The position numbers were made by a program, and so were the translations under genes. A DNA stretch of 64,000 bases from an uncultured Gammaproteobacteria bacterium (GTDB taxonomy: Bacteria; Pseudomonadota; Gammaproteobacteria; Pseudomonadales; Ketobacteraceae). The notes under the pieces were generated by a model. The model saw nothing but the letters and a program-made list of their open reading frames with translations. It had not been told where the DNA came from and did not search any database. The stretch spans positions 1 through 64,000 of the forward strand of contig CAJXZM010000009.1 in assembly GCA_913063125.1 (NCBI GenBank), in the 5' to 3' direction. Positions 1-64,000 of this stretch are shown piece by piece; within the stretch, counting starts at the first letter, position 1, and each line of letters begins with the position of its first letter.

Positions 1-1
1 T

Positions 2-604
2 ATTCGCGAGATCCGTCAACGTTTGTTAGAGGTCGAAGGTGATGGTGATAAAGGTTTGACGATATTTGATGCACCAAGAGATATCAAAGGTACAGGGTTT
101 TTATCCTATACCCATGCTATTGATGCAGATGAACAGTGGTTATTTCTACCGGCACTAACAAGGGTAAAACGTATTGCGTCTAATAATAAATCGGGGCCTT
201 TTATCGGCAGTCAATTTTCGTATGAAGATATTAGCTCATTCGAAGTAGCAAAATTCAGTTATACCTATTTGCGTGATGAAGACGTTGATGGTCGCCCTGC
301 GTTTGTTATAGAAAATACACCCAAATATAAATATTCAGGTTATACCCGACTCATAACGTGGATTGACCAAGAACGTTATGTACCGGTAAAAATTGCTTAT
401 TATGATCGGAAAAATAAATTATTTAAAACACAAACCTTTAATGACTATAAGCAATATTTGAATCAATACTGGCGCTCTCACAGTCAGAAGATGGAGAATC
501 ATATTAATGGAAAGCTGACCCAGCTTGAATGGACAAATTATACGTTTAATACGGGCCTTGATTTAAAAGATTTTAATCGTACCGTGTTAAAGCGTTTAAA
601 ATGA
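2..604 (+). CDS. outer membrane lipoprotein-sorting protein, LolA-like (5' partial)
   Basis: The reading frame is open from base 2, so the start lies upstream; a TTG at 23 is probably internal. The visible part resembles the LolA-like family (PF17131) that accompanies RND/MMPL-type exporters: EIRQRLLEVEGDGD near the start, then QWLFLPALTRVKRIASNNKSG and FSYEDIS, which are typical family signatures. These proteins are thought to be periplasmic carriers of hydrophobic or lipid cargo between an inner-membrane RND protein and the outer membrane. Its stop overlaps the next start by ATGA, so the two are translationally coupled, and an RND transporter is expected just upstream outside the window. 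The family call rests on recognised motifs; the cargo is unknown. Confidence 0.8.
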   Translation: MREIRQRLLEVEGDGDKGLTIFDAPRDIKGTGFLSYTHAIDADEQWLFLPALTRVKRIASNNKSGPFIGSQFSYEDISSFEVAKFSYTYLRDEDVDGRPAFVIENTPKYKYSGYTRLITWIDQERYVPVKIAYYDRKNKLFKTQTFNDYKQYLNQYWRSHSQKMENHINGKLTQLEWTNYTFNTGLDLKDFNRTVLKRLK

Positions 605-1884
605 TCAAGTCAATCAACGTTACAGGAATCGTTCTGGCTTTAGTGGTTAATGTTTTACTCTTCCCTGTATTCAGTGTTGCTGATGAGCTTGAAATGACGG
701 GTTTTGTTGCTTTGGAAACGCGTTTGTTCACCGAGCAGGCGCGTTATGTTGAGCAGCAAGATTATAGAAAGCAGTGGGGCAGTCAATTTTCTATAGCGCT
801 AAACCCAGAGTGGTACCGTCAGTGGAATGGAGGTAATGATGTTGTCACCTTTCGCCCGTTTTATCGAATAGATTCTGTTGATAATAAACGCCAGCATGGT
901 GATATTCGAGAGCTTGTATGGTTGCATGCTCAGGATGATTGGGAGCTAACGTTGGGTATTGATCAGGTGTTTTGGGGAGTGAGTGAATCTCAGCATTTAG
1001 TGGATATTATTAATCAAACCGATGCGGTTGAGTCCATTGATGGTGAAACAAAGCTTGGTCAACCAATGCTGAGTGTAAAATTAATTAAAGATTGGGGTGT
1101 CGTTGAAGCATTTGTTTTACCGTATTTTCGAGAGCGTACCTTCGCGGGTAAAGACGGTCGTTTACGTCCGCCACTGGCTATTGATGGCGGAAATACAATT
1201 TATCAATCCAGCAAAGAGGATCGTCATGTAGATTACGCTCTACGTTGGAGTCATAGTATTGATATTCTGGATATTGGACTTTCGTATTTTACAGGTACCG
1301 GTCGAGATCCTGAAATAGCCGTTACTCGTGGCATTGAGCCGGGTTCTGTCGCATCTTACGTGCCCTATTACAGCCAAATTCAACAGTTTGGTATTGATGC
1401 TCAGCTAACATTGGACACCATCTTATGGAAGTTAGAAGTCATCCATAGAAAGATGGATACGTTTGATGCGGAAAAATATAACGATGTTGTATTGATCCGA
1501 AATGCCAATGAGGGTGTTGCGGCTAATATTGGATTTGAGTACACCCTAGTGGGAATATTTGAGTCTGACTCGGATCTTGGGTTATTAATGGAATATCAAT
1601 ATGGCAGTGAGGGTTTCCTATTAGAGGCCAAAGATAATGTATTTTTTGGAAATCGCTGGGTACTGAATAATGAAGATGGCACTGAATTTTTGTTTGGTCT
1701 TGTGCAGAACTTAAATGATGGAGGGGAAAGAAGTGTATTTGTTGAAGCCTCTGCACGTATTAATCATGCGTTACGGTGGCGTATAGATGCTTGGTTGTTA
1801 CAGGCTGATGATGACAAGCAAAGTACGATTGCCGCAATAGAAAAAGACGATTTCGTTAATGTAAGTCTGGAGTACTATTTCTAA
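601..1884 (+). CDS. predicted outer-membrane beta-barrel protein of the LolA-like/RND operon
   Basis: 427 residues with a signal peptide (hydrophobic residues 8-25, likely cleavage after FSVA about residue 27) and a C-terminal aromatic residue (SLEYYF), as in BAM-assembled barrels. The body alternates polar and hydrophobic residues in many short strands rich in Tyr, Trp and Arg (for example ALRWSHSIDILDIGLSYF), as in porin-like proteins. It overlaps the LolA-like gene by four bases and has no strong ribosome site of its own, so coupled translation is likely. Context suggests an outer-membrane partner of the exporter operon. I do not recognise a named family with certainty; function beyond a barrel is inference. 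Confidence 0.65.
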   Translation: MIKSINVTGIVLALVVNVLLFPVFSVADELEMTGFVALETRLFTEQARYVEQQDYRKQWGSQFSIALNPEWYRQWNGGNDVVTFRPFYRIDSVDNKRQHGDIRELVWLHAQDDWELTLGIDQVFWGVSESQHLVDIINQTDAVESIDGETKLGQPMLSVKLIKDWGVVEAFVLPYFRERTFAGKDGRLRPPLAIDGGNTIYQSSKEDRHVDYALRWSHSIDILDIGLSYFTGTGRDPEIAVTRGIEPGSVASYVPYYSQIQQFGIDAQLTLDTILWKLEVIHRKMDTFDAEKYNDVVLIRNANEGVAANIGFEYTLVGIFESDSDLGLLMEYQYGSEGFLLEAKDNVFFGNRWVLNNEDGTEFLFGLVQNLNDGGERSVFVEASARINHALRWRIDAWLLQADDDKQSTIAAIEKDDFVNVSLEYYF

Positions 1885-1898
1885 TGAGTCTTTTTTCT

Positions 1899-2786
1899 TT
1901 ATGTTTTCCTTTGTACCTTCTTGGGCGGCCAGGGGATGAACATCGAGATGTTATTTATAATCTTTTGATACTGTGGCCGGCGTTCTAAGCTTCTTGTTTC
2001 CATTAACGGAATGCTGGCGAAGAGGAACATGCAAAGCATGGCTATTGCCCCCGGTATCTCCCACCACCAACCGGCAGGGTAAGCGGCCAATCCGAACAAA
2101 CCTAAGCTGCACCAAAATAAAAATTCACCGAAATAATTTGGATGCCGACTCCAGCCCCATAACCCATGCTGGATAATGTCACCGTCTTTTCGCGTTGCGA
2201 TGAATTGATGTAGCTGCCGGTCTGAAATAAGTTGGATTAATACAGCAGAGATACCAGTAAACAAAGCCAGATAATCAAGTATGCCGATACTCTTCTCACT
2301 GAGCCTGACTGCAGCGTACATGGGTAACATACCTAAAAAGACTTGGATTGTTGGAAAGAAATGAATACCAAAAAAATCGGTGAATATTTCCATTTTAGGT
2401 GCTTTTTTCCGCAACAGTTCATAACGCCAATCTTCATGCTGCAACCCCGGCCAGTGTTTAGCCCAGTTCCAGGTTAATCGCATTGCCCAAAACCACACCA
2501 CGACAGAGATAAACAGGTAGCGTAATGGTTGTCCGTCATTGCCCGGTGTATTCCACCAATAGAGTAAAAACAGCGGAGGGATAACACTCCAGTAAGCATC
2601 ATAAAAACTAGAGTTTTTAAATAGACGACTAAAAACAAAGATCACAGCGGTAGCAATTAGATCCGCGATAAAACTGTTGATGAGAAGATTTGGCTGGTTA
2701 CAGAATTCAAGGTATAGAAGGCCACTACTACACGCCGCGATATAGGCGAAGATGATCCAGGAAAATGAGATATTTCTTGAAGACAT
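1899..2786 (-). CDS. DUF1295 / steroid 5-alpha-reductase-like integral membrane protein
   Basis: 295 residues with about seven hydrophobic segments. The C-terminal signature GLWGWSRHPNYFGEFLFW (about residues 205-222) is the hallmark of DUF1295 and of the related isoprenylcysteine methyltransferase and steroid 5-alpha-reductase fold, where it forms the cofactor (NADPH or SAM) site. The upstream AMRLTWNWAKHWPGLQHEDWRYE motif is also typical of DUF1295. The gene converges on the barrel gene with only 14 bases between stops. Substrate is unknown; a membrane lipid or steroid-like reductase is a family-level inference. Confidence 0.8.
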   Translation of the reverse strand: MSSRNISFSWIIFAYIAACSSGLLYLEFCNQPNLLINSFIADLIATAVIFVFSRLFKNSSFYDAYWSVIPPLFLLYWWNTPGNDGQPLRYLFISVVVWFWAMRLTWNWAKHWPGLQHEDWRYELLRKKAPKMEIFTDFFGIHFFPTIQVFLGMLPMYAAVRLSEKSIGILDYLALFTGISAVLIQLISDRQLHQFIATRKDGDIIQHGLWGWSRHPNYFGEFLFWCSLGLFGLAAYPAGWWWEIPGAIAMLCMFLFASIPLMETRSLERRPQYQKIINNISMFIPWPPKKVQRKT

Positions 2787-2988
2787 ACGACGCCTTATCC
2801 AGTGATCGAAGAGTGAGTTGATTAAGTGTACAGGGTATACCAGTTGCTAAGGTGACTCAATAATGGATGGTGGTATGATTTGTTTTTGCAAGGCAGCTTC
2901 ATATTAAATTTATTCGGCTTTAGTAACATGAAGCATTGATCTATCTTGGTAGCACCAAAGGTTTGCAATATTAATTAAGGAAGTGAAC

Positions 2989-3354
2989 GTGACTTACGAG
3001 GAATATAATGAATTTTGCCGCTCTCAACCAGCAACAACATATGTCGTTCAATGGGGCAACTCTCATGTTTGGAAGGTAGGAGGGAAAGTATTTGCCATTG
3101 GCGGCTGGGAAAAGTCTGATAAACCAGCGTTCACTTTTAAAGCTTCTGAGCTTAATTTTGAGATCTTGCGGGATGAACCGGGTTTCAGGCCGGCACCCTA
3201 TATGGCGGCTCGTGGAATGAAGTGGATACAGCAATACGATGTTCCCGAAAGTGGAGATGAACCTCTTAAGTATTATCTTGGCGAATCTTATCGTATCGTT
3301 TCCAAAGGACTGACTAAGAAAAAGCAAAAGGAACTTGGTCTCAATCAAGACTAA
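2989..3354 (+). CDS. MmcQ/YjbR family protein
   Basis: About 121 residues, matching the small MmcQ/YjbR family (PF04237, CyaY-like/DNA-binding fold): WKVGGKVFAIGGW, then a segment ending RPAPYMAARGMKWIQ, and YYLGESYRIVSKGLTKKKQ at the C-terminus. The start is the GTG at 2989, because AAGGAA at 2977-2982 gives it a 6-base spacing; the in-frame GTG at 2983 would sit directly on the Shine-Dalgarno sequence. Monocistronic by appearance. Proteins of this family are described as possible DNA-binding proteins, but the role is not established. Confidence 0.85.
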   Translation: MTYEEYNEFCRSQPATTYVVQWGNSHVWKVGGKVFAIGGWEKSDKPAFTFKASELNFEILRDEPGFRPAPYMAARGMKWIQQYDVPESGDEPLKYYLGESYRIVSKGLTKKKQKELGLNQD

Positions 3355-3876
3355 CGGTCACGAGAGGGTTACGTTGCGGCGCTTTTTCTTTATCTACTGC
3401 ATGCAGTCCATGGATATTAGCGACATTATTGACGTGTTTTCTCTTTTACAGCCTGTTGTTTCGTATAAAAATTGAGGAAGAAAGGCCTCGACGCTTCCAG
3501 TAAGGACTACGACTATGTTATTGTTCTATGTATGTAGCGGTCGTACTGAAGTCTTTCGATGCGCTTGGAAATTATGGTGAACCTAGGGCGTTCTTGGGAG
3601 GCCTAGGTATGAAAATTGAACAATATACAGGACTTACTGTGAAGAAAGGTGTTTTTGGGGCTAGAATATAGCTCACTTTCTACACTGTTATGTCGAATGA
3701 GTAATTAGTTAAGATAGAATTAGGCAGTAATCTATTGCTAGGTATATTGCATAGATTTAAAAGTGCATAATGAGAGGCCGCATTAGCCTCGTAAGGCTAT
3801 CGATTTTTCGTGTTATATTCGAACCGGTGAATTCGGATATATTTTTTATATTTCACCAACACTATGAGTAAAGAAG
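3355..3876. other. 520-bp gap with a short hairpin and two possible tiny reading frames
   Basis: No gene of ordinary size. At 3784-3799 TAGCCT-CGTA-AGGCTA forms a 6-bp stem followed by TCGATTTTT; it could be a terminator or part of the cold-shock gene leader. Two very short frames have good ribosome sites: 3515-3580 (21 codons, AAGGA 8 bases upstream) and 3609-3671 (20 codons, GGGAGG 7 bases upstream). Neither resembles a known protein. The promoter of the downstream cold-shock gene presumably lies between about 3700 and 3860, but I could not identify clear -35/-10 boxes. Confidence 0.35.
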
Positions 3877-4083
3877 ATGAGTAAAGGTACAGTTAAATGG
3901 TTCAACGCAGATAAAGGCTTCGGCTTCATTACACCTGAAGATGGTAGTAAGGATCTGTTTGTACATCACTCAGAAATCCAAGCAGGCGGTGGATATGCTA
4001 CATTGAGTGACGGTCAGGCAGTTGAGTTTGAAGTTGGCCAAGGTCAAAAAGGTCCTTGTGCAAACAAAGTTGTTCCTGTTTAA
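3877..4083 (+). CDS. cold-shock protein, CspA family
   Basis: 68 residues, the full length of a single-domain CspA protein. RNP1 (KGFGFI, residues 13-18) and RNP2 (LFVHH, residues 27-31) are intact, with the conserved [11 protein letters not shown] entry. Such proteins bind single-stranded RNA and DNA and melt secondary structure. The start at 3877 is unusual: the same bases ATGAGTAAAG occur 13 bases upstream (3864), out of frame, opening a six-codon frame (M-S-K-E-D-E-stop) that ends at 3884, inside the cold-shock coding sequence. The weak ribosome site (GAAG) of the real gene lies within that frame. An attC-like hairpin follows the stop codon. Confidence 0.93.
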
Positions 4084-4091
4084 GCTGCAGA

Positions 4092-4148
4092 ACATAACGA
4101 ACAAAGTTAGTCGGACGGCTTCGCCGCCCGCTGCTTTGGGCGTTGTAG
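4092..4148. repeat. attC-like imperfect long hairpin after the cold-shock gene
   Basis: ATAACGAACAAAG (4094-4106) pairs with CTTTGGGCGTTGT (4134-4146) apart from two internal mismatches. Inside this sits a second stem, CGGACGGCTTCGCCGCCCG (4112-4130), with one mismatch. TTAGT is unpaired on the left and CTG on the right. An outer stem with mismatches, asymmetric unpaired bases and an inner GC stem resemble an integron attC site. R-type boxes are ACATAAC (4092-4098; consensus RYYYAAC) and GTTGTAG (4142-4148; consensus GTTRRRY); both deviate at one or two bases. No integrase is in the window, so this would be a solitary site. It could instead be a terminator or a dispersed hairpin repeat. Confidence 0.4.
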
Positions 4149-4381
4149 CTTTTTAGGTGAATAGAGTACGAAGAACCTTCAACGGCATTTTCCCCAAATA
4201 TCACATAGATTTCCTAAATACCCGCAATTTGTGGTGAATCGTCTGCTGGGCGAGCACACAAGGCCTAGCAGTAGGCAATCTACATGTTGGCAATACTTAA
4301 CTATCCCCCTCCCGTTTATTAGATGACTCCCAGTTTGAACTCATGGCACCTATATTGTTTAGCCTGTGCAAAGGCGACAGA

Positions 4382-4418
4382 CATAAAAAAGCCCGATTAA
4401 AAATCAGGCCTTTTTATG
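4382..4418. terminator. bidirectional rho-independent terminator
   Basis: CATAAAAAAGCC (4382-4393) pairs with GGCCTTTTTATG (4407-4418) with small bulges, and the stem continues inwards as GATT/AATC around an AAA loop. A-run on one side and T-run on the other suit termination in both directions. It lies between the cold-shock unit (plus) and the end of the metallophosphoesterase gene (minus, stop at 4442). The interval 4149-4381 otherwise holds only one weak inverted repeat (CTGCTGGGC at 4243 against GCCTAGCAG at 4263) and no gene that I can see. Confidence 0.7.
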
Positions 4419-4441
4419 CTAACTAACAATTGTGTTACGTA

Positions 4442-6712
4442 CTATAAGCGCGCTAACACATTGGCAGGAACCTTAAAGTACAAGAACGTATTTCTGTCTT
4501 CTGCTGCACCTTCTGTTGCAGCAATGCCATCACCTGGAAGTAAAATATGATCTTCTAGGTAACGTTCTAAATACGATAAGAAACGACCACGTTGTGCAAC
4601 ATGTAGCGGGCTTTCAGATTCGTGGTTTAGCATTGTGCTTTTAATGGAACCAACGCCACTGTCTTTATCAATGGAAATGTCCAACACGCGGAATTGTTGA
4701 GGCCAGTTAACCATAGAGCCAGATTCAATTTCCCAATAACCTAGCTCGTCTGTTGCACCGGCACGAGGAAGAATGCGGTTTTCGTGCGAGTGAGCTACTA
4801 AATGAGCGATAACATTTGGGTATTGATTGAGGGTTTCAATTAGCAAACCTCCGTTGATAATAATATCTTTTGGTTTGTGGTGAGAGCTAACAATAACCAA
4901 TTGGCCAGCATTTTGAGCCGCTTGAAGTTCCTGCTCGATCCAGGCCATTTCAGTTAAATCAAGCATACCTTCAGGCCCAAGCAGCATGCTTGAATCGATA
5001 GCGATATGTTTTACTAAACCATTGTTGCTGGCAAAGCTGTAATGTAAGTTACCGTCTTTTAGCTCACCTTGCTGATCGATAACGTGCTGCATGCCGTGGC
5101 CAACAGGTTCACTAACAAATGCGGGGTCTTTGGAAATAAACATCTCTTCTGCGATTTCATTTGGGCGCAATACCCGGCGGTCTGCGTCTTCAGGAATGTC
5201 GCTATAAACGACCGCATTTAGAAGGTTGAAGATGGATAATGTTGGGTTAAAACCTTGCAGACTAAATGGCGCGGTAGCAATATTGTCAAAAAAGGTGCGT
5301 GTGTCGATGGCGATTTTGACACCAAATAAGTTGAAGTCATTATCGGTGATAGGGAAGTTGCCTAATACCAAACCATCATGGTTTCCAGGGACATAATACC
5401 AAGGGATATTGGCTTGAGTATCGTTTTGGCCATTTAATCCAACAGCAGTAAAGGCATCATAGGTATCGTTAGGTTTGCCGTCGTCAAAATTGCCAGCAAT
5501 CGGGTCATCATCAGCGCCACTATCTGGGTTAATGTCGCCGCCATCAAGAATATCAATACCCCAGCGAGCTTCGTTATAACCACCGATATCTAACAAGTCA
5601 CCGGTGAAGATGGCCATGTCAATTGGCTTACTGATATCAGATTCATAATCACGTAATGTGCGGATCATATCATCTACTTGATAGGTGATATGGGCACTGG
5701 CGGGATAATACGATGCAGGAATAATCGATTTTAGGATATTAACGTTAAGAGGGCTTTCCTCGTCACGCATTTGGAAGTCACTCATGACTAAAAGGTGATG
5801 GGCACTCACAACATCGCCAGCTTCTGCGGGCTTGGTGGCAAAGTCTTCACGGTCAACAAATGGCGCTTCTTTACCAATTTCGACTAAATGGCTTTTGTAC
5901 TGAGCGTAAAGATTTGTAAGGGTGCTTTCCTCAGGATCATCTGATGATAATACGAGTGGTGTATTTGTAGCACTAAAAATAAGCTCTAATGCGGACTCAC
6001 CTTCATTGACGGTGTTTTGCAACATGAGTTCAAATACAGATTGCGCTTCTTCTGCAGTCTCAGTGCTGACGCTTGTCGCGGGGTAAGTAAAGGTACGTAG
6101 TAGTCTTGCTTGAGCTTGAGTTGTGCGTTCTTCTATTTGAGGCAGAATATTAGCTAAGCTGTGTTGTAATGCATCTGCGTGTAGCTGACTTTTAAGTTCT
6201 GTTTGTAATAGCGCTTCAGCTTCTACGGTAAAGGATGCGATGGATTGGTTGAAATTGAGTCTGGCATTCTCTGTTGCAGCGGAGTGAATGGCAGGCGTAA
6301 CAACAATACCATTCATTGGAGATAGGTCGTAATCGACAGTGACCAAAAAGCGTTGAAGGTTGCTTAGTGCATCTGGGTGGTCGCCAGCGATATCTTCTAG
6401 GGTAATGTAGTCTTTAGCTGTTGTGCTACCTAATACGATACCACCCAAGGAAAAGGTAACTTCTTGGTCAGTACGGTATTGGAATTGACCGTCGTCAGAG
6501 GTTGTTCCTGTTTCGGAACCGGATTCGTAACGAAAACCACTTAAGCCCAAAAGTTTTCCTGACCTAGATTCGGGTTCGGTGGTTTCAGGTTGAGTTGGTT
6601 CGGAATTGCTATTAGAGCCTGTATCACTGGAGCTAGAGCTTCCAGAGCTGCCGCAACCGGCGGTAGCTAATAAAATTGAGGAAAATAAGATACTTAAGCT
6701 AAATTTATTCAT
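4442..6712 (-). CDS. secreted metallophosphoesterase lipoprotein
   Basis: 756 residues. An N-terminal lipoprotein signal ends at ATAGC (Cys about residue 20), followed by a Ser/Gly-rich linker. The calcineurin-like phosphoesterase core starts near residue 305: SDFQMRDEESP (motif I), FTGDLLDIGGYNEAR (motif II), VPGNHDG (motif III), VSSHHKP and VAHSHENR (metal-binding His motifs). In motif I the usual D-x-H is D-x-Q, as in the TIGR03767/TIGR03768 type of metallophosphoesterase as I recall them. The N-terminal 280 residues are an extra domain of unknown role. The protein should act outside the inner membrane on phosphoesters. A promoter with a possible inverted Pho box lies upstream. The fold is secure; the substrate is unknown. 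Confidence 0.85.
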   Translation of the reverse strand: MNKFSLSILFSSILLATAGCGSSGSSSSSDTGSNSNSEPTQPETTEPESRSGKLLGLSGFRYESGSETGTTSDDGQFQYRTDQEVTFSLGGIVLGSTTAKDYITLEDIAGDHPDALSNLQRFLVTVDYDLSPMNGIVVTPAIHSAATENARLNFNQSIASFTVEAEALLQTELKSQLHADALQHSLANILPQIEERTTQAQARLLRTFTYPATSVSTETAEEAQSVFELMLQNTVNEGESALELIFSATNTPLVLSSDDPEESTLTNLYAQYKSHLVEIGKEAPFVDREDFATKPAEAGDVVSAHHLLVMSDFQMRDEESPLNVNILKSIIPASYYPASAHITYQVDDMIRTLRDYESDISKPIDMAIFTGDLLDIGGYNEARWGIDILDGGDINPDSGADDDPIAGNFDDGKPNDTYDAFTAVGLNGQNDTQANIPWYYVPGNHDGLVLGNFPITDNDFNLFGVKIAIDTRTFFDNIATAPFSLQGFNPTLSIFNLLNAVVYSDIPEDADRRVLRPNEIAEEMFISKDPAFVSEPVGHGMQHVIDQQGELKDGNLHYSFASNNGLVKHIAIDSSMLLGPEGMLDLTEMAWIEQELQAAQNAGQLVIVSSHHKPKDIIINGGLLIETLNQYPNVIAHLVAHSHENRILPRAGATDELGYWEIESGSMVNWPQQFRVLDISIDKDSGVGSIKSTMLNHESESPLHVAQRGRFLSYLERYLEDHILLPGDGIAATEGAAEDRNTFLYFKVPANVLARL

Positions 6713-6824
6713 ATTATTAGTTCTGCTGATAGACGATCGAGTTATGTTTTTATGGATTCGCTAGCGCAACATTTGGTCAGAATTCGCATGCTTTTTGAGT
6801 GAACTTTGGCCAAAAGATTAGGCG

Positions 6825-6878
6825 AGTATATCAGCAAGGGTATCAGTAAACAGTTACGAACTGTAACCAAACTGTCAT
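6825..6878 (-). promoter_or_regulatory. candidate promoter with an inverted Pho-box-like repeat
   Basis: On the plus strand CTGTAAC-CAAA-CTGTCAT (6861-6878) fits the Pho-box layout of two 7-base CTGTCAT-like units separated by 4 bases, with a near-perfect second unit. On the minus strand TATACT (6825-6830) could be a -10 box, with CTGTTT 17 bases further up as a poor -35. The box points away from the metallophosphoesterase gene start at 6712, so it would have to work in reverse orientation. ACAGTT-ACG-AACTGT (6850-6864) overlaps it. The link to phosphate starvation is an inference from box plus phosphatase. Confidence 0.35.
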
Positions 6879-6964
6879 GATTGTGTTTATAGAATGATCA
6901 GCAGGATCGTGATGGATTGCTGTGTTTTCGGGGGGTGTGGCGGGGTTAGTAAGGGAAGAAGAGC

Positions 6965-7861
6965 TTATGCTGACTGGTCGTAATAGGAGGTTCCAGAACC
7001 AATACCCATGCTTTCCATCTCTGCTGCAATGTCATCAAAATCCATCACACTGAGACCAACAAATTCGAGCAGGCTTTCTTTAATGATTTCCCACTCATGG
7101 TCTGTTGATTGTTTGCCTAAAATATTATGTAATCCGCATATATGCTCGGACATTTTTAATATAGCTAATAGGGTTTTTTTACCGGGATCGTACCCTTTGT
7201 TTAATGTCGTATTGTAGATATCTTTAACGTTATGATGCTCGGCGATAACGTCACAGAAGTCTTGAGGCAATTTCCAAGATTTTGCAGTGTAATAACCAAT
7301 AACGGCGTGATTGGTTCTTAAATAACGGTTTTCTGTATCAATAATGCGTTTATCTTGACACTTGTAGGACTCTTCCATCACATCAGAGTAGTTTCTGTGC
7401 TCCCTAATGAGTAAAGGTACCCCGCAGTTGTGAAATAGCCCTAAGCTATAAGCTAGGTCGGGGGCTTGATAACCTATTTGTCGAGCAATAGTCGCGCATA
7501 CAGATGCAATATCCATTGCGCTGTCCCAAAACCCCCCCAAGGCGATGATGGTTTCGTTATTCATCTCACCTTTTATACTTAAGCCGTTACTGATATTGAT
7601 GACTGAGTCCATGCCCAGTATGTTAACGGCTTGCTCAATAGAGGTGATTTTGTTTTTTAAGCCATACAGGTGAGAATTCACCACTTTTAAGATTGTGCCT
7701 GCTAATCCGACGTCCTGACAGATGAGTTTTGCAATATAGGCCATATCTGGATCAGGCATAGCCTGTTCCATTTGGATGTCCACAATCACCTGTGGCTGCG
7801 GAGGGACCGTTATGCCATGAAGGATTTTGGTGACTTGTTCATCGTTAAGTATATCTGGCAT
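6965..7861 (-). CDS. HDOD domain signalling protein
   Basis: 298 residues covering one HDOD domain (PF08668): an N-terminal PPQP entry, then LKVVNSHLYGLKNKITSIEQ followed by AVNILGMDSVINI, the standard HDOD helix pair, and later SLGLFHNCGVPLL and VIAEHHN. HDOD proteins are catalytically silent relatives of HD-type phosphohydrolases that act in signal transduction, often linked to motility or cyclic-di-GMP responses. There is no second output domain. It stands alone between the phosphoesterase promoter and the divergent rlmI gene. The input signal and partner cannot be read from the sequence. Confidence 0.88.
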   Translation of the reverse strand: MPDILNDEQVTKILHGITVPPQPQVIVDIQMEQAMPDPDMAYIAKLICQDVGLAGTILKVVNSHLYGLKNKITSIEQAVNILGMDSVINISNGLSIKGEMNNETIIALGGFWDSAMDIASVCATIARQIGYQAPDLAYSLGLFHNCGVPLLIREHRNYSDVMEESYKCQDKRIIDTENRYLRTNHAVIGYYTAKSWKLPQDFCDVIAEHHNVKDIYNTTLNKGYDPGKKTLLAILKMSEHICGLHNILGKQSTDHEWEIIKESLLEFVGLSVMDFDDIAAEMESMGIGSGTSYYDQSA

Positions 7862-7995
7862 GAGGCTTTAGCTATAATGTCGCATTCAGAGCTGCTGTTA
7901 TTATAAAGTTTAGCAGCTGATTTTATGGATACCGGGAAAAAAGCAATTTTTTATTGGTATCCCAAGAGCCCCATTCTTATTGTTGAGACACTTGC

Positions 7996-9237
7996 ATGAG
8001 CACCGCTTCCGAAATATCCAATTCAGCACCTACCGATAACAGTCAATTAGCGCGGGTTAAATTAAAAAAGAATGAGGAGCGTAGGCTAAAATCTGGGCAC
8101 TTGTGGGTGTATAGCAATGAAATAGATACTAAGGTAACACCCCTTAATGATTTTGAGCCTGGCCAGCATGTTGTTGTTGAGGACTCTAAAGGTAAGGCGA
8201 TAGGAGTAGCTTATATTAATCCACAATCATTGATCGCAGCGCGGTTAATGAGCAGAGATGGTAATTGCACAATAAGTGAGTCATTACTAACGCATCGTTT
8301 AAAAATAGCCTTGTCGTTACGCGAGAAGTGTTATGAGGGAGGGTGTTATCGTTGGGTTTATGGAGATTCTGATGGCCTTCCGGGTTTAGTGGTAGATCGC
8401 TTTGGCGAATACGTGGTTGTGCAGTTAAACACCGCAGGAATGGATTGTTTAAAAGAGCAGGTTGTTGCGGCAATTACCAAGGTGATTTCACCTAAAGGTA
8501 TCTTATTTCGAAATGATAGCGCTGCTCGGACGCAGGAAGGGTTACCGTTGTCAGTGGACGTTGCAGCGGGTGAGTGGCCTGAAACATTAAGCCTGGTTGA
8601 GAATGGTGTTAACTTTGTAGTGCCGGCTAATGAGGGACAAAAAACAGGCTGGTTTTATGATCATCGCGAAAACCGGCAGTACTTATCAACTTGGGTAAAA
8701 GGCAAGCGTGTTTTGGACGTATTCAGTTATGTGGGAGGCTGGGGTATTCAGGCTGCTATGGCTGGTGCAGAAGAAGTATTGTGTGTTGATGCTTCTGAAT
8801 TGGCGTTAAATTTTGTAGAGAAAAATGCAGCCTTAAATGGTGTTGTTGAAAAAGTGGGCACCATGCAAGGTAATGCATTTGATTGTTTGAAGCAGCTTGT
8901 GGAAGAAAAGGAAAAGTTTGATGTGATTGTGATTGATCCACCGGCGTTTATTAAGCGGAAGAAAGATTTTAAGAATGGTTCTACAGCGTATCGAAAATTA
9001 AATGAGCTAGCGATGCGATTATTGGCTCGGGATGGACTGTTGGTGTCTGCATCGTGTTCAATGCATTTACCGAATGATGCGCTGTTGGATGTAGTGCGAG
9101 GCGCAGGTCGCCACGTGGATCGCCAGGTGCAAATTGTTCATCAAGGTGGCCAAGGGGCAGATCACCCAGTGCACCCTTCAATTGCAGAAACACAATACCT
9201 AAAGGCAATTTTTGCCCGAGTACTGCCGAGCTTTTGA
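7996..9237 (+). CDS. rlmI: 23S rRNA (cytosine-C5)-methyltransferase RlmI
   Basis: 413 residues, close to the about 396 of E. coli RlmI. An N-terminal PUA-like domain (KKNEERRLKSGHLWVYSNEI, about residues 23-42) is followed by the EEHEA-like middle segment and a Rossmann SAM domain: VLDVFSYVGGWGIQAAMAGA (SAM motif I), VLCVDASELAL, then DVIVIDPPAFIKRKKDF (motif IV) and SASCSMHL with the expected catalytic Cys (motif VI). RlmI makes m5C1962 in 23S rRNA. The gene is divergent from the HDOD gene and converges on the imelysin-like gene. About 20 N-terminal residues precede the PUA domain, so a slightly later start is possible. Confidence 0.88.
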   Translation: MSTASEISNSAPTDNSQLARVKLKKNEERRLKSGHLWVYSNEIDTKVTPLNDFEPGQHVVVEDSKGKAIGVAYINPQSLIAARLMSRDGNCTISESLLTHRLKIALSLREKCYEGGCYRWVYGDSDGLPGLVVDRFGEYVVVQLNTAGMDCLKEQVVAAITKVISPKGILFRNDSAARTQEGLPLSVDVAAGEWPETLSLVENGVNFVVPANEGQKTGWFYDHRENRQYLSTWVKGKRVLDVFSYVGGWGIQAAMAGAEEVLCVDASELALNFVEKNAALNGVVEKVGTMQGNAFDCLKQLVEEKEKFDVIVIDPPAFIKRKKDFKNGSTAYRKLNELAMRLLARDGLLVSASCSMHLPNDALLDVVRGAGRHVDRQVQIVHQGGQGADHPVHPSIAETQYLKAIFARVLPSF

Positions 9238-9284
9238 TTCCGAAGACGTGTTGGATGACCTATTCTGGGTAGCTTATGGCTGGG

Positions 9285-10352
9285 TTATTGAAGTCTTTGC
9301 AGTGATGCTTTAAGTTGCGCTGTAAAGGCTTCGTGAGAAAGGTCGGGGGTTTCTTGAGGCCATTTGAGGTAGGTGGCTAGTGTTGAGCCTTTACTTGGTT
9401 CACTGCTGGTTTCGCTAGAGTCATCCTGTGGCGCTGAATATTTTAGTAACTCCCAATAACCCATGCTAAGTGAGTCGACACTTTGTTGTTCAATGTGTAT
9501 TAGCATTGTGTTTAATATGTTTTTGGTAGTTCGTAGCGCGGCTTGTTGTGAATGTTGTTGTATCTTTTGTTGTGTTCTGGTGATCACATCTTCTAACACG
9601 GTTTGTAATGCGGTTAAGTCTTGCTGTAATAAGCTAACGACAATTGTGAGGTATTGCCGTCGTCTGCTAGCGTTGGGTTCTTCAAAATCAGTGGCAGGTC
9701 GTGGGGCGAGAGATTGATTGTATCGTTGCTCTCCCATCAATATAAATGCAATCACTTCAAAGCCGATGCTGATTTCACCACTATCGGTTAATCCCTGTTG
9801 ACCTCTTAATGACTGTTCTGACAGCGCTAATGTGATGTCGTTTACAATGCCAGAATTGGGGTATTGCAATAGGTAGTCTACGTAGCCGGGAAGAATCGGT
9901 GTGCTGTACACGGATGTGATTAGCGGTGCAGTGAGTGTTTGCAATGCTTGGTTTGAATCGTTTTTTATTAATGTATGGACGGGAATATAAAGATCAAGGC
10001 AGTGCTGTAGGGCGAGTTGGTTTTTGTTGAGTAGCAGTTGGGTGGGTGCTGCAAGAAAGCGGTCGAGATTGCTGGAAAGGGCTTCTACGCAAGATGAAGT
10101 GGCGTGTAATGTATGGATTTGGGCATGTTGATAATGCTTTAACGCTTCTGTTAGCGCAGGTTCTGTAAGGGTACTTGAGGTTGTTTTGTTTGGTTCTTTT
10201 ACGATAGTGTTTGGGTCTTGAGTATTTTGGTCGCAGGAAGATAAGATAAAGCCGAGGGTAAGGGGCAGCAATACATGAGCCAGGATAGTGCTTAGCTTAG
10301 CTGTTGTACTATTAGTATTAGCTGCTGTACTAGAGGTTCCTGGGGCTGTCAT
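9285..10352 (-). CDS. imelysin-like lipoprotein with degenerate GxHxxE motif
   Basis: About 355 residues. The ATG at 10352 is preferred over the TTG at 10367, which directly abuts the upstream stop. A lipoprotein signal ends at LSSC near residue 40. The body follows the imelysin (peptidase M75-like) pattern: GYVDYLLQYPNSGIVND, LSEQSLRGQQGLTD, GFEVIAFILMGEQ, RPATDF and RRRQYLTIVVSLLQQDL. In the family the third of these is GFHxxEF; here His is Glu and Glu is Ala, so the GxHxxE metal/haem-linked signature is lost. Family members include iron-regulated periplasmic proteins. It lies just downstream of the HAD gene in the same direction, so the two may be co-transcribed. Confidence 0.7.
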   Translation of the reverse strand: MTAPGTSSTAANTNSTTAKLSTILAHVLLPLTLGFILSSCDQNTQDPNTIVKEPNKTTSSTLTEPALTEALKHYQHAQIHTLHATSSCVEALSSNLDRFLAAPTQLLLNKNQLALQHCLDLYIPVHTLIKNDSNQALQTLTAPLITSVYSTPILPGYVDYLLQYPNSGIVNDITLALSEQSLRGQQGLTDSGEISIGFEVIAFILMGEQRYNQSLAPRPATDFEEPNASRRRQYLTIVVSLLQQDLTALQTVLEDVITRTQQKIQQHSQQAALRTTKNILNTMLIHIEQQSVDSLSMGYWELLKYSAPQDDSSETSSEPSKGSTLATYLKWPQETPDLSHEAFTAQLKASLQRLQ

Positions 10353-10367
10353 TTTTATTCTCGTCAA

Positions 10368-11057
10368 TTATGTGTCAATTCTCTGGTTAGCATCTCGTAG
10401 ACTGATAAGTGGCCAGTCACGCTGTTGTGCAATAGCGATGAGTTTTTCATCAGCATCAACGGCTACAGGCTTTTCTACAACCTCTAATAATGGTAAATCG
10501 TTAATAGAGTCACTGTAAAAGTAGCTGCCGTCTAATGAATATTGATTATCGGTTAACCATTGGTTTAGGCGGGCGACTTTTCCTTCTTGAAAGCAGGGAG
10601 TTCCAGCAATTTTACCTGTGTATCTACCTTCAATAATCTCAGGGTCAGTTGCCAGTATGTCATCAACGTCTAATAATTTAGCGATAGGGTGTGTTACAAA
10701 GCTGTTGGTTGCGGTGATGATAAGCAAAAAATGACCTTGTTGGCGATGGTTATCCAGTAAGGCTGCGGCCTTATTTAGCAACATAGGTTTGATGGTGTCT
10801 TGCATAAACTGCTGGTGCATCTGCGCTAGCGTTTCCATGGAGTGTTCAGTAAGGGGCGCTAACGCAAACTCTAGGTATTCATTGATATCAAGCGTGCCGT
10901 TTTTGTAGTCTTGGTAAAATTTGTCGTTACGAGCTTCATAGTAGGCACCATCAACATACCCTTGGGTGACTAAAAACTCCCCCCAAGCATGATCACTATC
11001 TCCGTCTAGAAGGGTATTGTCTAAGTCGAAGATGGCTAAATTTTTCATGGTGTTCAC
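10368..11057 (-). CDS. HAD-IB family phosphatase (SerB-like)
   Basis: 229 residues with HAD motif I FDLDNTLLDGDSD (residues 9-21), motif II region IITATNSFVTHPIA, and motif III/IV YFYSDSINDLPLLEVV. This is the HAD-IB hypothetical-1 subtype (TIGR01490-like), related to phosphoserine phosphatase. The same neighbour order, HAD phosphatase divergent from rppH and ptsP, occurs in Pseudomonas. The catalytic nucleophile D and acid D are both present, so a working phosphomonoesterase is expected; the substrate is not evident. Confidence 0.87.
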   Translation of the reverse strand: MNTMKNLAIFDLDNTLLDGDSDHAWGEFLVTQGYVDGAYYEARNDKFYQDYKNGTLDINEYLEFALAPLTEHSMETLAQMHQQFMQDTIKPMLLNKAAALLDNHRQQGHFLLIITATNSFVTHPIAKLLDVDDILATDPEIIEGRYTGKIAGTPCFQEGKVARLNQWLTDNQYSLDGSYFYSDSINDLPLLEVVEKPVAVDADEKLIAIAQQRDWPLISLRDANQRIDT

Positions 11058-11335
11058 ATCTTAATAAAGGGTTATTAACAGAAGACGCAGTGTATCAGTT
11101 TTACACTAAGACATGTTAGAGCTCGGTGTACCATAATAAGTGGATAGAGGTTAAGATTTAGCTAACGAACTTATTAACTTTACAGAAAAATTAAAAGTTT
11201 AGAAAAATCAACCAAATACAGCTATATTAGTAGAAGTGGAAACATCGCGAGCGGGTCTGGGGTTATCTTGGTGCTTGAGTAATTGTGCAAGCTGCGGTAT
11301 CAATATTGCTGAATGAACACATAACGAGAAAAACA

Positions 11336-11848
11336 GTGAGTGCATCGGAGATTGATGAGGACGGTTTTAGGCCGAATGTAGGTATCATCCTAGCGAATAA
11401 GTCAGGGCAAGTGCTTTGGGCTCGTCGTGTGGGTCAGGACGCCTGGCAGTTCCCTCAAGGTGGTATTAATCATGATGAAACTCCTGAACAAGCGTTATAC
11501 CGTGAATTGCACGAAGAGGTTGGCTTAACATCAAATGATGTTGATGTGATTGGTTGTACCGATGGTTGGTTGAAGTATCGATTGCCAAAGCGTTTTCTTC
11601 GCTATCGCAGCAAGCCGTTATGTATCGGTCAGAAACAAAAGTGGTTTTTATTAATGCTTACGGGTAAAGAAAGCTCCGTCAGCTTTGAATACGGCTCTCC
11701 TCCTGAATTTGATGACTGGCGCTGGGTTAATTACTGGTATCCATTAAATCAGGTAGTAACATTTAAACGTGATGTTTATCGAAAGGCGCTTAAAGAGTTA
11801 GCGCCACATTTAACCGCGTTAACGGAATCCGCTACAGCTCGTAAATAA
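11336..11848 (+). CDS. rppH: RNA pyrophosphohydrolase RppH
   Basis: About 170 residues from the GTG at 11336, chosen because CGAGAA lies 8 bases upstream and because RppH proteins start only a few residues before [13 protein letters not shown]. An upstream GTG at 11285 would add 17 residues with no family counterpart. The Nudix box [20 protein letters not shown], followed by VGL, has all metal-binding glutamates, and the RppH signature ends [18 protein letters not shown] and [17 protein letters not shown]. The enzyme removes pyrophosphate from the 5' end of triphosphorylated mRNA and starts RNase E-dependent decay. ptsP follows after 46 bases, as in Pseudomonas. Confidence 0.93.
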
Positions 11849-11894
11849 GTTCTACAATGCTTGTTAAAACTAATGTCCTAACTGTAAAGAGAAT

Positions 11895-14177
11895 ATGCTA
11901 GAAACCCTCAGACGTATTGTACAAGAAGTGAACTTAGCAGAAGACTTATCTTCTGCATTGAGTGTCATGGTGCTGAGGATTAAGGAAAGTATGGGTACAG
12001 AGGTGTGCTCAATTTATCTGTTAGAACCCAAATCCAATCAGTATTATCTAATGGCAACCCAAGGGCTAAATCAGTCAGCGGTGGGTGAAACTCGCATGGG
12101 TTATTCTGAAGGGTTGGTAGGCCATGTAGGGCAGCGAGAAGAACCGATTAACCTAGACGATGCAGCTAGCCATCCCAAGTTTCTTTACCTTGAAGAAACG
12201 GGCGAAGAGCGGTTTAGCGCCTTTTTAGGTGTACCTATCATTCACCATCGTAAAACGCTGGGTGTTTTGGTGGTACAGCAGAGAGATCGCCGACGGTTTG
12301 ACCAAAACGAAGAAGCATTTTTGGTCACCATGTCGGCTCAGTTGGCAGCGCTGGTTGCACACGCTGAAGCAACGGGAACGATTGATGGCAACTTGTTCGA
12401 AGGTGTGGAGAGTGAAAGTGCTCGATTTGACGGGATCTCTGGTGCAACGGGTATCGGGATTGGTAAGGCTTATGTTGTCTACCCCCCTACCGATTTAAAA
12501 TCGGTACCTGATCGTGCTATTACCGATATTAAAAAAGAGCTGCGTACATTAAATGGGGCGATAAAGTCTGTACGACTGGATATGGCAAGGCTCAAAGTCA
12601 AAGCCAAAGTTCAACTGCCCAAAGAAGAGCAGGGTCTGTTTGAAGTATACGAACGAATGTTAGATGACAATGCCTTGGCAGGAGAAGTTCGGGAAAAAGT
12701 AAGTGAAGGTAATTGGGCCCAAGGTGCATTGCGTGATGTAGTGCAAACGCACATTCGAGCATTCGAGGCAATGGATGACCCCTATTTACGTGCTCGAGCG
12801 TCAGATGTAAAAGATCTTGGGTTGCGAGTGTTGAGCTTTCTTCAGGAAGCAAAGTCTTCAATTAACAAAATCCCACCGAATGCCATTGTTGTGGGTGAGG
12901 ACATTACACCAACAGTCTTTGTTGATATGGACCGAGAAAATATTGCGGGTATTGTTTCATCTCATGGTTCCAGTAATAGTCACATGTCGATAGTGGCGCG
13001 ATCGTTAGGTATTCCAACCGTAGTGGGGGTGGCTGAGTTTCCTTTGTCTCGAATGGAGGGGCGAGATCTTGTGGTAGATGGTTACCGCGGCGAAGTGATT
13101 GTTTCTCCTTCAGATGCAATATGCAAACACTATAAGTCGGTCATGGAAGATGAGCGAGAGTTATCCAAAGAATTGGATGAAGTCGCGGAGTTGCCTTCTG
13201 AGACGCCTGATGGGCACTGTATGACGCTGCATGTGAATACCGGTTTGATGGCGGATGTTACCCTTTCATTAGAGCGTGGAGCGGAGGGTGTAGGGTTATA
13301 CCGTACTGAAATTCCGTTTATGGTACGTGATCGCTTCCCCAGTGAAATGGAGCAGATGGAAATTTACCGCCAGCAGCTGGAGGCATTTCATCCAAAGCCC
13401 GTTACCATGCGAACGCTCGATGTTGGTGGAGATAAGGCGTTACCGTATTTTCCCATTACTGAAGAGAATCCGTTTTTAGGTTGGCGAGGCATTCGAGTAA
13501 CCTTGGATCACCCTGAAATCTTTTTACAGCAGGTTCGCGCGATGTTGTGGTCCAGTGAAAGTCTGGATAATTTAAAAATCATGTTGCCTATGATCAGTTC
13601 AATTACCGAGGTTGAGGATGCAATGCATCTTATTCATCGAGCCTTTCTTGAAGTTTTGGAAGAGGGCGCTCATATAGAGATGCCTCAAATTGGCGTTATG
13701 ATTGAGGTGCCCGCTGCGGTTTATCAAGTTCGAGAGTTTTGCCAGCAGGTGGATTTTATTTCAGTGGGTAGCAATGATTTAACCCAATATTTGTTGGCGG
13801 TAGATCGTAATAATCGCCGAGTTGCTAATTTGTATCAAAGTTATCACCCATCTGTGCTTAGGGCGCTGCAAGAGATAGTTACGCAGGCCAAAGCCGCTGA
13901 TACACCGGTTAGCATTTGTGGGGAAATGGCAGGAGACCCTCGCTCAGCGTTACTGTTAATGGCTATGGGATACGATACTCTAAGTATGAGTGCGAGCAGT
14001 CTGTTACGAGTGAAGTGGGTATTACGTAAGATTAGCTACAGTCGGTCAAAGGAAATGTTGGACGAGATTTGGCAAATGGATAATGCCGCCGTCATTCTCA
14101 GTCACCTTGACTATGTATTGGAGAAAGAAGGTTTGGGAGGTTTTATCAGGCCAATGCACGGCAGCGTGCACTCCTAG
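11895..14177 (+). CDS. ptsP: PtsP, enzyme I of the nitrogen-related phosphotransferase system
   Basis: 760 residues, the normal length for PtsP. An N-terminal GAF domain (about 1-165) is followed by the PTS enzyme I N-domain, with the phosphorylated His363 in SSNSHMSIVARSLGIPTVVG, and the PEP-binding barrel with GVGLYRTEIPFM, TMRTLDVGGDKALPYFP, GVMIEVPA and SVGSNDLTQYLLAVDR, ending with CGEMAGD. It takes phosphate from PEP and passes it to NPr and EIIA-Ntr, linking nitrogen and carbon state to regulation. The GAF domain in the E. coli protein senses glutamine/2-oxoglutarate status. It lies 46 bases after rppH and is likely in the same operon. All key residues are present. Confidence 0.95.
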   Translation: MLETLRRIVQEVNLAEDLSSALSVMVLRIKESMGTEVCSIYLLEPKSNQYYLMATQGLNQSAVGETRMGYSEGLVGHVGQREEPINLDDAASHPKFLYLEETGEERFSAFLGVPIIHHRKTLGVLVVQQRDRRRFDQNEEAFLVTMSAQLAALVAHAEATGTIDGNLFEGVESESARFDGISGATGIGIGKAYVVYPPTDLKSVPDRAITDIKKELRTLNGAIKSVRLDMARLKVKAKVQLPKEEQGLFEVYERMLDDNALAGEVREKVSEGNWAQGALRDVVQTHIRAFEAMDDPYLRARASDVKDLGLRVLSFLQEAKSSINKIPPNAIVVGEDITPTVFVDMDRENIAGIVSSHGSSNSHMSIVARSLGIPTVVGVAEFPLSRMEGRDLVVDGYRGEVIVSPSDAICKHYKSVMEDERELSKELDEVAELPSETPDGHCMTLHVNTGLMADVTLSLERGAEGVGLYRTEIPFMVRDRFPSEMEQMEIYRQQLEAFHPKPVTMRTLDVGGDKALPYFPITEENPFLGWRGIRVTLDHPEIFLQQVRAMLWSSESLDNLKIMLPMISSITEVEDAMHLIHRAFLEVLEEGAHIEMPQIGVMIEVPAAVYQVREFCQQVDFISVGSNDLTQYLLAVDRNNRRVANLYQSYHPSVLRALQEIVTQAKAADTPVSICGEMAGDPRSALLLMAMGYDTLSMSASSLLRVKWVLRKISYSRSKEMLDEIWQMDNAAVILSHLDYVLEKEGLGGFIRPMHGSVHS

Positions 14178-14311
14178 ACCGTTAGTTTGCCTGCTGCCCA
14201 GTGTTCTCTCTGTCGCACTTAAGAATCTCTAGCATTATCGCCTATTCTACGGGCCGCTATCATGGGGTATGATGGGCGCCAACTTGTGGTAAAACAAAAA
14301 AGGAACGTTGT

Positions 14312-15106
14312 ATGTTTAAGTATCCGGAAATCGATCCGGTTGCGGTGTCGTTAGGACCGTTATCCATTCGTTGGTATGGGCTGATGTATTTGCTCGGTTT
14401 TGTATCGGGTTATTGGTTGTTAGCGAAGAGGGCAGAAAAGCCCAACTCTGGTTGGACCAAAGAACAGGTCAGCGATTTGATCTTTTATGGTGCCATGGGT
14501 GTCATTCTTGGTGGTCGTGTTGGGTATGTCTTGTTTTACAACTTTAGTGCCTTTCTTGATAACCCTATTATTTTATTTCAAGTATGGAATGGCGGAATGT
14601 CCTTTCATGGTGGAATGTTGGGGGTGATGTTTGCGATGTGGTGGTTTGGTCGTAAAGCGGGCAAAACAATGTTCGATATTTTGGATTTTGGCGCACCTAT
14701 TGTGCCGATTGGTTTAGGTGCCGGTCGCATCGGTAATTTTATTGGTGGTGAATTATGGGGGCGTGTTACCGATGGTCCTTGGGGGATGATCTTCCCTAAT
14801 GGTGGCCCTGATCCTCGCCACCCATCTCAGCTTTATCAGGCAGCACTAGAAGGGGTGGCGTTATTCACCATTCTTTGGTTGTTCTCCCGTACGAACCGAC
14901 CTAAATATGCGGTGTCCGGTATGTTTGCATTATGGTATGGCATTTTCCGCTTTATCGTAGAGTTTGTGCGCCAGCCTGACTCTCACCTTGGTTTTATTGC
15001 GTTTAATTGGTTAACGATGGGGCAGTTATTGTCATTGCCACTAATTGCAGTGGGAATGTTTTTGCTATTTATCGCATATCGTAAACCAGTTACTGCATCC
15101 GTTTAA
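14312..15106 (+). CDS. lgt: prolipoprotein diacylglyceryl transferase
   Basis: 264 residues, seven membrane segments, with the Lgt signature [19 protein letters not shown] (about residues 137-155) containing the essential Arg and Asn, and HGGMLG and RHPSQLYQA as further conserved positions. Lgt transfers diacylglycerol from phosphatidylglycerol to the lipobox Cys of prolipoproteins at the inner membrane. The several lipoproteins in this window would be its substrates. A GGAACG site precedes the ATG at 14312. thyA follows after 47 bases, the common lgt-thyA-folA arrangement. Confidence 0.96.
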
Positions 15107-15153
15107 ATAAATGGATCGTTGGATTAACATTAGAGCAACATTGAGTATTATCG

Positions 15154-15987
15154 ATGAAAGAGTATCTCGATCTTCTGCGCCATGTAAAAGAAAATGGCGT
15201 GACAAAAGGTGACCGTACTGGAACTGGTACAACAAGCCTTTTTGGGTATCAAATGCGTTTTGATTTATCAAAAGGTTTTCCCCTGGTAACCACTAAAAAA
15301 ATCCATACACGTTCTGTATTTCATGAGTTGTTATGGTTTTTAAAGGGCGATACCAGCATTACCTATCTCAAAGAAAATGGTGTATCTATTTGGGATGATT
15401 GGGCTGATGAGAATGGTGACCTTGGTCCTGTGTATGGTAAGCAGTGGCGTTCATGGGAAGGACCAGACAATCAGGTGGTGGATCAAATCACTAACTTGAT
15501 TGAGGAAATTAAAACCAATCCAAACTCCCGTCGTTTGATCGTAAGTGCATGGAATCCATCGGTATTGCCGGATGTGAAATTTAGCCCTACTGAAAATGCC
15601 AAAATGGGTAAGCAAGCATTGCCACCTTGCCATTGTTTGTTTCAGTTTTATGTTTCGGAAGGTAAGTTATCTTGCCAATTGTATCAGCGTAGCGCCGATG
15701 TCTTCTTAGGAGTGCCATTTAATATTGCATCCTATGCTTTATTGGTACATATGATTGCACAGGTAACCAATTTGGAAGTGGGTGATTTTGTTCACAGTTT
15801 TGGTGATGTGCACCTATACAGTAATCACGTTGAACAAGCTGAGTTGCAACTTAGTCGGGATAGTAAGCCGCTGCCAACCTTAACGTTGAACCCTGAGGTA
15901 ACATCAATATTTGATTTTACCTATGACGATATTCAAATCGAAAGGTATGAATGTCATGCCTCAATAGCTGCACCAATTGCAGTGTAA
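15154..15987 (+). CDS. thyA: thymidylate synthase
   Basis: 277 residues. The nucleophile is Cys159 in [11 protein letters not shown], with the dUMP-binding [19 protein letters not shown] and the folate-site [12 protein letters not shown] both present. It is 13 residues longer than E. coli ThyA because of an insertion just before the active-site loop ([13 protein letters not shown]), a form found in many bacteria. The enzyme methylates dUMP to dTMP with methylene-tetrahydrofolate and yields dihydrofolate, which the next gene product, folA, recycles. Only 11 bases separate the two genes. Confidence 0.96.
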
Positions 15988-15998
15988 GGGGGAATGTT

Positions 15999-16493
15999 AT
16001 GTTGTCACTAATTGTCGCGAAAGCCGATAACAATGTTATCGGTAAAGATAATAAAATGCCTTGGCATTTGCCTCAAGATTTACAATATTTTAAAGCAACA
16101 ACCATGAGTAAGCCCATTATTATGGGGCGTAAAACATTTGACTCTCTTGGTCGAGTTTTACCCGGGCGGCCGCATATTATTATCAGTCGGGATGCCAAAT
16201 TACAAGTGCCTGAGGGGTGCTATGCCGTAACGAGTCTTGATGCTGCTATTAGGCAGGCTCAAGCAGTGATGCCAGATGATCAAAATGAATCGGTGATCAT
16301 TGGAGGTGCGCAAATTTATAAAGAAGCGTTGGGTGCTGGTTTGGTGCAGCGTTTGTATATTACGGAAATACAGTTGACGCCAGAGGGAGATACCTACTTT
16401 CCTGAGATTGAGGCGCAACAATGGAAAGAAGTAGAAAGGGTTGAGGGTGATGGGGATGTTGCGCATTGTTTTGTTACCTATCAACGCATCTGA
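15999..16493 (+). CDS. folA: dihydrofolate reductase
   Basis: 164 residues from the ATG at 15999, which has AAGGGGG 7-13 bases upstream; an in-frame ATG at 15951 would overlap thyA and add 16 residues foreign to the family. Conserved elements are SLIVAKADNNVIGKDNKMPW, the catalytic Asp27 in LPQDLQYFK, IIMGRKTFDSLGRVLPGR (NADPH site) and VIIGGAQIYKEAL. It reduces dihydrofolate made by ThyA to tetrahydrofolate. The lgt, thyA and folA genes run without terminators and are probably co-transcribed. Confidence 0.96.
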   Translation: MLSLIVAKADNNVIGKDNKMPWHLPQDLQYFKATTMSKPIIMGRKTFDSLGRVLPGRPHIIISRDAKLQVPEGCYAVTSLDAAIRQAQAVMPDDQNESVIIGGAQIYKEALGAGLVQRLYITEIQLTPEGDTYFPEIEAQQWKEVERVEGDGDVAHCFVTYQRI

Positions 16494-16602
16494 TAGAGCT
16501 CAATATAAAAAATAATAATACGTAGTAGATTAGCCAATAGAGTGAATTGATTACTAACTGCCACAACTAAATATAGCAGCCAAATATAGCGACCAAATTA
16601 TC

Positions 16603-19479
16603 ATGTTTAAGAAATTCTTTAAGCCAAAATGGCAGAGTGCAAAACCACAAGTTCGAATCCAAGCAATTAGTAATCTTAACATTGAAGATGGGGATGATCT
16701 TCATGTGCTGGATTTGTTAGCAAAAGGTGATATAGAGGCAAGTGTACGTTCTGTTGCATACCAACGAACGGTGGATACAGGGAAATTGCTGTCTTATATT
16801 CAGCAAGAAAAAGATACCAGTGCACAGCAATCGGCAATCAATCATTTGTTAACGTTGTTAAATGATAATGATGTGGCGCTTGATGCTCGCTTGGAGGGTA
16901 TCGTAAAAGGGCTGGATACGAAGGCGCAGGCTTCCCTAGTAGAAAAAACTAAAAATATTGAACTTGGATTGTTTGCACTTGAAGGAATTAAAGAAGAATC
17001 TGTTTTGCAGTTATATGCGACAAGCCTGTCATTGACTCGTTTACGTCAAACTGCGGCAGAGCGATTGGAAACAGAAGCGGTTCTGGAAGCGGTGTTAAAG
17101 GACAGTAAAGGTAAAGATAAAAGTGTTTACCGGATTATTAAAAATAAGCTAAATACGATTCATGATGTTCAGAAGCAAGCAGATAATCGTGATGAGCAAT
17201 TGGATGAATTGTGTAAAAGTGTAGAAACGTTAGCTAGAATGCCATTTGACCCTATGTATATTGCCAAATTGGATCATTTGAAAAAACAATGGACACGGAT
17301 GCAAAATTTTGCAAATACAGATATTAAACAGCGATTTCAGCGAGCCAGTGAGCTTTGCCGTCAGACGGTTGATACTAGTACGGCAAAAGAAAATGAACAG
17401 CGAGAAACTGATCAGTTGTTGCGTGAGGCCTCACAAGAACGTATGGCAGCCTGCGATCAATTGGAAGAAGCGTTAAAACAGATTGAAGCAAAAGCAGCGT
17501 TGGATGCGGAGGACGTACCTGCATTACTTGCATTGCTACGTACACAGCAAGTTCGCTGGGATGAGGCTGCTTTAGTGAATGCATCGGCGCCAGATGAGCG
17601 TAAACGATTTAATCGAGCGTTATTTGAATTGGAAAAAATTGTTGCTGCGGTTGCCGCGTTGAAAGAACACGGTGAGGCGCTAGAGCAAGTTATTGAAAAA
17701 ATCTTGGATTTAGCGACTGAAAAACCGTCAGCGGGAATGAAAGGGTTAAAGAAAACATTTGATCGTTTGTCGGCAGCTATTCAATGGCCAGAAGTTATTG
17801 CAAAACCAGACGTGCTTGTGTTGAAGGATAAAGCCGCTGCACATTTTGAGAATATTAAAAATGGGCTGGCAGCAAAAGAAAAAGAAGCTGTCGCTAAGCT
17901 GACGGGTGTGCTGGATAATTTGCGAGATGAGGTAGAAAAAGGAAACCTTAAAACCGCCAATAAATTATTACGTGATGCTAATCGGCACATAAAGCATATG
18001 CCGATAAAACAAGGAGCAAGCCATCAGCAAACAGTGCGAGAGCTTACTTCAAAAGTGAATGAGCTTAGAGATTGGCAAGGTTATGCATCGGCCCCGAAAA
18101 AAGAACAGCTGTGTGAGGCCATGGAATCATTGGTTGGTGAGGAAATGGACCCTCAAGCGTTAGCCAATCGTATTAAACGTATGCAGTCTGAATGGAAAAT
18201 ATTAGGGGCATCGCCCGATAGTCAGGCGATATGGGAACGTTTTAAGCTAGCATCAGATAAAGCCTATGAACCTTGTCGGGAGTATTTTGATAAGTTGTCA
18301 GAAGTACGCTCGGGAAATTTGCAATCACGTAAAAATGTTGTTCAGCAAATTAGTGATTATATTTCACAGCTAGATTGGAATGTTGCAGATTGGCGTGCAG
18401 TTAACGAAGTCTATGAGGTGGCTAAGCAAGAATGGCGTCGTTATTCTCCGGTGGATCGTAAAGATGGTAAGTCTGTTCAAGATCAGTTCAATGATTTGTT
18501 GCAACAATTGCGCGATCGTCTGGATCAAGAATTTACAAAAAACGAAAGCCAGCGTAAGCAGTTAATCGAAACGGCAGAAGCTTTAGTTAAGCAAGAAGAT
18601 TTGCAAGATGCGATCGAGAAAGCCAAGCGATTACAGCAACAGTGGAAATCCGTAGGTGTCGTTTCCCGTCGAGAAGATGCTAAATTATGGCGTAAGTTTC
18701 GTTCCGTATGTGATCAGGTGTTTGCTCGTCGTGAACAGGAACGACAAGCTGCGACGACAGAACGTGATAATAATTTTACCGATGCATTATATTTGTGTGA
18801 ACAGCTTGAGCAGTTAGCAGAAAGTGACGTAATGGATTTGGATGCCTGCAAGTCGGATTACGATAAATTGCACGACAAGTTTTCTCAGCTTAGTGGGTTG
18901 CCAAAAGAAAAAGTACATGAGGTTAAAAAACGATTTAATACGGCAAGTGACGCCTGTAAATTGTTGTTTGTAGGTGCTGAGAAATTAAAACAGCAAGATC
19001 AGATGGTTGAAGTGTGGCGTAAAGTCTCGCTATGTGATGAACTAGAGACCAGTGTTATGTCTGGCGTGGAAGGCGATCTGTTTGGCGGTGACGATGTGGA
19101 GTGGGGCAGTGAGTTAGAATTGCCTAAAGGTATGAAAGGCCTTGAACAGCGTTATCAGAAATTAAGCGCATTGGCACAAAGCGCTGATGTGATTGCAGAT
19201 GAACTTTTACAGGAGAACGCAGAGAAGCTGAAAGAAATAACGGTACTTTTGGAAATTGAGTCTGGATTGGAAACCCCTGCCGATGAAAAGCAATATCGAA
19301 TGCAGCTTCAAGTTTCTCGCTTGTCCGGAGGGCTTGGTGGACGTAAAGATCATAACGATGGGCGGGGAGCTTCAGTGTTACAAGCGTTGAGTGATTGGTG
19401 TAATGTTGGGCCTGTAGAGGCTGGTGTTAGAGGGCAGTATATGGCACGACTCAAAGCGGCATTGGAAACAATAGGGTAA
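16603..19479 (+). CDS. large DUF349 repeat coiled-coil protein
   Basis: 958 residues, strongly charged and almost wholly helical. Several copies of the DUF349 pattern can be seen: W-x8-A/S-x-E-R-x-R-F-x-R-A type segments, such as QWTRMQNFANTDIKQRFQRA, WKILGASPDSQAIWERFKLA, EWRRYSPVDRKDGKSVQDQF and QWKSVGVVSRREDAKLWRKF. Cytoplasmic, since no signal or membrane segment is seen. The first 130 residues look like HEAT-type helical repeats. DUF349 proteins are widespread in gammaproteobacteria and have no firmly assigned function known to me. It follows folA by about 110 bases and ends at a strong terminator. Confidence 0.85.
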   Translation: MFKKFFKPKWQSAKPQVRIQAISNLNIEDGDDLHVLDLLAKGDIEASVRSVAYQRTVDTGKLLSYIQQEKDTSAQQSAINHLLTLLNDNDVALDARLEGIVKGLDTKAQASLVEKTKNIELGLFALEGIKEESVLQLYATSLSLTRLRQTAAERLETEAVLEAVLKDSKGKDKSVYRIIKNKLNTIHDVQKQADNRDEQLDELCKSVETLARMPFDPMYIAKLDHLKKQWTRMQNFANTDIKQRFQRASELCRQTVDTSTAKENEQRETDQLLREASQERMAACDQLEEALKQIEAKAALDAEDVPALLALLRTQQVRWDEAALVNASAPDERKRFNRALFELEKIVAAVAALKEHGEALEQVIEKILDLATEKPSAGMKGLKKTFDRLSAAIQWPEVIAKPDVLVLKDKAAAHFENIKNGLAAKEKEAVAKLTGVLDNLRDEVEKGNLKTANKLLRDANRHIKHMPIKQGASHQQTVRELTSKVNELRDWQGYASAPKKEQLCEAMESLVGEEMDPQALANRIKRMQSEWKILGASPDSQAIWERFKLASDKAYEPCREYFDKLSEVRSGNLQSRKNVVQQISDYISQLDWNVADWRAVNEVYEVAKQEWRRYSPVDRKDGKSVQDQFNDLLQQLRDRLDQEFTKNESQRKQLIETAEALVKQEDLQDAIEKAKRLQQQWKSVGVVSRREDAKLWRKFRSVCDQVFARREQERQAATTERDNNFTDALYLCEQLEQLAESDVMDLDACKSDYDKLHDKFSQLSGLPKEKVHEVKKRFNTASDACKLLFVGAEKLKQQDQMVEVWRKVSLCDELETSVMSGVEGDLFGGDDVEWGSELELPKGMKGLEQRYQKLSALAQSADVIADELLQENAEKLKEITVLLEIESGLETPADEKQYRMQLQVSRLSGGLGGRKDHNDGRGASVLQALSDWCNVGPVEAGVRGQYMARLKAALETIG

Positions 19480-19481
19480 GA

Positions 19482-19531
19482 GTTACAGACATAAAAAAAG
19501 CGCCGATTGGCGCTTTTTTTATGTCTGTAAC
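19482..19531. terminator. perfect bidirectional terminator
   Basis: A perfect 23-bp inverted repeat with a GATT loop: the left arm 19482-19504 begins GTTACAGACAT, has seven A and ends GCGCC; the right arm 19509-19531 is its exact complement with a run of seven T. It starts 2 bases after the stop of the DUF349 gene and ends 1 base before the stop of the convergent lipoprotein gene, so it serves both. Confidence 0.95.
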
Positions 19532-19532
19532 A

Positions 19533-20723
19533 TTATGGGTTTGCAATTAAGTTTATGTTCGCAGGAAGCTCTTGGCCTGAAATTTTGTGCTCAAACATGA
19601 CAAGGGCGCTAGTGCTGGATACGGGGGTGTTTTCATTTACAAGAATGTCTACGGTGTAATTTTTATTGATGTTGTCCTTTGTAATATTAATCCAGCCTGC
19701 CGTATTAATATCTATCATATTGGTAATGTCATATAGCTCGCTGCTGATATTTGTACCATTGTTTGAAAAATTAAAAATGCGATCTTGATCGTAGGTTTCA
19801 TTTGTCGTGTCTTCTGGGGGACTTGGCGCTGGAGAAGCTCCACTTTTGACAAAGGTGATAGGGTGGGGCAGTTCATTTATCGCAGATATAGTATGTGTGA
19901 ATTTAAGGGCTGAGTCGTCACTTTGGCCGTTGGTATAGTCTACGTCTCTGCTGATAATGCCTATCCCTGGTACTAGGTTTAGAGTGTCTCTTAATAGGAA
20001 TGAAAAAACTTCAGAAGAAAGTTCAGGGATGGTGATCGCAAGGTTTATTGCAATGACTATTTTCTTTGATTGGAATTGACCAATGGCAGATGTTAGCGTT
20101 TGGTTTGCAGTCCACTGTGAGGTTGATGAGTCGAGTATTGTTGCGCTTATGTCGCGAGTGATAGGGAGACCTAACACGCGTGCTGTCAGAGTTGCAGTAG
20201 CAGTACCTCCGGCTTCTATTTGATTCTCGATTATATCTTGTTCTTTTTTCCATATTAGGATTGGAGGTGAAAATCGGATCGTGTTAAAGGAAATGTTGGT
20301 GGCGGGAGCATTGTCAGGAATGCTGAAAACACCATCTACACCGTGAAGTAGAATTTGTTCAGGAGTGCTAGAAAAAAATTGCGTTATATCGCCATAATTT
20401 ACAGCGTAAATGTCTGTAGTTTCATCAGGTAACGCAGTACTTTTTGTTACTTCTAGGCTTTTTCCATCATCATATGCAATTGTTGTGTTTTCAATTAGTG
20501 GTAATAACTCATGCTGGGTTGCTATGAACGGGGGGATTGCTTCTTCTTCACCAGCATTAGCTTCGTCTTCGCTATTATCTTCATTTTCACCTGTGTTGGT
20601 GCCTGACCCCGTGTCGATTTGTTCAACAGCAGCATCAGATCCACCTCCGCCTCCACCACAGGCGGACGTAAACAACGCTAAAGACGCAATTAAGATTGCT
20701 CGAACCAAAAATTCTACAGGCAT
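19533..20723 (-). CDS. hypothetical lipoprotein with acidic linker
   Basis: 396 residues. A signal of about 21 residues ends at the lipobox FTSAC, followed by six glycines and an acidic Gly/Asn/Glu linker (about residues 28-62) that would hold the protein away from the membrane. The rest is rich in Thr, Ile and Ser with alternating hydrophobic pattern (for example ATATLTARVLGLPITRDISA), suggesting beta structure. A second Pro/Ser segment (GASPAPSPPEDTT) near residue 305 separates a C-terminal domain of about 90 residues. No known family recognised. Localisation in the cell envelope is well supported; function is unknown. Confidence 0.7.
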   Translation of the reverse strand: MPVEFLVRAILIASLALFTSACGGGGGGSDAAVEQIDTGSGTNTGENEDNSEDEANAGEEEAIPPFIATQHELLPLIENTTIAYDDGKSLEVTKSTALPDETTDIYAVNYGDITQFFSSTPEQILLHGVDGVFSIPDNAPATNISFNTIRFSPPILIWKKEQDIIENQIEAGGTATATLTARVLGLPITRDISATILDSSTSQWTANQTLTSAIGQFQSKKIVIAINLAITIPELSSEVFSFLLRDTLNLVPGIGIISRDVDYTNGQSDDSALKFTHTISAINELPHPITFVKSGASPAPSPPEDTTNETYDQDRIFNFSNNGTNISSELYDITNMIDINTAGWINITKDNINKNYTVDILVNENTPVSSTSALVMFEHKISGQELPANINLIANP

Positions 20724-20866
20724 AGGATATCGCTCAGTCGGAGGTTTTTATTATATGCCTACATACTAACGAATCGTATTGTAAACAACTGTTGGCAAAT
20801 TGTGTCTTTTGGGTGATGCATGTGCAGGCTATGACGTTTGTTGAATAGTCATGAGGAAGGTGGTTA

Positions 20867-20912
20867 TTATAGGTAAATGTTTGAAATATAAAAAATAAAT
20901 ACTTACCTATAA
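20867..20912. repeat. 10-bp perfect inverted repeat in an intergenic gap
   Basis: TTATAGGTAA (20867-20876) is repeated as TTACCTATAA (20903-20912), separated by 26 very AT-rich bases. It lies between the stop of the small lipoprotein gene (20927, minus strand) and the start of the large lipoprotein gene (20723, minus strand). It could be a hairpin ending the upstream message or a two-site operator. No T-run typical of a terminator follows on the minus strand. Confidence 0.4.
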
Positions 20913-20926
20913 CAAGCTAAATCAGA

Positions 20927-21346
20927 TTAACCAATTTCTTTACGAATTCTCTGACAACCTTGACTTAAGAACGAGGCAAAGGATTTGTTTGATGTGGATA
21001 CGTTCACTCGTTCGATCATGTCGTCTCGAATTGAGAGTGATACCTTGCAGCTTTTGGCAGCCATACCCTTCGAATTGTCAAAATAAACCCAAGTTTTAGC
21101 GCCAGAGGCAAGTTCATTACGTCGGTTTGGTAGTCCTAGTCGTGTCTTTACAAAGGCAACAGGTTTACCGGTTAATATAGAGATGATGTCATCGCTTTGT
21201 TCTTTAACGGCGGGGTTAATGCAATCGCCAATGGATACAGAGCATAAGGAGTTGGATACAAAGCCGCCTTTTTCTGGAGCAAGGCTAGCGCAGCCACTTA
21301 TAATCAGTGAGAGAATACAGGCGAATAGAATCTGAGTGGTTTTCAT
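20927..21346 (-). CDS. small lipoprotein with SmpA/BamE-like fold
   Basis: About 139 residues from the ATG at 21346, which has AAGGG about 9 bases upstream; the longer frame starting at 21394 would place hydrophobic residues before a normal lipoprotein signal. The signal ends at IISGC (Cys about residue 19). Residues about 55-100 read GKPVAFVKTRLGLPNRRNEL, AKTWVYFDNS, which resembles the SmpA/OmlA (BamE) pattern in which a G-x-x-x-x-x-V-x-x-x-L-G-x-P motif is followed by W-x-Y. BamE itself is shorter. The resemblance is at pattern level and does not establish a role in outer-membrane assembly. Confidence 0.6.
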   Translation of the reverse strand: MKTTQILFACILSLIISGCASLAPEKGGFVSNSLCSVSIGDCINPAVKEQSDDIISILTGKPVAFVKTRLGLPNRRNELASGAKTWVYFDNSKGMAAKSCKVSLSIRDDMIERVNVSTSNKSFASFLSQGCQRIRKEIG

Positions 21347-21435
21347 ATGAGGCATCCCTTTTATTATTATTATTTTTAATAGCCTTAACAGCACAGCGCC
21401 TCATTGTGTCCGATAGTGCTAATGAATTGCAAGTA

Positions 21436-21807
21436 TTAGTATGCAGAAGGTGGAGACTCCATCCATTGGATCATGTCGTCCACGCAGTTGTCGTCTAGCT
21501 CTATGCCTACTAAGTATTTGTTTTCATTGGGTGTTTTGCTGGTCCAGCGAACAATTCCACTGATTAGAATACGCTCATCTCCGGTTTCATGATTAATCCA
21601 TAGGGCAATTTCAGACTCGATTAATACCTCGAAATCCAGCATAACCTGCAGTCCATGTGCAGAAACATTGACCGTATTACAGGTTTTTAGATCGTTACTG
21701 AAGCCTGCCACTTGGGATGAGGTAATGGACTTAATAAATAAGGTGTTTTCATGGTCGGCGCGGGGAGCAATTCGGCGCTCTTCATAAGATTCTGTCATTG
21801 TGAGCAT
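21436..21807 (-). CDS. PilZ domain protein
   Basis: 123 residues containing one PilZ domain: the RRIAPR loop (residues 11-16, RxxxR) and NVSAHGLQV (about residues 47-55, [D/N]xSxxG) make the cyclic-di-GMP-binding signature, followed by the barrel strands ending in GIVRWTSK and LVGIELDD. Single-domain PilZ proteins relay cyclic-di-GMP levels to partner proteins, often in motility or envelope functions. It lies just upstream of the small lipoprotein gene on the same strand and downstream of the sortase-system kinase; whether it works with that system is open. Confidence 0.85.
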   Translation of the reverse strand: MLTMTESYEERRIAPRADHENTLFIKSITSSQVAGFSNDLKTCNTVNVSAHGLQVMLDFEVLIESEIALWINHETGDERILISGIVRWTSKTPNENKYLVGIELDDNCVDDMIQWMESPPSAY

Positions 21808-21873
21808 CTGGTTAATTAAAGTAGATAGATTTTAAAGTATAGCCGGTTTGTGGCCCATTGCTGTTACAGAATG

Positions 21874-24057
21874 TTAGCGAGTTGGCAATTCAACACAAAA
21901 AGAAACACCTGATTTTTCAACATTGTTACACGCCGATAATTGCCCGTGATGATGCTGGGCTATCAGTTTTACAATATACAGCCCTAAGCCAAGATGGGGA
22001 GTGTCCGTTTTTTCTTTGCGAATGCTTACCATCGAATCAAATAATTGTTGTTGCATATTGTCAGGCAAGAGAGGGCCCGTGTTATCAACTGTTAAACGCA
22101 GACTTTTTTCTGTTGCTGTTAGTGCTAATAATATTTCAGAATTTTTTGGTGCAAAGTCAGTCGCATTATCAATTAGCTTATCCAGCATTTGTGCAATTAA
22201 TTCTGGTGCGCAGTGTAAGGTTACTTCTGATGTGGCAGTGTTGGATTGTGAATTGAAGGTGAAAGTAAAGTCGGGATAAGTATCTTGGTAGGCAAGGCAT
22301 ATCTCATGCATTAAATATCTAATATCGACGGGATGAATATCGCTGTGTTGGATAATTTGTTCGACACGACTGGCTTCACTCATTGCATTTAGGATCAAAC
22401 GTAATCGCTCCAATCCTTCTTCCGCACGATGTAAATAACGTTGATGCTTTTCAGTGTCATTGGCGTCAACTATTTTTAACATTTCAATGGAAGACTTGCT
22501 GATGGTAAGAGGGGTTCTTAGCTCATGCGCTAATTTTCCAGACAGTGTTTCCAAGTAATGATTGTAGTCTTGAATGCGTTGCAGTAATACCGCATAACTT
22601 CGAGATAAATCTCCAATCTCATCCTTGGAATTGCTAGCAGAAAAGGGCTGAACTTTACCATCGTGAGAAACCGCTTTTTCGGCTTGGTTTCGAAGGCTTC
22701 TAATGCGATAGGATAAAATACTGGCAAATCCTAATAGAACTAATGCAGAAAGCGCAGCAGTTGTTAGGCTGAGATTAATAATGCGCAGTAATGCATTGTT
22801 GGTGAGTGATAATAATGCGTTGCTTGATTGCGTTAATATTACATAACCAATGATTTCTTGTGAGTCGTTATGATGTATTGGATTAATGACAGACAATATC
22901 GATCGTTGTGAGTGAGAAACTCTATACCATTGGTTTTGATGGCGAGTGAGGATTTCTAGGGGAATCTCTTGTTTTGATTGGCTTAACTGGATTGATTTAT
23001 ATGGCCAAATAGGCAAAGAATTTGAAGGGCTTTTTCCTTCAATGACACTTTCCATTATATACCGGTAGAAGCGACTAAGTGCAGATTCCCATAGGGTTGG
23101 TGGTGATTTCATGATTTCATTGTTTAATGTAGTACTGTTTTTTCCATTGCTGCTGTTGTTTTGGATTTGAGGAGACAGCATCCATCCCTTGTGGTTCACA
23201 ATAGCTATGTCCCAGGATGGTTGTTGAAATGCTGATAATTTATCAGTTAATGAAAAAATTGGCTGCAATAATGTTAGCGTGTTCGATGTAAGTGTTGGAT
23301 TAATTACAGTGTTTTTAATATTGTTTGTATCAAAAATTGAAAACGCTATATTCCCCTTTAGTAAACTTAGAGGAATGCTTAGCTCTATATTATATCCAGA
23401 ACTATTGTCTGTGGACATCTCTTGCCAATAACCCTGAATGCGCTGGGATGGGGCAAGTGCTTCCCAGGTTGTTTTTTTCTTTATGCTATTATTTTTGGTA
23501 TTTTTATTTGTAGAGTGATAATTTGTTGCTGCTTGAATGCTGCCTTGTCCACTTGTGTACAGAACAATGGTTTGTTGCTGTTGTTTTTCACCAATAGTGA
23601 TTTTCAGGTGATCGTTATGAGTAGGTGATGGTGATCCAGGGCGGTGATATACAATGTTACTGTCTTCAATGTGAAAAAATAGTAATAAATTCTTTTTGTT
23701 GGTGGATACCTTGAAATAGCTGTTGGTATCTTTGGCTGTTATTTTGGAGTCTGAAAAAGATAAGGCATTGGGGGAATAAGTCTTCCATTCGTCGTCATAA
23801 CCATCAATGGCAATTGGGCTGCTTCGATATGGAGAGTATAATGTTTTTTGAGTAAAGTCAGTTTTGGCAGGGGGGGGTATATATCGTTCACTTAATGTGG
23901 TTTTCACAATATGAGCAATGGGTTTGACAGAAGATTGCAATAGTTGTTGTTGGTTTTGTCGAAGTACGGATTCCATTTCTTTTACGTACTGACAACCGGC
24001 CCACGGCAATGCGAGTAAGCAGAGTGAAACAATGATCAGTTGTTTACGAAGCGTCAT
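21874..24057 (-). CDS. pdsS: dedicated sortase-system histidine kinase
   Basis: 727 residues. An N-terminal hydrophobic segment (about 6-21) leads to a long periplasmic region. AIDGYDDEWKTYSP, ITAKDTNSYFKVSTNKKNLL and YNIELSIPLSLL (about 80-240) form a CBM9/DOMON-like domain. A second membrane helix (about 430-452) precedes a HAMP-type linker and the kinase core: phospho-acceptor His511 in KLAHELRTPLTISK, the N box (DNATDFAP) and GLGLYIVKLIAQHHHGQL. Together with the adjacent regulator, VIT-VWA target and sortase, this matches the proteobacterial dedicated sortase system kinase (TIGR03785). Its start overlaps the stop of the regulator gene by 14 bases. It presumably senses a periplasmic ligand and phosphorylates the regulator. 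The periplasmic part has Asn/Ser-rich stretches. Confidence 0.85.
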   Translation of the reverse strand: MTLRKQLIIVSLCLLALPWAGCQYVKEMESVLRQNQQQLLQSSVKPIAHIVKTTLSERYIPPPAKTDFTQKTLYSPYRSSPIAIDGYDDEWKTYSPNALSFSDSKITAKDTNSYFKVSTNKKNLLLFFHIEDSNIVYHRPGSPSPTHNDHLKITIGEKQQQQTIVLYTSGQGSIQAATNYHSTNKNTKNNSIKKKTTWEALAPSQRIQGYWQEMSTDNSSGYNIELSIPLSLLKGNIAFSIFDTNNIKNTVINPTLTSNTLTLLQPIFSLTDKLSAFQQPSWDIAIVNHKGWMLSPQIQNNSSNGKNSTTLNNEIMKSPPTLWESALSRFYRYIMESVIEGKSPSNSLPIWPYKSIQLSQSKQEIPLEILTRHQNQWYRVSHSQRSILSVINPIHHNDSQEIIGYVILTQSSNALLSLTNNALLRIINLSLTTAALSALVLLGFASILSYRIRSLRNQAEKAVSHDGKVQPFSASNSKDEIGDLSRSYAVLLQRIQDYNHYLETLSGKLAHELRTPLTISKSSIEMLKIVDANDTEKHQRYLHRAEEGLERLRLILNAMSEASRVEQIIQHSDIHPVDIRYLMHEICLAYQDTYPDFTFTFNSQSNTATSEVTLHCAPELIAQMLDKLIDNATDFAPKNSEILLALTATEKSLRLTVDNTGPLLPDNMQQQLFDSMVSIRKEKTDTPHLGLGLYIVKLIAQHHHGQLSACNNVEKSGVSFCVELPTR

Positions 24058-24736
24058 GCCATCGATAACCTATGCCATAAACGGTTTGAATTGCATCAAA
24101 TGTGTTATCCAATAGTTGAAACTTCTTTCGAATACGTTTTACATGAGAGGTAATCGTATTGTCATCTAGCACGGCATTGGCTGCATCCATTAATTGTTGA
24201 CGGTTTTTGACATGGCCGGGATGTTTAGCTAAGGCGTGAATCATCCAAAACTCTGTGAGTGTAAGGTCAAGCGATGTATTGTTCCAGGAGGCGGTCATTC
24301 GATCGATGTCTAAGTGTAATTGCCCCCGCTCAATTCTGTCCACTTTTGTTTGTTGGCTAAAGTGGTCGATACGACGGAATAACGCGATAATTCTTGCCCC
24401 TAAATGCGGCAAACTGATGTCTTTTGTTAGGTAATCATCAGCACCTAGGCGTAACCCTGATATCGCATCAAGCTCACTGTCCCGGGCGGTCAAAAACATA
24501 ATGGGTAAGTTGGGTGCAAGCTGGCGTAAGTCTCTGCATAAATCAAAACCACCTTCAATTTCATCTTCTAATCCAATGTCAATGATAGCCAAATCTGGCA
24601 ACTGTTGTTGAAAGGCGTCCATGGCTTGTGAGCGGTGGCTGAAGGCGTCTACCTGATAGCCATAGCTTTCTAAGAATTCCCTGTAATTTTCACGGATAGC
24701 CGGTTCATCTTCAACAATCGCAATACGCCGTGCCAT
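24044..24736 (-). CDS. pdsR: dedicated sortase-system response regulator, OmpR-type
   Basis: About 230 residues from the ATG at 24736, which has a GAGAG site 8 bases upstream; a longer frame from 24790 adds 18 residues before the conserved RRIAIVEDEPAIRENY receiver start. The receiver domain has the acidic pair EDE, the phospho-acceptor Asp in LAIIDIGLED, and Lys in GLRLGADDYLTKDIS. The C-terminal winged-helix DNA-binding domain is visible in LTLTEFWMIHALAKHPGHVK and VYGIGYRW. It is first in the kinase operon and divergent from the sortase target gene, with only about 180 bases between the two starts, so it probably controls that shared promoter region. Confidence 0.87.
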   Translation of the reverse strand: MARRIAIVEDEPAIRENYREFLESYGYQVDAFSHRSQAMDAFQQQLPDLAIIDIGLEDEIEGGFDLCRDLRQLAPNLPIMFLTARDSELDAISGLRLGADDYLTKDISLPHLGARIIALFRRIDHFSQQTKVDRIERGQLHLDIDRMTASWNNTSLDLTLTEFWMIHALAKHPGHVKNRQQLMDAANAVLDDNTITSHVKRIRKKFQLLDNTFDAIQTVYGIGYRWHDAS

Positions 24737-24913
24737 AGATTGTACTCTCACTTTATTATCATTATTTCTGCCCGGAATTGTAACAAACATGCCCTAGATA
24801 GATAGCGATTGCCACAATTCGCCATAATTGATCATTGAAAGGACAGATTGTTTCGTTGTGATGCCCTTTTTCCCCTGTGTAATGCAATGAGTGAATTTTA
24901 CCGGGAGAGCGGC

Positions 24914-27358
24914 ATGACATATTGTAGACAGGCGGATTTGAGACAGGCACAGAGAGGTGGTTATATTGGTACTGATAGTGGCGGTAATCGTACTGTAGTT
25001 AGTGCCGAAAGAAATACACGTAATTGGGATAAGTCAGGTAATTTTGAATTGCTGTTTTCAGCGTTATTCGCTTGCGTATTGATTTGGGGTTCGCTAATGC
25101 TTGTTCCTGTCGTTCATGCGCAAGCTGAACAATCCAACCCGCTTAATACCCTGGGTAGTGGTTCTTTTATGGTAACGCAAGCAGGTGGAGGGGAGGGCGA
25201 TAGAAGGGACGTGGATGGAAGGTATAGGGAGCTTCCCCGCTTAACTGCAGATTTTTCATTGCAGGTTAGTGGCATGGTGGTTCAAGCGGTAGTGACGCAG
25301 GTTTTTGTCAATGATAGTGATCAATGGATTGAGGGGAAATATGTTTTCCCATTACCCTCAGATAGTGCAGTTAATGGTTTGACGATTCGTATTGGTGAGA
25401 GAGTTATCAAAGGGCAAATTAAAGAAAAAAATACTGCCAGAAAGATGTTTGTTAAAGCGCGTCAAGAAGGAAAAAAAGCTAGCTTGATTGAGCAGCAGCG
25501 ACCGAACCTATTCGTTAATCGGGTTACAAATATCGCACCGGGTGAACGTATTGAGGTGGTTCTGGAGTATTTGCAAACGTTGCGTTATGACGCCGGAGAG
25601 TTTTCGTTACGTATCCCTATGACGATTACACCCAGATATATCCCTGGTAATCGCATTGTTGAGCAGTCTTCTTTTGAAATGTCAGGTGCACCTGTTGCAA
25701 CAATAGAGGGGAAAGGTTGGGCGTTTAACACGGATCAAGTGCGAGATGCTTCAGAAATAACACCACCGCAGCGCAGTGTTGCGGAGCTGGAAGCATTTAA
25801 TCGTCGAGCAGAGCTTAATACGGTTGGAATTGAACCTGCCAAGCTTGCAAATGTTGCAACCGTTAATATTGTGTTAACGCCGGGTTTTGAAGTGGAGTCA
25901 TTGCAGTCTTCATTTCATGCCATTACTTTTAAGAAAAAAGCCGGGGCAAGTTTAAAGCAATACGTAGTAACAACTAAAAAACCTACTGTGGCGATGAACC
26001 GGGATTTTGTTTTACGTTGGCGACCTGTAGCAACACAGGCTCCTGTTGCTGCATTTTTTAATGAAAATTTGGCGAATGAATCTGGTGATGACGAATATCA
26101 TGGTTTGTTAATGGTGATGCCACCGCAACAGATAAACCAACAACAGTTATCGGCGAGAGAGTTAGTGTTGGTGATAGATACCTCTGGTTCTATGGCAGGA
26201 ACATCCATGGAGCAAGCTAAACAAGCGTTGTTATTGGCATTGGAGAGGCTGACAACGACGGACTATTTTAATGTGATTGAGTTTAATTCCAGAGCACACA
26301 AATTGTTCGATCAGTCGGTGATTGCCAGTGACAATAACGTTGCGGTTGCAAGACGTTATGTTAATGGTTTGGATGCAAACGGGGGCACTGAAATGCGAGG
26401 AGCTCTTGAAGCTGCGTTAGTTTCATCGGTGGATGATGAAGCTAGTTATTCAAGGGTGCGTCAAGTAGTATTTATCACGGATGGTAGCGTGGGGAATGAG
26501 GAATCTTTGTTTGCTTATATTGTAAAGCATGTGCAAAGCAATCGATTGTTTACCGTTGCTATTGGCTCTGCTCCAAATGGTTATTTTATGAAAAAAGCGG
26601 CCCAGTTTGGGCGAGGGGTGTATACCTCGATTGGCAGTGTTCAAGAGGTAAATAGTGCGATGAGCGCGCTATTTGAAAAAATTGAAAAACCCCTATTAAC
26701 GGATGTTAATGTGACATTTCATAATGGTGGAGTAACAGAGTTTTATCCCGTAAGAATTCCTGATCTATATGCCGAGGAGCCGTTGTTATTGTATGTAAAA
26801 CTGGCGGAGCCATCAGATACGGTAACGGTTAGCGGGGAATATGAAGGGCAGTATTGGCAGCAGCATGTCGTCCCTAGTTGGACTGCGGAACCACCTTTTC
26901 GATCTACGCCTGAAGCTAAAGGGTATGAGGGAGTTGCAACATTGTGGGCTCGGAAAAAAATAGAATATTTGATGGATGAGGCTGTGAGACAAGGGAATCG
27001 AGATCAGTTTCGTGATGATATTGTGGCATTAGGAATGCATTACAGCATTATGAGTCGATATACGAGTTTTGTTGCTATAGATCAAACCCCTTCAAGGCCG
27101 GAATATGAGAGTCTAAAGCGAAGAGCTGTCGCGAATAGTATGTCTGCGGGATCGAAGCAATCGATACCCTCTCAAGCGGTGAATTCAATTGCTTATCCAA
27201 GAACCGCTCTTGGTATAAACGGGCAGATTCTTTTGGGTGTACTGTCTCTATTTTTGGCTTTAGTTGTGTTGTGTTTGAAACAAGATCGACATGTTTTACG
27301 TGTAAAGTACGGCAAAACTCAAGGTTCTAGAAATACTTGTCGAGAGGCAGGGCGATGA
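24914..27358 (+). CDS. marine proteobacterial sortase target protein (VIT-VWA)
   Basis: About 814 residues from the ATG at 24914 (GGGAGAG 4-5 bases upstream); earlier starts at 24848 and 24887 lack a site. A signal peptide (about residues 43-70, ending VVHA) exports it. A VIT domain follows (VVQAVVTQVFVNDSDQWIEG, FPLPSDSAVNGLTIRIG), then a VWA domain with MIDAS residues Asp422, Ser424 and Ser426 in VLVIDTSGSMAG. The C-terminus has YPRTALG (761-767), a hydrophobic stretch and a basic tail (KQDRHVLRVKYGK), which is a sortase sorting signal of the class GN type. It matches TIGR03788. The stop overlaps the sortase start by ATGA. The protein should be cleaved at the motif and attached by the next gene product; its biological role is unknown. 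Confidence 0.88.
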   Translation: MTYCRQADLRQAQRGGYIGTDSGGNRTVVSAERNTRNWDKSGNFELLFSALFACVLIWGSLMLVPVVHAQAEQSNPLNTLGSGSFMVTQAGGGEGDRRDVDGRYRELPRLTADFSLQVSGMVVQAVVTQVFVNDSDQWIEGKYVFPLPSDSAVNGLTIRIGERVIKGQIKEKNTARKMFVKARQEGKKASLIEQQRPNLFVNRVTNIAPGERIEVVLEYLQTLRYDAGEFSLRIPMTITPRYIPGNRIVEQSSFEMSGAPVATIEGKGWAFNTDQVRDASEITPPQRSVAELEAFNRRAELNTVGIEPAKLANVATVNIVLTPGFEVESLQSSFHAITFKKKAGASLKQYVVTTKKPTVAMNRDFVLRWRPVATQAPVAAFFNENLANESGDDEYHGLLMVMPPQQINQQQLSARELVLVIDTSGSMAGTSMEQAKQALLLALERLTTTDYFNVIEFNSRAHKLFDQSVIASDNNVAVARRYVNGLDANGGTEMRGALEAALVSSVDDEASYSRVRQVVFITDGSVGNEESLFAYIVKHVQSNRLFTVAIGSAPNGYFMKKAAQFGRGVYTSIGSVQEVNSAMSALFEKIEKPLLTDVNVTFHNGGVTEFYPVRIPDLYAEEPLLLYVKLAEPSDTVTVSGEYEGQYWQQHVVPSWTAEPPFRSTPEAKGYEGVATLWARKKIEYLMDEAVRQGNRDQFRDDIVALGMHYSIMSRYTSFVAIDQTPSRPEYESLKRRAVANSMSAGSKQSIPSQAVNSIAYPRTALGINGQILLGVLSLFLALVVLCLKQDRHVLRVKYGKTQGSRNTCREAGR

Positions 27359-27945
27359 GCCTTAAAAAAATGTTTGTTACAGGGCTGATTGTCGCAGGTT
27401 GCTGGCAGCTCGGGCAGGCAGGTTATTTAGCTGCGAAAGCAGAATTGGCGCAACACTTGTTGAATCAAGCCTGGACTGAAATGAAAGCCGGGGCTACTGC
27501 GGCAAAACCTTGGCCTTGGGCAGATACATACCCGTTGATAAAACTTAGAGTGGGTGTTGATGACCGACCAATGATTGTATTAGCCGGTGCATCGGGGCGT
27601 AATTTGGCATTTGCTCCTGCTCATGTCTCTGGCAGTGCACAACCTGGAGGGGATGGGGTAAGTGTTATTGGTGGGCACCGGGATACGCATTTTGACGTAT
27701 TACAGGATGCCCAGGTAAATGATGCTGTAAGCCTTGAATACCCAGATGGCCAGCGTTTGGAATATCGAGTGGTGAGCTTAGCCGTGGTGGATAGCAGGGA
27801 GTCACGTATTGCATTGGACTCGAAGCGGCCAATGCTGGCCTTGGTTACCTGTTACCCTTTTGATGGGTTGAGTTCGGGAGGGCCATTACGGTATGTTGTG
27901 ATGGCAGAAGAAACGCCAGCACCAGTGAGTAGAATTGTCATGTGA
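27355..27945 (+). CDS. class GN sortase
   Basis: About 196 residues from the ATG at 27355; the upstream TTG at 27337 lies inside the target gene. An N-terminal membrane anchor (about 5-25) and the sortase core are visible: His108 in VIGGHRDTHFDVLQD, Cys166 in LALVTCYPFDGL and Arg179 in GPLRYVVMA, the complete His-Cys-Arg triad. The TLxTC motif appears as ALVTC. It belongs to the marine proteobacterial sortase type (TIGR03784). It should recognise the YPRTA-type signal of the VIT-VWA protein, cut and transfer it to an unknown acceptor in the cell envelope. The four-base overlap with the target supports a one-enzyme, one-substrate pair. Confidence 0.92.
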   Translation: MSLKKMFVTGLIVAGCWQLGQAGYLAAKAELAQHLLNQAWTEMKAGATAAKPWPWADTYPLIKLRVGVDDRPMIVLAGASGRNLAFAPAHVSGSAQPGGDGVSVIGGHRDTHFDVLQDAQVNDAVSLEYPDGQRLEYRVVSLAVVDSRESRIALDSKRPMLALVTCYPFDGLSSGGPLRYVVMAEETPAPVSRIVM

Positions 27946-27996
27946 TGCATTAAAGAGATGCAGCTGATGGTAAAATGAACTATATAGGTATTATAA

Positions 27997-28029
27997 GTAC
28001 ATATATAATATGTACGTATAATATGTACG
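27997..28029. promoter_or_regulatory. palindromic and repeated operator-like element
   Basis: GTACATAT (27997-28004) and ATATGTAC (28008-28015) form a perfect 8-bp inverted repeat with a 3-base spacer. ATAATATGTACG then occurs twice in direct orientation at 28005-28016 and 28018-28029, a 13-bp period. The element sits 25 bases before the start of the next small gene and just after the sortase gene, where a repressor would block transcription. No regulator is identified. Confidence 0.5.
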
Positions 28030-28054
28030 ATGTTCTAATGTAGTGGGGGTATTT

Positions 28055-28447
28055 ATGCGGTTATCGGAAGTAGCAACATTGTACCGCCCTGTGGGGCCGG
28101 GGCAGTTGCAGTGCATTATTAAGTCTGGTTGGACACGGTTTCCAGAACGTAAGGCGCGGCAGCGGTATTTTTATCCGATGTTACATGAATCCTTTGCAAA
28201 ACGTGTGGCAGGGGATTGGAATGTCCGAAATTCAGGTGTGGGTTATGTAACGCGTTTTAAAGTGAAGCGGACCTTTTTAGAGTATTATCCCATTTATATG
28301 GTGGGTGGCCCTGAACACCGAGAATATCGTATTGATGCAAAGCGCTTAACGCAGCTAAATAACAATATTGTGGGCAAGATTGAAGTGATTGCCGTATTTG
28401 GCGAGCCGCCATTTAGTGAAGAAACAGGGTTGTTTGCCGGGTTTTGA
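28055..28447 (+). CDS. small protein annotated in relatives as ADP-ribosylation/crystallin J1
   Basis: About 130 residues from the ATG at 28055, with GGGGG 5-6 bases upstream (the GTG at 28043 is less likely). It reads TLYRPVGPGQLQCIIKSGW, then FYPMLHESFAKRVAGDWNVR, GYVTRFKVKRTFLEYYP, EYRIDAKRLTQLNNNIVGKIEVIAVF, a pattern I recall from short proteobacterial proteins labelled ADP-ribosylation/crystallin J1. That label is historical and does not demonstrate ADP-ribose chemistry. No signal peptide, so cytoplasmic. It has its own operator-like element upstream and a perfect terminator downstream, so it appears to be a single-gene unit. Confidence 0.6.
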   Translation: MRLSEVATLYRPVGPGQLQCIIKSGWTRFPERKARQRYFYPMLHESFAKRVAGDWNVRNSGVGYVTRFKVKRTFLEYYPIYMVGGPEHREYRIDAKRLTQLNNNIVGKIEVIAVFGEPPFSEETGLFAGF

Positions 28448-28472
28448 TTCTAATAATATTAATTGTTTATAG

Positions 28473-28506
28473 AAATAAAGGGTGTTGATATCAACACCCT
28501 TTATTT
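28473..28506. terminator. perfect palindromic bidirectional terminator
   Basis: A 34-bp perfect palindrome with arms AAATAAAGGGTGTTGAT and its complement. It lies between two convergent stops (28447 plus, 28522 minus). AT-rich ends and a GGGTGTTG core suit termination on both strands. Confidence 0.85.
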
Positions 28507-28521
28507 CGGACTTCTTTAGTT

Positions 28522-29121
28522 TTAGATACCAAAAATAGCTTTTTTCCGGCTTTTTAGAATTTCTTCATTATCTTGCCACACTAATTTCCCTGTTTTGATG
28601 TTCAGCATATGTAAATTAAAGGAGTAATACACTTCTTTGCTGGTTGCTTTGGTGCGGATAATATTCTTTAGACTGCCGTAGAGTAAATAGTCTGCATCTA
28701 GCGTTGAGGCTATTTTTTTCGCAACATTAATGTCGATACTGGCAAATAACTGATCCTTGGTTGCTGCTGTTTGTGCTGCGCTGGTTTTTGTTGTATCAGT
28801 AAATGAAAACTTTCCTGATTGCCCGAGGTGTTTAGTAATTGAGCCTTCAATTAAGCTAACGTCAACATTGTCGGATGTTTGGTTGATCAGTGGGCTGATA
28901 GCGAGTTTTGGACGCTTCCTTTTAAGTGCCTCTTCTATGGTGGGGTAGGTCAGCATTTTTCGTGTCATTTTTTCAGCAACAGTCACAAGCTCATTGCTGC
29001 TGACATCAATTTTTGTGGTTTCTACTCGGGTTGCTTCTCCGTATTGCACCGTGTTTGTGCAAGCGCTTAGTGTGAGGAGGCTGGAGGCGGCAATAGCGCC
29101 AACGATTGTTTTTATTGTCAT
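28522..29121 (-). CDS. lpoB: penicillin-binding protein activator LpoB
   Basis: 199 residues. The lipoprotein signal ends at LSAC (Cys about residue 21). The body shows the LpoB pattern: VAEKMTRKML, RPKLAISPLINQTSDNVDVSLI, ITKHLGQSGKFSFTD, LDADYLLYGSLKNI and YYSFNLHMLNIKTGKLVWQDNEEI. LpoB is anchored in the outer membrane and reaches through the periplasm to stimulate the peptidoglycan synthase PBP1b. The E. coli protein has a longer disordered linker; here it is very short. The start has AGGAA 7 bases upstream. It stands alone with a terminator behind it. Confidence 0.85.
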   Translation of the reverse strand: MTIKTIVGAIAASSLLTLSACTNTVQYGEATRVETTKIDVSSNELVTVAEKMTRKMLTYPTIEEALKRKRPKLAISPLINQTSDNVDVSLIEGSITKHLGQSGKFSFTDTTKTSAAQTAATKDQLFASIDINVAKKIASTLDADYLLYGSLKNIIRTKATSKEVYYSFNLHMLNIKTGKLVWQDNEEILKSRKKAIFGI

Positions 29122-29290
29122 GGCCTGATTCCTAAGATTAGGTACGAAGTATTGGGCTTAATGTTACTTAATAGTACGATTTGATGATTGTAAGACTGTT
29201 AAGTCTATTGATAGGCTTAAGGTTTTCATGTTCTGCTTTTGGATGCAAGCCTTTTGGCGCGATACGAGCTGAGGGGAGAAGGCCGGAGTG

Positions 29291-29551
29291 CTAACAATCT
29301 GTATTTGTGAAATGCTCAAGCTCTGTAATGAGTGTTATTGCTTCTTCTTGATTGTTACCGCAGACATCGGGGTAGGCAGTAAAGCGACTACAAACATCAG
29401 GACGTTCTGGCTTTTCAAAGAGTAAGCAATAATTGTCTGCAGAAAGCTGAATGCAGCGTATGCCAGCAGGTTTGCCATCGGGCATGCCTGGGATTGGACT
29501 GGTAATGGACGGGGCAATGCAGCATGCGCCGCAGCCAGCGCGACATTCCAT
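29291..29551 (-). CDS. YkgJ-family cysteine cluster protein
   Basis: 86 residues with the cluster CRAGCGACC (residues 3-11) followed by IRCIQL, YCLLF, DVCSRF and DVCGN: the arrangement of the YkgJ family (PF03692), proposed to bind zinc or an iron-sulfur cluster. This is the short form found in many gammaproteobacteria. It lies 32 bases downstream of the start-facing DsbA-like gene on the same strand, and may be expressed with it. Confidence 0.85.
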   Translation of the reverse strand: MECRAGCGACCIAPSITSPIPGMPDGKPAGIRCIQLSADNYCLLFEKPERPDVCSRFTAYPDVCGNNQEEAITLITELEHFTNTDC

Positions 29552-29583
29552 GTGCTAGCGTACTCTCATGACTATATATTCGA

Positions 29584-30903
29584 CTATGTATCTGATGACA
29601 ATATGGCTTCTTCCAAAGCCCATAAGCGGTCTTGGCCCCACACTATCGTGTCGCCGTACTTGAAGCTAGGAACACCCCATAAGCCAAGTGCTTCGAGGTC
29701 ACTTTTGTTTTTTTCAACCATTGGAATCCAATCTTCGTTATTGATCCAGGATTTTGCATCGTTCCAGTCGAGGCCTGCGCGAGTTAGTAGTTCCTCCATT
29801 ACGCTGTCTTTGCATACATCAGCTCCTTCAGACCAGATGCCTGATGTGATTGACGTAATGTAGGCGCGTTCTTTTCCTTTGGCTTTTGCATAAGGAAAGA
29901 GTGCGAGGCAACGCTCAACGCCACCACCTAACGGGTCAGCTATTTTCCCAAAGGGAATACCGTAACGGTTTGCTTCACGTTTAGTATCATGCACGATGTA
30001 CGTACGTTTTGCCTTTGGTACGCTAAGTCCACGCATTACCATTGGTAATACCGGTTTAATGTTTACCGGGAATTTGTATAAATCTGCAAGCTTGAAAATG
30101 CGCTCAGCAGCGATATACGAATATGGGCTACGAAATGAGAAGTAAAAATCTAAGGTTTCTACATGCTTCGGGCGTCGTTTAAGTGTGTTGTAACCCTGTA
30201 GGGAATGGCGATATTGGCGTTGGTAGTCGGCAAGTTCCCCAGTGTCGCGTTGAACGCCGGGTTTGCTGAGACGCTCTGCTAAATGGCCAAGGCGGTCGAT
30301 TCCCCAGTACCATTCGCCACCGTAATGTAATGTCCCGGACATGTAGTGACCGCTATTGATTAAGCGATCCTTTGCTTGTTTTAGCTGTTTACGTGTCTCT
30401 TTGTCAGATAATCCCCCATATCGATTGCTGCAACTTGCGAAGGTTGTCGTGCTAATCCCCCACAGTGCGCTGGTCACTTCAGTCACCAAATGTAATAACT
30501 TGGGACGGTCCCTGTGTTTTAGCAATGTCGATGTCGCCTTTAATGTATCAGCAGGCGAAGGTTGAACGGGGTCTTTAGGGAATACGAGATTATGAAAACG
30601 CGCTAAACGTTTTGCATCTTCCAGCGCATATTTTTCAAGCTTGGCTTGTTCAGGATTTAACTCATCGGGTAAATCGAGAACAAATTCGATTTCTAGCGAT
30701 ATACTAAAGTCTTCTAGAAAGCGAGGAATAGCTTGTAATAATAGATAGGAATAGGGGTCGTTTACCCTGTGATAAAAGGTAACAACGTTAAGAGAAGGCG
30801 AGACTTTACTTCTGAGTTCAAACCACCCTCGCTTAAGCTTTTTACTGCCATCGCTGGTAATCGCGCGGGCAAGGTGCGGCATCAATAAATTCTTAGACGA
30901 CAT
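29584..30903 (-). CDS. tandem DsbA / HCCA-isomerase-like thioredoxin-fold protein
   Basis: 439 residues with two copies of the DsbA-like fold found in 2-hydroxychromene-2-carboxylate isomerase. The N-terminal copy begins VVTFYHRVNDPYSYLLLQ (about residue 38), and the C-terminal copy begins LDFYFSFRSPYSYIAAERI (about residue 212) and ends GLWGVPSFKYGDTIVWGQDR. Neither has the CxxC redox motif; the S-P-Y-S-Y motif is the glutathione-binding type. Whether it is an isomerase, a glutathione transferase or another enzyme cannot be read. No signal peptide, so cytoplasmic. The duplication makes it about twice the usual family length. Confidence 0.75.
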   Translation of the reverse strand: MSSKNLLMPHLARAITSDGSKKLKRGWFELRSKVSPSLNVVTFYHRVNDPYSYLLLQAIPRFLEDFSISLEIEFVLDLPDELNPEQAKLEKYALEDAKRLARFHNLVFPKDPVQPSPADTLKATSTLLKHRDRPKLLHLVTEVTSALWGISTTTFASCSNRYGGLSDKETRKQLKQAKDRLINSGHYMSGTLHYGGEWYWGIDRLGHLAERLSKPGVQRDTGELADYQRQYRHSLQGYNTLKRRPKHVETLDFYFSFRSPYSYIAAERIFKLADLYKFPVNIKPVLPMVMRGLSVPKAKRTYIVHDTKREANRYGIPFGKIADPLGGGVERCLALFPYAKAKGKERAYITSITSGIWSEGADVCKDSVMEELLTRAGLDWNDAKSWINNEDWIPMVEKNKSDLEALGLWGVPSFKYGDTIVWGQDRLWALEEAILSSDT

Positions 30904-31052
30904 ATTCCGTTACTGGTTTCACTGCTTAATTACAATAGTTTAGGGATTCTACTTGTGTGTGACCTGTTATTGCCAGCGATAATTTCGCAATGATGTCAGA
31001 AAGTGGCATTTATTTGGCTATTCTGACGTAAATGGTACAAAATTGTCGTGGC

Positions 31053-32390
31053 TCACTGATTCGCAAGTCTTTTTGTGAATACCTTTGAGTTTCGTTGGTA
31101 ATTAAACAAAAGTTGTTTGGGCTGAGGCAGTTGATCAATTGCTACTTGGCCAAAACCGCGCTCAATAAACCAATGTGTGGTTCGCGTTGTAAGCACGAAT
31201 AGGGTGTTAAGACCTTGTTTCAACGCCTGTTCTTCAATGCTCTTTAGTAGTTTATCACCTCGATTGCCTTCTCGGTAATGCTTATGCACGGCAACACAGC
31301 CTAACTCTCCAGATTTGTCTTCAGGAAATGCATTTAATGTAGCGCAGCCAATGATCATGCCATCCCGGTCGATGATGGTATATTGATCAATGTCGTTTTC
31401 TAAAATTTCACGAGAACGCCTAACAAGCACACCTTCGGCCTCCAGAGGCTCGATAAGTTCCAATATTCCACCAATATCATCGATGGTAGCGTTACGGATC
31501 TGCTCAGACTTGCTTTGGGCAATTAAGGTACCACTACCATCATGGGTGAAAAGCTCCTGCAACAAAGCGCCGTCTTGCTCATAGCTAATAAAATGACAGC
31601 GGCTAACACCTTGCTGACAAGCGTTGATAGCGTGTTTAATATTTGAGTTATCAGGCACGTTGGGCTGTATTAGGTGCTGCTTCGCTTCTTGAAGTGTGAG
31701 TTCTCGAATTAATTGACCACTATCACCCATTAAACCGGGTGTATTGCCTAGAAAAATCAATTTGTCAGCATTTAATGTTGTAGCGACGTTCTCCGCAACT
31801 TCTTCCCAGGCAAGATCAAAGATTTCACCAGTAGGGGAATAGCCAATAGGAGAAAGTAGCACGATAGATTTATTCTCTAAGTGCTGTTTAATTGCTTTAG
31901 CATCAACCTTTCGAACCTCGCCGGTATGCTCAAAGTCGACTCCAGCACGAATTCCATAGGGCTTGGCAGTCACAAAATTGCCGGAAACTACACTTAGCGC
32001 AGCCCCGTGCATGGGCGAGTTTGCGACACCCATGGACAGCAATGCTTCGATTTCAATACGCACACAGCCCGCAGCTTCCACTACCGCTTTGAGATGATGA
32101 TTACCTGTTATACGCCTGCCTTCAACTTGTTGACGCTGAGAACCCTGCTGGTTAAGCTTTTCTTGTACTTGAGACTCTGCGCCATGAACTAACACCAGGC
32201 GAATACCAAGGCTTTCCAATAACGCTATATCATGAATTACATGATGAAAGTTGTCGTGGTTGATCGCTTCGCCACCAAAACCGATGACAATGGTCTTATT
32301 GCGATGGCTGTTGATATAAGGTGACGTGCTACGAAACCATGTGATGTAATTTGTTGGTTGATTATCATCCTTGTCGGTGGAACTGCTCAT
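31053..32390 (-). CDS. argA: amino-acid N-acetyltransferase (N-acetylglutamate synthase)
   Basis: 445 residues against 443 in E. coli. An amino-acid kinase-like domain (about 1-290: VIGFGGEAI, LVLVHGAESQV, EGRRITG, SPIGYSPTGEIFDLAWEEVA) is fused to a GNAT acetyltransferase domain (about 295-445: ELGCVAVHKHYREGNRGDKLL, LFVLTTRTTHWFIERGF). It acetylates glutamate with acetyl-CoA, the first step of arginine synthesis, and is normally inhibited by arginine through the kinase-like domain. Monocistronic by appearance. Confidence 0.95.
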   Translation of the reverse strand: MSSSTDKDDNQPTNYITWFRSTSPYINSHRNKTIVIGFGGEAINHDNFHHVIHDIALLESLGIRLVLVHGAESQVQEKLNQQGSQRQQVEGRRITGNHHLKAVVEAAGCVRIEIEALLSMGVANSPMHGAALSVVSGNFVTAKPYGIRAGVDFEHTGEVRKVDAKAIKQHLENKSIVLLSPIGYSPTGEIFDLAWEEVAENVATTLNADKLIFLGNTPGLMGDSGQLIRELTLQEAKQHLIQPNVPDNSNIKHAINACQQGVSRCHFISYEQDGALLQELFTHDGSGTLIAQSKSEQIRNATIDDIGGILELIEPLEAEGVLVRRSREILENDIDQYTIIDRDGMIIGCATLNAFPEDKSGELGCVAVHKHYREGNRGDKLLKSIEEQALKQGLNTLFVLTTRTTHWFIERGFGQVAIDQLPQPKQLLFNYQRNSKVFTKRLANQ

Positions 32391-32439
32391 GGTGGTCTTC
32401 TCAACGATGTTGCGGGTTCAGTGTATTGCTAACTATATT

Positions 32440-35400
32440 TTAATTGTAGTGGTCATCGCTAAGCAACTGTGTATCGCCACCAATTGCTGCTGTATTGATC
32501 GAAAGTGACTTTTCTGTCACTAATCGCAGTAAATAATGCGGCCCACCGGCCTTAGGCCCTGTACCAGACAGTCCTTGCCCACCAAATGGCTGAACGCCAA
32601 CAGTTGCTCCCACCATATTACGATTCACATAAATATTACCAACCTGGGTATTGTCCGAAATATACTGACAAAATCCTGATATTCGACTGTGAATTCCCAA
32701 CGTTAACCCAAATCCAGTTCCGTTAATTTGTTGTATCACATCGTCAACCGCATCTGCAGCATAACTAATAATGTGTAAAATTGGGCCAAACACCTCATCA
32801 AACAATTCATTAATATGCTCAATTTCTATGACGGTAGGCGATACAAAATGACCGTTGCTGCAATGAGTCGCTAACGGAGTTTGATAAATGACCCGGTTTT
32901 TGTGGCGAAACCGTTCTATATGGGTGTTCAATTCAACCTGTGCTCTATGAGTAATCACCGGGCCAACATCACTGTGCCAATGGCAAGGGCTTGCAACGCC
33001 AAGTTCCTTCATATAACCCACTAATAACTCAATAATGGTTTCTTTGATATCTTCCTGAATATACAGCACCCGTAATGCAGAGCAACGCTGGCCGGCACTG
33101 TCAAAAGCAGATGCAACCACGTCTTTTACCACCTGTTCAGGTAGCGCTGAACTATCAACAATCATTGCATTTTGACCACCTGTTTCAGCGATAAAAGGAA
33201 TGATAGGGCCGTTTCTTAACGACAGCTTTCGATTAATTGTTGTTGCTGCAGCGGTTGATCCGGTAAACATAACAGCGGCAAGTTTTGATTCATTCAGTAT
33301 CGAGCTATCAACATTATTGGCTGCAGCGGGTAAAAATTGTAGAACGTCTTTTGGTACTCCAACTTGATGGAATAGCTCTACTGCGCGGTGAGCGATTAAC
33401 GGTGTTAGCGTTGAAGGTTTGGCAATAACAGTATTGCCTGCCGCTAATGCAGCAGCAATTTGACCGGTGAAAATCGCCAAGGGAAAATTCCAGGGGCTGA
33501 TACAAAGTACGGGGCCGCGTCCTTCAAGCGTGAATGTATTCCGCTCACCAGTAACCCCCTTTAAAAGGGTTTCTTCGCTGAGTTGTTGGCGCGCTTGTTG
33601 AGCGTAATATCGACAGAAATCAACAGACTCTCGTATTTCTGCATTGGCATTTGCAATGGTTTTTCCCGCTTCACGCATTGCTAAGGCCATTAACTCATGG
33701 CTATTCTCTTCATATAGGTTTGCGACTTGTAGCAAATAGTCTGCTCGATCATCTGCGCTGACCTTTTTCCATTGTTTAAAAGCGGCTAATGCCGTATCAA
33801 AGGCTTGGTGGCAATCGTTTCTTGTTGCAGGGATAAAGGACCCTATTATGTCACTGGTGTCCGCGGGTGATGTGAGGGTTACGCTGTTAATATTTTTGCT
33901 AATGTTGTCGCTAATGGCGCTATCAATCGAGTCGCCAATATTATTTTTCTGTTTATCAGTGTTTTTATTCTCCGTTGTGTTGTTCTGCTTACCTACATCC
34001 TGAATATTCCATTGTTTATTTAGGAATGGCTCTACACCTTTTTTTAGTAAACGTAACTCCTGAGACGACTCAAGGTTGATGCCTTGGGAGTTCTTTCTAA
34101 CGGGGCTAAATAGCTTTGCAGGTAAGGGAATGTATGGATTGCGAAGTTTGTCGGTATTTCTAATGGTGAGTACGGGTTCTTCCGCTAGATAGCTGATATC
34201 GACGTTCTGATTGACTAGTCGAACAAAGGAGGTGGATGCTCCGTTTTCCAATAATCGACGAACTAGGTAGGGGAGCAAGCGGGTGTACTCTCCTACGGGA
34301 GCATATATACGACAGTTAATGTTGTCGGTATTTTTTAACACATGGTCGTGCAGGGCTTGTCCCATCCCGTGAAGTCGCTGAAATTCGAAATGACTGTAGT
34401 GGTATTCCTGGGCCAGCGTGATGATGCTGGCGACGGTATGGGCATTGTGTGTTGCAAATTGAGGGTATAAGAAGTGTTTGGTTTTCATTAGCGTGTGCAC
34501 ACAAGCCAAATAGGATAAATCTGTGTGGGCTTTTGAGGTATAAACCGGATATTCCTTTAGCCCTAACTGCTGTGCTCGTTTAATTTCACTGTCCCAGTAG
34601 GCGCCTTTTACCAGTCGGACGGGGATTAAGCAGTGTATGGTTTTACTGAGAGCGCTTAGCCACTCCAGTACACCCAAGGCGCTTTTTTGATAGGTTTGAA
34701 CGGCAATGCCCAATTTGCCCCAGTGCCTGAAAGGTTCTGTTCCGATGATTTGAGCAAATATCATCAGTGTTGGTTCTAGGCGCCAGCTTTCTTCCGCATC
34801 AATGGTAACGGGAACATCTTTTTCATAGGCGAGAGTGAGCAGGCCTAATAAGTTATCTTTTAGCTGTTCTAAACCATGTTTTTGTCGAATCTCAAAGCGA
34901 GGATGCAATGCCGATAATTTGATGGAAATGCTAGAGGGTACTGGGCTGTTGTTCTTGGATTGAGAGTTGGATTGAGACTGGGTTTGTGATGTTTGTGTCG
35001 CTGAATTTTCATTGTCGCTATTGAGTTGATTGGCGAGTTGTTTGTTATGTTCTGAAATGGCATCAATGGCGTGGCTATAGGCGCCGATATAGCAACCGAC
35101 ATCATGTTGTGTGACAGCGGCTTCCCCTAACATATCGAAAGAATGTGAATAGCCCTGTTTACGTTCCTGTTCGCCGTGTTCTAAAGCAGAATGAATGGTC
35201 TGCCCAGCTACAAACTGCTGACCAATAACTAGCATAGCTTGTCGAACAGCTGTGAGTATTAAGGGTTCACCCATTTTGCGCAGAAGGCTTTGTACTTGCC
35301 CTGATAACCAGGCCATGCGCCCCCCTTTGGGGTTGTTGTCTAGCAACTTACCGGTGAGCACGAGGCCCCAGGTTGAGAAATTTACCCAGAAGGTCTCGCT

Positions 35401-35772
35401 GTGACCCGCATGAAGAGCCCAGTTTCCGGTATGTAGTTTGTCTTTTAAGAAGCGTTCTGCAGTTTCGTCATCAGGGATGCGCAAAAGAGCTTCTGCGAGA
35501 CTCATTAGGATGACACCTTCGTGATTATCTAATCCGTATTCCTTGAGAAAGGTTTCAATTTTTACGCCACCTTTACTTTCCTGGATGGCCTGAATGTAGT
35601 CTTCGGTATAGGCGCGGACGGTGTCGAGAGTTAGTTGAGGGATTTTGTAGATGCTTAGGAGATTTTTGACAGCGTCAGATTCTTTTTGTAGATGACCTTT
35701 GAGAATACCGTCGTTGAACGGAAACTCGCTAGCTGCGTAGAAAGGGGATTGGAAGTTTAGTAGCTTGGCCAT
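32440..35772 (-). CDS. putA: bifunctional proline dehydrogenase / L-glutamate gamma-semialdehyde dehydrogenase
   Basis: About 1110 residues from the ATG at 35772 (MAKLLNFQSPF). A longer frame from 35886 leaves only 15 bases to the divergent gene and no room for a promoter. The proline dehydrogenase barrel is marked by VTIDAEESWRLEP, RLVKGAYWDSEIKRAQ, FQRLHGMG and RIYAPVGEYTRLLPYLVRRL. The aldehyde dehydrogenase part has ISPWNFPLAIFTGQIAAALA, AETGGQNAMIVDSS and the catalytic Cys in GQRCSALRV (about residue 897). Proline is oxidised to glutamate through a channelled intermediate. No N-terminal ribbon-helix-helix DNA-binding domain is seen, so it probably is not its own repressor. Two Asn/Gln/Ser-rich inserts (about residues 250-285 and 590-635) interrupt it. 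Confidence 0.92.
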   Translation of the reverse strand: MAKLLNFQSPFYAASEFPFNDGILKGHLQKESDAVKNLLSIYKIPQLTLDTVRAYTEDYIQAIQESKGGVKIETFLKEYGLDNHEGVILMSLAEALLRIPDDETAERFLKDKLHTGNWALHAGHSETFWVNFSTWGLVLTGKLLDNNPKGGRMAWLSGQVQSLLRKMGEPLILTAVRQAMLVIGQQFVAGQTIHSALEHGEQERKQGYSHSFDMLGEAAVTQHDVGCYIGAYSHAIDAISEHNKQLANQLNSDNENSATQTSQTQSQSNSQSKNNSPVPSSISIKLSALHPRFEIRQKHGLEQLKDNLLGLLTLAYEKDVPVTIDAEESWRLEPTLMIFAQIIGTEPFRHWGKLGIAVQTYQKSALGVLEWLSALSKTIHCLIPVRLVKGAYWDSEIKRAQQLGLKEYPVYTSKAHTDLSYLACVHTLMKTKHFLYPQFATHNAHTVASIITLAQEYHYSHFEFQRLHGMGQALHDHVLKNTDNINCRIYAPVGEYTRLLPYLVRRLLENGASTSFVRLVNQNVDISYLAEEPVLTIRNTDKLRNPYIPLPAKLFSPVRKNSQGINLESSQELRLLKKGVEPFLNKQWNIQDVGKQNNTTENKNTDKQKNNIGDSIDSAISDNISKNINSVTLTSPADTSDIIGSFIPATRNDCHQAFDTALAAFKQWKKVSADDRADYLLQVANLYEENSHELMALAMREAGKTIANANAEIRESVDFCRYYAQQARQQLSEETLLKGVTGERNTFTLEGRGPVLCISPWNFPLAIFTGQIAAALAAGNTVIAKPSTLTPLIAHRAVELFHQVGVPKDVLQFLPAAANNVDSSILNESKLAAVMFTGSTAAATTINRKLSLRNGPIIPFIAETGGQNAMIVDSSALPEQVVKDVVASAFDSAGQRCSALRVLYIQEDIKETIIELLVGYMKELGVASPCHWHSDVGPVITHRAQVELNTHIERFRHKNRVIYQTPLATHCSNGHFVSPTVIEIEHINELFDEVFGPILHIISYAADAVDDVIQQINGTGFGLTLGIHSRISGFCQYISDNTQVGNIYVNRNMVGATVGVQPFGGQGLSGTGPKAGGPHYLLRLVTEKSLSINTAAIGGDTQLLSDDHYN

Positions 35773-35901
35773 AGAAGGGATCAATTGCTTTGAATTTACT
35801 AAATTATAGTTCGCTTCTGCTGTCTTAAGGGTCAAATGTGCAAATAAGGTCCCATGAAGAGTGCTACACTCATCGAATAAGGTCATTAGGAAGTAAAAGC
35901 A

Positions 35902-37722
35902 GTGAATAAATCGTCATCAGACCCTGTTACCTCAAAAAACACGAAACCTAATCATAGTCATGCAAGTATTCAAATTGATTTACGTTGGGTATTGGATGAG
36001 CTATTGGAAGATGCTCGTATTACTGAGCGGGACTATAACTTTGCCTCTGGCAGCCGCCGTGAAAAGGATGAGTTAAAATGGAATCCGGTTCAGTTTTTAG
36101 CGAAGTTTGAGTTTAAAGACCAGCACTCTGATGACGAAGTGTTAACGGTGGAGCGTTTGACTGAGTGGTTGGCGAAAAAATCTGGCCAACGGGTGTATTA
36201 CATTGACCCATTAAAGATTGATGTAAAAGAGATTACGTCGGTTATGTCATTTGCATTTGCTGAGCGTCACCAGATATTGGCAGTGAAAGTGAGCGATGAA
36301 CAGGTTATTATCGCTAGTGCTCAGCCATTTGTTGACGGTTGGCGCCACGGTTTGGAGCAAACCCTTAGTGGTAAAGAAATTGTTCGAGTAGTCGCAAATC
36401 CCGCAGATATTATGCGATATACCGTTGAATTTTATAATTTAGCGAAGTCTGTCAGTGGTGCTACAGGTGCTGCGGGACAGAGTCTTAGCGGTGTTACTAA
36501 CTTTGAGCAGCTTTTGGAGCTTGGTGATTTATCCTCTCCAGATGCTAATGACCAGCATATCGTTAATATCGTGGATTGGTTGTTGCAATATGCGTTCGAG
36601 CAACGCGCTAGTGATATTCATTTGGAACCCCGACGAGAGATTGGTTATGTACGGTTTCGTATCGACGGCGTGTTACATGACGTTTATGAGTTGCCTGCGA
36701 CCGTTACTGCAGCTGTGACAAGCCGGATTAAGATTCTGGGTAGAATGAATGTGGCGGAAAAGCGTAAACCGCAGGATGGCCGATTAAAGACCAAAGGTAA
36801 AAATGATCTTGAGATAGAGCTGCGTTTGTCCACTATGCCCACGGCTTTTGGTGAAAAGTTGGTGATGCGTATTTTTGATCCCGATGTGTTGATGCGAACG
36901 CCTGCAGAAATGGGCTTAGAAAACGAAGATTACGACCGTTGGAAGGAGATGGTGTCACAGTCGACGGGGATTGTATTTGTAACCGGGCCAACAGGCTCAG
37001 GCAAAACCACTACGTTATATTCTTCGTTGAAGCAATTGGCCACCAGAGAGGTGAATGTTTGTACGATTGAAGATCCGATTGAGATGGTAGAGCCTGCATT
37101 TAATCAGATGCAGGTAATTGATGGCATTGGGTTGAGTTTCTCCGATGGAGTTAAAGCATTACTTCGACAAGACCCCGATATCATCATGATTGGTGAGATT
37201 CGTGATTTAGAAACGGCCAATGTCGCAATACAGGCAGCGTTAACGGGACATTTGGTGATATCTACCTTGCATACTAATGATGCACCTTCTGCGATCACGC
37301 GATTAATGGATTTGGGGGTGCCGCCTTATTTGATCAGTGCCACGGTATTGGGAGTAATGGCTCAACGTTTGGTAAGGACCTTGTGCCCCCATTGTAAGCG
37401 GGATGCCTATATGGATGAAGAAACCTGGCAGGTATTGATTGCTCCGTGGAAAGGTAAAAAGCCGGACAAAGTGAAGACACCTGTAGGCTGTTTGGAGTGT
37501 CGAAAGACTGGTTATATGGGGCGAATGGGTATCTATGAGATTATGCCATTATCGGAAGAGGTGAAGGAGTTGGTGGCACATTCAGCATCTTTGAGCGATA
37601 TACGTAAGCAAGCGATGAAGGAAGGCATGCATACGCTTCGGCTGAGTGGTGCCAATAAGATTGCTGCCGGTATGACAACGCCAGAGGAAGTGCTTCGGGT
37701 TTCACCTACAACTTCCCGGTAG
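35902..37722 (+). CDS. orphan GspE/PulE-family secretion/pilus ATPase
   Basis: 606 residues. An N-terminal GspE-N-like region (about 70-180) precedes the ATPase core: DIHLEPRREIGYVRFRIDGVL, Walker A GPTGSGKT (about residues 362-369), the Asp box IEDPIEMVEPAFNQMQV, Walker B DPDIIMIGEIRDLETA, and His box STLHTNDAPSAITRLMDLGV. A four-Cys metal site follows (LCPHCKR, CLECRKTGYMGRMGIYEIM). Such hexameric ATPases drive pilus assembly or type II secretion. No pilin, gsp or pil gene lies near, so its partners are elsewhere. It is divergent from putA. Confidence 0.88.
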   Translation: MNKSSSDPVTSKNTKPNHSHASIQIDLRWVLDELLEDARITERDYNFASGSRREKDELKWNPVQFLAKFEFKDQHSDDEVLTVERLTEWLAKKSGQRVYYIDPLKIDVKEITSVMSFAFAERHQILAVKVSDEQVIIASAQPFVDGWRHGLEQTLSGKEIVRVVANPADIMRYTVEFYNLAKSVSGATGAAGQSLSGVTNFEQLLELGDLSSPDANDQHIVNIVDWLLQYAFEQRASDIHLEPRREIGYVRFRIDGVLHDVYELPATVTAAVTSRIKILGRMNVAEKRKPQDGRLKTKGKNDLEIELRLSTMPTAFGEKLVMRIFDPDVLMRTPAEMGLENEDYDRWKEMVSQSTGIVFVTGPTGSGKTTTLYSSLKQLATREVNVCTIEDPIEMVEPAFNQMQVIDGIGLSFSDGVKALLRQDPDIIMIGEIRDLETANVAIQAALTGHLVISTLHTNDAPSAITRLMDLGVPPYLISATVLGVMAQRLVRTLCPHCKRDAYMDEETWQVLIAPWKGKKPDKVKTPVGCLECRKTGYMGRMGIYEIMPLSEEVKELVAHSASLSDIRKQAMKEGMHTLRLSGANKIAAGMTTPEEVLRVSPTTSR

Positions 37723-37843
37723 GAAGGTGAATATGTTATAAATAATTCAGTGAATTAGACCCAGGTCGTTCCCTTTCGTTTCCCTAGGCTGTTAGAATGT
37801 TTTACCATCAGTAAATAATAAAAATGAAGTAATAGCTGAATTT

Positions 37844-39112
37844 ATGAGTCGATTAACCTCTGCGTTTTCCCCAATTCACAATATTAAACACCTTTTGTCC
37901 CGACCGTCAGCTAATTTTAGTGTAATTGATGGTTTTCGGGCATTGTCGATGATGATGATTTTGGTGTTTCACTCTTTCACCATTTATGTCGTGATGAACC
38001 CAAGCTTAGAACTTAATCAGGTGATTGAAGAGGGAGGTTATCTTTGGTCTTGGATTTGGAACAGCGATAAGAGTGTGGATGTTTTTTTCGTTATTAGTGG
38101 TTTTTTGATTACCGGTATCCTGTTACGGCAAATAGATAAATTAGGTCACGTCAAGATGGGCAATTTTTATGCTCGCCGATTTTTACGGTTAAGCCCTGTG
38201 TACTACTTTGTGATCATGTTGTACTGGGTATTGTTAGGGCAAATGGAAAGTAGTCACACAGAAAACTTGTGGGCCAATGTTTTATATGTGAATAATTTTA
38301 TTGATTATGACTCGCAAGCGATGAATTGGACCTGGACACTTGCCATAGAAGAACAGTTCTATTTGTTATTTCCAATATTGCTTATGGGTTTGATGAAACA
38401 TACCGGCAATCCGTTGCGTTGGATGTGGGTGCTATTTGCATTTTCTTTTTTCGTTCGTTGGTGGGTGATGTGGACGGACGATTGGATCTTTAATACGCCA
38501 CAAAGTGTGTTGGCAGTAGATCGGGAGTTTCATGCTCATCACTTTTCCGTTTTGTATGATAATTTATACACACGTTTTGGCGCATTGTTGGCTGGTTGTA
38601 TTGCAGGTTATTATTATCAATATCATCGTCGGGAGTTGACAGCATTTTTTTCCAGCACTGGCGGAAAAGTATTTGCATGGGGAAATTTTGTCGTATTGAT
38701 GGCTCTCATGATTTTTCCTATGATTAGTGTGAGGTTTGATGACTATGCTACTTTAAATGTCGTTTATCAGGTGGCAAGTCGGAATATTTTCAGTATTGCA
38801 ATTAGCGTTCTTATTATTGCTTCTTTAGAAAAAGGTGCGCTGTCTACGGGGCTAAATTTCTTGTTAGGTAATCGCTTTTGGTATCCTTTAGCACAGCTAT
38901 CCTATTCAATGTATCTCGTTCATGTAGTGGCAATTTCGGTGGTGTGTTCCATTGTCTTAGCTGAAATAAAAGTCAACGCTGCTCTATATGTACATTGGAG
39001 TACCTATGAAATCGTGGGGGTGGTTTTTGCGGCTAGCGCCTTCGCCACCATATTTGTTGCAGTGGTCATTTACCTGCTAATTGAACGCCCCATTATGAAT
39101 TTAAGGCGATAG
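37844..39112 (+). CDS. acyltransferase 3 family membrane protein (OafA/YrhL-like)
   Basis: 422 residues with about ten membrane segments. The family entry VIDGFRALSMMMILVFHSF contains the catalytic His, followed by SVDVFFVISGFLITGILLR and FYARRFLRLSPVYYF, which carry the conserved Phe-Phe-Val-Ile-Ser-Gly-Phe and Arg positions; NWTWTLAIEEQFYLLFP is the third motif. Such proteins O-acetylate or acylate surface polysaccharides and peptidoglycan. The next gene starts 2 bases after its stop, so the two form one unit. Confidence 0.9.
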   Translation: MSRLTSAFSPIHNIKHLLSRPSANFSVIDGFRALSMMMILVFHSFTIYVVMNPSLELNQVIEEGGYLWSWIWNSDKSVDVFFVISGFLITGILLRQIDKLGHVKMGNFYARRFLRLSPVYYFVIMLYWVLLGQMESSHTENLWANVLYVNNFIDYDSQAMNWTWTLAIEEQFYLLFPILLMGLMKHTGNPLRWMWVLFAFSFFVRWWVMWTDDWIFNTPQSVLAVDREFHAHHFSVLYDNLYTRFGALLAGCIAGYYYQYHRRELTAFFSSTGGKVFAWGNFVVLMALMIFPMISVRFDDYATLNVVYQVASRNIFSIAISVLIIASLEKGALSTGLNFLLGNRFWYPLAQLSYSMYLVHVVAISVVCSIVLAEIKVNAALYVHWSTYEIVGVVFAASAFATIFVAVVIYLLIERPIMNLRR

Positions 39113-39114
39113 AG

Positions 39115-40899
39115 ATGTCGCTTTTAAGAGAAACTGAAAAATACCAATGGTGGGCGATGGGTATTGCCTTGTTTTTGGTAAGCCCCGCCTTGTGGATTGG
39201 TTTGCAGTTGGATGATTATTTTCATTGGAGTTTGGTTACTCAGCAAACATTATTACCTGCTACCTCAGATAAAGCCGGTGTTTTTGGGTTGTTTAGTTTT
39301 TTAGATGGGCAAGCCGAACGAACGCACCAGCTGATGGATTTGGGTATGGTGCCTTGGTGGACTCTGGATACGATCCAATATGCATTCTGGCGCCCTATTT
39401 CTGAAATGACTCACGGTATTGATTATTTGTTTCTATCGCAATGGCCATGGTTAATGCATGTTCATGGTTTGGTGTATTTTGCGTTGTTGTTGTTTTTTAC
39501 GGCGAAGCTGTTTGATGATATTCAAGGCAACGAGCACGGAGCAGCGTTGCTGGGGGCATCGGCATCTTTTTGGGCATTTTGGATTTTTGCACTGAGTTAT
39601 ACGCATGGTTTACCTGCTGCTTGGTTAGCCAATCGCAATGCCATATTGGCAACATTGTTTGTGGTCTTAACATTAAGAGCACATCACCGCTGGCGTGAAG
39701 AGGGCGGGTTATCTAATTTGATGTTAAGCCTGGTATTTTTTGTTGCAGGGTTGTTAAGTGGAGAGTTGGCGGTAAGTGCAGGATTATATCTTTTTTCTTA
39801 TGCACTGTTTTTAGATAGAGGCAGCTTTATACGAAGAATGATGGCTATTGTTCCCTATGGCGTGCTGGGGGTGCTGTGGTTGGTTGTACGAGCAGCAATG
39901 GAATATGGTGCAAAGAATTCAGGCCACTATATAGATCCTAGTCATGATGTTGTTTTGTTTTTGCAGGTGTTCGGAGAGCGTGCGGTTAGTTTGTTAGCGG
40001 CACAGTTTTTTGCAATGCCACCTGAATTATTATCGGCATTGCCATCACAGTCAAAATTCATGGTACAGGTGACATTGCTGGTGGTCTTGGCTGTTTTCAT
40101 TGTGCCTCTTGTTGTTAGCGATAGGCGCGCACGCTTCTGGTTGGCTGGATTGATATTGTGTGTGTTGCCGGTGTGTGCAACCATTCCACATAGTCGGTTG
40201 TTAATGTGTGTTGGATTGGGCGCCGCAGGATTGTTAGGGTTGTTGTTAGCGCAATGGCGAAGTGCTTGGGTTGCGGGTAGTAAACAGTGGTTCATGTTGC
40301 CTATTATTGTGTTGTTGATGTTTTGCCAGTTTGTTATATCACCGTTGTTGCTTCCTTTAGAGGCTGCTTCAATTCGCCTGGGGATGGATGATGCATTAAA
40401 CAGCGGGGCTCGTAACTTGCCGATTTCAGAAGATAACAAACATAAAACAGCTGTCATCATTAATCCGCCAATGTCTAGCGTGGCTGGCTATGTTAATGGT
40501 ATTCGTTTGTTTGAAAGCTTACCTGTTGCCAGGCACACATTGCCTTTAGTATCTGGAAGAAAAGAAATCACGTTACGAGTGGTGGATGCTAACACTATTG
40601 AGATATCTGCAGATCAGGGGTTGTATGATGCGCATAACGAAGGTTTGTTGCGTGACCCTAACCAGGGCTTTGAAGTAGAAGATACTATTGGATTAAGCGT
40701 GATGGCGGTGGTCGTTAAAAAAGTGAATGAACAGGGGGTTCCCACTGTGGCGGAGTTTTCATTTAAGCACCCGGTGCATGAGAATAATTCGGATGTTGAT
40801 TTCTATATTTGGGCTGCTGGAAAACCAGTGTTATGTGAGTTGCCAAAAGTGGGTAATTTTATTGAATTGATAGCCAAGACAACGGATTGTGGCCTGTAA
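39115..40899 (+). CDS. polytopic membrane protein, GT-C glycosyltransferase-like
   Basis: 594 residues. Residues 1-420 hold about ten to eleven membrane helices; residues about 430-594 form a soluble domain. The first loop after helix 1 reads LQLDDYFHW, an acidic pair in the position that GT-C glycosyltransferases use for catalysis. The order of helices and the loop fit that class, but I cannot recognise a specific family. It follows the acyltransferase gene by 2 bases and probably acts on the same surface glycan. Role is inference. Confidence 0.6.
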   Translation: MSLLRETEKYQWWAMGIALFLVSPALWIGLQLDDYFHWSLVTQQTLLPATSDKAGVFGLFSFLDGQAERTHQLMDLGMVPWWTLDTIQYAFWRPISEMTHGIDYLFLSQWPWLMHVHGLVYFALLLFFTAKLFDDIQGNEHGAALLGASASFWAFWIFALSYTHGLPAAWLANRNAILATLFVVLTLRAHHRWREEGGLSNLMLSLVFFVAGLLSGELAVSAGLYLFSYALFLDRGSFIRRMMAIVPYGVLGVLWLVVRAAMEYGAKNSGHYIDPSHDVVLFLQVFGERAVSLLAAQFFAMPPELLSALPSQSKFMVQVTLLVVLAVFIVPLVVSDRRARFWLAGLILCVLPVCATIPHSRLLMCVGLGAAGLLGLLLAQWRSAWVAGSKQWFMLPIIVLLMFCQFVISPLLLPLEAASIRLGMDDALNSGARNLPISEDNKHKTAVIINPPMSSVAGYVNGIRLFESLPVARHTLPLVSGRKEITLRVVDANTIEISADQGLYDAHNEGLLRDPNQGFEVEDTIGLSVMAVVVKKVNEQGVPTVAEFSFKHPVHENNSDVDFYIWAAGKPVLCELPKVGNFIELIAKTTDCGL

Positions 40900-41038
40900 A
40901 TATTTTAGATATTTATCTTCGAGAATGACGGTTGCATTTATAGCATTATAATTTTTTATTATTTTAATTCCAGAGATTATCAATCCAGTCATCTTCTGAT
41001 ATTCTCCAGCTTGCAAATAATAACTTGGAGGGATCCAT

Positions 41039-42559
41039 ATGCTTTTTTTTTCTATAAGATCATTTCGATCAACTTTCGTATTAATTTTACTTCTTTCATT
41101 TGTTGCTGGCTGTAAAAAGACAACACCGTTAGATAACGGTGAGCTGCAAACAGATATTTCCGGTAAAGCGGGTAGCAAAACGGCATATTCGGTGAAAATA
41201 GCCGAAAATGTTAGTGCATTGCTCGTTCAGGCATCAGGAAGTGAAGATGTCTACCTGGAAATGTTGGATTCTGACGATAACGTTATGTCGGTTTGTGCTT
41301 CAGGCCTTCAATGTGTATTGAATTCACCTTCTGCGGATACCTATAAAATAAATATTGTAGGTAGTTCTGAATATAATGGGGGGAACCTGGTAGCGTCATG
41401 GGTTGGTGATTCTGTTTCCGTATTAAATAACGGTATTGCATCAAAAAAACTATCAGGCATAGAAGGTACTATGCATGTTAAATCTATTGGATTGCCGATA
41501 ATTAATGGAGATGTAACATTTACAACAAGTATTGATGGATTTGTAAGCATTGATGTTCTCGATGTTTTTGGTTTGGTCGTACATAGTTGTGATTCGACAC
41601 CATGCGTGGCTGAAAACGTAGACTCGGGGGATTACTTTGTTAGAGCGACAGGTTTACAGGAGTTTGTTGATATAACATTAACTGTAAGCTGGGGTGGGAT
41701 TGAAAGTTCAACACTGGAAAATGGAGAGCCTCTAAATTTGTCTGGTATAAAGGATCAAGAATTTATTGAATCATTCTATATACCTGAAAACATAGATGGA
41801 TTTATGGTGAATACTTCTGGCAGTAGTGATTTATCATTCTCCGTTGTAGATGCAGATGGCATCTCGATTGGTAATTGTGATTCATCTAATTGTTTTTTAA
41901 CACAACCTGACTCTGGATTGTATTATGTCCATGGTTTTTTCAATTCCAGTGTGGTTAATGCAAAACTAACTGCTATTTGGGGTGGGGTGGTTGCTTCTTC
42001 ATTGAATAATGGAGAGCTTTCTGAATTATTAACGGCAGTCGAAGATCAGGCCATATTGCAGTCGTTGTATATTCCAGAAAATACCGCAAGTCTTTATGTA
42101 CAAGGTAACTATTCAAATGGGATATTGGAAATACTGGATGAGTCTGGCAATGTGGTGGAAGGCTGCGGTGGAAACTATGGCTGTTATCTATTAGCTCCCG
42201 CGAAAGGGTTGTATTACCTTCGAGCTTATGTGAGCGAGGTGTCGAGCTTTCAATTAACGGCAGCATGGGGTGGCGAAGCAGGAGGTACGTTACAAAACGG
42301 ACAGCTTTCTGAATTATTAACGGCAGTCGAAGATCAAGCCATATTGCAGTCGTTGTATATTCCAGAAAATACCGCAAGTCTTTATGTACAAGGAAACTAT
42401 TCAAACGGGATATTGGAAATACTGGATGAGTCTGGCAATGTGGTGGAAGGCTGTAGTCCGGATGCTGGCTGTTCTCTATTAACACCAACGAAAGGACTGT
42501 ATTACATCCGAGCGTATGTAGACGAAGACGTTGATTTTACTGTTATTGCAACGTGGTAA
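41039..42559 (+). CDS. secreted lipoprotein with tandem PPC-like repeats
   Basis: 506 residues with a lipoprotein signal ending at VAGC (Cys about residue 22); GGAGG lies 7 bases before the ATG. The mature protein is five repeats of about 95 residues, each starting near an L-x-N-G-E/Q-L motif and ending with a Y-x-x-x-A/G...W strand pattern, similar to pre-peptidase C-terminal (PPC) bacterial domains. Each repeat has a pair of Cys that could form a disulfide (for example VVEGCGGNYGCYLL). Repeats 4 and 5 are almost identical in DNA. No catalytic domain is present, so a binding or structural envelope role is likely. Confidence 0.6.
   Translation: MLFFSIRSFRSTFVLILLLSFVAGCKKTTPLDNGELQTDISGKAGSKTAYSVKIAENVSALLVQASGSEDVYLEMLDSDDNVMSVCASGLQCVLNSPSADTYKINIVGSSEYNGGNLVASWVGDSVSVLNNGIASKKLSGIEGTMHVKSIGLPIINGDVTFTTSIDGFVSIDVLDVFGLVVHSCDSTPCVAENVDSGDYFVRATGLQEFVDITLTVSWGGIESSTLENGEPLNLSGIKDQEFIESFYIPENIDGFMVNTSGSSDLSFSVVDADGISIGNCDSSNCFLTQPDSGLYYVHGFFNSSVVNAKLTAIWGGVVASSLNNGELSELLTAVEDQAILQSLYIPENTASLYVQGNYSNGILEILDESGNVVEGCGGNYGCYLLAPAKGLYYLRAYVSEVSSFQLTAAWGGEAGGTLQNGQLSELLTAVEDQAILQSLYIPENTASLYVQGNYSNGILEILDESGNVVEGCSPDAGCSLLTPTKGLYYIRAYVDEDVDFTVIATW
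42015..42453 (+). repeat. near-identical tandem duplication inside the repeat lipoprotein
   Basis: Bases 42015-42165 are repeated at 42303-42453, a 288-bp (96-codon) period over 151 bases. I count three differences, and all are silent third-position changes (Gln CAG/CAA, Gly GGT/GGA, Asn AAT/AAC). This points to recent duplication or gene conversion. Confidence 0.9.
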
Positions 42560-42578
42560 TAAAGCGCTTTTTGTAAAA

Positions 42579-42624
42579 TTAGATAGTAAATTTGTCGTTG
42601 GAATATTGCAAATTTACTATCTAA
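42579..42624. terminator. 16-bp perfect inverted repeat between convergent genes
   Basis: TTAGATAGTAAATTTG (42579-42594) pairs with CAAATTTACTATCTAA (42609-42624) around a 14-base loop. It is AT-rich and lacks a long T-run, so a terminator is probable but weaker than the others. It separates the repeat lipoprotein (plus) from the double-HAD gene (minus, stop 42718). Confidence 0.6.
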
Positions 42625-42717
42625 TATTCTTTAAATACCGAGAGCCTTTCATCTTTAGTATACCTTTCTCTATGCAAAATATTTTAATGTAGAGATAGAT
42701 GTATTAGAACATGATAC

Positions 42718-44397
42718 TTATTCCAAGCACGCCAATACCAATGCCCAAAATTCAGAAAAGTCATTCACAACAACATCAGGTTTATGTGGATATTTTTCTG
42801 TGCCAGGAAATATTCTGTCTAACCAAGGTGAATCCCATTGTGCACCGTTAAAGAATACATTGGTCATGCCTGCACGTTTAGCGGCAATGGTATCGGTAGT
42901 GCTGTCTCCTACGTACCATATGTCAGGCCCTACATCTAAACCCAATTCTTCTGCCGCTTTGTAAAGTTGGTCTGGGTGTGGTTTGCGGCGCTCTGTATCA
43001 TCACCGCAGACATCCGTGTCAAAGAGTTCTGTCCAGCCAGTACCTTCTACCGCTTCTATTTCATGTTCTAAAAATTCTCTATCTCTATTGGTGATGACGC
43101 CGACTTTAACGGGCAAAGCTCGTAAGCCAACCAATAAATTACGGACTTGAGGTTCAAAGGGTAAAACAGTGCCGTAGTGGTTTCTGTAATGAACATTAAA
43201 TATTTTATGGGCCATTTGTTTTGCATCTTGGTCATCACCAAAAAGTACCTCAAAAATGTCGGTTCGAGAAATTTTCCGATCAGTTTTTACTTTAGGGTGA
43301 AGCTGGCTATAACTTTGAACGTATTCTACGAGGCGTGCATCTTCTGGTGACTTACTTTCTGATGGATCAACCATTCGATTGAGTAAGCCTTTGTCTCGCA
43401 TTTCAGGAAGCATGTCATCTACTGCATGATACATCGCATCAAGTGTATCGACCAAAGTGGCGTGCCAGTCAAAAAGAATGGCTTTGGGTGGTGTTATCGC
43501 TGCGACAGAAGGATGCCAGTCGGGTTCTATTCGGTGGGGGGGATGTTTTGGTGCAGGGAATTTTTGTGGTCGAATGTCAGAAATATTTTTAGAAAATTCA
43601 GCTCCGTTTTTTTGTGAATTTTCTAATAGATCCATGAGTTCATCAAAGCTATTAATAACAGCATGAGGGGCATTGTGTTTGTCGTGTTCGAACAGCTGTT
43701 CAATATATTGACTATCCCAACAGGCCCCATTGTAGAAAATGGCCGTAACACCTGCATTGTGTGCAGTGACCATGTCGAGATAGCTGTCACCGATATACCA
43801 TGTTTTTTCATTTGGCATGCGATTGATGGCAGCAAGAGCGGCATTAATCACTTCGGGGTCGGGCTTGTAATCGCTGACGTCATCCGCACATGCGCTAGTA
43901 TCAAAATATTTAACCCACTCTCCATCATCAACAATCTGCAATTCATGATCGAGAAACTCACGACTACGATTGGTGGCAATGCCAACTTTTAACCCCAGCT
44001 GTTTCGCAGTATTGATGTATTCTCCAACGCCTTCTTGAAAGGGGTGGACTTTGCCAAAGTAATTGCGATAACACTCGTTATAGGCTTTATGGGCAATAGA
44101 TTTTGCTGCTGTATTGGTTCCAAAAATAGCGTTAAAGATATCGGTGCGTGATATCCTGCGTTCAGCAAGGATTTTGGGGTGTAAGCGTCTGAATATTCGG
44201 ATGTAACGTACTAACTTCACATCGTCTTGTGTTCTGCATTGTTTCTCTGGAAGTAGTTTTTTCACAAGATCCAGGTCTTCTAATAAGGGGAGCATTTCCT
44301 CCATGGCTTCAAACATAGCATCCAGTGTGTCCACCAACGTACCGTGCCAATCAAACAATAATACTTTGGGGGCAGGTAGCGTGGTTTTGTTATTCAT
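42718..44397 (-). CDS. double HAD-domain hydrolase
   Basis: About 559 residues from the ATG at 44397 (MNNKTTLP); a longer frame from 44439 is less likely. Two complete HAD domains lie in tandem (about 10-260 and 305-555). Domain 1: LLFDWHGTLVDTLDAM, IATNRSREFLDHELQIV, GDSYLDMVTAHNAG. Domain 2: ILFDWHATLVDTLDAM, VITNRDREFLEHEIEAV, GDSTTDTIAAKRAG. In both the second Asp of motif I (the general acid) is His. They are clearly related by duplication and fusion. The fold resembles phosphoglycolate phosphatases. Substrate is unknown. The following 280 bases before glnE hold one weak hairpin (44629-44652). Confidence 0.8.
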   Translation of the reverse strand: MNNKTTLPAPKVLLFDWHGTLVDTLDAMFEAMEEMLPLLEDLDLVKKLLPEKQCRTQDDVKLVRYIRIFRRLHPKILAERRISRTDIFNAIFGTNTAAKSIAHKAYNECYRNYFGKVHPFQEGVGEYINTAKQLGLKVGIATNRSREFLDHELQIVDDGEWVKYFDTSACADDVSDYKPDPEVINAALAAINRMPNEKTWYIGDSYLDMVTAHNAGVTAIFYNGACWDSQYIEQLFEHDKHNAPHAVINSFDELMDLLENSQKNGAEFSKNISDIRPQKFPAPKHPPHRIEPDWHPSVAAITPPKAILFDWHATLVDTLDAMYHAVDDMLPEMRDKGLLNRMVDPSESKSPEDARLVEYVQSYSQLHPKVKTDRKISRTDIFEVLFGDDQDAKQMAHKIFNVHYRNHYGTVLPFEPQVRNLLVGLRALPVKVGVITNRDREFLEHEIEAVEGTGWTELFDTDVCGDDTERRKPHPDQLYKAAEELGLDVGPDIWYVGDSTTDTIAAKRAGMTNVFFNGAQWDSPWLDRIFPGTEKYPHKPDVVVNDFSEFWALVLACLE

Positions 44398-44719
44398 AAA
44401 GCACCGTAATATATAGGTCATTATTGAGCTGGTTAGCAAGCTAGTGGTTTCTGGGGCATGGTGTATTCAGTGTAGTTGATATTCTTTAGTGCCATGGTGA
44501 TTTCAAGTGTTTTGAACCTTCACTCAGAAGATATGGTGTAAACAAAAGGTGTTGTTCTTTGGTCTGATCCATATCAGGTTTTTTTCTGGCAGAAACAGGT
44601 TATTCTTAAGAAATTGGGGTATGTCTGTTTAGCACCTAATCTTGGTGCCTAAGGTTTGAGTTTGAGACGGGCTATCGAGAAATTTTTGTCCAAGATGTCA
44701 TATTATTGGAGCTTTTTGA

Positions 44720-47656
44720 ATGCGAATGTTTGATTTTTCAACCATGCCTGAATCTTTACAATCTGTTGTTACGTCCCGGTGGTCCTCTATCGAGGATGCG
44801 ATGGAGAGCGCTGGTTTTTTGACTCGATTACAGGCTTTGCCAAAAAGTTTTGATGACCAGTTTCCATGCGTGGCAATTGCTAGTGATTACGCCTTGGATC
44901 AATGTGCGAGTAAGCCAGAGCTATTGTTGACACTTTGGGAGCAAGGGCTTTTATCACGTCAACTTGAACCTGGTGAATTACCAACTTTATTACGGGCAGC
45001 ATTGACCGGTATTACCGATGAAAAAACGCTTTCAGTTGCATTACGACGATTCCGGCAATTTCATATGGTAAGGATTATTTGGCGCGATAGTTGTCGATTA
45101 TCAGATTTAACGGAGGTGACTCGAGACCTTACTGAGCTTGCGGATGCCTGTGTCGCGCAAGCGATGGCATTGCATTATCAATGGCTTCAATTTTCGATAG
45201 GGACCCCTTGTTATGAGAATACTGATGTTCCGATGAAAATGGTGGTATTGGGGATGGGGAAGTTGGGGGCGTTTGAGTTGAACCTTTCATCGGATATTGA
45301 TTTGATGTTTGTTTACCCTCAAGAGGGGGAAACCCAAGGGGGTAAAAGAAGTTTGAGTCATCGAGAATTCTTTACTCGATTGGGCCAAAAACTTATTAAA
45401 GCAATCGATGAAACAACCGCTGAAGGATTTGTTTTCCGTGTTGATATGCGGTTGCGTCCTTATGGTAGCACGGGAGCGCTAGCGTTAAGTTTTGATGGCA
45501 TGGAAGCCTATTATGAGGAACAGGGTCGAGAGTGGGAACGTTATGCGATGATCAAAGCGCGAGCCATGGGGGATGGGGATGGCGAAGAGCTAATGGTACG
45601 GTTACGTCCCTTTGTTTATCGACGTTATATTGATTTTGGTGTGATTGAGTCATTACGAAATATGAAGGGGATGATTAATCGCGAGGTATTGCGTCGTGGT
45701 GTCTCTGAGAATGTCAAAACTGGCCCTGGCGGTATTCGAGAAATTGAATTTATTGGACAGGCATTTCAATTGATTCGTGGTGGGCAGGATACAGAGTTGC
45801 AAGAACGGGGTTTATTAAAAGTTCTTAAGATAACAGCAGGAATGGGGTTGATGCCTGAACAGGCTGTGACGGAGCTTTCTCAGTCCTATGTTTACTTAAG
45901 GGAAGTTGAGCATCGAATTCAAGCATTACAAGATCGCCAGACACAAGTGTTACCTGATGATGCTTTGCAGCAAGCCCGTATTGCTTGGGGGATGCATAAG
46001 AAGAGCTGGGAGGAATTTAAGCCTGAGTTGGATAAATGCAGGGAAATGGTTCAGCAACAATTTGATCGAGTTATTTCTCCAGAAGAGGTGTCGCAAGAGG
46101 ATGCTGAAATTGATGATGTTTTAGCACTTTGGAATTGCGTAGAGGGGGACGATGTGGAGGAGAATGTAGCAATTTTAACGTCGTTAGGATTTGGTGATGC
46201 TGATGACGCATTACGTGAGTTGAAAAACCTTAAAATTAGTAAAGGTGTGCAGCAATTGCAAGAAGTACCAAGGCAACGTTTGGACAGACTTATGCCTTTG
46301 GTGATTGCGGTTTCTAGTGAGCAAGAATGTAGCCTATTAACGCTAGAGCGTATTGTTGTGTTAGTTGGAGCTATATTGCGTCGATCGGCTTATATGGCTT
46401 TGTTGGTGGAAAATACTGAAGCCTTGAAACATTTGGCTACCTTATGTGGCGCCAGTGCTTGGGCTGCAGATATTATCCAGCGATATCCGATTCTGCTGGA
46501 TGAACTGATCAACGCTAATACCTTGTATTCTCCTCCAACGCTTGAAGAGCTAAAGGATGATTTACGCCAACAAATGCTGCGTATACCCGAAGATGATGCA
46601 GAAAGGGAGATGGAATGCCTGCGTCAGTTTAAGCATGCCCATCTATTACGTGTAGCTGCATCGGATATAACCGGTACGTTACCCATAATGAAAGTAAGTG
46701 ATTACTTAACTTGGATAGCAGAAACGTTAATGCAGCAAGTGTTAACCATTGCCTGGAAGCAAATGGTTGATAAGTACGGTACACCGCAGAGGGTTGATGG
46801 AACCTTGTGTGATCCTGATTTTATTATTGTGGGGTACGGTAAGGCGGGAGGTATTGAGCTAAGTTATGGCTCGGATTTAGATTTGGTATTTATTCATGAT
46901 GCCCCTTCTAATCAGTCAACTAATGGAGAGCGCAGTGTCGACAATAGTGTTTTTTATGCGCGTCTCGGTCAGCGAATTATCCATATTGTCTCCACAAGAA
47001 CGGCTTCTGGCATGTTGTATGAGACGGACATGCGGTTACGGCCATCGGGGAATTCGGGGTTGTTGGTGTCGTCTCTGAATGCGTTTGTGCAATATCAGGA
47101 TGAAAAAGCGTGGACCTGGGAGCATCAGGCGTTAGTTAGGGCGCGTGTTGTTGCGGGTTGCTCGGCATTGGCTGAGCGTTTTGAGCAAGAGAGGCAGAAT
47201 ATTTTAAAGAAAGCCGCTAACAATACTGAATTAGCGATCGAAGTGGTAGCAATGCGTACAAAAATGCGTGACCACCTGGCGGCTAATAGCTCGGAAAATG
47301 TGACAGAGGGAATGGCTCAGAAAGGTCAACGTTTTGATTTGAAACAAGATTCTGGAGGTATCGTGGATATCGAGTTCCTTGTGCAATATTGTGTTTTGCA
47401 TTGGGGGGCTGAGTATCCGGAGTTGCTACGCTGGACAGATAATGTCCGTATCTTGGATACTTTAGAAACGTTAGATTTAATGGATTCGAATGATGTGTTG
47501 ATGCTGGAAGAGGCTTATCTTGCATATCGCCATGCCACTCACAGAAAAGCATTACAGAACCAGAAAAATATGGTGCCAGGCAATGAATTTTTCACCTACC
47601 GTATGGCGGTTAGAGCGCTTTGGGGTAAGTTATTACCAGAAGTTGTGCAGAGTTAA
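44720..47656 (+). CDS. glnE: glutamine synthetase adenylyltransferase / adenylyl-removing enzyme
   Basis: 978 residues, normal for GlnE. Two nucleotidyltransferase domains are each followed by a helical domain: the removing domain (about residues 175-320, GMGKLGAFELNLSSDIDLMF) and the adenylylating domain (about 710-860, GYGKAGGIELSYGSDLDLVF), each with the D-x-D metal pair. It attaches or removes AMP on glutamine synthetase under control of PII, matching nitrogen supply. GGAGC lies 8 bases before the start. ilvE follows, as in Pseudomonas. Confidence 0.95.
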   Translation: MRMFDFSTMPESLQSVVTSRWSSIEDAMESAGFLTRLQALPKSFDDQFPCVAIASDYALDQCASKPELLLTLWEQGLLSRQLEPGELPTLLRAALTGITDEKTLSVALRRFRQFHMVRIIWRDSCRLSDLTEVTRDLTELADACVAQAMALHYQWLQFSIGTPCYENTDVPMKMVVLGMGKLGAFELNLSSDIDLMFVYPQEGETQGGKRSLSHREFFTRLGQKLIKAIDETTAEGFVFRVDMRLRPYGSTGALALSFDGMEAYYEEQGREWERYAMIKARAMGDGDGEELMVRLRPFVYRRYIDFGVIESLRNMKGMINREVLRRGVSENVKTGPGGIREIEFIGQAFQLIRGGQDTELQERGLLKVLKITAGMGLMPEQAVTELSQSYVYLREVEHRIQALQDRQTQVLPDDALQQARIAWGMHKKSWEEFKPELDKCREMVQQQFDRVISPEEVSQEDAEIDDVLALWNCVEGDDVEENVAILTSLGFGDADDALRELKNLKISKGVQQLQEVPRQRLDRLMPLVIAVSSEQECSLLTLERIVVLVGAILRRSAYMALLVENTEALKHLATLCGASAWAADIIQRYPILLDELINANTLYSPPTLEELKDDLRQQMLRIPEDDAEREMECLRQFKHAHLLRVAASDITGTLPIMKVSDYLTWIAETLMQQVLTIAWKQMVDKYGTPQRVDGTLCDPDFIIVGYGKAGGIELSYGSDLDLVFIHDAPSNQSTNGERSVDNSVFYARLGQRIIHIVSTRTASGMLYETDMRLRPSGNSGLLVSSLNAFVQYQDEKAWTWEHQALVRARVVAGCSALAERFEQERQNILKKAANNTELAIEVVAMRTKMRDHLAANSSENVTEGMAQKGQRFDLKQDSGGIVDIEFLVQYCVLHWGAEYPELLRWTDNVRILDTLETLDLMDSNDVLMLEEAYLAYRHATHRKALQNQKNMVPGNEFFTYRMAVRALWGKLLPEVVQS

Positions 47657-47737
47657 AGGATCGTTTGTCTAGGTAACCAGTGCTCATTAAATTGTGCTAT
47701 AGTCTCCCTTTTTACATTTGCGAATAGGAGCAGCATC

Positions 47738-48658
47738 ATGTCTATGGCCGACCGTGACGGTCTGATTTGGTTTGATGGGGAAATGATACCTTGGCGAGAT
47801 GCGAAGATACACGTATTGACCCATACATTGCACTACGGAATGGGCGTATTTGAAGGTGTCCGCGCCTACGAAACCGATAAAGGTCCCGCTATATTTCGAA
47901 TGCAAGAGCATACGAATCGTTTGTTTCGATCTGCTCATATTATGAATATGAAGATGCCTTTCAGTAAGGAAGAAATCAATGCTGCGCAATTAGCCGCAGT
48001 GCGCGAGAACAACCTTAAGCACGCCTACTTGCGCCCTATGGTGTTCTATGGTGATGAGGGTATGGGGTTACGTGCTGAAAATTTACAAACCCACGTTATT
48101 ATTGCTGCATGGGAATGGCCTTCTTATATGTCCCCAGAAGCGCTAGAGCTAGGCATTAAAGTGAGAACCTCGTCTTATACGCGACATCATGTGAACATTA
48201 GCATGTGTAAAGCTAAGGCGAACGGCCATTATATCAACTCAATGTTGGCGTTAAACGAGGCGTTAACCGGTGGAGCAGATGAAGCATTACTGCTAGATCC
48301 AGAGGGGTATGTAGCTGAAGGTAGCGGTGAGAACTTCTTCCTGGTTAGGGATGGCGTGATTTACACACCTGAACTCGCTTCTTGTTTGGATGGTATTACT
48401 CGAGCAACGGTGTTTTCAATTGCCGCCGAGTTGGGTTATGAAGTGAAAGAAAAGCGTATTACCCGTGATGAAGTTTATATTGCGGATGAAGCTTTTTTCA
48501 CTGGGACAGCTGCCGAAGTGTTGCCGATTCGTGAACTTGACGGACGTCTGATTGGTGAAGGTAAGCGTGGCCCTATCACAGAGCAGATTCAATCCTTCTA
48601 CTTTGATGTGGTTTATGGTCGTCGTGCGTTTAATGCCGACTGGATTAACTATGTGTAA
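47738..48658 (+). CDS. ilvE: branched-chain amino-acid aminotransferase
   Basis: 306 residues, class IV PLP fold. Catalytic Lys160 is in CKAKANGHYINSMLA, and YGMGVFEGVRAYET, AEGSGENFFLVRDG and TRATVFSIAAELGYEV are family signatures. It forms leucine, isoleucine and valine from their keto acids with glutamate. AGGAGC lies 6 bases before the ATG. Downstream CCAGC-GCTGG (48673-48691) followed by TTTT is a weak possible terminator before waaF. Confidence 0.95.
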   Translation: MSMADRDGLIWFDGEMIPWRDAKIHVLTHTLHYGMGVFEGVRAYETDKGPAIFRMQEHTNRLFRSAHIMNMKMPFSKEEINAAQLAAVRENNLKHAYLRPMVFYGDEGMGLRAENLQTHVIIAAWEWPSYMSPEALELGIKVRTSSYTRHHVNISMCKAKANGHYINSMLALNEALTGGADEALLLDPEGYVAEGSGENFFLVRDGVIYTPELASCLDGITRATVFSIAAELGYEVKEKRITRDEVYIADEAFFTGTAAEVLPIRELDGRLIGEGKRGPITEQIQSFYFDVVYGRRAFNADWINYV

Positions 48659-48731
48659 TCAGTCCAGGGAAGCCAGCTTTTTACCTGCTGGTTTTCGCTG
48701 TTTGCTTCGAAGTGCATTTAGATAAGGCAAT

Positions 48732-49793
48732 ATGACAGTGAAGATATTAGTTGTTGGGCCATCCTGGGTTGGCGACATGGTGATGGCTCAATCGCTTTTT
48801 ATGTCGATTAAGCAGCAAGACCCCGATGCGATTATTGATGTGCTGGCTCCTAATTGGAGTCGTCCCATCATAGAACGGATGCCTGAAGTTAATGCAGCAT
48901 TGGCATTACCTTTTGATCATGGTGAATTGAAACTAAAAGAGCGTAAAGCCTTTGGCTTAACACTAAAAGCCTCTCAATATGATCAGTCTATATTGTTACC
49001 TAATTCCTTAAAATCTGCGTTAATTCCTTATTGGGCTAGTATCCCCAAGAGAACAGGTTGGCGTGGAGAAATGCGTTATGGCTTGTTAAATGATTTAAGG
49101 CCATTAGATAAGACAGAGTACCCGTTGATGATCCAGCGTTTTATTGCTCTGGCCTATCCGAAAGGTCGCGCTTTATCCAAAGTGTTGCCTTACCCTCGTT
49201 TGGAGATTAGTGAAGAAAGTCGTCAGCAAGCACTAGAGAATCATCAGTTGGTTGTGAGTGATGATCGAAAAATATTGGCGTTATGCCCTGGGGCTGAATT
49301 TGGAGAGTCAAAACGTTGGCCGAGTGATAAGTTTGCCAAACTTGCGGGCAAACGAATTGATCAAGGTTGGCGCGTTTGGTTGTTTGGCTCGGCAAATGAT
49401 AATGCGGTCGTCAGTGATATAGTGTCGTGCCTTAGTGAAGGTCAGCAAGCCCATTGCTCGAATCTTGCCGGTAAAACCAGTTTGGCAGAGGCGGTTGATT
49501 TGTTGTCTTTAGCTGATGCTGTTATTTCCAATGACTCGGGGTTGATGCATATAGCGGCAGCGCTAAATCGCCCTTTGGTTGTGCCTTATGGTTCCACGTC
49601 CCCTGATTTTACTCCGCCTCTTAGTGATAAAGTGAAGGTTGAGCGCTTAGGTTTGGATTGCAGTCCGTGTTTTGAGCGGGAATGCCCTTTAAAACATGGG
49701 GATTGCATGAAAAAGTTGCGATGCGAACAAATTGATACCGCTCTTGGCGATCTGTTACAGGAACAATCATCAGAAAAAGGAATAATAGAGTAA
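48732..49793 (+). CDS. waaF: ADP-heptose:LPS heptosyltransferase II
   Basis: 353 residues of the GT9 family. ILVVGPSWVGDMVMAQSLF opens the N-terminal Rossmann half; the donor-binding half has LCPGAEFGESKRWP, AVISNDSGLMHIAAALNRP and VVPYGSTSPDFTPPL. The Cys-rich tail CSPCFERECPLKHGDCMK is typical of WaaF. It adds the second heptose to the inner core, using ADP-heptose made by the hldE product. Its stop shares one base with the next start (TAATG). Confidence 0.95.
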   Translation: MTVKILVVGPSWVGDMVMAQSLFMSIKQQDPDAIIDVLAPNWSRPIIERMPEVNAALALPFDHGELKLKERKAFGLTLKASQYDQSILLPNSLKSALIPYWASIPKRTGWRGEMRYGLLNDLRPLDKTEYPLMIQRFIALAYPKGRALSKVLPYPRLEISEESRQQALENHQLVVSDDRKILALCPGAEFGESKRWPSDKFAKLAGKRIDQGWRVWLFGSANDNAVVSDIVSCLSEGQQAHCSNLAGKTSLAEAVDLLSLADAVISNDSGLMHIAAALNRPLVVPYGSTSPDFTPPLSDKVKVERLGLDCSPCFERECPLKHGDCMKKLRCEQIDTALGDLLQEQSSEKGIIE

Positions 49794-50878
49794 TGCGGGT
49801 ACTGGTGATAAAAACTTCATCTTTAGGCGATGTTATTCATACATTGCCTGCATTGACTGATGCTGCACAGGCCTTGCCGGATGTTACGTTTGACTGGGTA
49901 GTGGAAGAAGGGTTTGCCGATATACCCGCATTACATAGTCATGTAGACAAGGTTATCCCTGTTGCAATTCGCCGATGGCGAAAGAACTTGTTAAAAAGCC
50001 TACGTTCAGGTGAGTGGCAGAATTTTAAAAAAGCCATCGGAGAAGAGCAATACTCAGCTGTGATAGATGCACAAGGGCTTCTTAAGAGTGCTTGGTTAAC
50101 TCGGTATACTCATGGCCCACTTTTTGGTTTTGCCAATGAAAGTGCTAAGGAGCCCTTAGCGTCGCAGTTTTACCATCATAAAGTTAATGTACCAAAAGAC
50201 CAACATGCGGTAGAGCGTACACGGCAGCTGTTTGCTAAATCATTGGGTTACGATATTCCTCACAAGGTCGGCCGTAGTGGGATTGATATTTCCGTCTTGC
50301 CTGCCCCTGAAACAGATAAGCCCTATTTAATGTTTTTTCATGGAACGACATGGGATACCAAGCATTGGCCCGAATTTTACTGGAAGGCATTGGCACAAAA
50401 GGTTAATGAAGAAGGTTATCGTGTGATGTTACCTTGGGGTAACGAAGCAGAAAAAGCACGAGCAGAACGTATAGCCGCATCTGGTGGTTCGGATGCCAGC
50501 ATAGACTGTAATTCGGATATCTGTGTGATGCCAAAAACAGGGCTGACGGGTATTGCCGGCTGGATAGCACAGGCAAAAGGTGTGGTTGCGGTGGATACTG
50601 GATTGGCACACCTGTCAGCCGCGTTAGACGTGCCTACAGTGTCATTGTATGGCTCTACTGACCCTGGCTTAAGTGGCGCCTACGGGAAGAATCAAATTCA
50701 TCTCTATGCGAATTATGATTGTGCCCCTTGTATGAAGCGTGATTGTGAATACGCTGGTCCAAAAGTGAAAAACCAATTGGATATTGCAAGGGGAGAGTAT
50801 GTTGACCCTCCATGTTTTAGTAGCATCATGCCAAACGCAGTGTTTGATGCATTAAAACAACAGATTTTTGAGGTGTAA
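49793..50878 (+). CDS. waaC: ADP-heptose:LPS heptosyltransferase I
   Basis: 361 residues of the GT9 family. VLVIKTSSLGDVIHTLPALT at the N-terminus is a WaaC hallmark; LMFFHGTTWDTKHWPEFYW and VAVDTGLAHLSAALDVPTVSLYGSTDPGL line the donor site, and CAPCMKRDC is the Cys-rich tail. It adds the first heptose to Kdo. It is translationally coupled to waaF and abuts waaP (1 base). Confidence 0.95.
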   Translation: MRVLVIKTSSLGDVIHTLPALTDAAQALPDVTFDWVVEEGFADIPALHSHVDKVIPVAIRRWRKNLLKSLRSGEWQNFKKAIGEEQYSAVIDAQGLLKSAWLTRYTHGPLFGFANESAKEPLASQFYHHKVNVPKDQHAVERTRQLFAKSLGYDIPHKVGRSGIDISVLPAPETDKPYLMFFHGTTWDTKHWPEFYWKALAQKVNEEGYRVMLPWGNEAEKARAERIAASGGSDASIDCNSDICVMPKTGLTGIAGWIAQAKGVVAVDTGLAHLSAALDVPTVSLYGSTDPGLSGAYGKNQIHLYANYDCAPCMKRDCEYAGPKVKNQLDIARGEYVDPPCFSSIMPNAVFDALKQQIFEV

Positions 50879-50879
50879 T

Positions 50880-51647
50880 ATGACGAATGCACTTTATTTA
50901 TCTGAGCGTTTTTCTGCGTTGTGGCAAGGGAAAAATGTTTTTGAAGAGGTTGAAAAAATCACCGGTGATGTATATCGAGAGCTGGATGGTAGAACGACAT
51001 TGAGATTCGAGCTTGACGGTAAAGGGTATTTTTTAAAGATACATCGTGGCGTGGGTTGGAAAGAAATTTTTAAAAATCTTGTTCAGTTACGCTTACCTGT
51101 GCTGGGTGCAGAAAATGAATGGGAAGCGATTGATAAGTTAAAGAGTATTAACGTTGATACCATGACCTATGTGGCGTATGGGAAACAAGGTATCAACCCA
51201 GCGACACAGTTGTCGTTTATTATTACTGAAGATTTGGTGGGTTGCATTTCTATGGAGGACTATTTTCTCGCAATACCGGTTGCAGAAAGAGCTAGTGCAA
51301 AAGCGGAAGGGCTTATCTCAAAATTGGCCGAGTCTGTGAAGCTAATGCATCTGCATGGAGTGAATCACCGGGATCTTTATATTTGTCATTTTTTGTTTGA
51401 TCCTAAAAAGATTGAGAGTGAGCAAACATTACATGTTATTGATTTGCACCGAGCTCAGATTCGAAAAAAGGTACCATATCGATGGCTAGTGAAGGATGTG
51501 GCTAGTGTTGTTTATTCGATGAAGGAAGTTTGTGCTGGTAAGGATCAGATATCGACGTTTACTCGATTGTATAATATCGGTGCCGATAATCAGTTTTGGG
51601 CAGCAGTGATGAAAAAATCAGATGCACTGTTAGCTAAAGTTATATAA
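50880..51647 (+). CDS. waaP: LPS core heptose(I) kinase
   Basis: About 255 residues from the ATG at 50880, which has GAGGTG 4-6 bases upstream; a GTG-type start at 50868 would overlap waaC. The kinase-like fold shows FLKIHRGVGWKEIFKNL (ATP lysine), GVNHRDLYICHFLFDP (catalytic loop with Asp) and VIDLHRAQIR (metal-binding Asp). It phosphorylates the first core heptose, an essential decoration in P. aeruginosa. The usual waaG between waaC and waaP is not here; a waaG-like gene is on the other strand at 58905-60047. Confidence 0.92.
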   Translation: MTNALYLSERFSALWQGKNVFEEVEKITGDVYRELDGRTTLRFELDGKGYFLKIHRGVGWKEIFKNLVQLRLPVLGAENEWEAIDKLKSINVDTMTYVAYGKQGINPATQLSFIITEDLVGCISMEDYFLAIPVAERASAKAEGLISKLAESVKLMHLHGVNHRDLYICHFLFDPKKIESEQTLHVIDLHRAQIRKKVPYRWLVKDVASVVYSMKEVCAGKDQISTFTRLYNIGADNQFWAAVMKKSDALLAKVI

Positions 51648-51670
51648 AGCGGATTTATTGTAGGGATTTA

Positions 51671-52867
51671 ATGTTTAGTCAAAACGAAAGATTGAGGGGA
51701 TTTAATAATACTATTGAGTTGGTATTAGTTGGTTGGCTATGCTTAGGCCTTTTTCTTATTCTAAGTAGCATGGTTTGGTCCTTGACTGGCTCAGCTTATA
51801 TCACGCGGATTCATCTTGGCTGGGTGTTACCTAGTGTGTTGATTGGTGTTTGGGGTTGGCGGTATTTCTTGGATTTTTGGATTTCGAACTGGCCCTTAAT
51901 GTTATTTTTTATATCCTTAATTGTAGCTTCGGCCTTTTTAACAGAAAATAATGAGGGTGTAACGCGAGATTTAAAGGCTGTATGTATTTTGGTGTTTGGA
52001 ATGCCTGCCATGGTTCGCGTTATTGCTGTGCGCAATTTTTTACTATTTGATGTGGTGCTACTTTTTTCTGGAATAATAGTCTGTGGTTATGTACTGGTAG
52101 AGCTATATGATGTTTATACATTGCACAAAGGTAGGGCGGTTGGTCGTTTTGAGGTGTTTCCGCAGCTTAATAACCCGTTATATATGGCTCAGTATGTAGG
52201 TGCATTGGCAGTGCTTTTTTTGGGTGCAGCTAGTCGAATATTCAAAAATAATGGACAACTCTGGCCTGCATTCTTAGTGATGTTTTGTATTTTAGCATTG
52301 GCAGCTTCCAAGACTGAAAGTAGGTCTTGGTTGGTGGCAATGGCTCTAGTCTTTATTGTTGCGATATATAGCACTAAGCGATTTGGCTTGATGGCTGTAG
52401 GGCTTACCTTGGCTGTGGCTTTAGGTTGGCTTTTTAAAGATCAGATTTTTACGCGAGGTATTTCCATGTCATATCGTGATCAGATATGGATGGAGGGTAT
52501 TCGGCAAGGAATCGATATGCCGTTAGGTCAAGGGTCGGGGGCAAGTCTTAGAGTGCTTAAATGGCACGAGCCACATAATATATTTCTTACTATGTGGTTG
52601 ATGTATGGGCTTGTTCCCATGGCGCTTTTTGTATTCGCAGTACTAATGCTCATTAACCAAGCAAGGGTTGCTGCCCCTAAAGAATATGTTGCATGGTTAT
52701 TGCCGTTGGCTTTTGGTATTGGGATGTTATTTTTCGAAGGTGCAAATGTTATTCATAGGCCAAATGAAAGCTGGCTTCTTATTTGGGTACCCATTTGTTT
52801 TTTGCTTGCGGCCAGAACTTATGGTGATGCTAGTAATGATTCAAAGATAGAAAAGGGAAAGTCATGA
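51671..52867 (+). CDS. O-antigen ligase/polymerase-like membrane protein
   Basis: 398 residues with about eleven membrane helices and a Wzy/WaaL pattern: one long periplasmic loop (about residues 265-310, QIFTRGISMSYRDQIWMEGI, then HEPHNIFLTMWLMYG) carrying the conserved Arg and His. It either joins O-antigen to lipid A-core (WaaL) or polymerises units. Its place in the core-gene cluster favours ligase. The next gene overlaps its stop by ATGA. Ligase and polymerase cannot be told apart from sequence alone. Confidence 0.75.
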   Translation: MFSQNERLRGFNNTIELVLVGWLCLGLFLILSSMVWSLTGSAYITRIHLGWVLPSVLIGVWGWRYFLDFWISNWPLMLFFISLIVASAFLTENNEGVTRDLKAVCILVFGMPAMVRVIAVRNFLLFDVVLLFSGIIVCGYVLVELYDVYTLHKGRAVGRFEVFPQLNNPLYMAQYVGALAVLFLGAASRIFKNNGQLWPAFLVMFCILALAASKTESRSWLVAMALVFIVAIYSTKRFGLMAVGLTLAVALGWLFKDQIFTRGISMSYRDQIWMEGIRQGIDMPLGQGSGASLRVLKWHEPHNIFLTMWLMYGLVPMALFVFAVLMLINQARVAAPKEYVAWLLPLAFGIGMLFFEGANVIHRPNESWLLIWVPICFLLAARTYGDASNDSKIEKGKS

Positions 52868-53733
52868 TAGATGAAAAAGTCAAACCTCTAGTAACAGTGC
52901 TTATCCCTTCATACAATCATGAAAGATATGTAAGAGAATCAGTTCTTAGTATCGTTGAACAGTCATGGGAGAATGTGGAGCTGATAGTAGTTGATGACGG
53001 ATCATCTGATGGCAGTGTAGAGATTTTGGAGAGTTTATCCAAAGAATACGGATTTGAATTTATAGCTCAGAAAAATAAGGGGCTAACTGCTACACTGAAT
53101 GATGTACTTGCCAGATCCCGTGGTATTTATTTTTGTATGTTAAGCTCTGATGATATTGCATTCCCTGATAAGTTGGGGAAGCAAGTTGCATTTATGGAGA
53201 GTAGGCCAGACGTAGGCCTATGTGGCGGTAGTGCTATAAGTATTGATGAAAATGGTGTTAGATGTAAAAAACAAAAAAAATTGAAATATGCCGAGCTGGA
53301 TTTTGATGATGTTTTTACATTAAGAATGGATGGGCCAAGCGCCCCTACTATGATGGCAAGAACTGAAGCGCTGCGCGATGTAGGGGGGTATGATCCAAAT
53401 ATTCGTCTGGAAGATATGGATATGTGGTTGAAGTTGACGTATGGAGGGTGGCGATTGATATGCCTGGAAGAGGATTTTGCCTATTATCGCGTTCATGAGA
53501 GTAATACTTATAAAAACCTTGAATTTATGTTGTCCTGTCTACTTGAGTCGTGGGGAAAGTATAGCGATCACCCTGCCTGGGGTGAAGTTCGAAATAAATT
53601 TATAATTAGTACTTTTTTAAAGGCTTCCAAAAACAATAAAAAATTGGCAATGAAATTAATTCCTAAGATTAGTATCACTGCATATGATATGAAGGTACTT
53701 CGAGGGTTGGTGCGATTGGGTTTTTCCTGGTGA
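52864..53733 (+). CDS. family 2 glycosyltransferase
   Basis: 289 residues, GT2/GT-A fold: TVLIPSYNHERYVRESVLSI, ELIVVDDGSSDGSVEI (nucleotide-binding), SSDDIAFPDKL (metal-binding D-x-D-like), and GGYDPNIRLEDMDMWLKL (acceptor-side ED). It probably adds one sugar to the outer core or an O-antigen unit. It ends 7 bases before the stop of the convergent glycosyltransferase, with no terminator between. Confidence 0.9.
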   Translation: MIDEKVKPLVTVLIPSYNHERYVRESVLSIVEQSWENVELIVVDDGSSDGSVEILESLSKEYGFEFIAQKNKGLTATLNDVLARSRGIYFCMLSSDDIAFPDKLGKQVAFMESRPDVGLCGGSAISIDENGVRCKKQKKLKYAELDFDDVFTLRMDGPSAPTMMARTEALRDVGGYDPNIRLEDMDMWLKLTYGGWRLICLEEDFAYYRVHESNTYKNLEFMLSCLLESWGKYSDHPAWGEVRNKFIISTFLKASKNNKKLAMKLIPKISITAYDMKVLRGLVRLGFSW

Positions 53734-53740
53734 GTAGTGC

Positions 53741-54712
53741 TTAGGTATACTTTGAGAGTTTAATTTTTCTCAATAGATCTAGTATGTTCGATTTCTTTTG
53801 TTTCCTTAAGGGTTGTTCGATCTCATTGATGATTTTTTTGCCTATGCCATTAAAGCTGAATTTTTTTTCAGCTAGACTTTGTGCGTTTCGAGAAATTTCC
53901 ATAGAAAGTGTAGTGTTAGCTTTTAGCTTTTTGAATTTTATTCTTAGCGTATCGAAATTGTCATATAAAACAACATTGTGCATGTCTATGAAACCAAGGG
54001 CCTGGTTTTCAAATTCGCCTTGATCATATGCAATCAATACACAGCCACATGCCATGGCTTCAAAGTTTTTGACCATATTTTCACCGAGGCCAATGTCAGC
54101 GCTTAGGAAGAATTGTATTTTATTTAGCACTTCTAGATACTCTTGGCCTGAATTTGTTCTGGTTACAAAAAGACCGAGCTCTTCTTTTGCTTGGAGTATG
54201 ATTTTTTTTCGTTCAGTATACGTTTCTCTATCGATGCTCCCTATAAAGCCAAGCTCTATAGTTCGGGGTTGGTGAGTATTTTTTAGTAGCTTTTGATCGT
54301 ACCCCTTTGGAATGAAAATGGCATCAGTGTCGTTATTTTTTCGAAATTTTTCGGCGATTGTCGCTCCAGATACAAGTACTTTTGCCCAAGGTACTGTATT
54401 GAAATAGCTAGAAAATTTACCATAATACTTGGATTGAGGGATGAAATCTTGGCATGCGTCATGCTCTAATATGACAAGGTTTGGAATTTTTCTGATGAAG
54501 TTTGTTTGACGAAGAGTCCATTTGAACCTTATGAAAAGTATGATTCGTTCATATTTATGGATATTTATATTCTTTTTAAAATACCTTGGGAGATTGCTTT
54601 GATCTTTTGTGGATAAACGATGTAAATCAAGGGAGCAATGATTTGCTACCCCTTCATATAAAGATTCCAATTGGATGCGTTGTTGATCAATAACAAGCAT
54701 GAGTACTTTCAT
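53741..54712 (-). CDS. glycosyltransferase family 1-like (CgeB-type)
   Basis: 323 residues. The C-terminal half contains the GT-B donor-site pattern: IELGFIGSIDRETYTERKKII, IQFFLSADIGLGENMVKNFEAMACGCVLIAYDQGE, HNVVLYDNFDTL and AQSLAEKKFSFNGI, as in PF13524 CgeB-like glycosyltransferases. The N-terminal half is divergent. Last gene of the six-gene minus-strand cluster. Sugar and acceptor are unknown. Confidence 0.78.
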   Translation of the reverse strand: MKVLMLVIDQQRIQLESLYEGVANHCSLDLHRLSTKDQSNLPRYFKKNINIHKYERIILFIRFKWTLRQTNFIRKIPNLVILEHDACQDFIPQSKYYGKFSSYFNTVPWAKVLVSGATIAEKFRKNNDTDAIFIPKGYDQKLLKNTHQPRTIELGFIGSIDRETYTERKKIILQAKEELGLFVTRTNSGQEYLEVLNKIQFFLSADIGLGENMVKNFEAMACGCVLIAYDQGEFENQALGFIDMHNVVLYDNFDTLRIKFKKLKANTTLSMEISRNAQSLAEKKFSFNGIGKKIINEIEQPLRKQKKSNILDLLRKIKLSKYT

Positions 54713-54758
54713 TGATTAGACCTGATTCAGCATGCGTTAAGCAGCGTGGATATTTATA

Positions 54759-55658
54759 TTATCTAATGTAGGTTTTTAAGTATTTTCTAAGATATGACAA
54801 TTTAAGTAAAGACAATGGGGCAGCTATAACTGCATTTTTATAGTGAGTTCGTGCGCTAATATTGTCCCCTGCCAAGAAAAAGGTTCTAAAAAGTGATAGT
54901 GATCTAATGCTACTATATTCAGATTTTAGCTTTTGACATTCTTTTGGAATACGATCCTTGGAGAAGATTTCGTCTACTAGGCTTAGACCTATTTCTTGGG
55001 CTAATTGGGTGTTATGTCTAAGGCTGTCGTCGTGTTTATGGATTCTAGCTAAGCTTTTCGAAATGAGAGCTACTTTGAAATTGGAAATAGCATGGGCAAA
55101 AACGGGGATATCTTCAGTGCACCTGAATTGTTCTGGGTATAAATAGGTTGAAAATATATCTCGACGCATCGCCGTTGGGCCGTTTGATATAGCAAGACTT
55201 TTGTCAATCAAGTAGGCTTTTAATATATCAACATTCGTTGATACTTTTAGCTTTGGTAGGTGTTGTTTACTCTTTCCTGAAGGGTATATCGAATCATGCC
55301 CCCCAATAAAAACACCTACGTCAGGTTGTTGGCTAATAGCATCACGGAAGTATTGTAATGCATTTTCAGACATTTCATCGTCAGCATCCAAGAAAATCAA
55401 ATACTGGCCTGATGATCGGGAAATTCCGTTATTCCTAGTTGCAGCAGGACCGCTATTTTTTTGATTTAAAACAGTAAAAGAGCTGTTCTCTTGTAGTTTT
55501 TCTAGAACATTACATGTGTTATCGGTGGAGCCATCGTTGACTACGATGAGTTCCCAATCTTTTTCGTTTTGTTTAAGCACAGAACGTATGGCCCTAGGCA
55601 CCTCTATTGCATAATTGTAAGTTGGAATAATTATGCTAAATAATAATGTCTGGGCCAT
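54759..55658 (-). CDS. family 2 glycosyltransferase
   Basis: 299 residues, GT2 fold: SIIIPTYNYAIEVPRAIRSV, ELIVVNDGSTDNTCNV, NSGPAATRNNGI and YLIFLDADDEMSENALQYF (D-x-D), with the acceptor-side CTEDIPVFAHAI. It starts 18 bases after the carbamoyltransferase stop in the same operon. Likely adds an outer-core or O-antigen sugar. Confidence 0.9.
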   Translation of the reverse strand: MAQTLLFSIIIPTYNYAIEVPRAIRSVLKQNEKDWELIVVNDGSTDNTCNVLEKLQENSSFTVLNQKNSGPAATRNNGISRSSGQYLIFLDADDEMSENALQYFRDAISQQPDVGVFIGGHDSIYPSGKSKQHLPKLKVSTNVDILKAYLIDKSLAISNGPTAMRRDIFSTYLYPEQFRCTEDIPVFAHAISNFKVALISKSLARIHKHDDSLRHNTQLAQEIGLSLVDEIFSKDRIPKECQKLKSEYSSIRSLSLFRTFFLAGDNISARTHYKNAVIAAPLSLLKLSYLRKYLKTYIR

Positions 55659-55676
55659 AATTTTTTCTTTTTTGAT

Positions 55677-57398
55677 TTATTTAGTAACTAATACATCTTC
55701 CATGATCAGATACTCAAGATCTGATCCGAAGAACATATTAAGTGCATCTTCTGGTGTACAAACAACAGCTTCACCACGACGGTTTAATGATGTGTTCAAT
55801 ACAACACCGTTACCAGTAAGTTTTTCCATCTCTTCCATTAATGCATAATAACGAGGATGGTTTTCTTTCTTTAGTGCTTGGGCACGGGCAGTCCCATCTT
55901 CATGTACCACTTCTGGAACCCGTGTTTTCCACTCTTCTTCGACTTCAAATGTGAATGTCATAAACGGAGCAGGGTGATCGTTAATAAACATCTCTTTGGC
56001 TACACGGTCTAGCATGCTTGGGCAAAATGGACGCCAGCGCTCACGGAATTTTATTTGCTCGTTAATACGGTCAGCAACACCTTTTGCGCTTGGTGATCCG
56101 ATAATACTTCGCCCTCCAAGTGCTCTAGGGCCGAACTCCATTCGCCCTTGGAACCAGGCAACAGGGTTTCCATCATCCAAAATTTTTGCAATCTCTACAG
56201 GTACGTCATTAATTATCTGGTAATTGGGTTTGTTAGGGTGTGCCTTGCAAGCGGCTTCACATTCATCGTTAGTGAATGATGGTCCTAAGTAGACATGCTC
56301 CATCTTGTCTACCACGATACCGCGTTTTACAGCAGCAAAGGATGCTGCTCCAATAGCGGTACCAGCATCGCCAGAAGCTGGTTGTACCCACAACTCTTTT
56401 ACATTAGGTTGTGCGATAATTTTTTGGTTCAGTTTTACGTTAAGCGCACCGCCACCTGAAAACACAATTTTCCCGGTTTCATTAAGAATATCGCCCAAAT
56501 AATAATTCATTAGCTTAAGTGAGATTTCTTCGTACAGTTTTTGTATGGCTGCTGCATAATGTATGTAAGGGTCATCAGCAGCATCACCTTGGCGGCGGGG
56601 GCCAAGCCAATCAATTAGCTTCGGTGTAAAGTAAAAACCTTTCCCTTTTTCTTTATAGCGGCGTAAGCCGACAACGTTTGCGTATTCAGTATTTACGCTA
56701 AACTCGCCATCCTTAAAATCAACAAGACGGCTAAAGTCATAACGGCTTGCGTCGCCATAAGGAGCCATGCCCATTACTTTATACTCGCCATCAAGCATTT
56801 CAAAACCTAGAAATTCAGTGATAGCACCGTATAGGCCGCCCAATGAATCTGGATCATAGAATTCTTTAATTTTATGGATCTTACCGTTTTCGCCATAACC
56901 AAAAAATGTCGTGGCGTATTCGCCTTTGCCGTCAATACCCATGATGGCCGTTTTTTCTTTAAAACCTGATAAATGATAAGCACTACTTGCGTGCGCAAGG
57001 TGGTGTTCTACGGCTTCAAATTCAATCTTTTTAGGGTTGATGCCAAGCTGCTTCAATAGCTCCATGATGTTGTCTTTGTAACGATAAAAACGACGGTTAC
57101 CTGTTAATATCGCATCAAGGGCACGGTCAGGTGCGTACCAGTAACGTTTAGCATAGTGCCAACGTGCAGGTGAAGTTAATGGGATGGGGGCAAAAGGTAC
57201 TGCGACTACATCGACATCCTCGGGTGATATACCTGCAAATTCTAAGCAGAACTTGGCGGATTCGTAGGGCATTTTATTTTTGGCGTGTTTGTCACGAATA
57301 AAACGCTCTTCTTCCGCAGCGGCTACAAGCTTGTTATCAATATAAAGCGCTGCTGATGGATCATGGCTTAATGCGCCTGATAGTCCAAGGATGATCAT
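55677..57398 (-). CDS. carbamoyltransferase (NodU/CmcH family)
   Basis: 573 residues. The Kae1-like N-terminal domain has ILGLSGALSHDPSAALYID, the metal-binding HHLAHASSAYHLSGF, and IGIDGKGEYATT-like MGIDGKGEYATTFFGYG; the C-terminal domain has GPRALGGRSIIGSP and RERWRPFCPS. These enzymes use carbamoyl phosphate and ATP. In P. aeruginosa a homologue in the same cluster (wapO) carbamoylates the second core heptose, and the neighbours here support that role. Confidence 0.9.
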   Translation of the reverse strand: MIILGLSGALSHDPSAALYIDNKLVAAAEEERFIRDKHAKNKMPYESAKFCLEFAGISPEDVDVVAVPFAPIPLTSPARWHYAKRYWYAPDRALDAILTGNRRFYRYKDNIMELLKQLGINPKKIEFEAVEHHLAHASSAYHLSGFKEKTAIMGIDGKGEYATTFFGYGENGKIHKIKEFYDPDSLGGLYGAITEFLGFEMLDGEYKVMGMAPYGDASRYDFSRLVDFKDGEFSVNTEYANVVGLRRYKEKGKGFYFTPKLIDWLGPRRQGDAADDPYIHYAAAIQKLYEEISLKLMNYYLGDILNETGKIVFSGGGALNVKLNQKIIAQPNVKELWVQPASGDAGTAIGAASFAAVKRGIVVDKMEHVYLGPSFTNDECEAACKAHPNKPNYQIINDVPVEIAKILDDGNPVAWFQGRMEFGPRALGGRSIIGSPSAKGVADRINEQIKFRERWRPFCPSMLDRVAKEMFINDHPAPFMTFTFEVEEEWKTRVPEVVHEDGTARAQALKKENHPRYYALMEEMEKLTGNGVVLNTSLNRRGEAVVCTPEDALNMFFGSDLEYLIMEDVLVTK

Positions 57399-57444
57399 GT
57401 GAAAGTCCTGTTAAGTTCTGTGTTATGGTTTGTTCTGAATAGGT

Positions 57445-58908
57445 TCAAAGTAAATGTGTTAATTCTTTTTCAAACAATGCTTTGACTTTAGGCTGGTTTT
57501 CCCAGTTTCTCAAAAATCGTTGAATATCTTTGTTAAAGGCGCGTTCGAATGATCGATTTGAATGATGGAAGCGTACTGCATCTAGATCAATAACAAAGAT
57601 ATCGTTATTGACGATCATAAAGTTGGTATCTTTGGTATCACCATGAGATATTTTTGCGAGTTTAAAGAGCGTAAAAATATCAATTAATTTGGATGCTAGT
57701 TGCTGCGAAGCGATATCTGTAGAGAAATCGATAGCATTGTTGCTAAAAAAATCACGAAGGGTGGTTCCTGCAATGAACTCACTGATGTAATAGGAATGAC
57801 GTCGGACCGGGCCAATGCGTCGTTCAAGCAGCGCAATAGGTTTTGGTGTATTTATACCCAAGCTTATTAAGCTATGAGCAGCAACCCATGATGTATGTGC
57901 CCTAGTTGAGCGCAAGGCTCGCCTGGTTTGGTGGCTAATTCCTCTAATATTATATCGTTTGATAAACGTGTCGTTGTTATCAATGTTGTCGCGGACAATC
58001 GTTTGGCTTCCATTTTTAAGGAGCGTTTCTTTTTCAAATGCGTCGTTAGGGTGTTTGCTCCATTCCAAAATGCCTGCTTTCAAGTGTTCACGGCGACAGG
58101 CAAAGAGCTGATTCAAGTCTTGGGTGAACGCTATTTCTGTACAGTCTCGAAATAGTTTCTTTTGATAACTTGCCAATCGTTGGCTGCGAAGATTTTGTAT
58201 GTGCTCTAAGAGTGCATGTGCATCAAACGGTTTACCGATGCTTATTGATTGATAAGTGTCTAGTGCCAGGCTTGCTTTATCATCAAATGCTAGTGGTAGT
58301 TGAGCGAAAAATAGAGCGAGATTGCTAAGGGCATTTCCTCGGTCTAAAGGTGGGTGTGAACTAATTGAGATGTCACCACAATCAACCACATAAAGGTTGT
58401 CCTTAAACTCAATAAAGTTATCGAGATGAATGTCGAGCTGAGCGACGCCTTTGTTGTGCATTAACGCAATTAACTGACATGCACGTTGGATCAGGGATTG
58501 TTTTTCTTCGCTGCTTTTAGCACTGTCTAGTTTGTTGAGTAGGCTTTGGCTTGGTGTGAGGCGTTGGAATATAATAAACCCCAGCTTTTGCTGTTCATCG
58601 AATCCGTATTCCAACATATCGGGGGTAGTGATGCCGGCTTTTTTCAGAGATTGATAGCCTTGTAGTTCACGTTTTGTGTGACGTTTCCATTTTACAGGGT
58701 CAATAAAGCATTTTACGATAACAGGCTGCTCATTCCATTGTGCAAAGCAGGTTATGCGTTTATGTGGTAAAAGGCGTAATAATTCGCTGCAAGGCAGTTG
58801 ATGGGACTGGCCCCCTGAGCTTAAATGCAGGGTGAAAGGTGCTGTTACATTTCGGCCAGCTTGACGTAATGCTTTCCCATTGATGGCGTGTTCTATTGTC
58901 GCCATCAT
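57445..58908 (-). CDS. tandem-kinase LPS core kinase (InaA/WaaP-like)
   Basis: 487 residues with two kinase-like domains in one chain. Domain 1 (about 1-255): VIVKCFIDPVKWKRHTKREL (ATP Lys), GVAQLDIHLDNFIEF (catalytic loop), VVDCGDIS (metal Asp). Domain 2 (about 285-487): TFIKRYNIRG, ISHGDTKDTNFMIV and VIDLDAVRF. Proteins of this layout occur in the Pseudomonas LPS core cluster. Start overlaps the waaG-like stop by ATGA. Both domains keep their Asp residues, so both may phosphorylate core sugars. Confidence 0.8.
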   Translation of the reverse strand: MMATIEHAINGKALRQAGRNVTAPFTLHLSSGGQSHQLPCSELLRLLPHKRITCFAQWNEQPVIVKCFIDPVKWKRHTKRELQGYQSLKKAGITTPDMLEYGFDEQQKLGFIIFQRLTPSQSLLNKLDSAKSSEEKQSLIQRACQLIALMHNKGVAQLDIHLDNFIEFKDNLYVVDCGDISISSHPPLDRGNALSNLALFFAQLPLAFDDKASLALDTYQSISIGKPFDAHALLEHIQNLRSQRLASYQKKLFRDCTEIAFTQDLNQLFACRREHLKAGILEWSKHPNDAFEKETLLKNGSQTIVRDNIDNNDTFIKRYNIRGISHQTRRALRSTRAHTSWVAAHSLISLGINTPKPIALLERRIGPVRRHSYYISEFIAGTTLRDFFSNNAIDFSTDIASQQLASKLIDIFTLFKLAKISHGDTKDTNFMIVNNDIFVIDLDAVRFHHSNRSFERAFNKDIQRFLRNWENQPKVKALFEKELTHLL

Positions 58909-60047
58909 GTTTGATTACTCTGTTTTTTTAGGGCGGTTGCTTCTATTATTTGAGCAGCTCTTGTGGGCATGTTGTAAATATCAGCTTTCGCTGCAAAAGA
59001 GAGAGCATTTTGTTGCCACAGTGTTTTTTCGCTCGATAACATATTTGCTAGGGTGTTGTTAAGCGCTAGCTGGCTAAAGGGTGAGCTCAATACCGCACCA
59101 GCGTCTGCCTCTTCAATATAGTGAGCATAGCCGCATACATCGGTCACTAATACAGGAAGTCCGGCTACAACGGCTTCAAGTAATATAGTGCCTGTATTCT
59201 CATTGTAGGCGGGGTGAATCAGTAGATCGGCACCGAGCAAAAAATGTGGGATATCATTTCGGCCTTTCAAAATGGATATGTTATTTTCAATGCCTAAAGA
59301 CTTTGCCTGTGTCAGAAATTTTTTGGGGTTGTCTTGGCCGATAACAATAAAGCGAGTATTGGCTTTTTGCTTTTCTGGTAGTGATGCTAAGGCTAATAAT
59401 GCTCGATCTAAACCTTTCGTTTTAAATCCAGACCCTACCATTAACATTAATTGATGATTATCTTTAATATCCCATTCTTTTCTGAATTGCGTGCGGATTT
59501 CTTCAGCGTTTTTTGGTGCTTTCCTATCTTTACTAATACCTGGAGGGAGTAAATGAAAGCGTGTTTCCGGGGTGTTATAATGTTTTTGGAAAAGGGGTTT
59601 TTGAACTTCTGAAATCATTAGAATTTCAGTGGTGCTTTTTGTAGAAAAAACCGATTTTTCTTGTTTATAAAATTGCTTATAACGATTGCCTAGGCGATAA
59701 AGAGGATGCCTTAGGGTAAGCGCTTTGTCTTGGTAGCAAGGATCAGCTGCATAGTAGACATCTAAGCCGCTAATTTTATTAAATCCTACGACTGCATCGT
59801 AATGTTGTTCTTGAAATGTTTTTTCTAGCCAGGTTGCAAAGCGAGCATTGCGTTGGTGGTTGCTGAAGGCTTTGATTGGGGCGATATGAACGTTAATGTT
59901 CTTCGGAATTGGGCCGTCCCAGATGATGCAGTAGGCATCTACTTCATGGCCAAGATCGATAAGGACTTCAGCTATACGGCTAAAGTCTCGTTGCAAGCCA
60001 CCGAAAGGAAAGTATTTAAATAGCACAAAGGCAAACCGCATGTTCAT
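58905..60047 (-). CDS. waaG: LPS core glucosyltransferase, WaaG-like
   Basis: 380 residues, GT4/GT-B fold: RFAFVLFKYFPFGGLQRDFSRI at the N-terminus is the classic WaaG opening; LMLVGSGFKTKGLDRALLAL, PHFLLGADLLIHPAYNENTGTILLEAVVAGLPVLVTDVCGYAHYI is the donor-binding part with its E-x7-E. It adds the first outer-core hexose to heptose II. In many relatives waaG lies between waaC and waaP; here it is within the opposite-strand operon, overlapping both neighbours by ATGA. Confidence 0.85.
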   Translation of the reverse strand: MNMRFAFVLFKYFPFGGLQRDFSRIAEVLIDLGHEVDAYCIIWDGPIPKNINVHIAPIKAFSNHQRNARFATWLEKTFQEQHYDAVVGFNKISGLDVYYAADPCYQDKALTLRHPLYRLGNRYKQFYKQEKSVFSTKSTTEILMISEVQKPLFQKHYNTPETRFHLLPPGISKDRKAPKNAEEIRTQFRKEWDIKDNHQLMLMVGSGFKTKGLDRALLALASLPEKQKANTRFIVIGQDNPKKFLTQAKSLGIENNISILKGRNDIPHFLLGADLLIHPAYNENTGTILLEAVVAGLPVLVTDVCGYAHYIEEADAGAVLSSPFSQLALNNTLANMLSSEKTLWQQNALSFAAKADIYNMPTRAAQIIEATALKKQSNQT

Positions 60048-60724
60048 AATTCTACACCTTTATGTCGAATATAGGTTTTGATAAACCAAAGGTTTGCTTT
60101 GTTTAATTTACCTTTTAGTGCATATTCATTCAAAAAACGTTCGTTGCCATAACGGGAAAAGTAGTGCCTGTCCGCGTGATAGTTCATCAGGTGCGCTAGG
60201 TTGCGGGCGCGCTTGAAAGCATTTAGCGGTCCAAAAGAGAACCAGCAGTCACTGATGTCGATAAGAGCATAATCCCCATTGGGTCGATGTAAAATATTGC
60301 CTAGATGGATCGCTCTAAAGAAAACACCTTGGTGATGTAATTCTGCCATGATATCGACGATCATGCTGATATCATCATTATCTGACTGTTTCAAATGTTC
60401 TCTAAAGTCGCGCCCTTCAATCGCTTGGTAGCGAATCGCATCAAACCGTTTATCTTGGGCTGTCATTGTGTCGCAAATTGAGACGGTTTGAATATTCCGT
60501 TTTAACAAGGTTTGGCTGTTTTTTGCAAACTGCTTAAAGGGGGGGAAAAGGGTGCGAGAGGAAAGGATGCGATCGGGTTGGTAAAAGAATTTGTATATAT
60601 ACCCGTTGGCGTCGAGCAGTACTTTGGGTTTGTTTACTTCCCCCTCTAGCAAGGATGATCGGGATACCAGGTCGGCTAACTGTGCGTCAGTAAGTATCTG
60701 CATAAGTTTAGATTTGGCCATCAT
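60044..60724 (-). CDS. small kinase-like LPS core protein
   Basis: 226 residues, a single kinase-like domain related to the Kdo/heptose kinases of LPS core clusters: YIYKFFYQPDRILSSRTLFP (possible ATP Lys), HHQGVFFRAIHLGNILHRPN (catalytic-loop position) and ALIDISDCWF (metal Asp). The loop reads R-A-I-H-L-G-N where active kinases usually have an Asp, so its activity is uncertain. First gene of the minus-strand operon, coupled to waaG. Homologues lie in the same position in Pseudomonas. Confidence 0.72.
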   Translation of the reverse strand: MMAKSKLMQILTDAQLADLVSRSSLLEGEVNKPKVLLDANGYIYKFFYQPDRILSSRTLFPPFKQFAKNSQTLLKRNIQTVSICDTMTAQDKRFDAIRYQAIEGRDFREHLKQSDNDDISMIVDIMAELHHQGVFFRAIHLGNILHRPNGDYALIDISDCWFSFGPLNAFKRARNLAHLMNYHADRHYFSRYGNERFLNEYALKGKLNKANLWFIKTYIRHKGVEL

Positions 60725-60856
60725 TGGTTATCAGCAGGAAGGGGCGCACATTTTACCCTTTCATCAGTGCTTGGGTATAGAGGAAAGGCCGATTTTCCAT
60801 GCCATAAATGCAGATCATGGTCTATATAGAGCTATAGGGAGTGGATAGGGTGGTAG

Positions 60857-60900
60857 TTGACAGGTAAAAAAGAGGTAAAAGCAGCTAAAAGTGGTAAAAT
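60857..60900 (+). promoter_or_regulatory. phased TAAAA repeats upstream of hldE
   Basis: Four G-G/C-TAAAA units begin at 60863, 60874, 60884 and 60893, about one helical turn apart, which would curve the DNA. The run starts at a TTGACA (60857-60862) and ends at TAAAAT (60895-60900). The hldE start is at 60967 and the divergent kinase starts at 60724. Curved DNA with an RNA polymerase site is plausible, but no normal 16-18-bp pair of boxes exists, so the exact promoter is unresolved. Confidence 0.35.
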
Positions 60901-60966
60901 AATGCTTAACAGCACTAGGTTTGTGAGCGATCACTAACATAAGTTGGTTACTGGAGAAAATGGTAG

Positions 60967-62400
60967 ATGACATTGAAGCTTAGAATTCCTGCATTTGAAA
61001 AGGCCCATGTATTGGTTGTTGGTGACGTAATGTTAGATCGTTATTGGCATGGTGGAACCTCACGAATATCTCCAGAGGCTCCAGTGCCAGTTGTTCATGT
61101 GGAGCAAGTGGAGGATCGGCCCGGTGGTGCAGGGAACGTGGCATTAAATATTGCAGCATTAGGCGCAGGTGCTAGGTTAATTGCGGTTACTGGTAAGGAT
61201 GAAGCAGCTCAGTCGTTAACGTCGAGCTTAAATGCGGCAGGCATTGCTTGTGATTTTATTCAATCTGACGATAGTCCAACGATTACCAAGTTGCGAGTTA
61301 TTAGCCGTCATCAGCAGCTCATTCGTTTGGATTTCGAAGAAGGGTTTGTGGGATTGGACCCTGATGAGTTGTTAGAGCATTTTTCGGTGGCTCTGAATCA
61401 TGCCAGTGTGGTTGTGCTCTCTGATTATAACAAAGGCTGTTTACAGGATCACCAAGCGTTAATTTTGGCCGCAAAAGAGAAAGGGATTCCTGTTTTAGCT
61501 GATCCCAAAGGTCATGATTTTTCTAAATATAAAGGTGCGACATTGCTTACGCCAAACCTGTCTGAGTTTGAAGCGGTGGTTGGAAAGTGTGAGACAGAAG
61601 AAGTTTTGGTATCTCGAGGTGTTGCTTTATTGGAAGAGCTTGAACTTGAAGCCTTATTGGTAACCCGGGGTGAACGAGGGATGACGTTATTACGATCAGG
61701 CTTTCCAGAGTTACATTTACCTGCCCGTGCTAGAGAAGTGTTTGACGTGACGGGTGCTGGTGATACGGTAATCTCTGTGCTTGCTGCGGCTTTGGCGGCA
61801 GGAGAAGATTTGCCGGTGGCAACAGGGCTTTCAAACATTGCCGCAGGTATTGTTGTGAAGAAATTAGGAACGGCAGCGATTAGTGCTCCAGAATTACGAC
61901 GTGCAGTAAATAAGGATATGGGTTCTGAGCGTGGAGCGATGACAAGTGAGCAACTTAAGGTTGCTCTTGAGGATAGCCGGGCACACGGTGAAAAAATTGT
62001 TATGACCAATGGTTGTTTTGATATCTTACATGCAGGGCATGTGACCTATCTTGAACAAGCAAAAGCTCAGGGTGATCGATTGATTGTGGCAATAAACGAT
62101 GATGATTCGGTAAAACGATTAAAAGGAGAAGGTCGACCCATTAATCCCGTAGATCGTCGTATGGCCGTGTTGGCAGGTTTAAGCGCAGTTGATTGGGTTG
62201 TACCGTTCGGTGAAGACACCCCTCGAAATTTATTGCATATGTTTAAACCTGACGTATTAGTGAAAGGTGGTGATTACTCTATTGATGAAGTCGTTGGTGC
62301 AGAAATAGTAGAAGAGTATGGTGGCGAGGTGCGTGTGTTATCATTGGTAGATAGTTGTTCTACCACTGCCATTGTTGAAAAAATTCGAGATGATTCATAA
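60967..62400 (+). CDS. hldE: bifunctional heptose-7-phosphate kinase / heptose-1-phosphate adenylyltransferase
   Basis: 477 residues, as in E. coli HldE. The PfkB-type kinase (about 1-320) has VLVVGDVMLDRYWHGGTSRI at the N-terminus and VTGAGDTVISVLAAALAAGE at the catalytic Asp; the cytidylyltransferase-like domain (about 345-477) has MTNGCFDILHAGHVTYLEQA and VLVKGGDYSIDEVVGA. It makes ADP-heptose precursors for WaaC and WaaF. A GGAGA site lies 10 bases before the ATG. An out-of-frame ATG at 60960 opens a seven-codon frame overlapping the start. Confidence 0.95.
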   Translation: MTLKLRIPAFEKAHVLVVGDVMLDRYWHGGTSRISPEAPVPVVHVEQVEDRPGGAGNVALNIAALGAGARLIAVTGKDEAAQSLTSSLNAAGIACDFIQSDDSPTITKLRVISRHQQLIRLDFEEGFVGLDPDELLEHFSVALNHASVVVLSDYNKGCLQDHQALILAAKEKGIPVLADPKGHDFSKYKGATLLTPNLSEFEAVVGKCETEEVLVSRGVALLEELELEALLVTRGERGMTLLRSGFPELHLPARAREVFDVTGAGDTVISVLAAALAAGEDLPVATGLSNIAAGIVVKKLGTAAISAPELRRAVNKDMGSERGAMTSEQLKVALEDSRAHGEKIVMTNGCFDILHAGHVTYLEQAKAQGDRLIVAINDDDSVKRLKGEGRPINPVDRRMAVLAGLSAVDWVVPFGEDTPRNLLHMFKPDVLVKGGDYSIDEVVGAEIVEEYGGEVRVLSLVDSCSTTAIVEKIRDDS

Positions 62401-62473
62401 ATCGGATCTCTTTTCTAGCTCGCGTTGTTAGTGTGTCTTTTAAGTATGTCTTCCTTAATGAGTTGTTTTGTCT

Positions 62474-64000
62474 ATGGTAAATGAAAAAAGTACCACTGAG
62501 GTATCAGGATCAGTGACGTATTGGCGTTTGATGCGATACTTATTGCCTTATTCAGGGCTTTTTATTATCAGTATTATTGGTTTTATGGTATACGCCTCAA
62601 CGCAACCTATGCTTGCTGCAATAATGGAATTGTTTGTTGATGGTTTGGGCGGGAAAGATGTTGATTTGCTCAAATGGCTGCCAGATCAAAATGGCTATTT
62701 AGGGCAGTTAATTCTTGCTGTAGGCCAAGGGGATTTATATCGGGTGACAGAAGGACTTAAGGTTGCCTATTTGGTTCCGGTTTTAATAATACTGATTTAT
62801 TTGCTTCGAAGTGTCGGTTCTTATTTTGGGAATTATTTATTAGCAAAGGTATCTTTTTCTTTAATTCATGATATTCGAGTGGAACTTTTTGATAAGTACC
62901 TTGTGCTACCAAGTAGTTATTATGATGAGAACGACACTGGCCGCATTTTAGCGAAAATCACCTATAATGTAACTCAAGTCAATGATGCTGTTACGCGAGC
63001 ATCAAAAATCATCTTGCGTGAAGGTGCGACGGTTATCGCTTTGTTGGGCTATTTGTTTTATACGAATTGGTCATTAACATTAGTGCTGTTTGCCGTTGGC
63101 CCAGTAATTGGTTTTTTTGTGAAGTTTGCCTCGAAACACTTTAAGCGTTATACCAAAAAAATCCAAAACTCTATCGGCGATGTTACTCACGTTGCCAACG
63201 AAGTGATAGGTGGTTATCAAGTAGTTAAAAGTTTTGGAGGTGAGCGCTATGAGGGAGAGCGTTTTTTTGATTCTAGTGAGGAAAATTGCAAGCAGAATAT
63301 CAAACTGGTTCGCATGAGTGAAATATACACTGCACTGCTGCAATTTTTTATTGCGGTAGCCATGGCAGGTATGATGTTTATGGCCATGAGCATGTTAGGT
63401 GAATATAGTGCCGGTGAGCTGATTGCTTATGTTACCGCTGCGGCGATGTTACCAAAATCAGTGCGACAATTGAGTGAAGTGAATGTTGCTATTTCACGTG
63501 GTGTGGCTGCTGCAGAAACCGTTTTTGAAGTATTGGATCGAGATAATGAACGAGACAATGGTCAGTTTGAAACGTCAAGAATTGACGGCAGTATAGAAAT
63601 TAGGAATCTTAGTTTTTCCTACCCCGGTCATGATGAAGAGGTGTTAAAAAACATTAACTTAGCAGTGAAACAAGGAGAGACTGTTGCATTGGTCGGGCAG
63701 TCAGGTAGTGGAAAGTCAACGCTGGTGAGTTTGTTACCTCGCTTTTATGATCATAGTGAAGGGCAGATATTGTTAGATGGTGTTGATGTCAATGATTATA
63801 AACTGGCAAGTTTGCGGCGCCATATTGGCCTAGTGAATCAACAAGTGGTTTTGTTTAATGATACGGTAGAAAATAATGTGGCGTATGGGGCGTTAAAAAA
63901 TGCAACACCGGAGGCAGTTAATGCTGCGATTAGCTCAGCCCATGCAAAAGAATTTATTGATGGGATGGATGACGGTTTAGATACGTTGATTGGTGAAAGT
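62474..64000 (+). CDS. msbA: lipid A export ATP-binding/permease protein MsbA (3' partial)
   Basis: 509 codons are visible before the window ends, all in one frame. Six membrane helices (about 20-310) are followed by the ATPase: SFSYPGHDEEVLKNINLAV, Walker A VGQSGSGKSTLVSLLPRFYD, and Q-loop VNQQVVLFNDTVENNVAYG. The ABC signature and Walker B lie beyond the end. MsbA flips lipid A-core across the inner membrane, the step after the core genes in this window. The hldE-msbA neighbourhood is a known arrangement. The start at 62474 has only a weak ribosome site. Confidence 0.93.
   Translation, partial: MVNEKSTTEVSGSVTYWRLMRYLLPYSGLFIISIIGFMVYASTQPMLAAIMELFVDGLGGKDVDLLKWLPDQNGYLGQLILAVGQGDLYRVTEGLKVAYLVPVLIILIYLLRSVGSYFGNYLLAKVSFSLIHDIRVELFDKYLVLPSSYYDENDTGRILAKITYNVTQVNDAVTRASKIILREGATVIALLGYLFYTNWSLTLVLFAVGPVIGFFVKFASKHFKRYTKKIQNSIGDVTHVANEVIGGYQVVKSFGGERYEGERFFDSSEENCKQNIKLVRMSEIYTALLQFFIAVAMAGMMFMAMSMLGEYSAGELIAYVTAAAMLPKSVRQLSEVNVAISRGVAAAETVFEVLDRDNERDNGQFETSRIDGSIEIRNLSFSYPGHDEEVLKNINLAVKQGETVALVGQSGSGKSTLVSLLPRFYDHSEGQILLDGVDVNDYKLASLRRHIGLVNQQVVLFNDTVENNVAYGALKNATPEAVNAAISSAHAKEFIDGMDDGLDTLIGES

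Follow-up and report, generated by a model that had tools for sequence, protein, structure and literature searches.

A very probable, worn attC site behind a cold-shock gene in a Ketobacteraceae draft genome, and the gene as a likely solitary cassette

A long imperfect hairpin lies directly behind a cold-shock gene (csp) in the draft genome of an uncultured member of the Ketobacteraceae, which raises the question of whether this hairpin represents an attC site of an integron and whether the gene in front of it was once a mobile cassette. In this study, the locus was analysed within a window of 64,000 bases (the whole stretch of DNA considered here), in the same genome and at csp loci of other genomes. 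It is highly probable that the hairpin is an integron attC and that the preceding csp is a gene cassette now alone in the chromosome (SALIN). Taken separately, the identity of the hairpin as an attC site is very likely, and the history of csp as a once-mobile, now solitary cassette is likely. The cassette reading is based on the attC register, the orientation and near-constant spacing of the site, the presence of csp in attC arrays of two genomes, the integrase and attC clusters in its own genome and the ending of congener units at the attC core. Judging from the available excerpts of the literature, cold-shock cassettes and SALINs are already in print, and no titles on a lone csp-attC unit or its leader were found in a partial literature search. 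The locus is therefore of a known kind, but its cassette history is traceable unusually well. The coordinates of its features are collected in Table 1.

Table 1. Features of the csp-attC unit, with positions in the 64,000-base window
Feature	Position	Strand	Basis
csp leader, pseudoknot-like	3808..3876	+	alignment A3 (24 leaders), pair counts and controls, model R2
csp gene, 68-aa cold-shock domain protein	3877..4083	+	ORF; Pfam CSD PF00313, 98.8 bits
attC site, worn	4092..4148	+	attC model R1: 28.4 bits, E 8.2e-5, 12/12 pairs standard
R'' box core TAAC	4095..4098	+	R1 alignment register; partner of GTTG 4142-4145 in R'
L'' box with extra-helical T4107	4102..4110	+	R1 alignment register vs array-site alignment A2
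L' box	4131..4138	+	R1 alignment register; partner of L'' 4102-4110
R' box GTTGTAG	4142..4148	+	R1 register; sequence common with two congeners stops at 4144

The covariance model R1 was seeded from attC sites of the same order, taken from arrays that adjoin an integron integrase, and none of these sites was picked for csp. Integron integrases were surveyed with TIGR02249 at E<=1e-80 and found in 85 of 194 genomes, from which 20 regions were taken; the R1 alignment contained 25 short sites from 10 of the 20 regions (four of the 25 being longer ones from the first picking rule or the duplex rule), selected by a duplex rule and then picked by eye. Two earlier picking rules had been dropped as too loose or too strict, and the simple motif TAAC(30-55)GCGTTR was dropped as too loose, with 17 matches in the window vs a shuffle mean of 5.4. 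The structure of the 25-site alignment holds, with 97.3% of cells paired and a covariation of 0.653 vs 0.126 in shuffles. When the window was searched with cmsearch at E<=10, R1 returned a single match, exactly 4092-4148 on the plus strand, which starts 9 nt past the csp stop codon and has the same strand as csp. The first-pass annotation had reported an imperfect long hairpin 9 bases after this stop codon and an attC-like fold, and both were confirmed by this independently built model, with the boxes in the attC register. In a control on 47 loci of other csp genes (458,029 bases), the R1 maximum was 12.1 bits, the control having run with default filters and the csp-locus scans with filters off, so that the two are not strictly alike. 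Across 14 genomes searched at E<=0.1, R1 matches occurred in 10, including four congeners with 16-21 each, and none occurred in G022, G024, G028 and G048. Moreover, the nearest outside relatives of the 3' half of the hairpin (in G043 and G015) are R1 sites within rows of such sites.

At the window site, all 12 model pairs are retained, two of them as G-T wobbles, and the single extra-helical base of the L box is at the expected place, where array sites often have G. The R' core fails the consensus GTTRRRY given in the available part of PMC10609294, in that GTT is retained and two of the last four bases differ; the site is therefore termed worn. Folding of 4080-4162 gave z scores of -2.0 for the top DNA strand (8 of 200 shuffles equally good), -3.1 for the bottom DNA strand and -3.0 for RNA (2 of 200 in each case). 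The minimum-energy folds retained the L stem and the terminal stem, partly shifted the R stem and added an outer stem, which points to the R box as the weak element of the attC site. In addition, AAGCTGCA at 4082-4089 is able to pair with TGTAGCTT at 4144-4151, giving a longer hairpin. This pairing, the RNA fold score and the plain hairpins that terminate many attC-less csp copies agree with a hairpin that, whatever its origin, has been retained to form the 3' end or a terminator for the csp mRNA, but the terminator scan left the site unflagged and the long stem is followed by three T only. Such an exapted transcript end is considered somewhat unlikely, and any contribution of the hairpin to the csp transcript end is a guess.

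An unrelated hairpin, that is, an ordinary terminator or repeat resembling attC by chance, would fit the moderate score, the degenerate R' box and the genome-level E of 0.008. However, the site is the sole match in the window, has the exact register and has the spacing seen in other csp copies, and array cassettes carry the same gene, which makes coincidence very improbable. The first-pass annotation had also offered a dispersed hairpin as the alternative to a cassette, and had proposed a genome scan with an attC covariance model together with a count of similar hairpins. In the scan with our own R1 the site matched, and in the count the 6.59-Mb genome contained a single copy of the hairpin sequence, apart from which the best matches spanned 16-17 bases; the dispersed-repeat reading was therefore rejected. 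An inverted repeat elsewhere (L014, 9418-9524) has in each arm 16 bases identical to the 5' half of the window attC, and this may be chance.

Integron parts are present elsewhere in the same draft genome (G000). One integron integrase lies over the cut-off (387.6 bits vs 265), on contig C22, and none was found on C9, the contig of the csp-attC site. At E<=0.01, at least 20 R1 matches were obtained, i.e., at least 19 besides the window site, and these genome-wide counts are lower bounds because 150 of 1017 first-look candidates were scored. At least 12 of these matches form clusters on contigs C231 (4), C286 (3), C117 (3) and C251 (2), and the remaining eight of the 20 listed, the window site included, are single on their own contigs at this threshold. 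The window site ranked 19th among the 30 R1 matches listed, with an E of 0.008; its score alone is therefore moderate, and register, position and comparison carry the rest of the attC case. Ten other single R1 places were inspected (L264-L272 and L275; three at E 0.02-0.03). Seven of them lie no more than 47 nt behind the end of an ORF that is at least 50 aa long, and it is therefore probable that this integron-bearing genome has several lone attC sites, the window site among them. These ten places are single attC-like matches behind unrelated ORFs and represent candidate further lone cassettes.

The lone status of the window site thus has a defined extent: no other R1 match occurs in the window, and the contig starts about 4.1 kb to the left of the site. 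The first-pass annotation had described the site as solitary and pointed to lone attC sites without an integrase; solitary holds as far as the contig extends, and an integrase and attC clusters are present on other contigs of the genome. As far as the excerpts on SALINs go, the locus resembles them in having one attC right behind one gene, with the integrase and other attC sites out of view. Unlike them, it belongs to a draft genome that has an integrase and attC clusters elsewhere, and its left side is visible for about 4.1 kb only. A separate observation concerns the integrase genes of G000 (L013, 453-1433) and of the congener G003 (L184, 1519-2559), each of which is followed by a membrane-protein gene on the opposite strand, the two being similar as judged by eye; on account of this shared neighbour, the two loci are probably one ancestral integron locus.

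The best NCBIfam model for the csp product was CspE, at 108.3 bits and under its cut-off of 120. The subfamily is patchy: within the order, 51 of the 390 genomes have it at E<=1e-20, among them the genome of the window and its four congeners, and it is absent at this threshold from ten other genomes of the family. In total, 58 of the 59 listed csp places were examined (G103:C205 was left out), and 62 rows yielded 58 distinct copies after removal of four repeat rows. An R1 match was located 3' of csp in 13 of the 58 copies, with scores of 16.2-47.9 bits, and the distance from the csp stop codon to the attC was 8-10 nt in 12 of them and 14 nt in one. For the weakest of these matches, the E value in the searched sequence was about 0.1, and they are credible because their place is constant. 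The other 45 copies had no R1 match 3' of csp, and many of them end in plain hairpins. An attC-csp-attC arrangement was found in two genomes: at L289, the same sequence as L067 from a Spongiibacteraceae bin, attC sites flank csp on both sides, and at L306 there are five R1 matches on one strand, with csp flanked by attC. These arrays, the constant spacing, the R1 match itself and the congener units at other loci support the earlier suggestion that csp was once a gene cassette.

The gap from the upstream attC match to csp is 88 nt in both L289 and L306; for PDF cassettes, the available part of PMC12690207 gives 25-28 bp from the recombination site to the start codon. Left cassette ends of the GTTATGTGT type were seen 5' of csp in G003, L067, L075, L306 and L348, and are indistinct in the window. 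Among named genomes outside the order set, Colwellia demingiae (L065) has an R1 match 3' of csp, and a Pseudohongiella bin (L071) has one at a greater distance. Against plasmids and phages, the query matched 158 and 13 records, respectively, which among the matches listed were mostly general csp genes or lookalikes, and no plasmid or phage record covered 80% of the query. Excerpts of PMC3856429, PMC1382264 and PMC10609294 describe cassettes with cold-shock genes in Vibrio and Aeromonas, which are like the present unit in carrying a cold-shock domain gene as an integron cassette, the likeness to the 68-aa subfamily being one of gene type. In contrast to those cassettes, the window cassette is solitary and has a long structured leader.

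Comparison with the csp loci of congeners was informative about the extent of the unit. The alignments begin at 3804 with G003 and at 3802 with G004, and both end exactly at 4144, the attC core GTT; the remaining flanks of the G003 and G004 loci had no match to the window flanks. The csp units of congeners sit at other loci, with three in G004. The G003 and G004 hairpins have the terminal stem in common with the window site and differ in the bases of the R and L boxes. With csp copies from other families, the alignment reached 4147 in G278 and stopped at 4101 in G161, the latter indicating that attC sequences vary between csp copies.

The first-pass annotation had proposed to look for the gene plus hairpin at the csp locus of close relatives: csp-attC units stand at other loci in G003 and G004, and in G002 the csp at the window locus adjoins the same metallophosphoesterase gene without an R1 match. 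In the G001, G003 and G004 drafts, the metallophosphoesterase gene and csp are on separate contigs, and in the comparison of G000, G001 and G002 the left neighbour was not the same. No clean empty site for the window csp copy was found in the congener comparison. At the csp locus of G003, the flanks are about 1.6-1.7 kb apart, vs 121-256 bases, without csp, in all four other congeners including G000; the additional DNA of about 1.4-1.5 kb is larger than one csp unit, so it was not a clean cassette insertion.

The main rival to a single insertion is the collapse of an old array, in which a former integron or CALIN at this place was reduced to a single cassette, with no single secondary-site insertion. 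The attC clusters on other contigs, the contig end about 4.1 kb to the left and the shared metallophosphoesterase neighbour in G002 are consistent with such a remnant. However, there is no other R1 match in 64 kb, and the congener units occupy other loci; an array remnant is accordingly judged unlikely. Two repeats were observed beside csp units. An element of about 230 nt (L040, 4469-4705, minus strand) ends at the start of a G004 csp unit and has five near-full relatives (73-78%) in G000, G001 and G002, of which the copy on G000:C64 precedes ORFs and a lone attC match; it was considered as an attI and dropped, with no match in the integrase stretches compared. Upstream of the window csp, 3466-3526 is a dispersed repeat of about 60 nt with nine partial or full matches (84-94%) in G001, G002 and G003.

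The best reading of the window site is that of an attC decaying in a SALIN outside an integron. In this mechanism, IntI would have cut out the csp cassette in circular form and integrated it at a place outside the integron. A cassette circle recombines at G/TT of its attC, and in the integrated form the bases after the G are those of the recipient. GTTGTAG is thus as expected from an insertion outside an integron: the bases of the R' box after GTT would derive from the target, which would explain why the box departs from GTTRRRY past GTT. These target-derived bases, together with later mutation, may have led to a site that recombines poorly. According to the available part of PMC1382264, insertion of cassettes outside integrons appears to leave a non-functional site. 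Cassettes inserted outside integrons or de-recruited (excerpts of PMC1382264), and attG sites (Loot et al. 2024, as cited in excerpts of PMC12444791 and PMC11023631), resemble the present case in that a cassette gene occupies a non-integron place with a site seemingly unfit for further moves; the difference is that the target site of the window cassette is not reconstructable. The present role of the unit is predicted to be csp expression at a fixed locus. The csp gene can be traced through several states: as a member of attC arrays, or solitary with an attC that is good, worn or missing. How cassettes turn into ordinary genes of the chromosome thereby becomes a testable question.

The csp gene is preceded by a structured leader, in which the loop GGTGA (3826-3830) of a hairpin (3815-3821/3834-3840) is complementary to TCACC (3853-3857), so that the two could form a pseudoknot-like fold. 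Across the 24 csp leaders of A3, the stem is variable and partly covarying; 90.6% of cells are paired vs 31-51% in slid versions, and covariation is 0.311 vs 0.172 in shuffles. The loop helix hardly varies, so covariation backs the leader stem only. The model R2 matches the window by construction, since the window leader belongs to A3, and it matches once in its own genome. In 20 genomes, R2 gave 20 matches, of which 19 were 5' of csp and one (L359, E 0.44) was dropped because it sits in another coding region. R2 matched 32 of the 58 csp loci, some by construction as their leaders are in A3. Ten of the 13 copies with an attC match are among these 32, and of the three without an R2 match one is cut by a contig end. 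The leader characterizes the csp subfamily and is not confined to cassettes.

No Rfam family reached its gathering score in the window, and a promoter scan gave nothing above chance. The cspA thermoregulator RF01766 is comparable as an element of a csp mRNA and matched weakly over 3738-4136, but at 28.7 bits vs a gathering score of 78, a comparison of score and not of leader folds. A structured leader travelling with a cassette would run counter to the common view that cassettes lack promoters and rely on the integron. Tentatively, and with somewhat less than even confidence, the csp subfamily might be a nomadic cassette equipped with a regulatory RNA of its own, in which pseudoknot leader, gene and attC travel together and, unlike the usual promoterless cassette, may work wherever they land, and which has been repeatedly captured by integrons, dropped into chromosomes of marine gammaproteobacteria and domesticated as the attC decays. 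The leader was also observed at loci assigned to several phyla, e.g., in a Delongbacteria bin (L091) and an Opitutia bin (L084).
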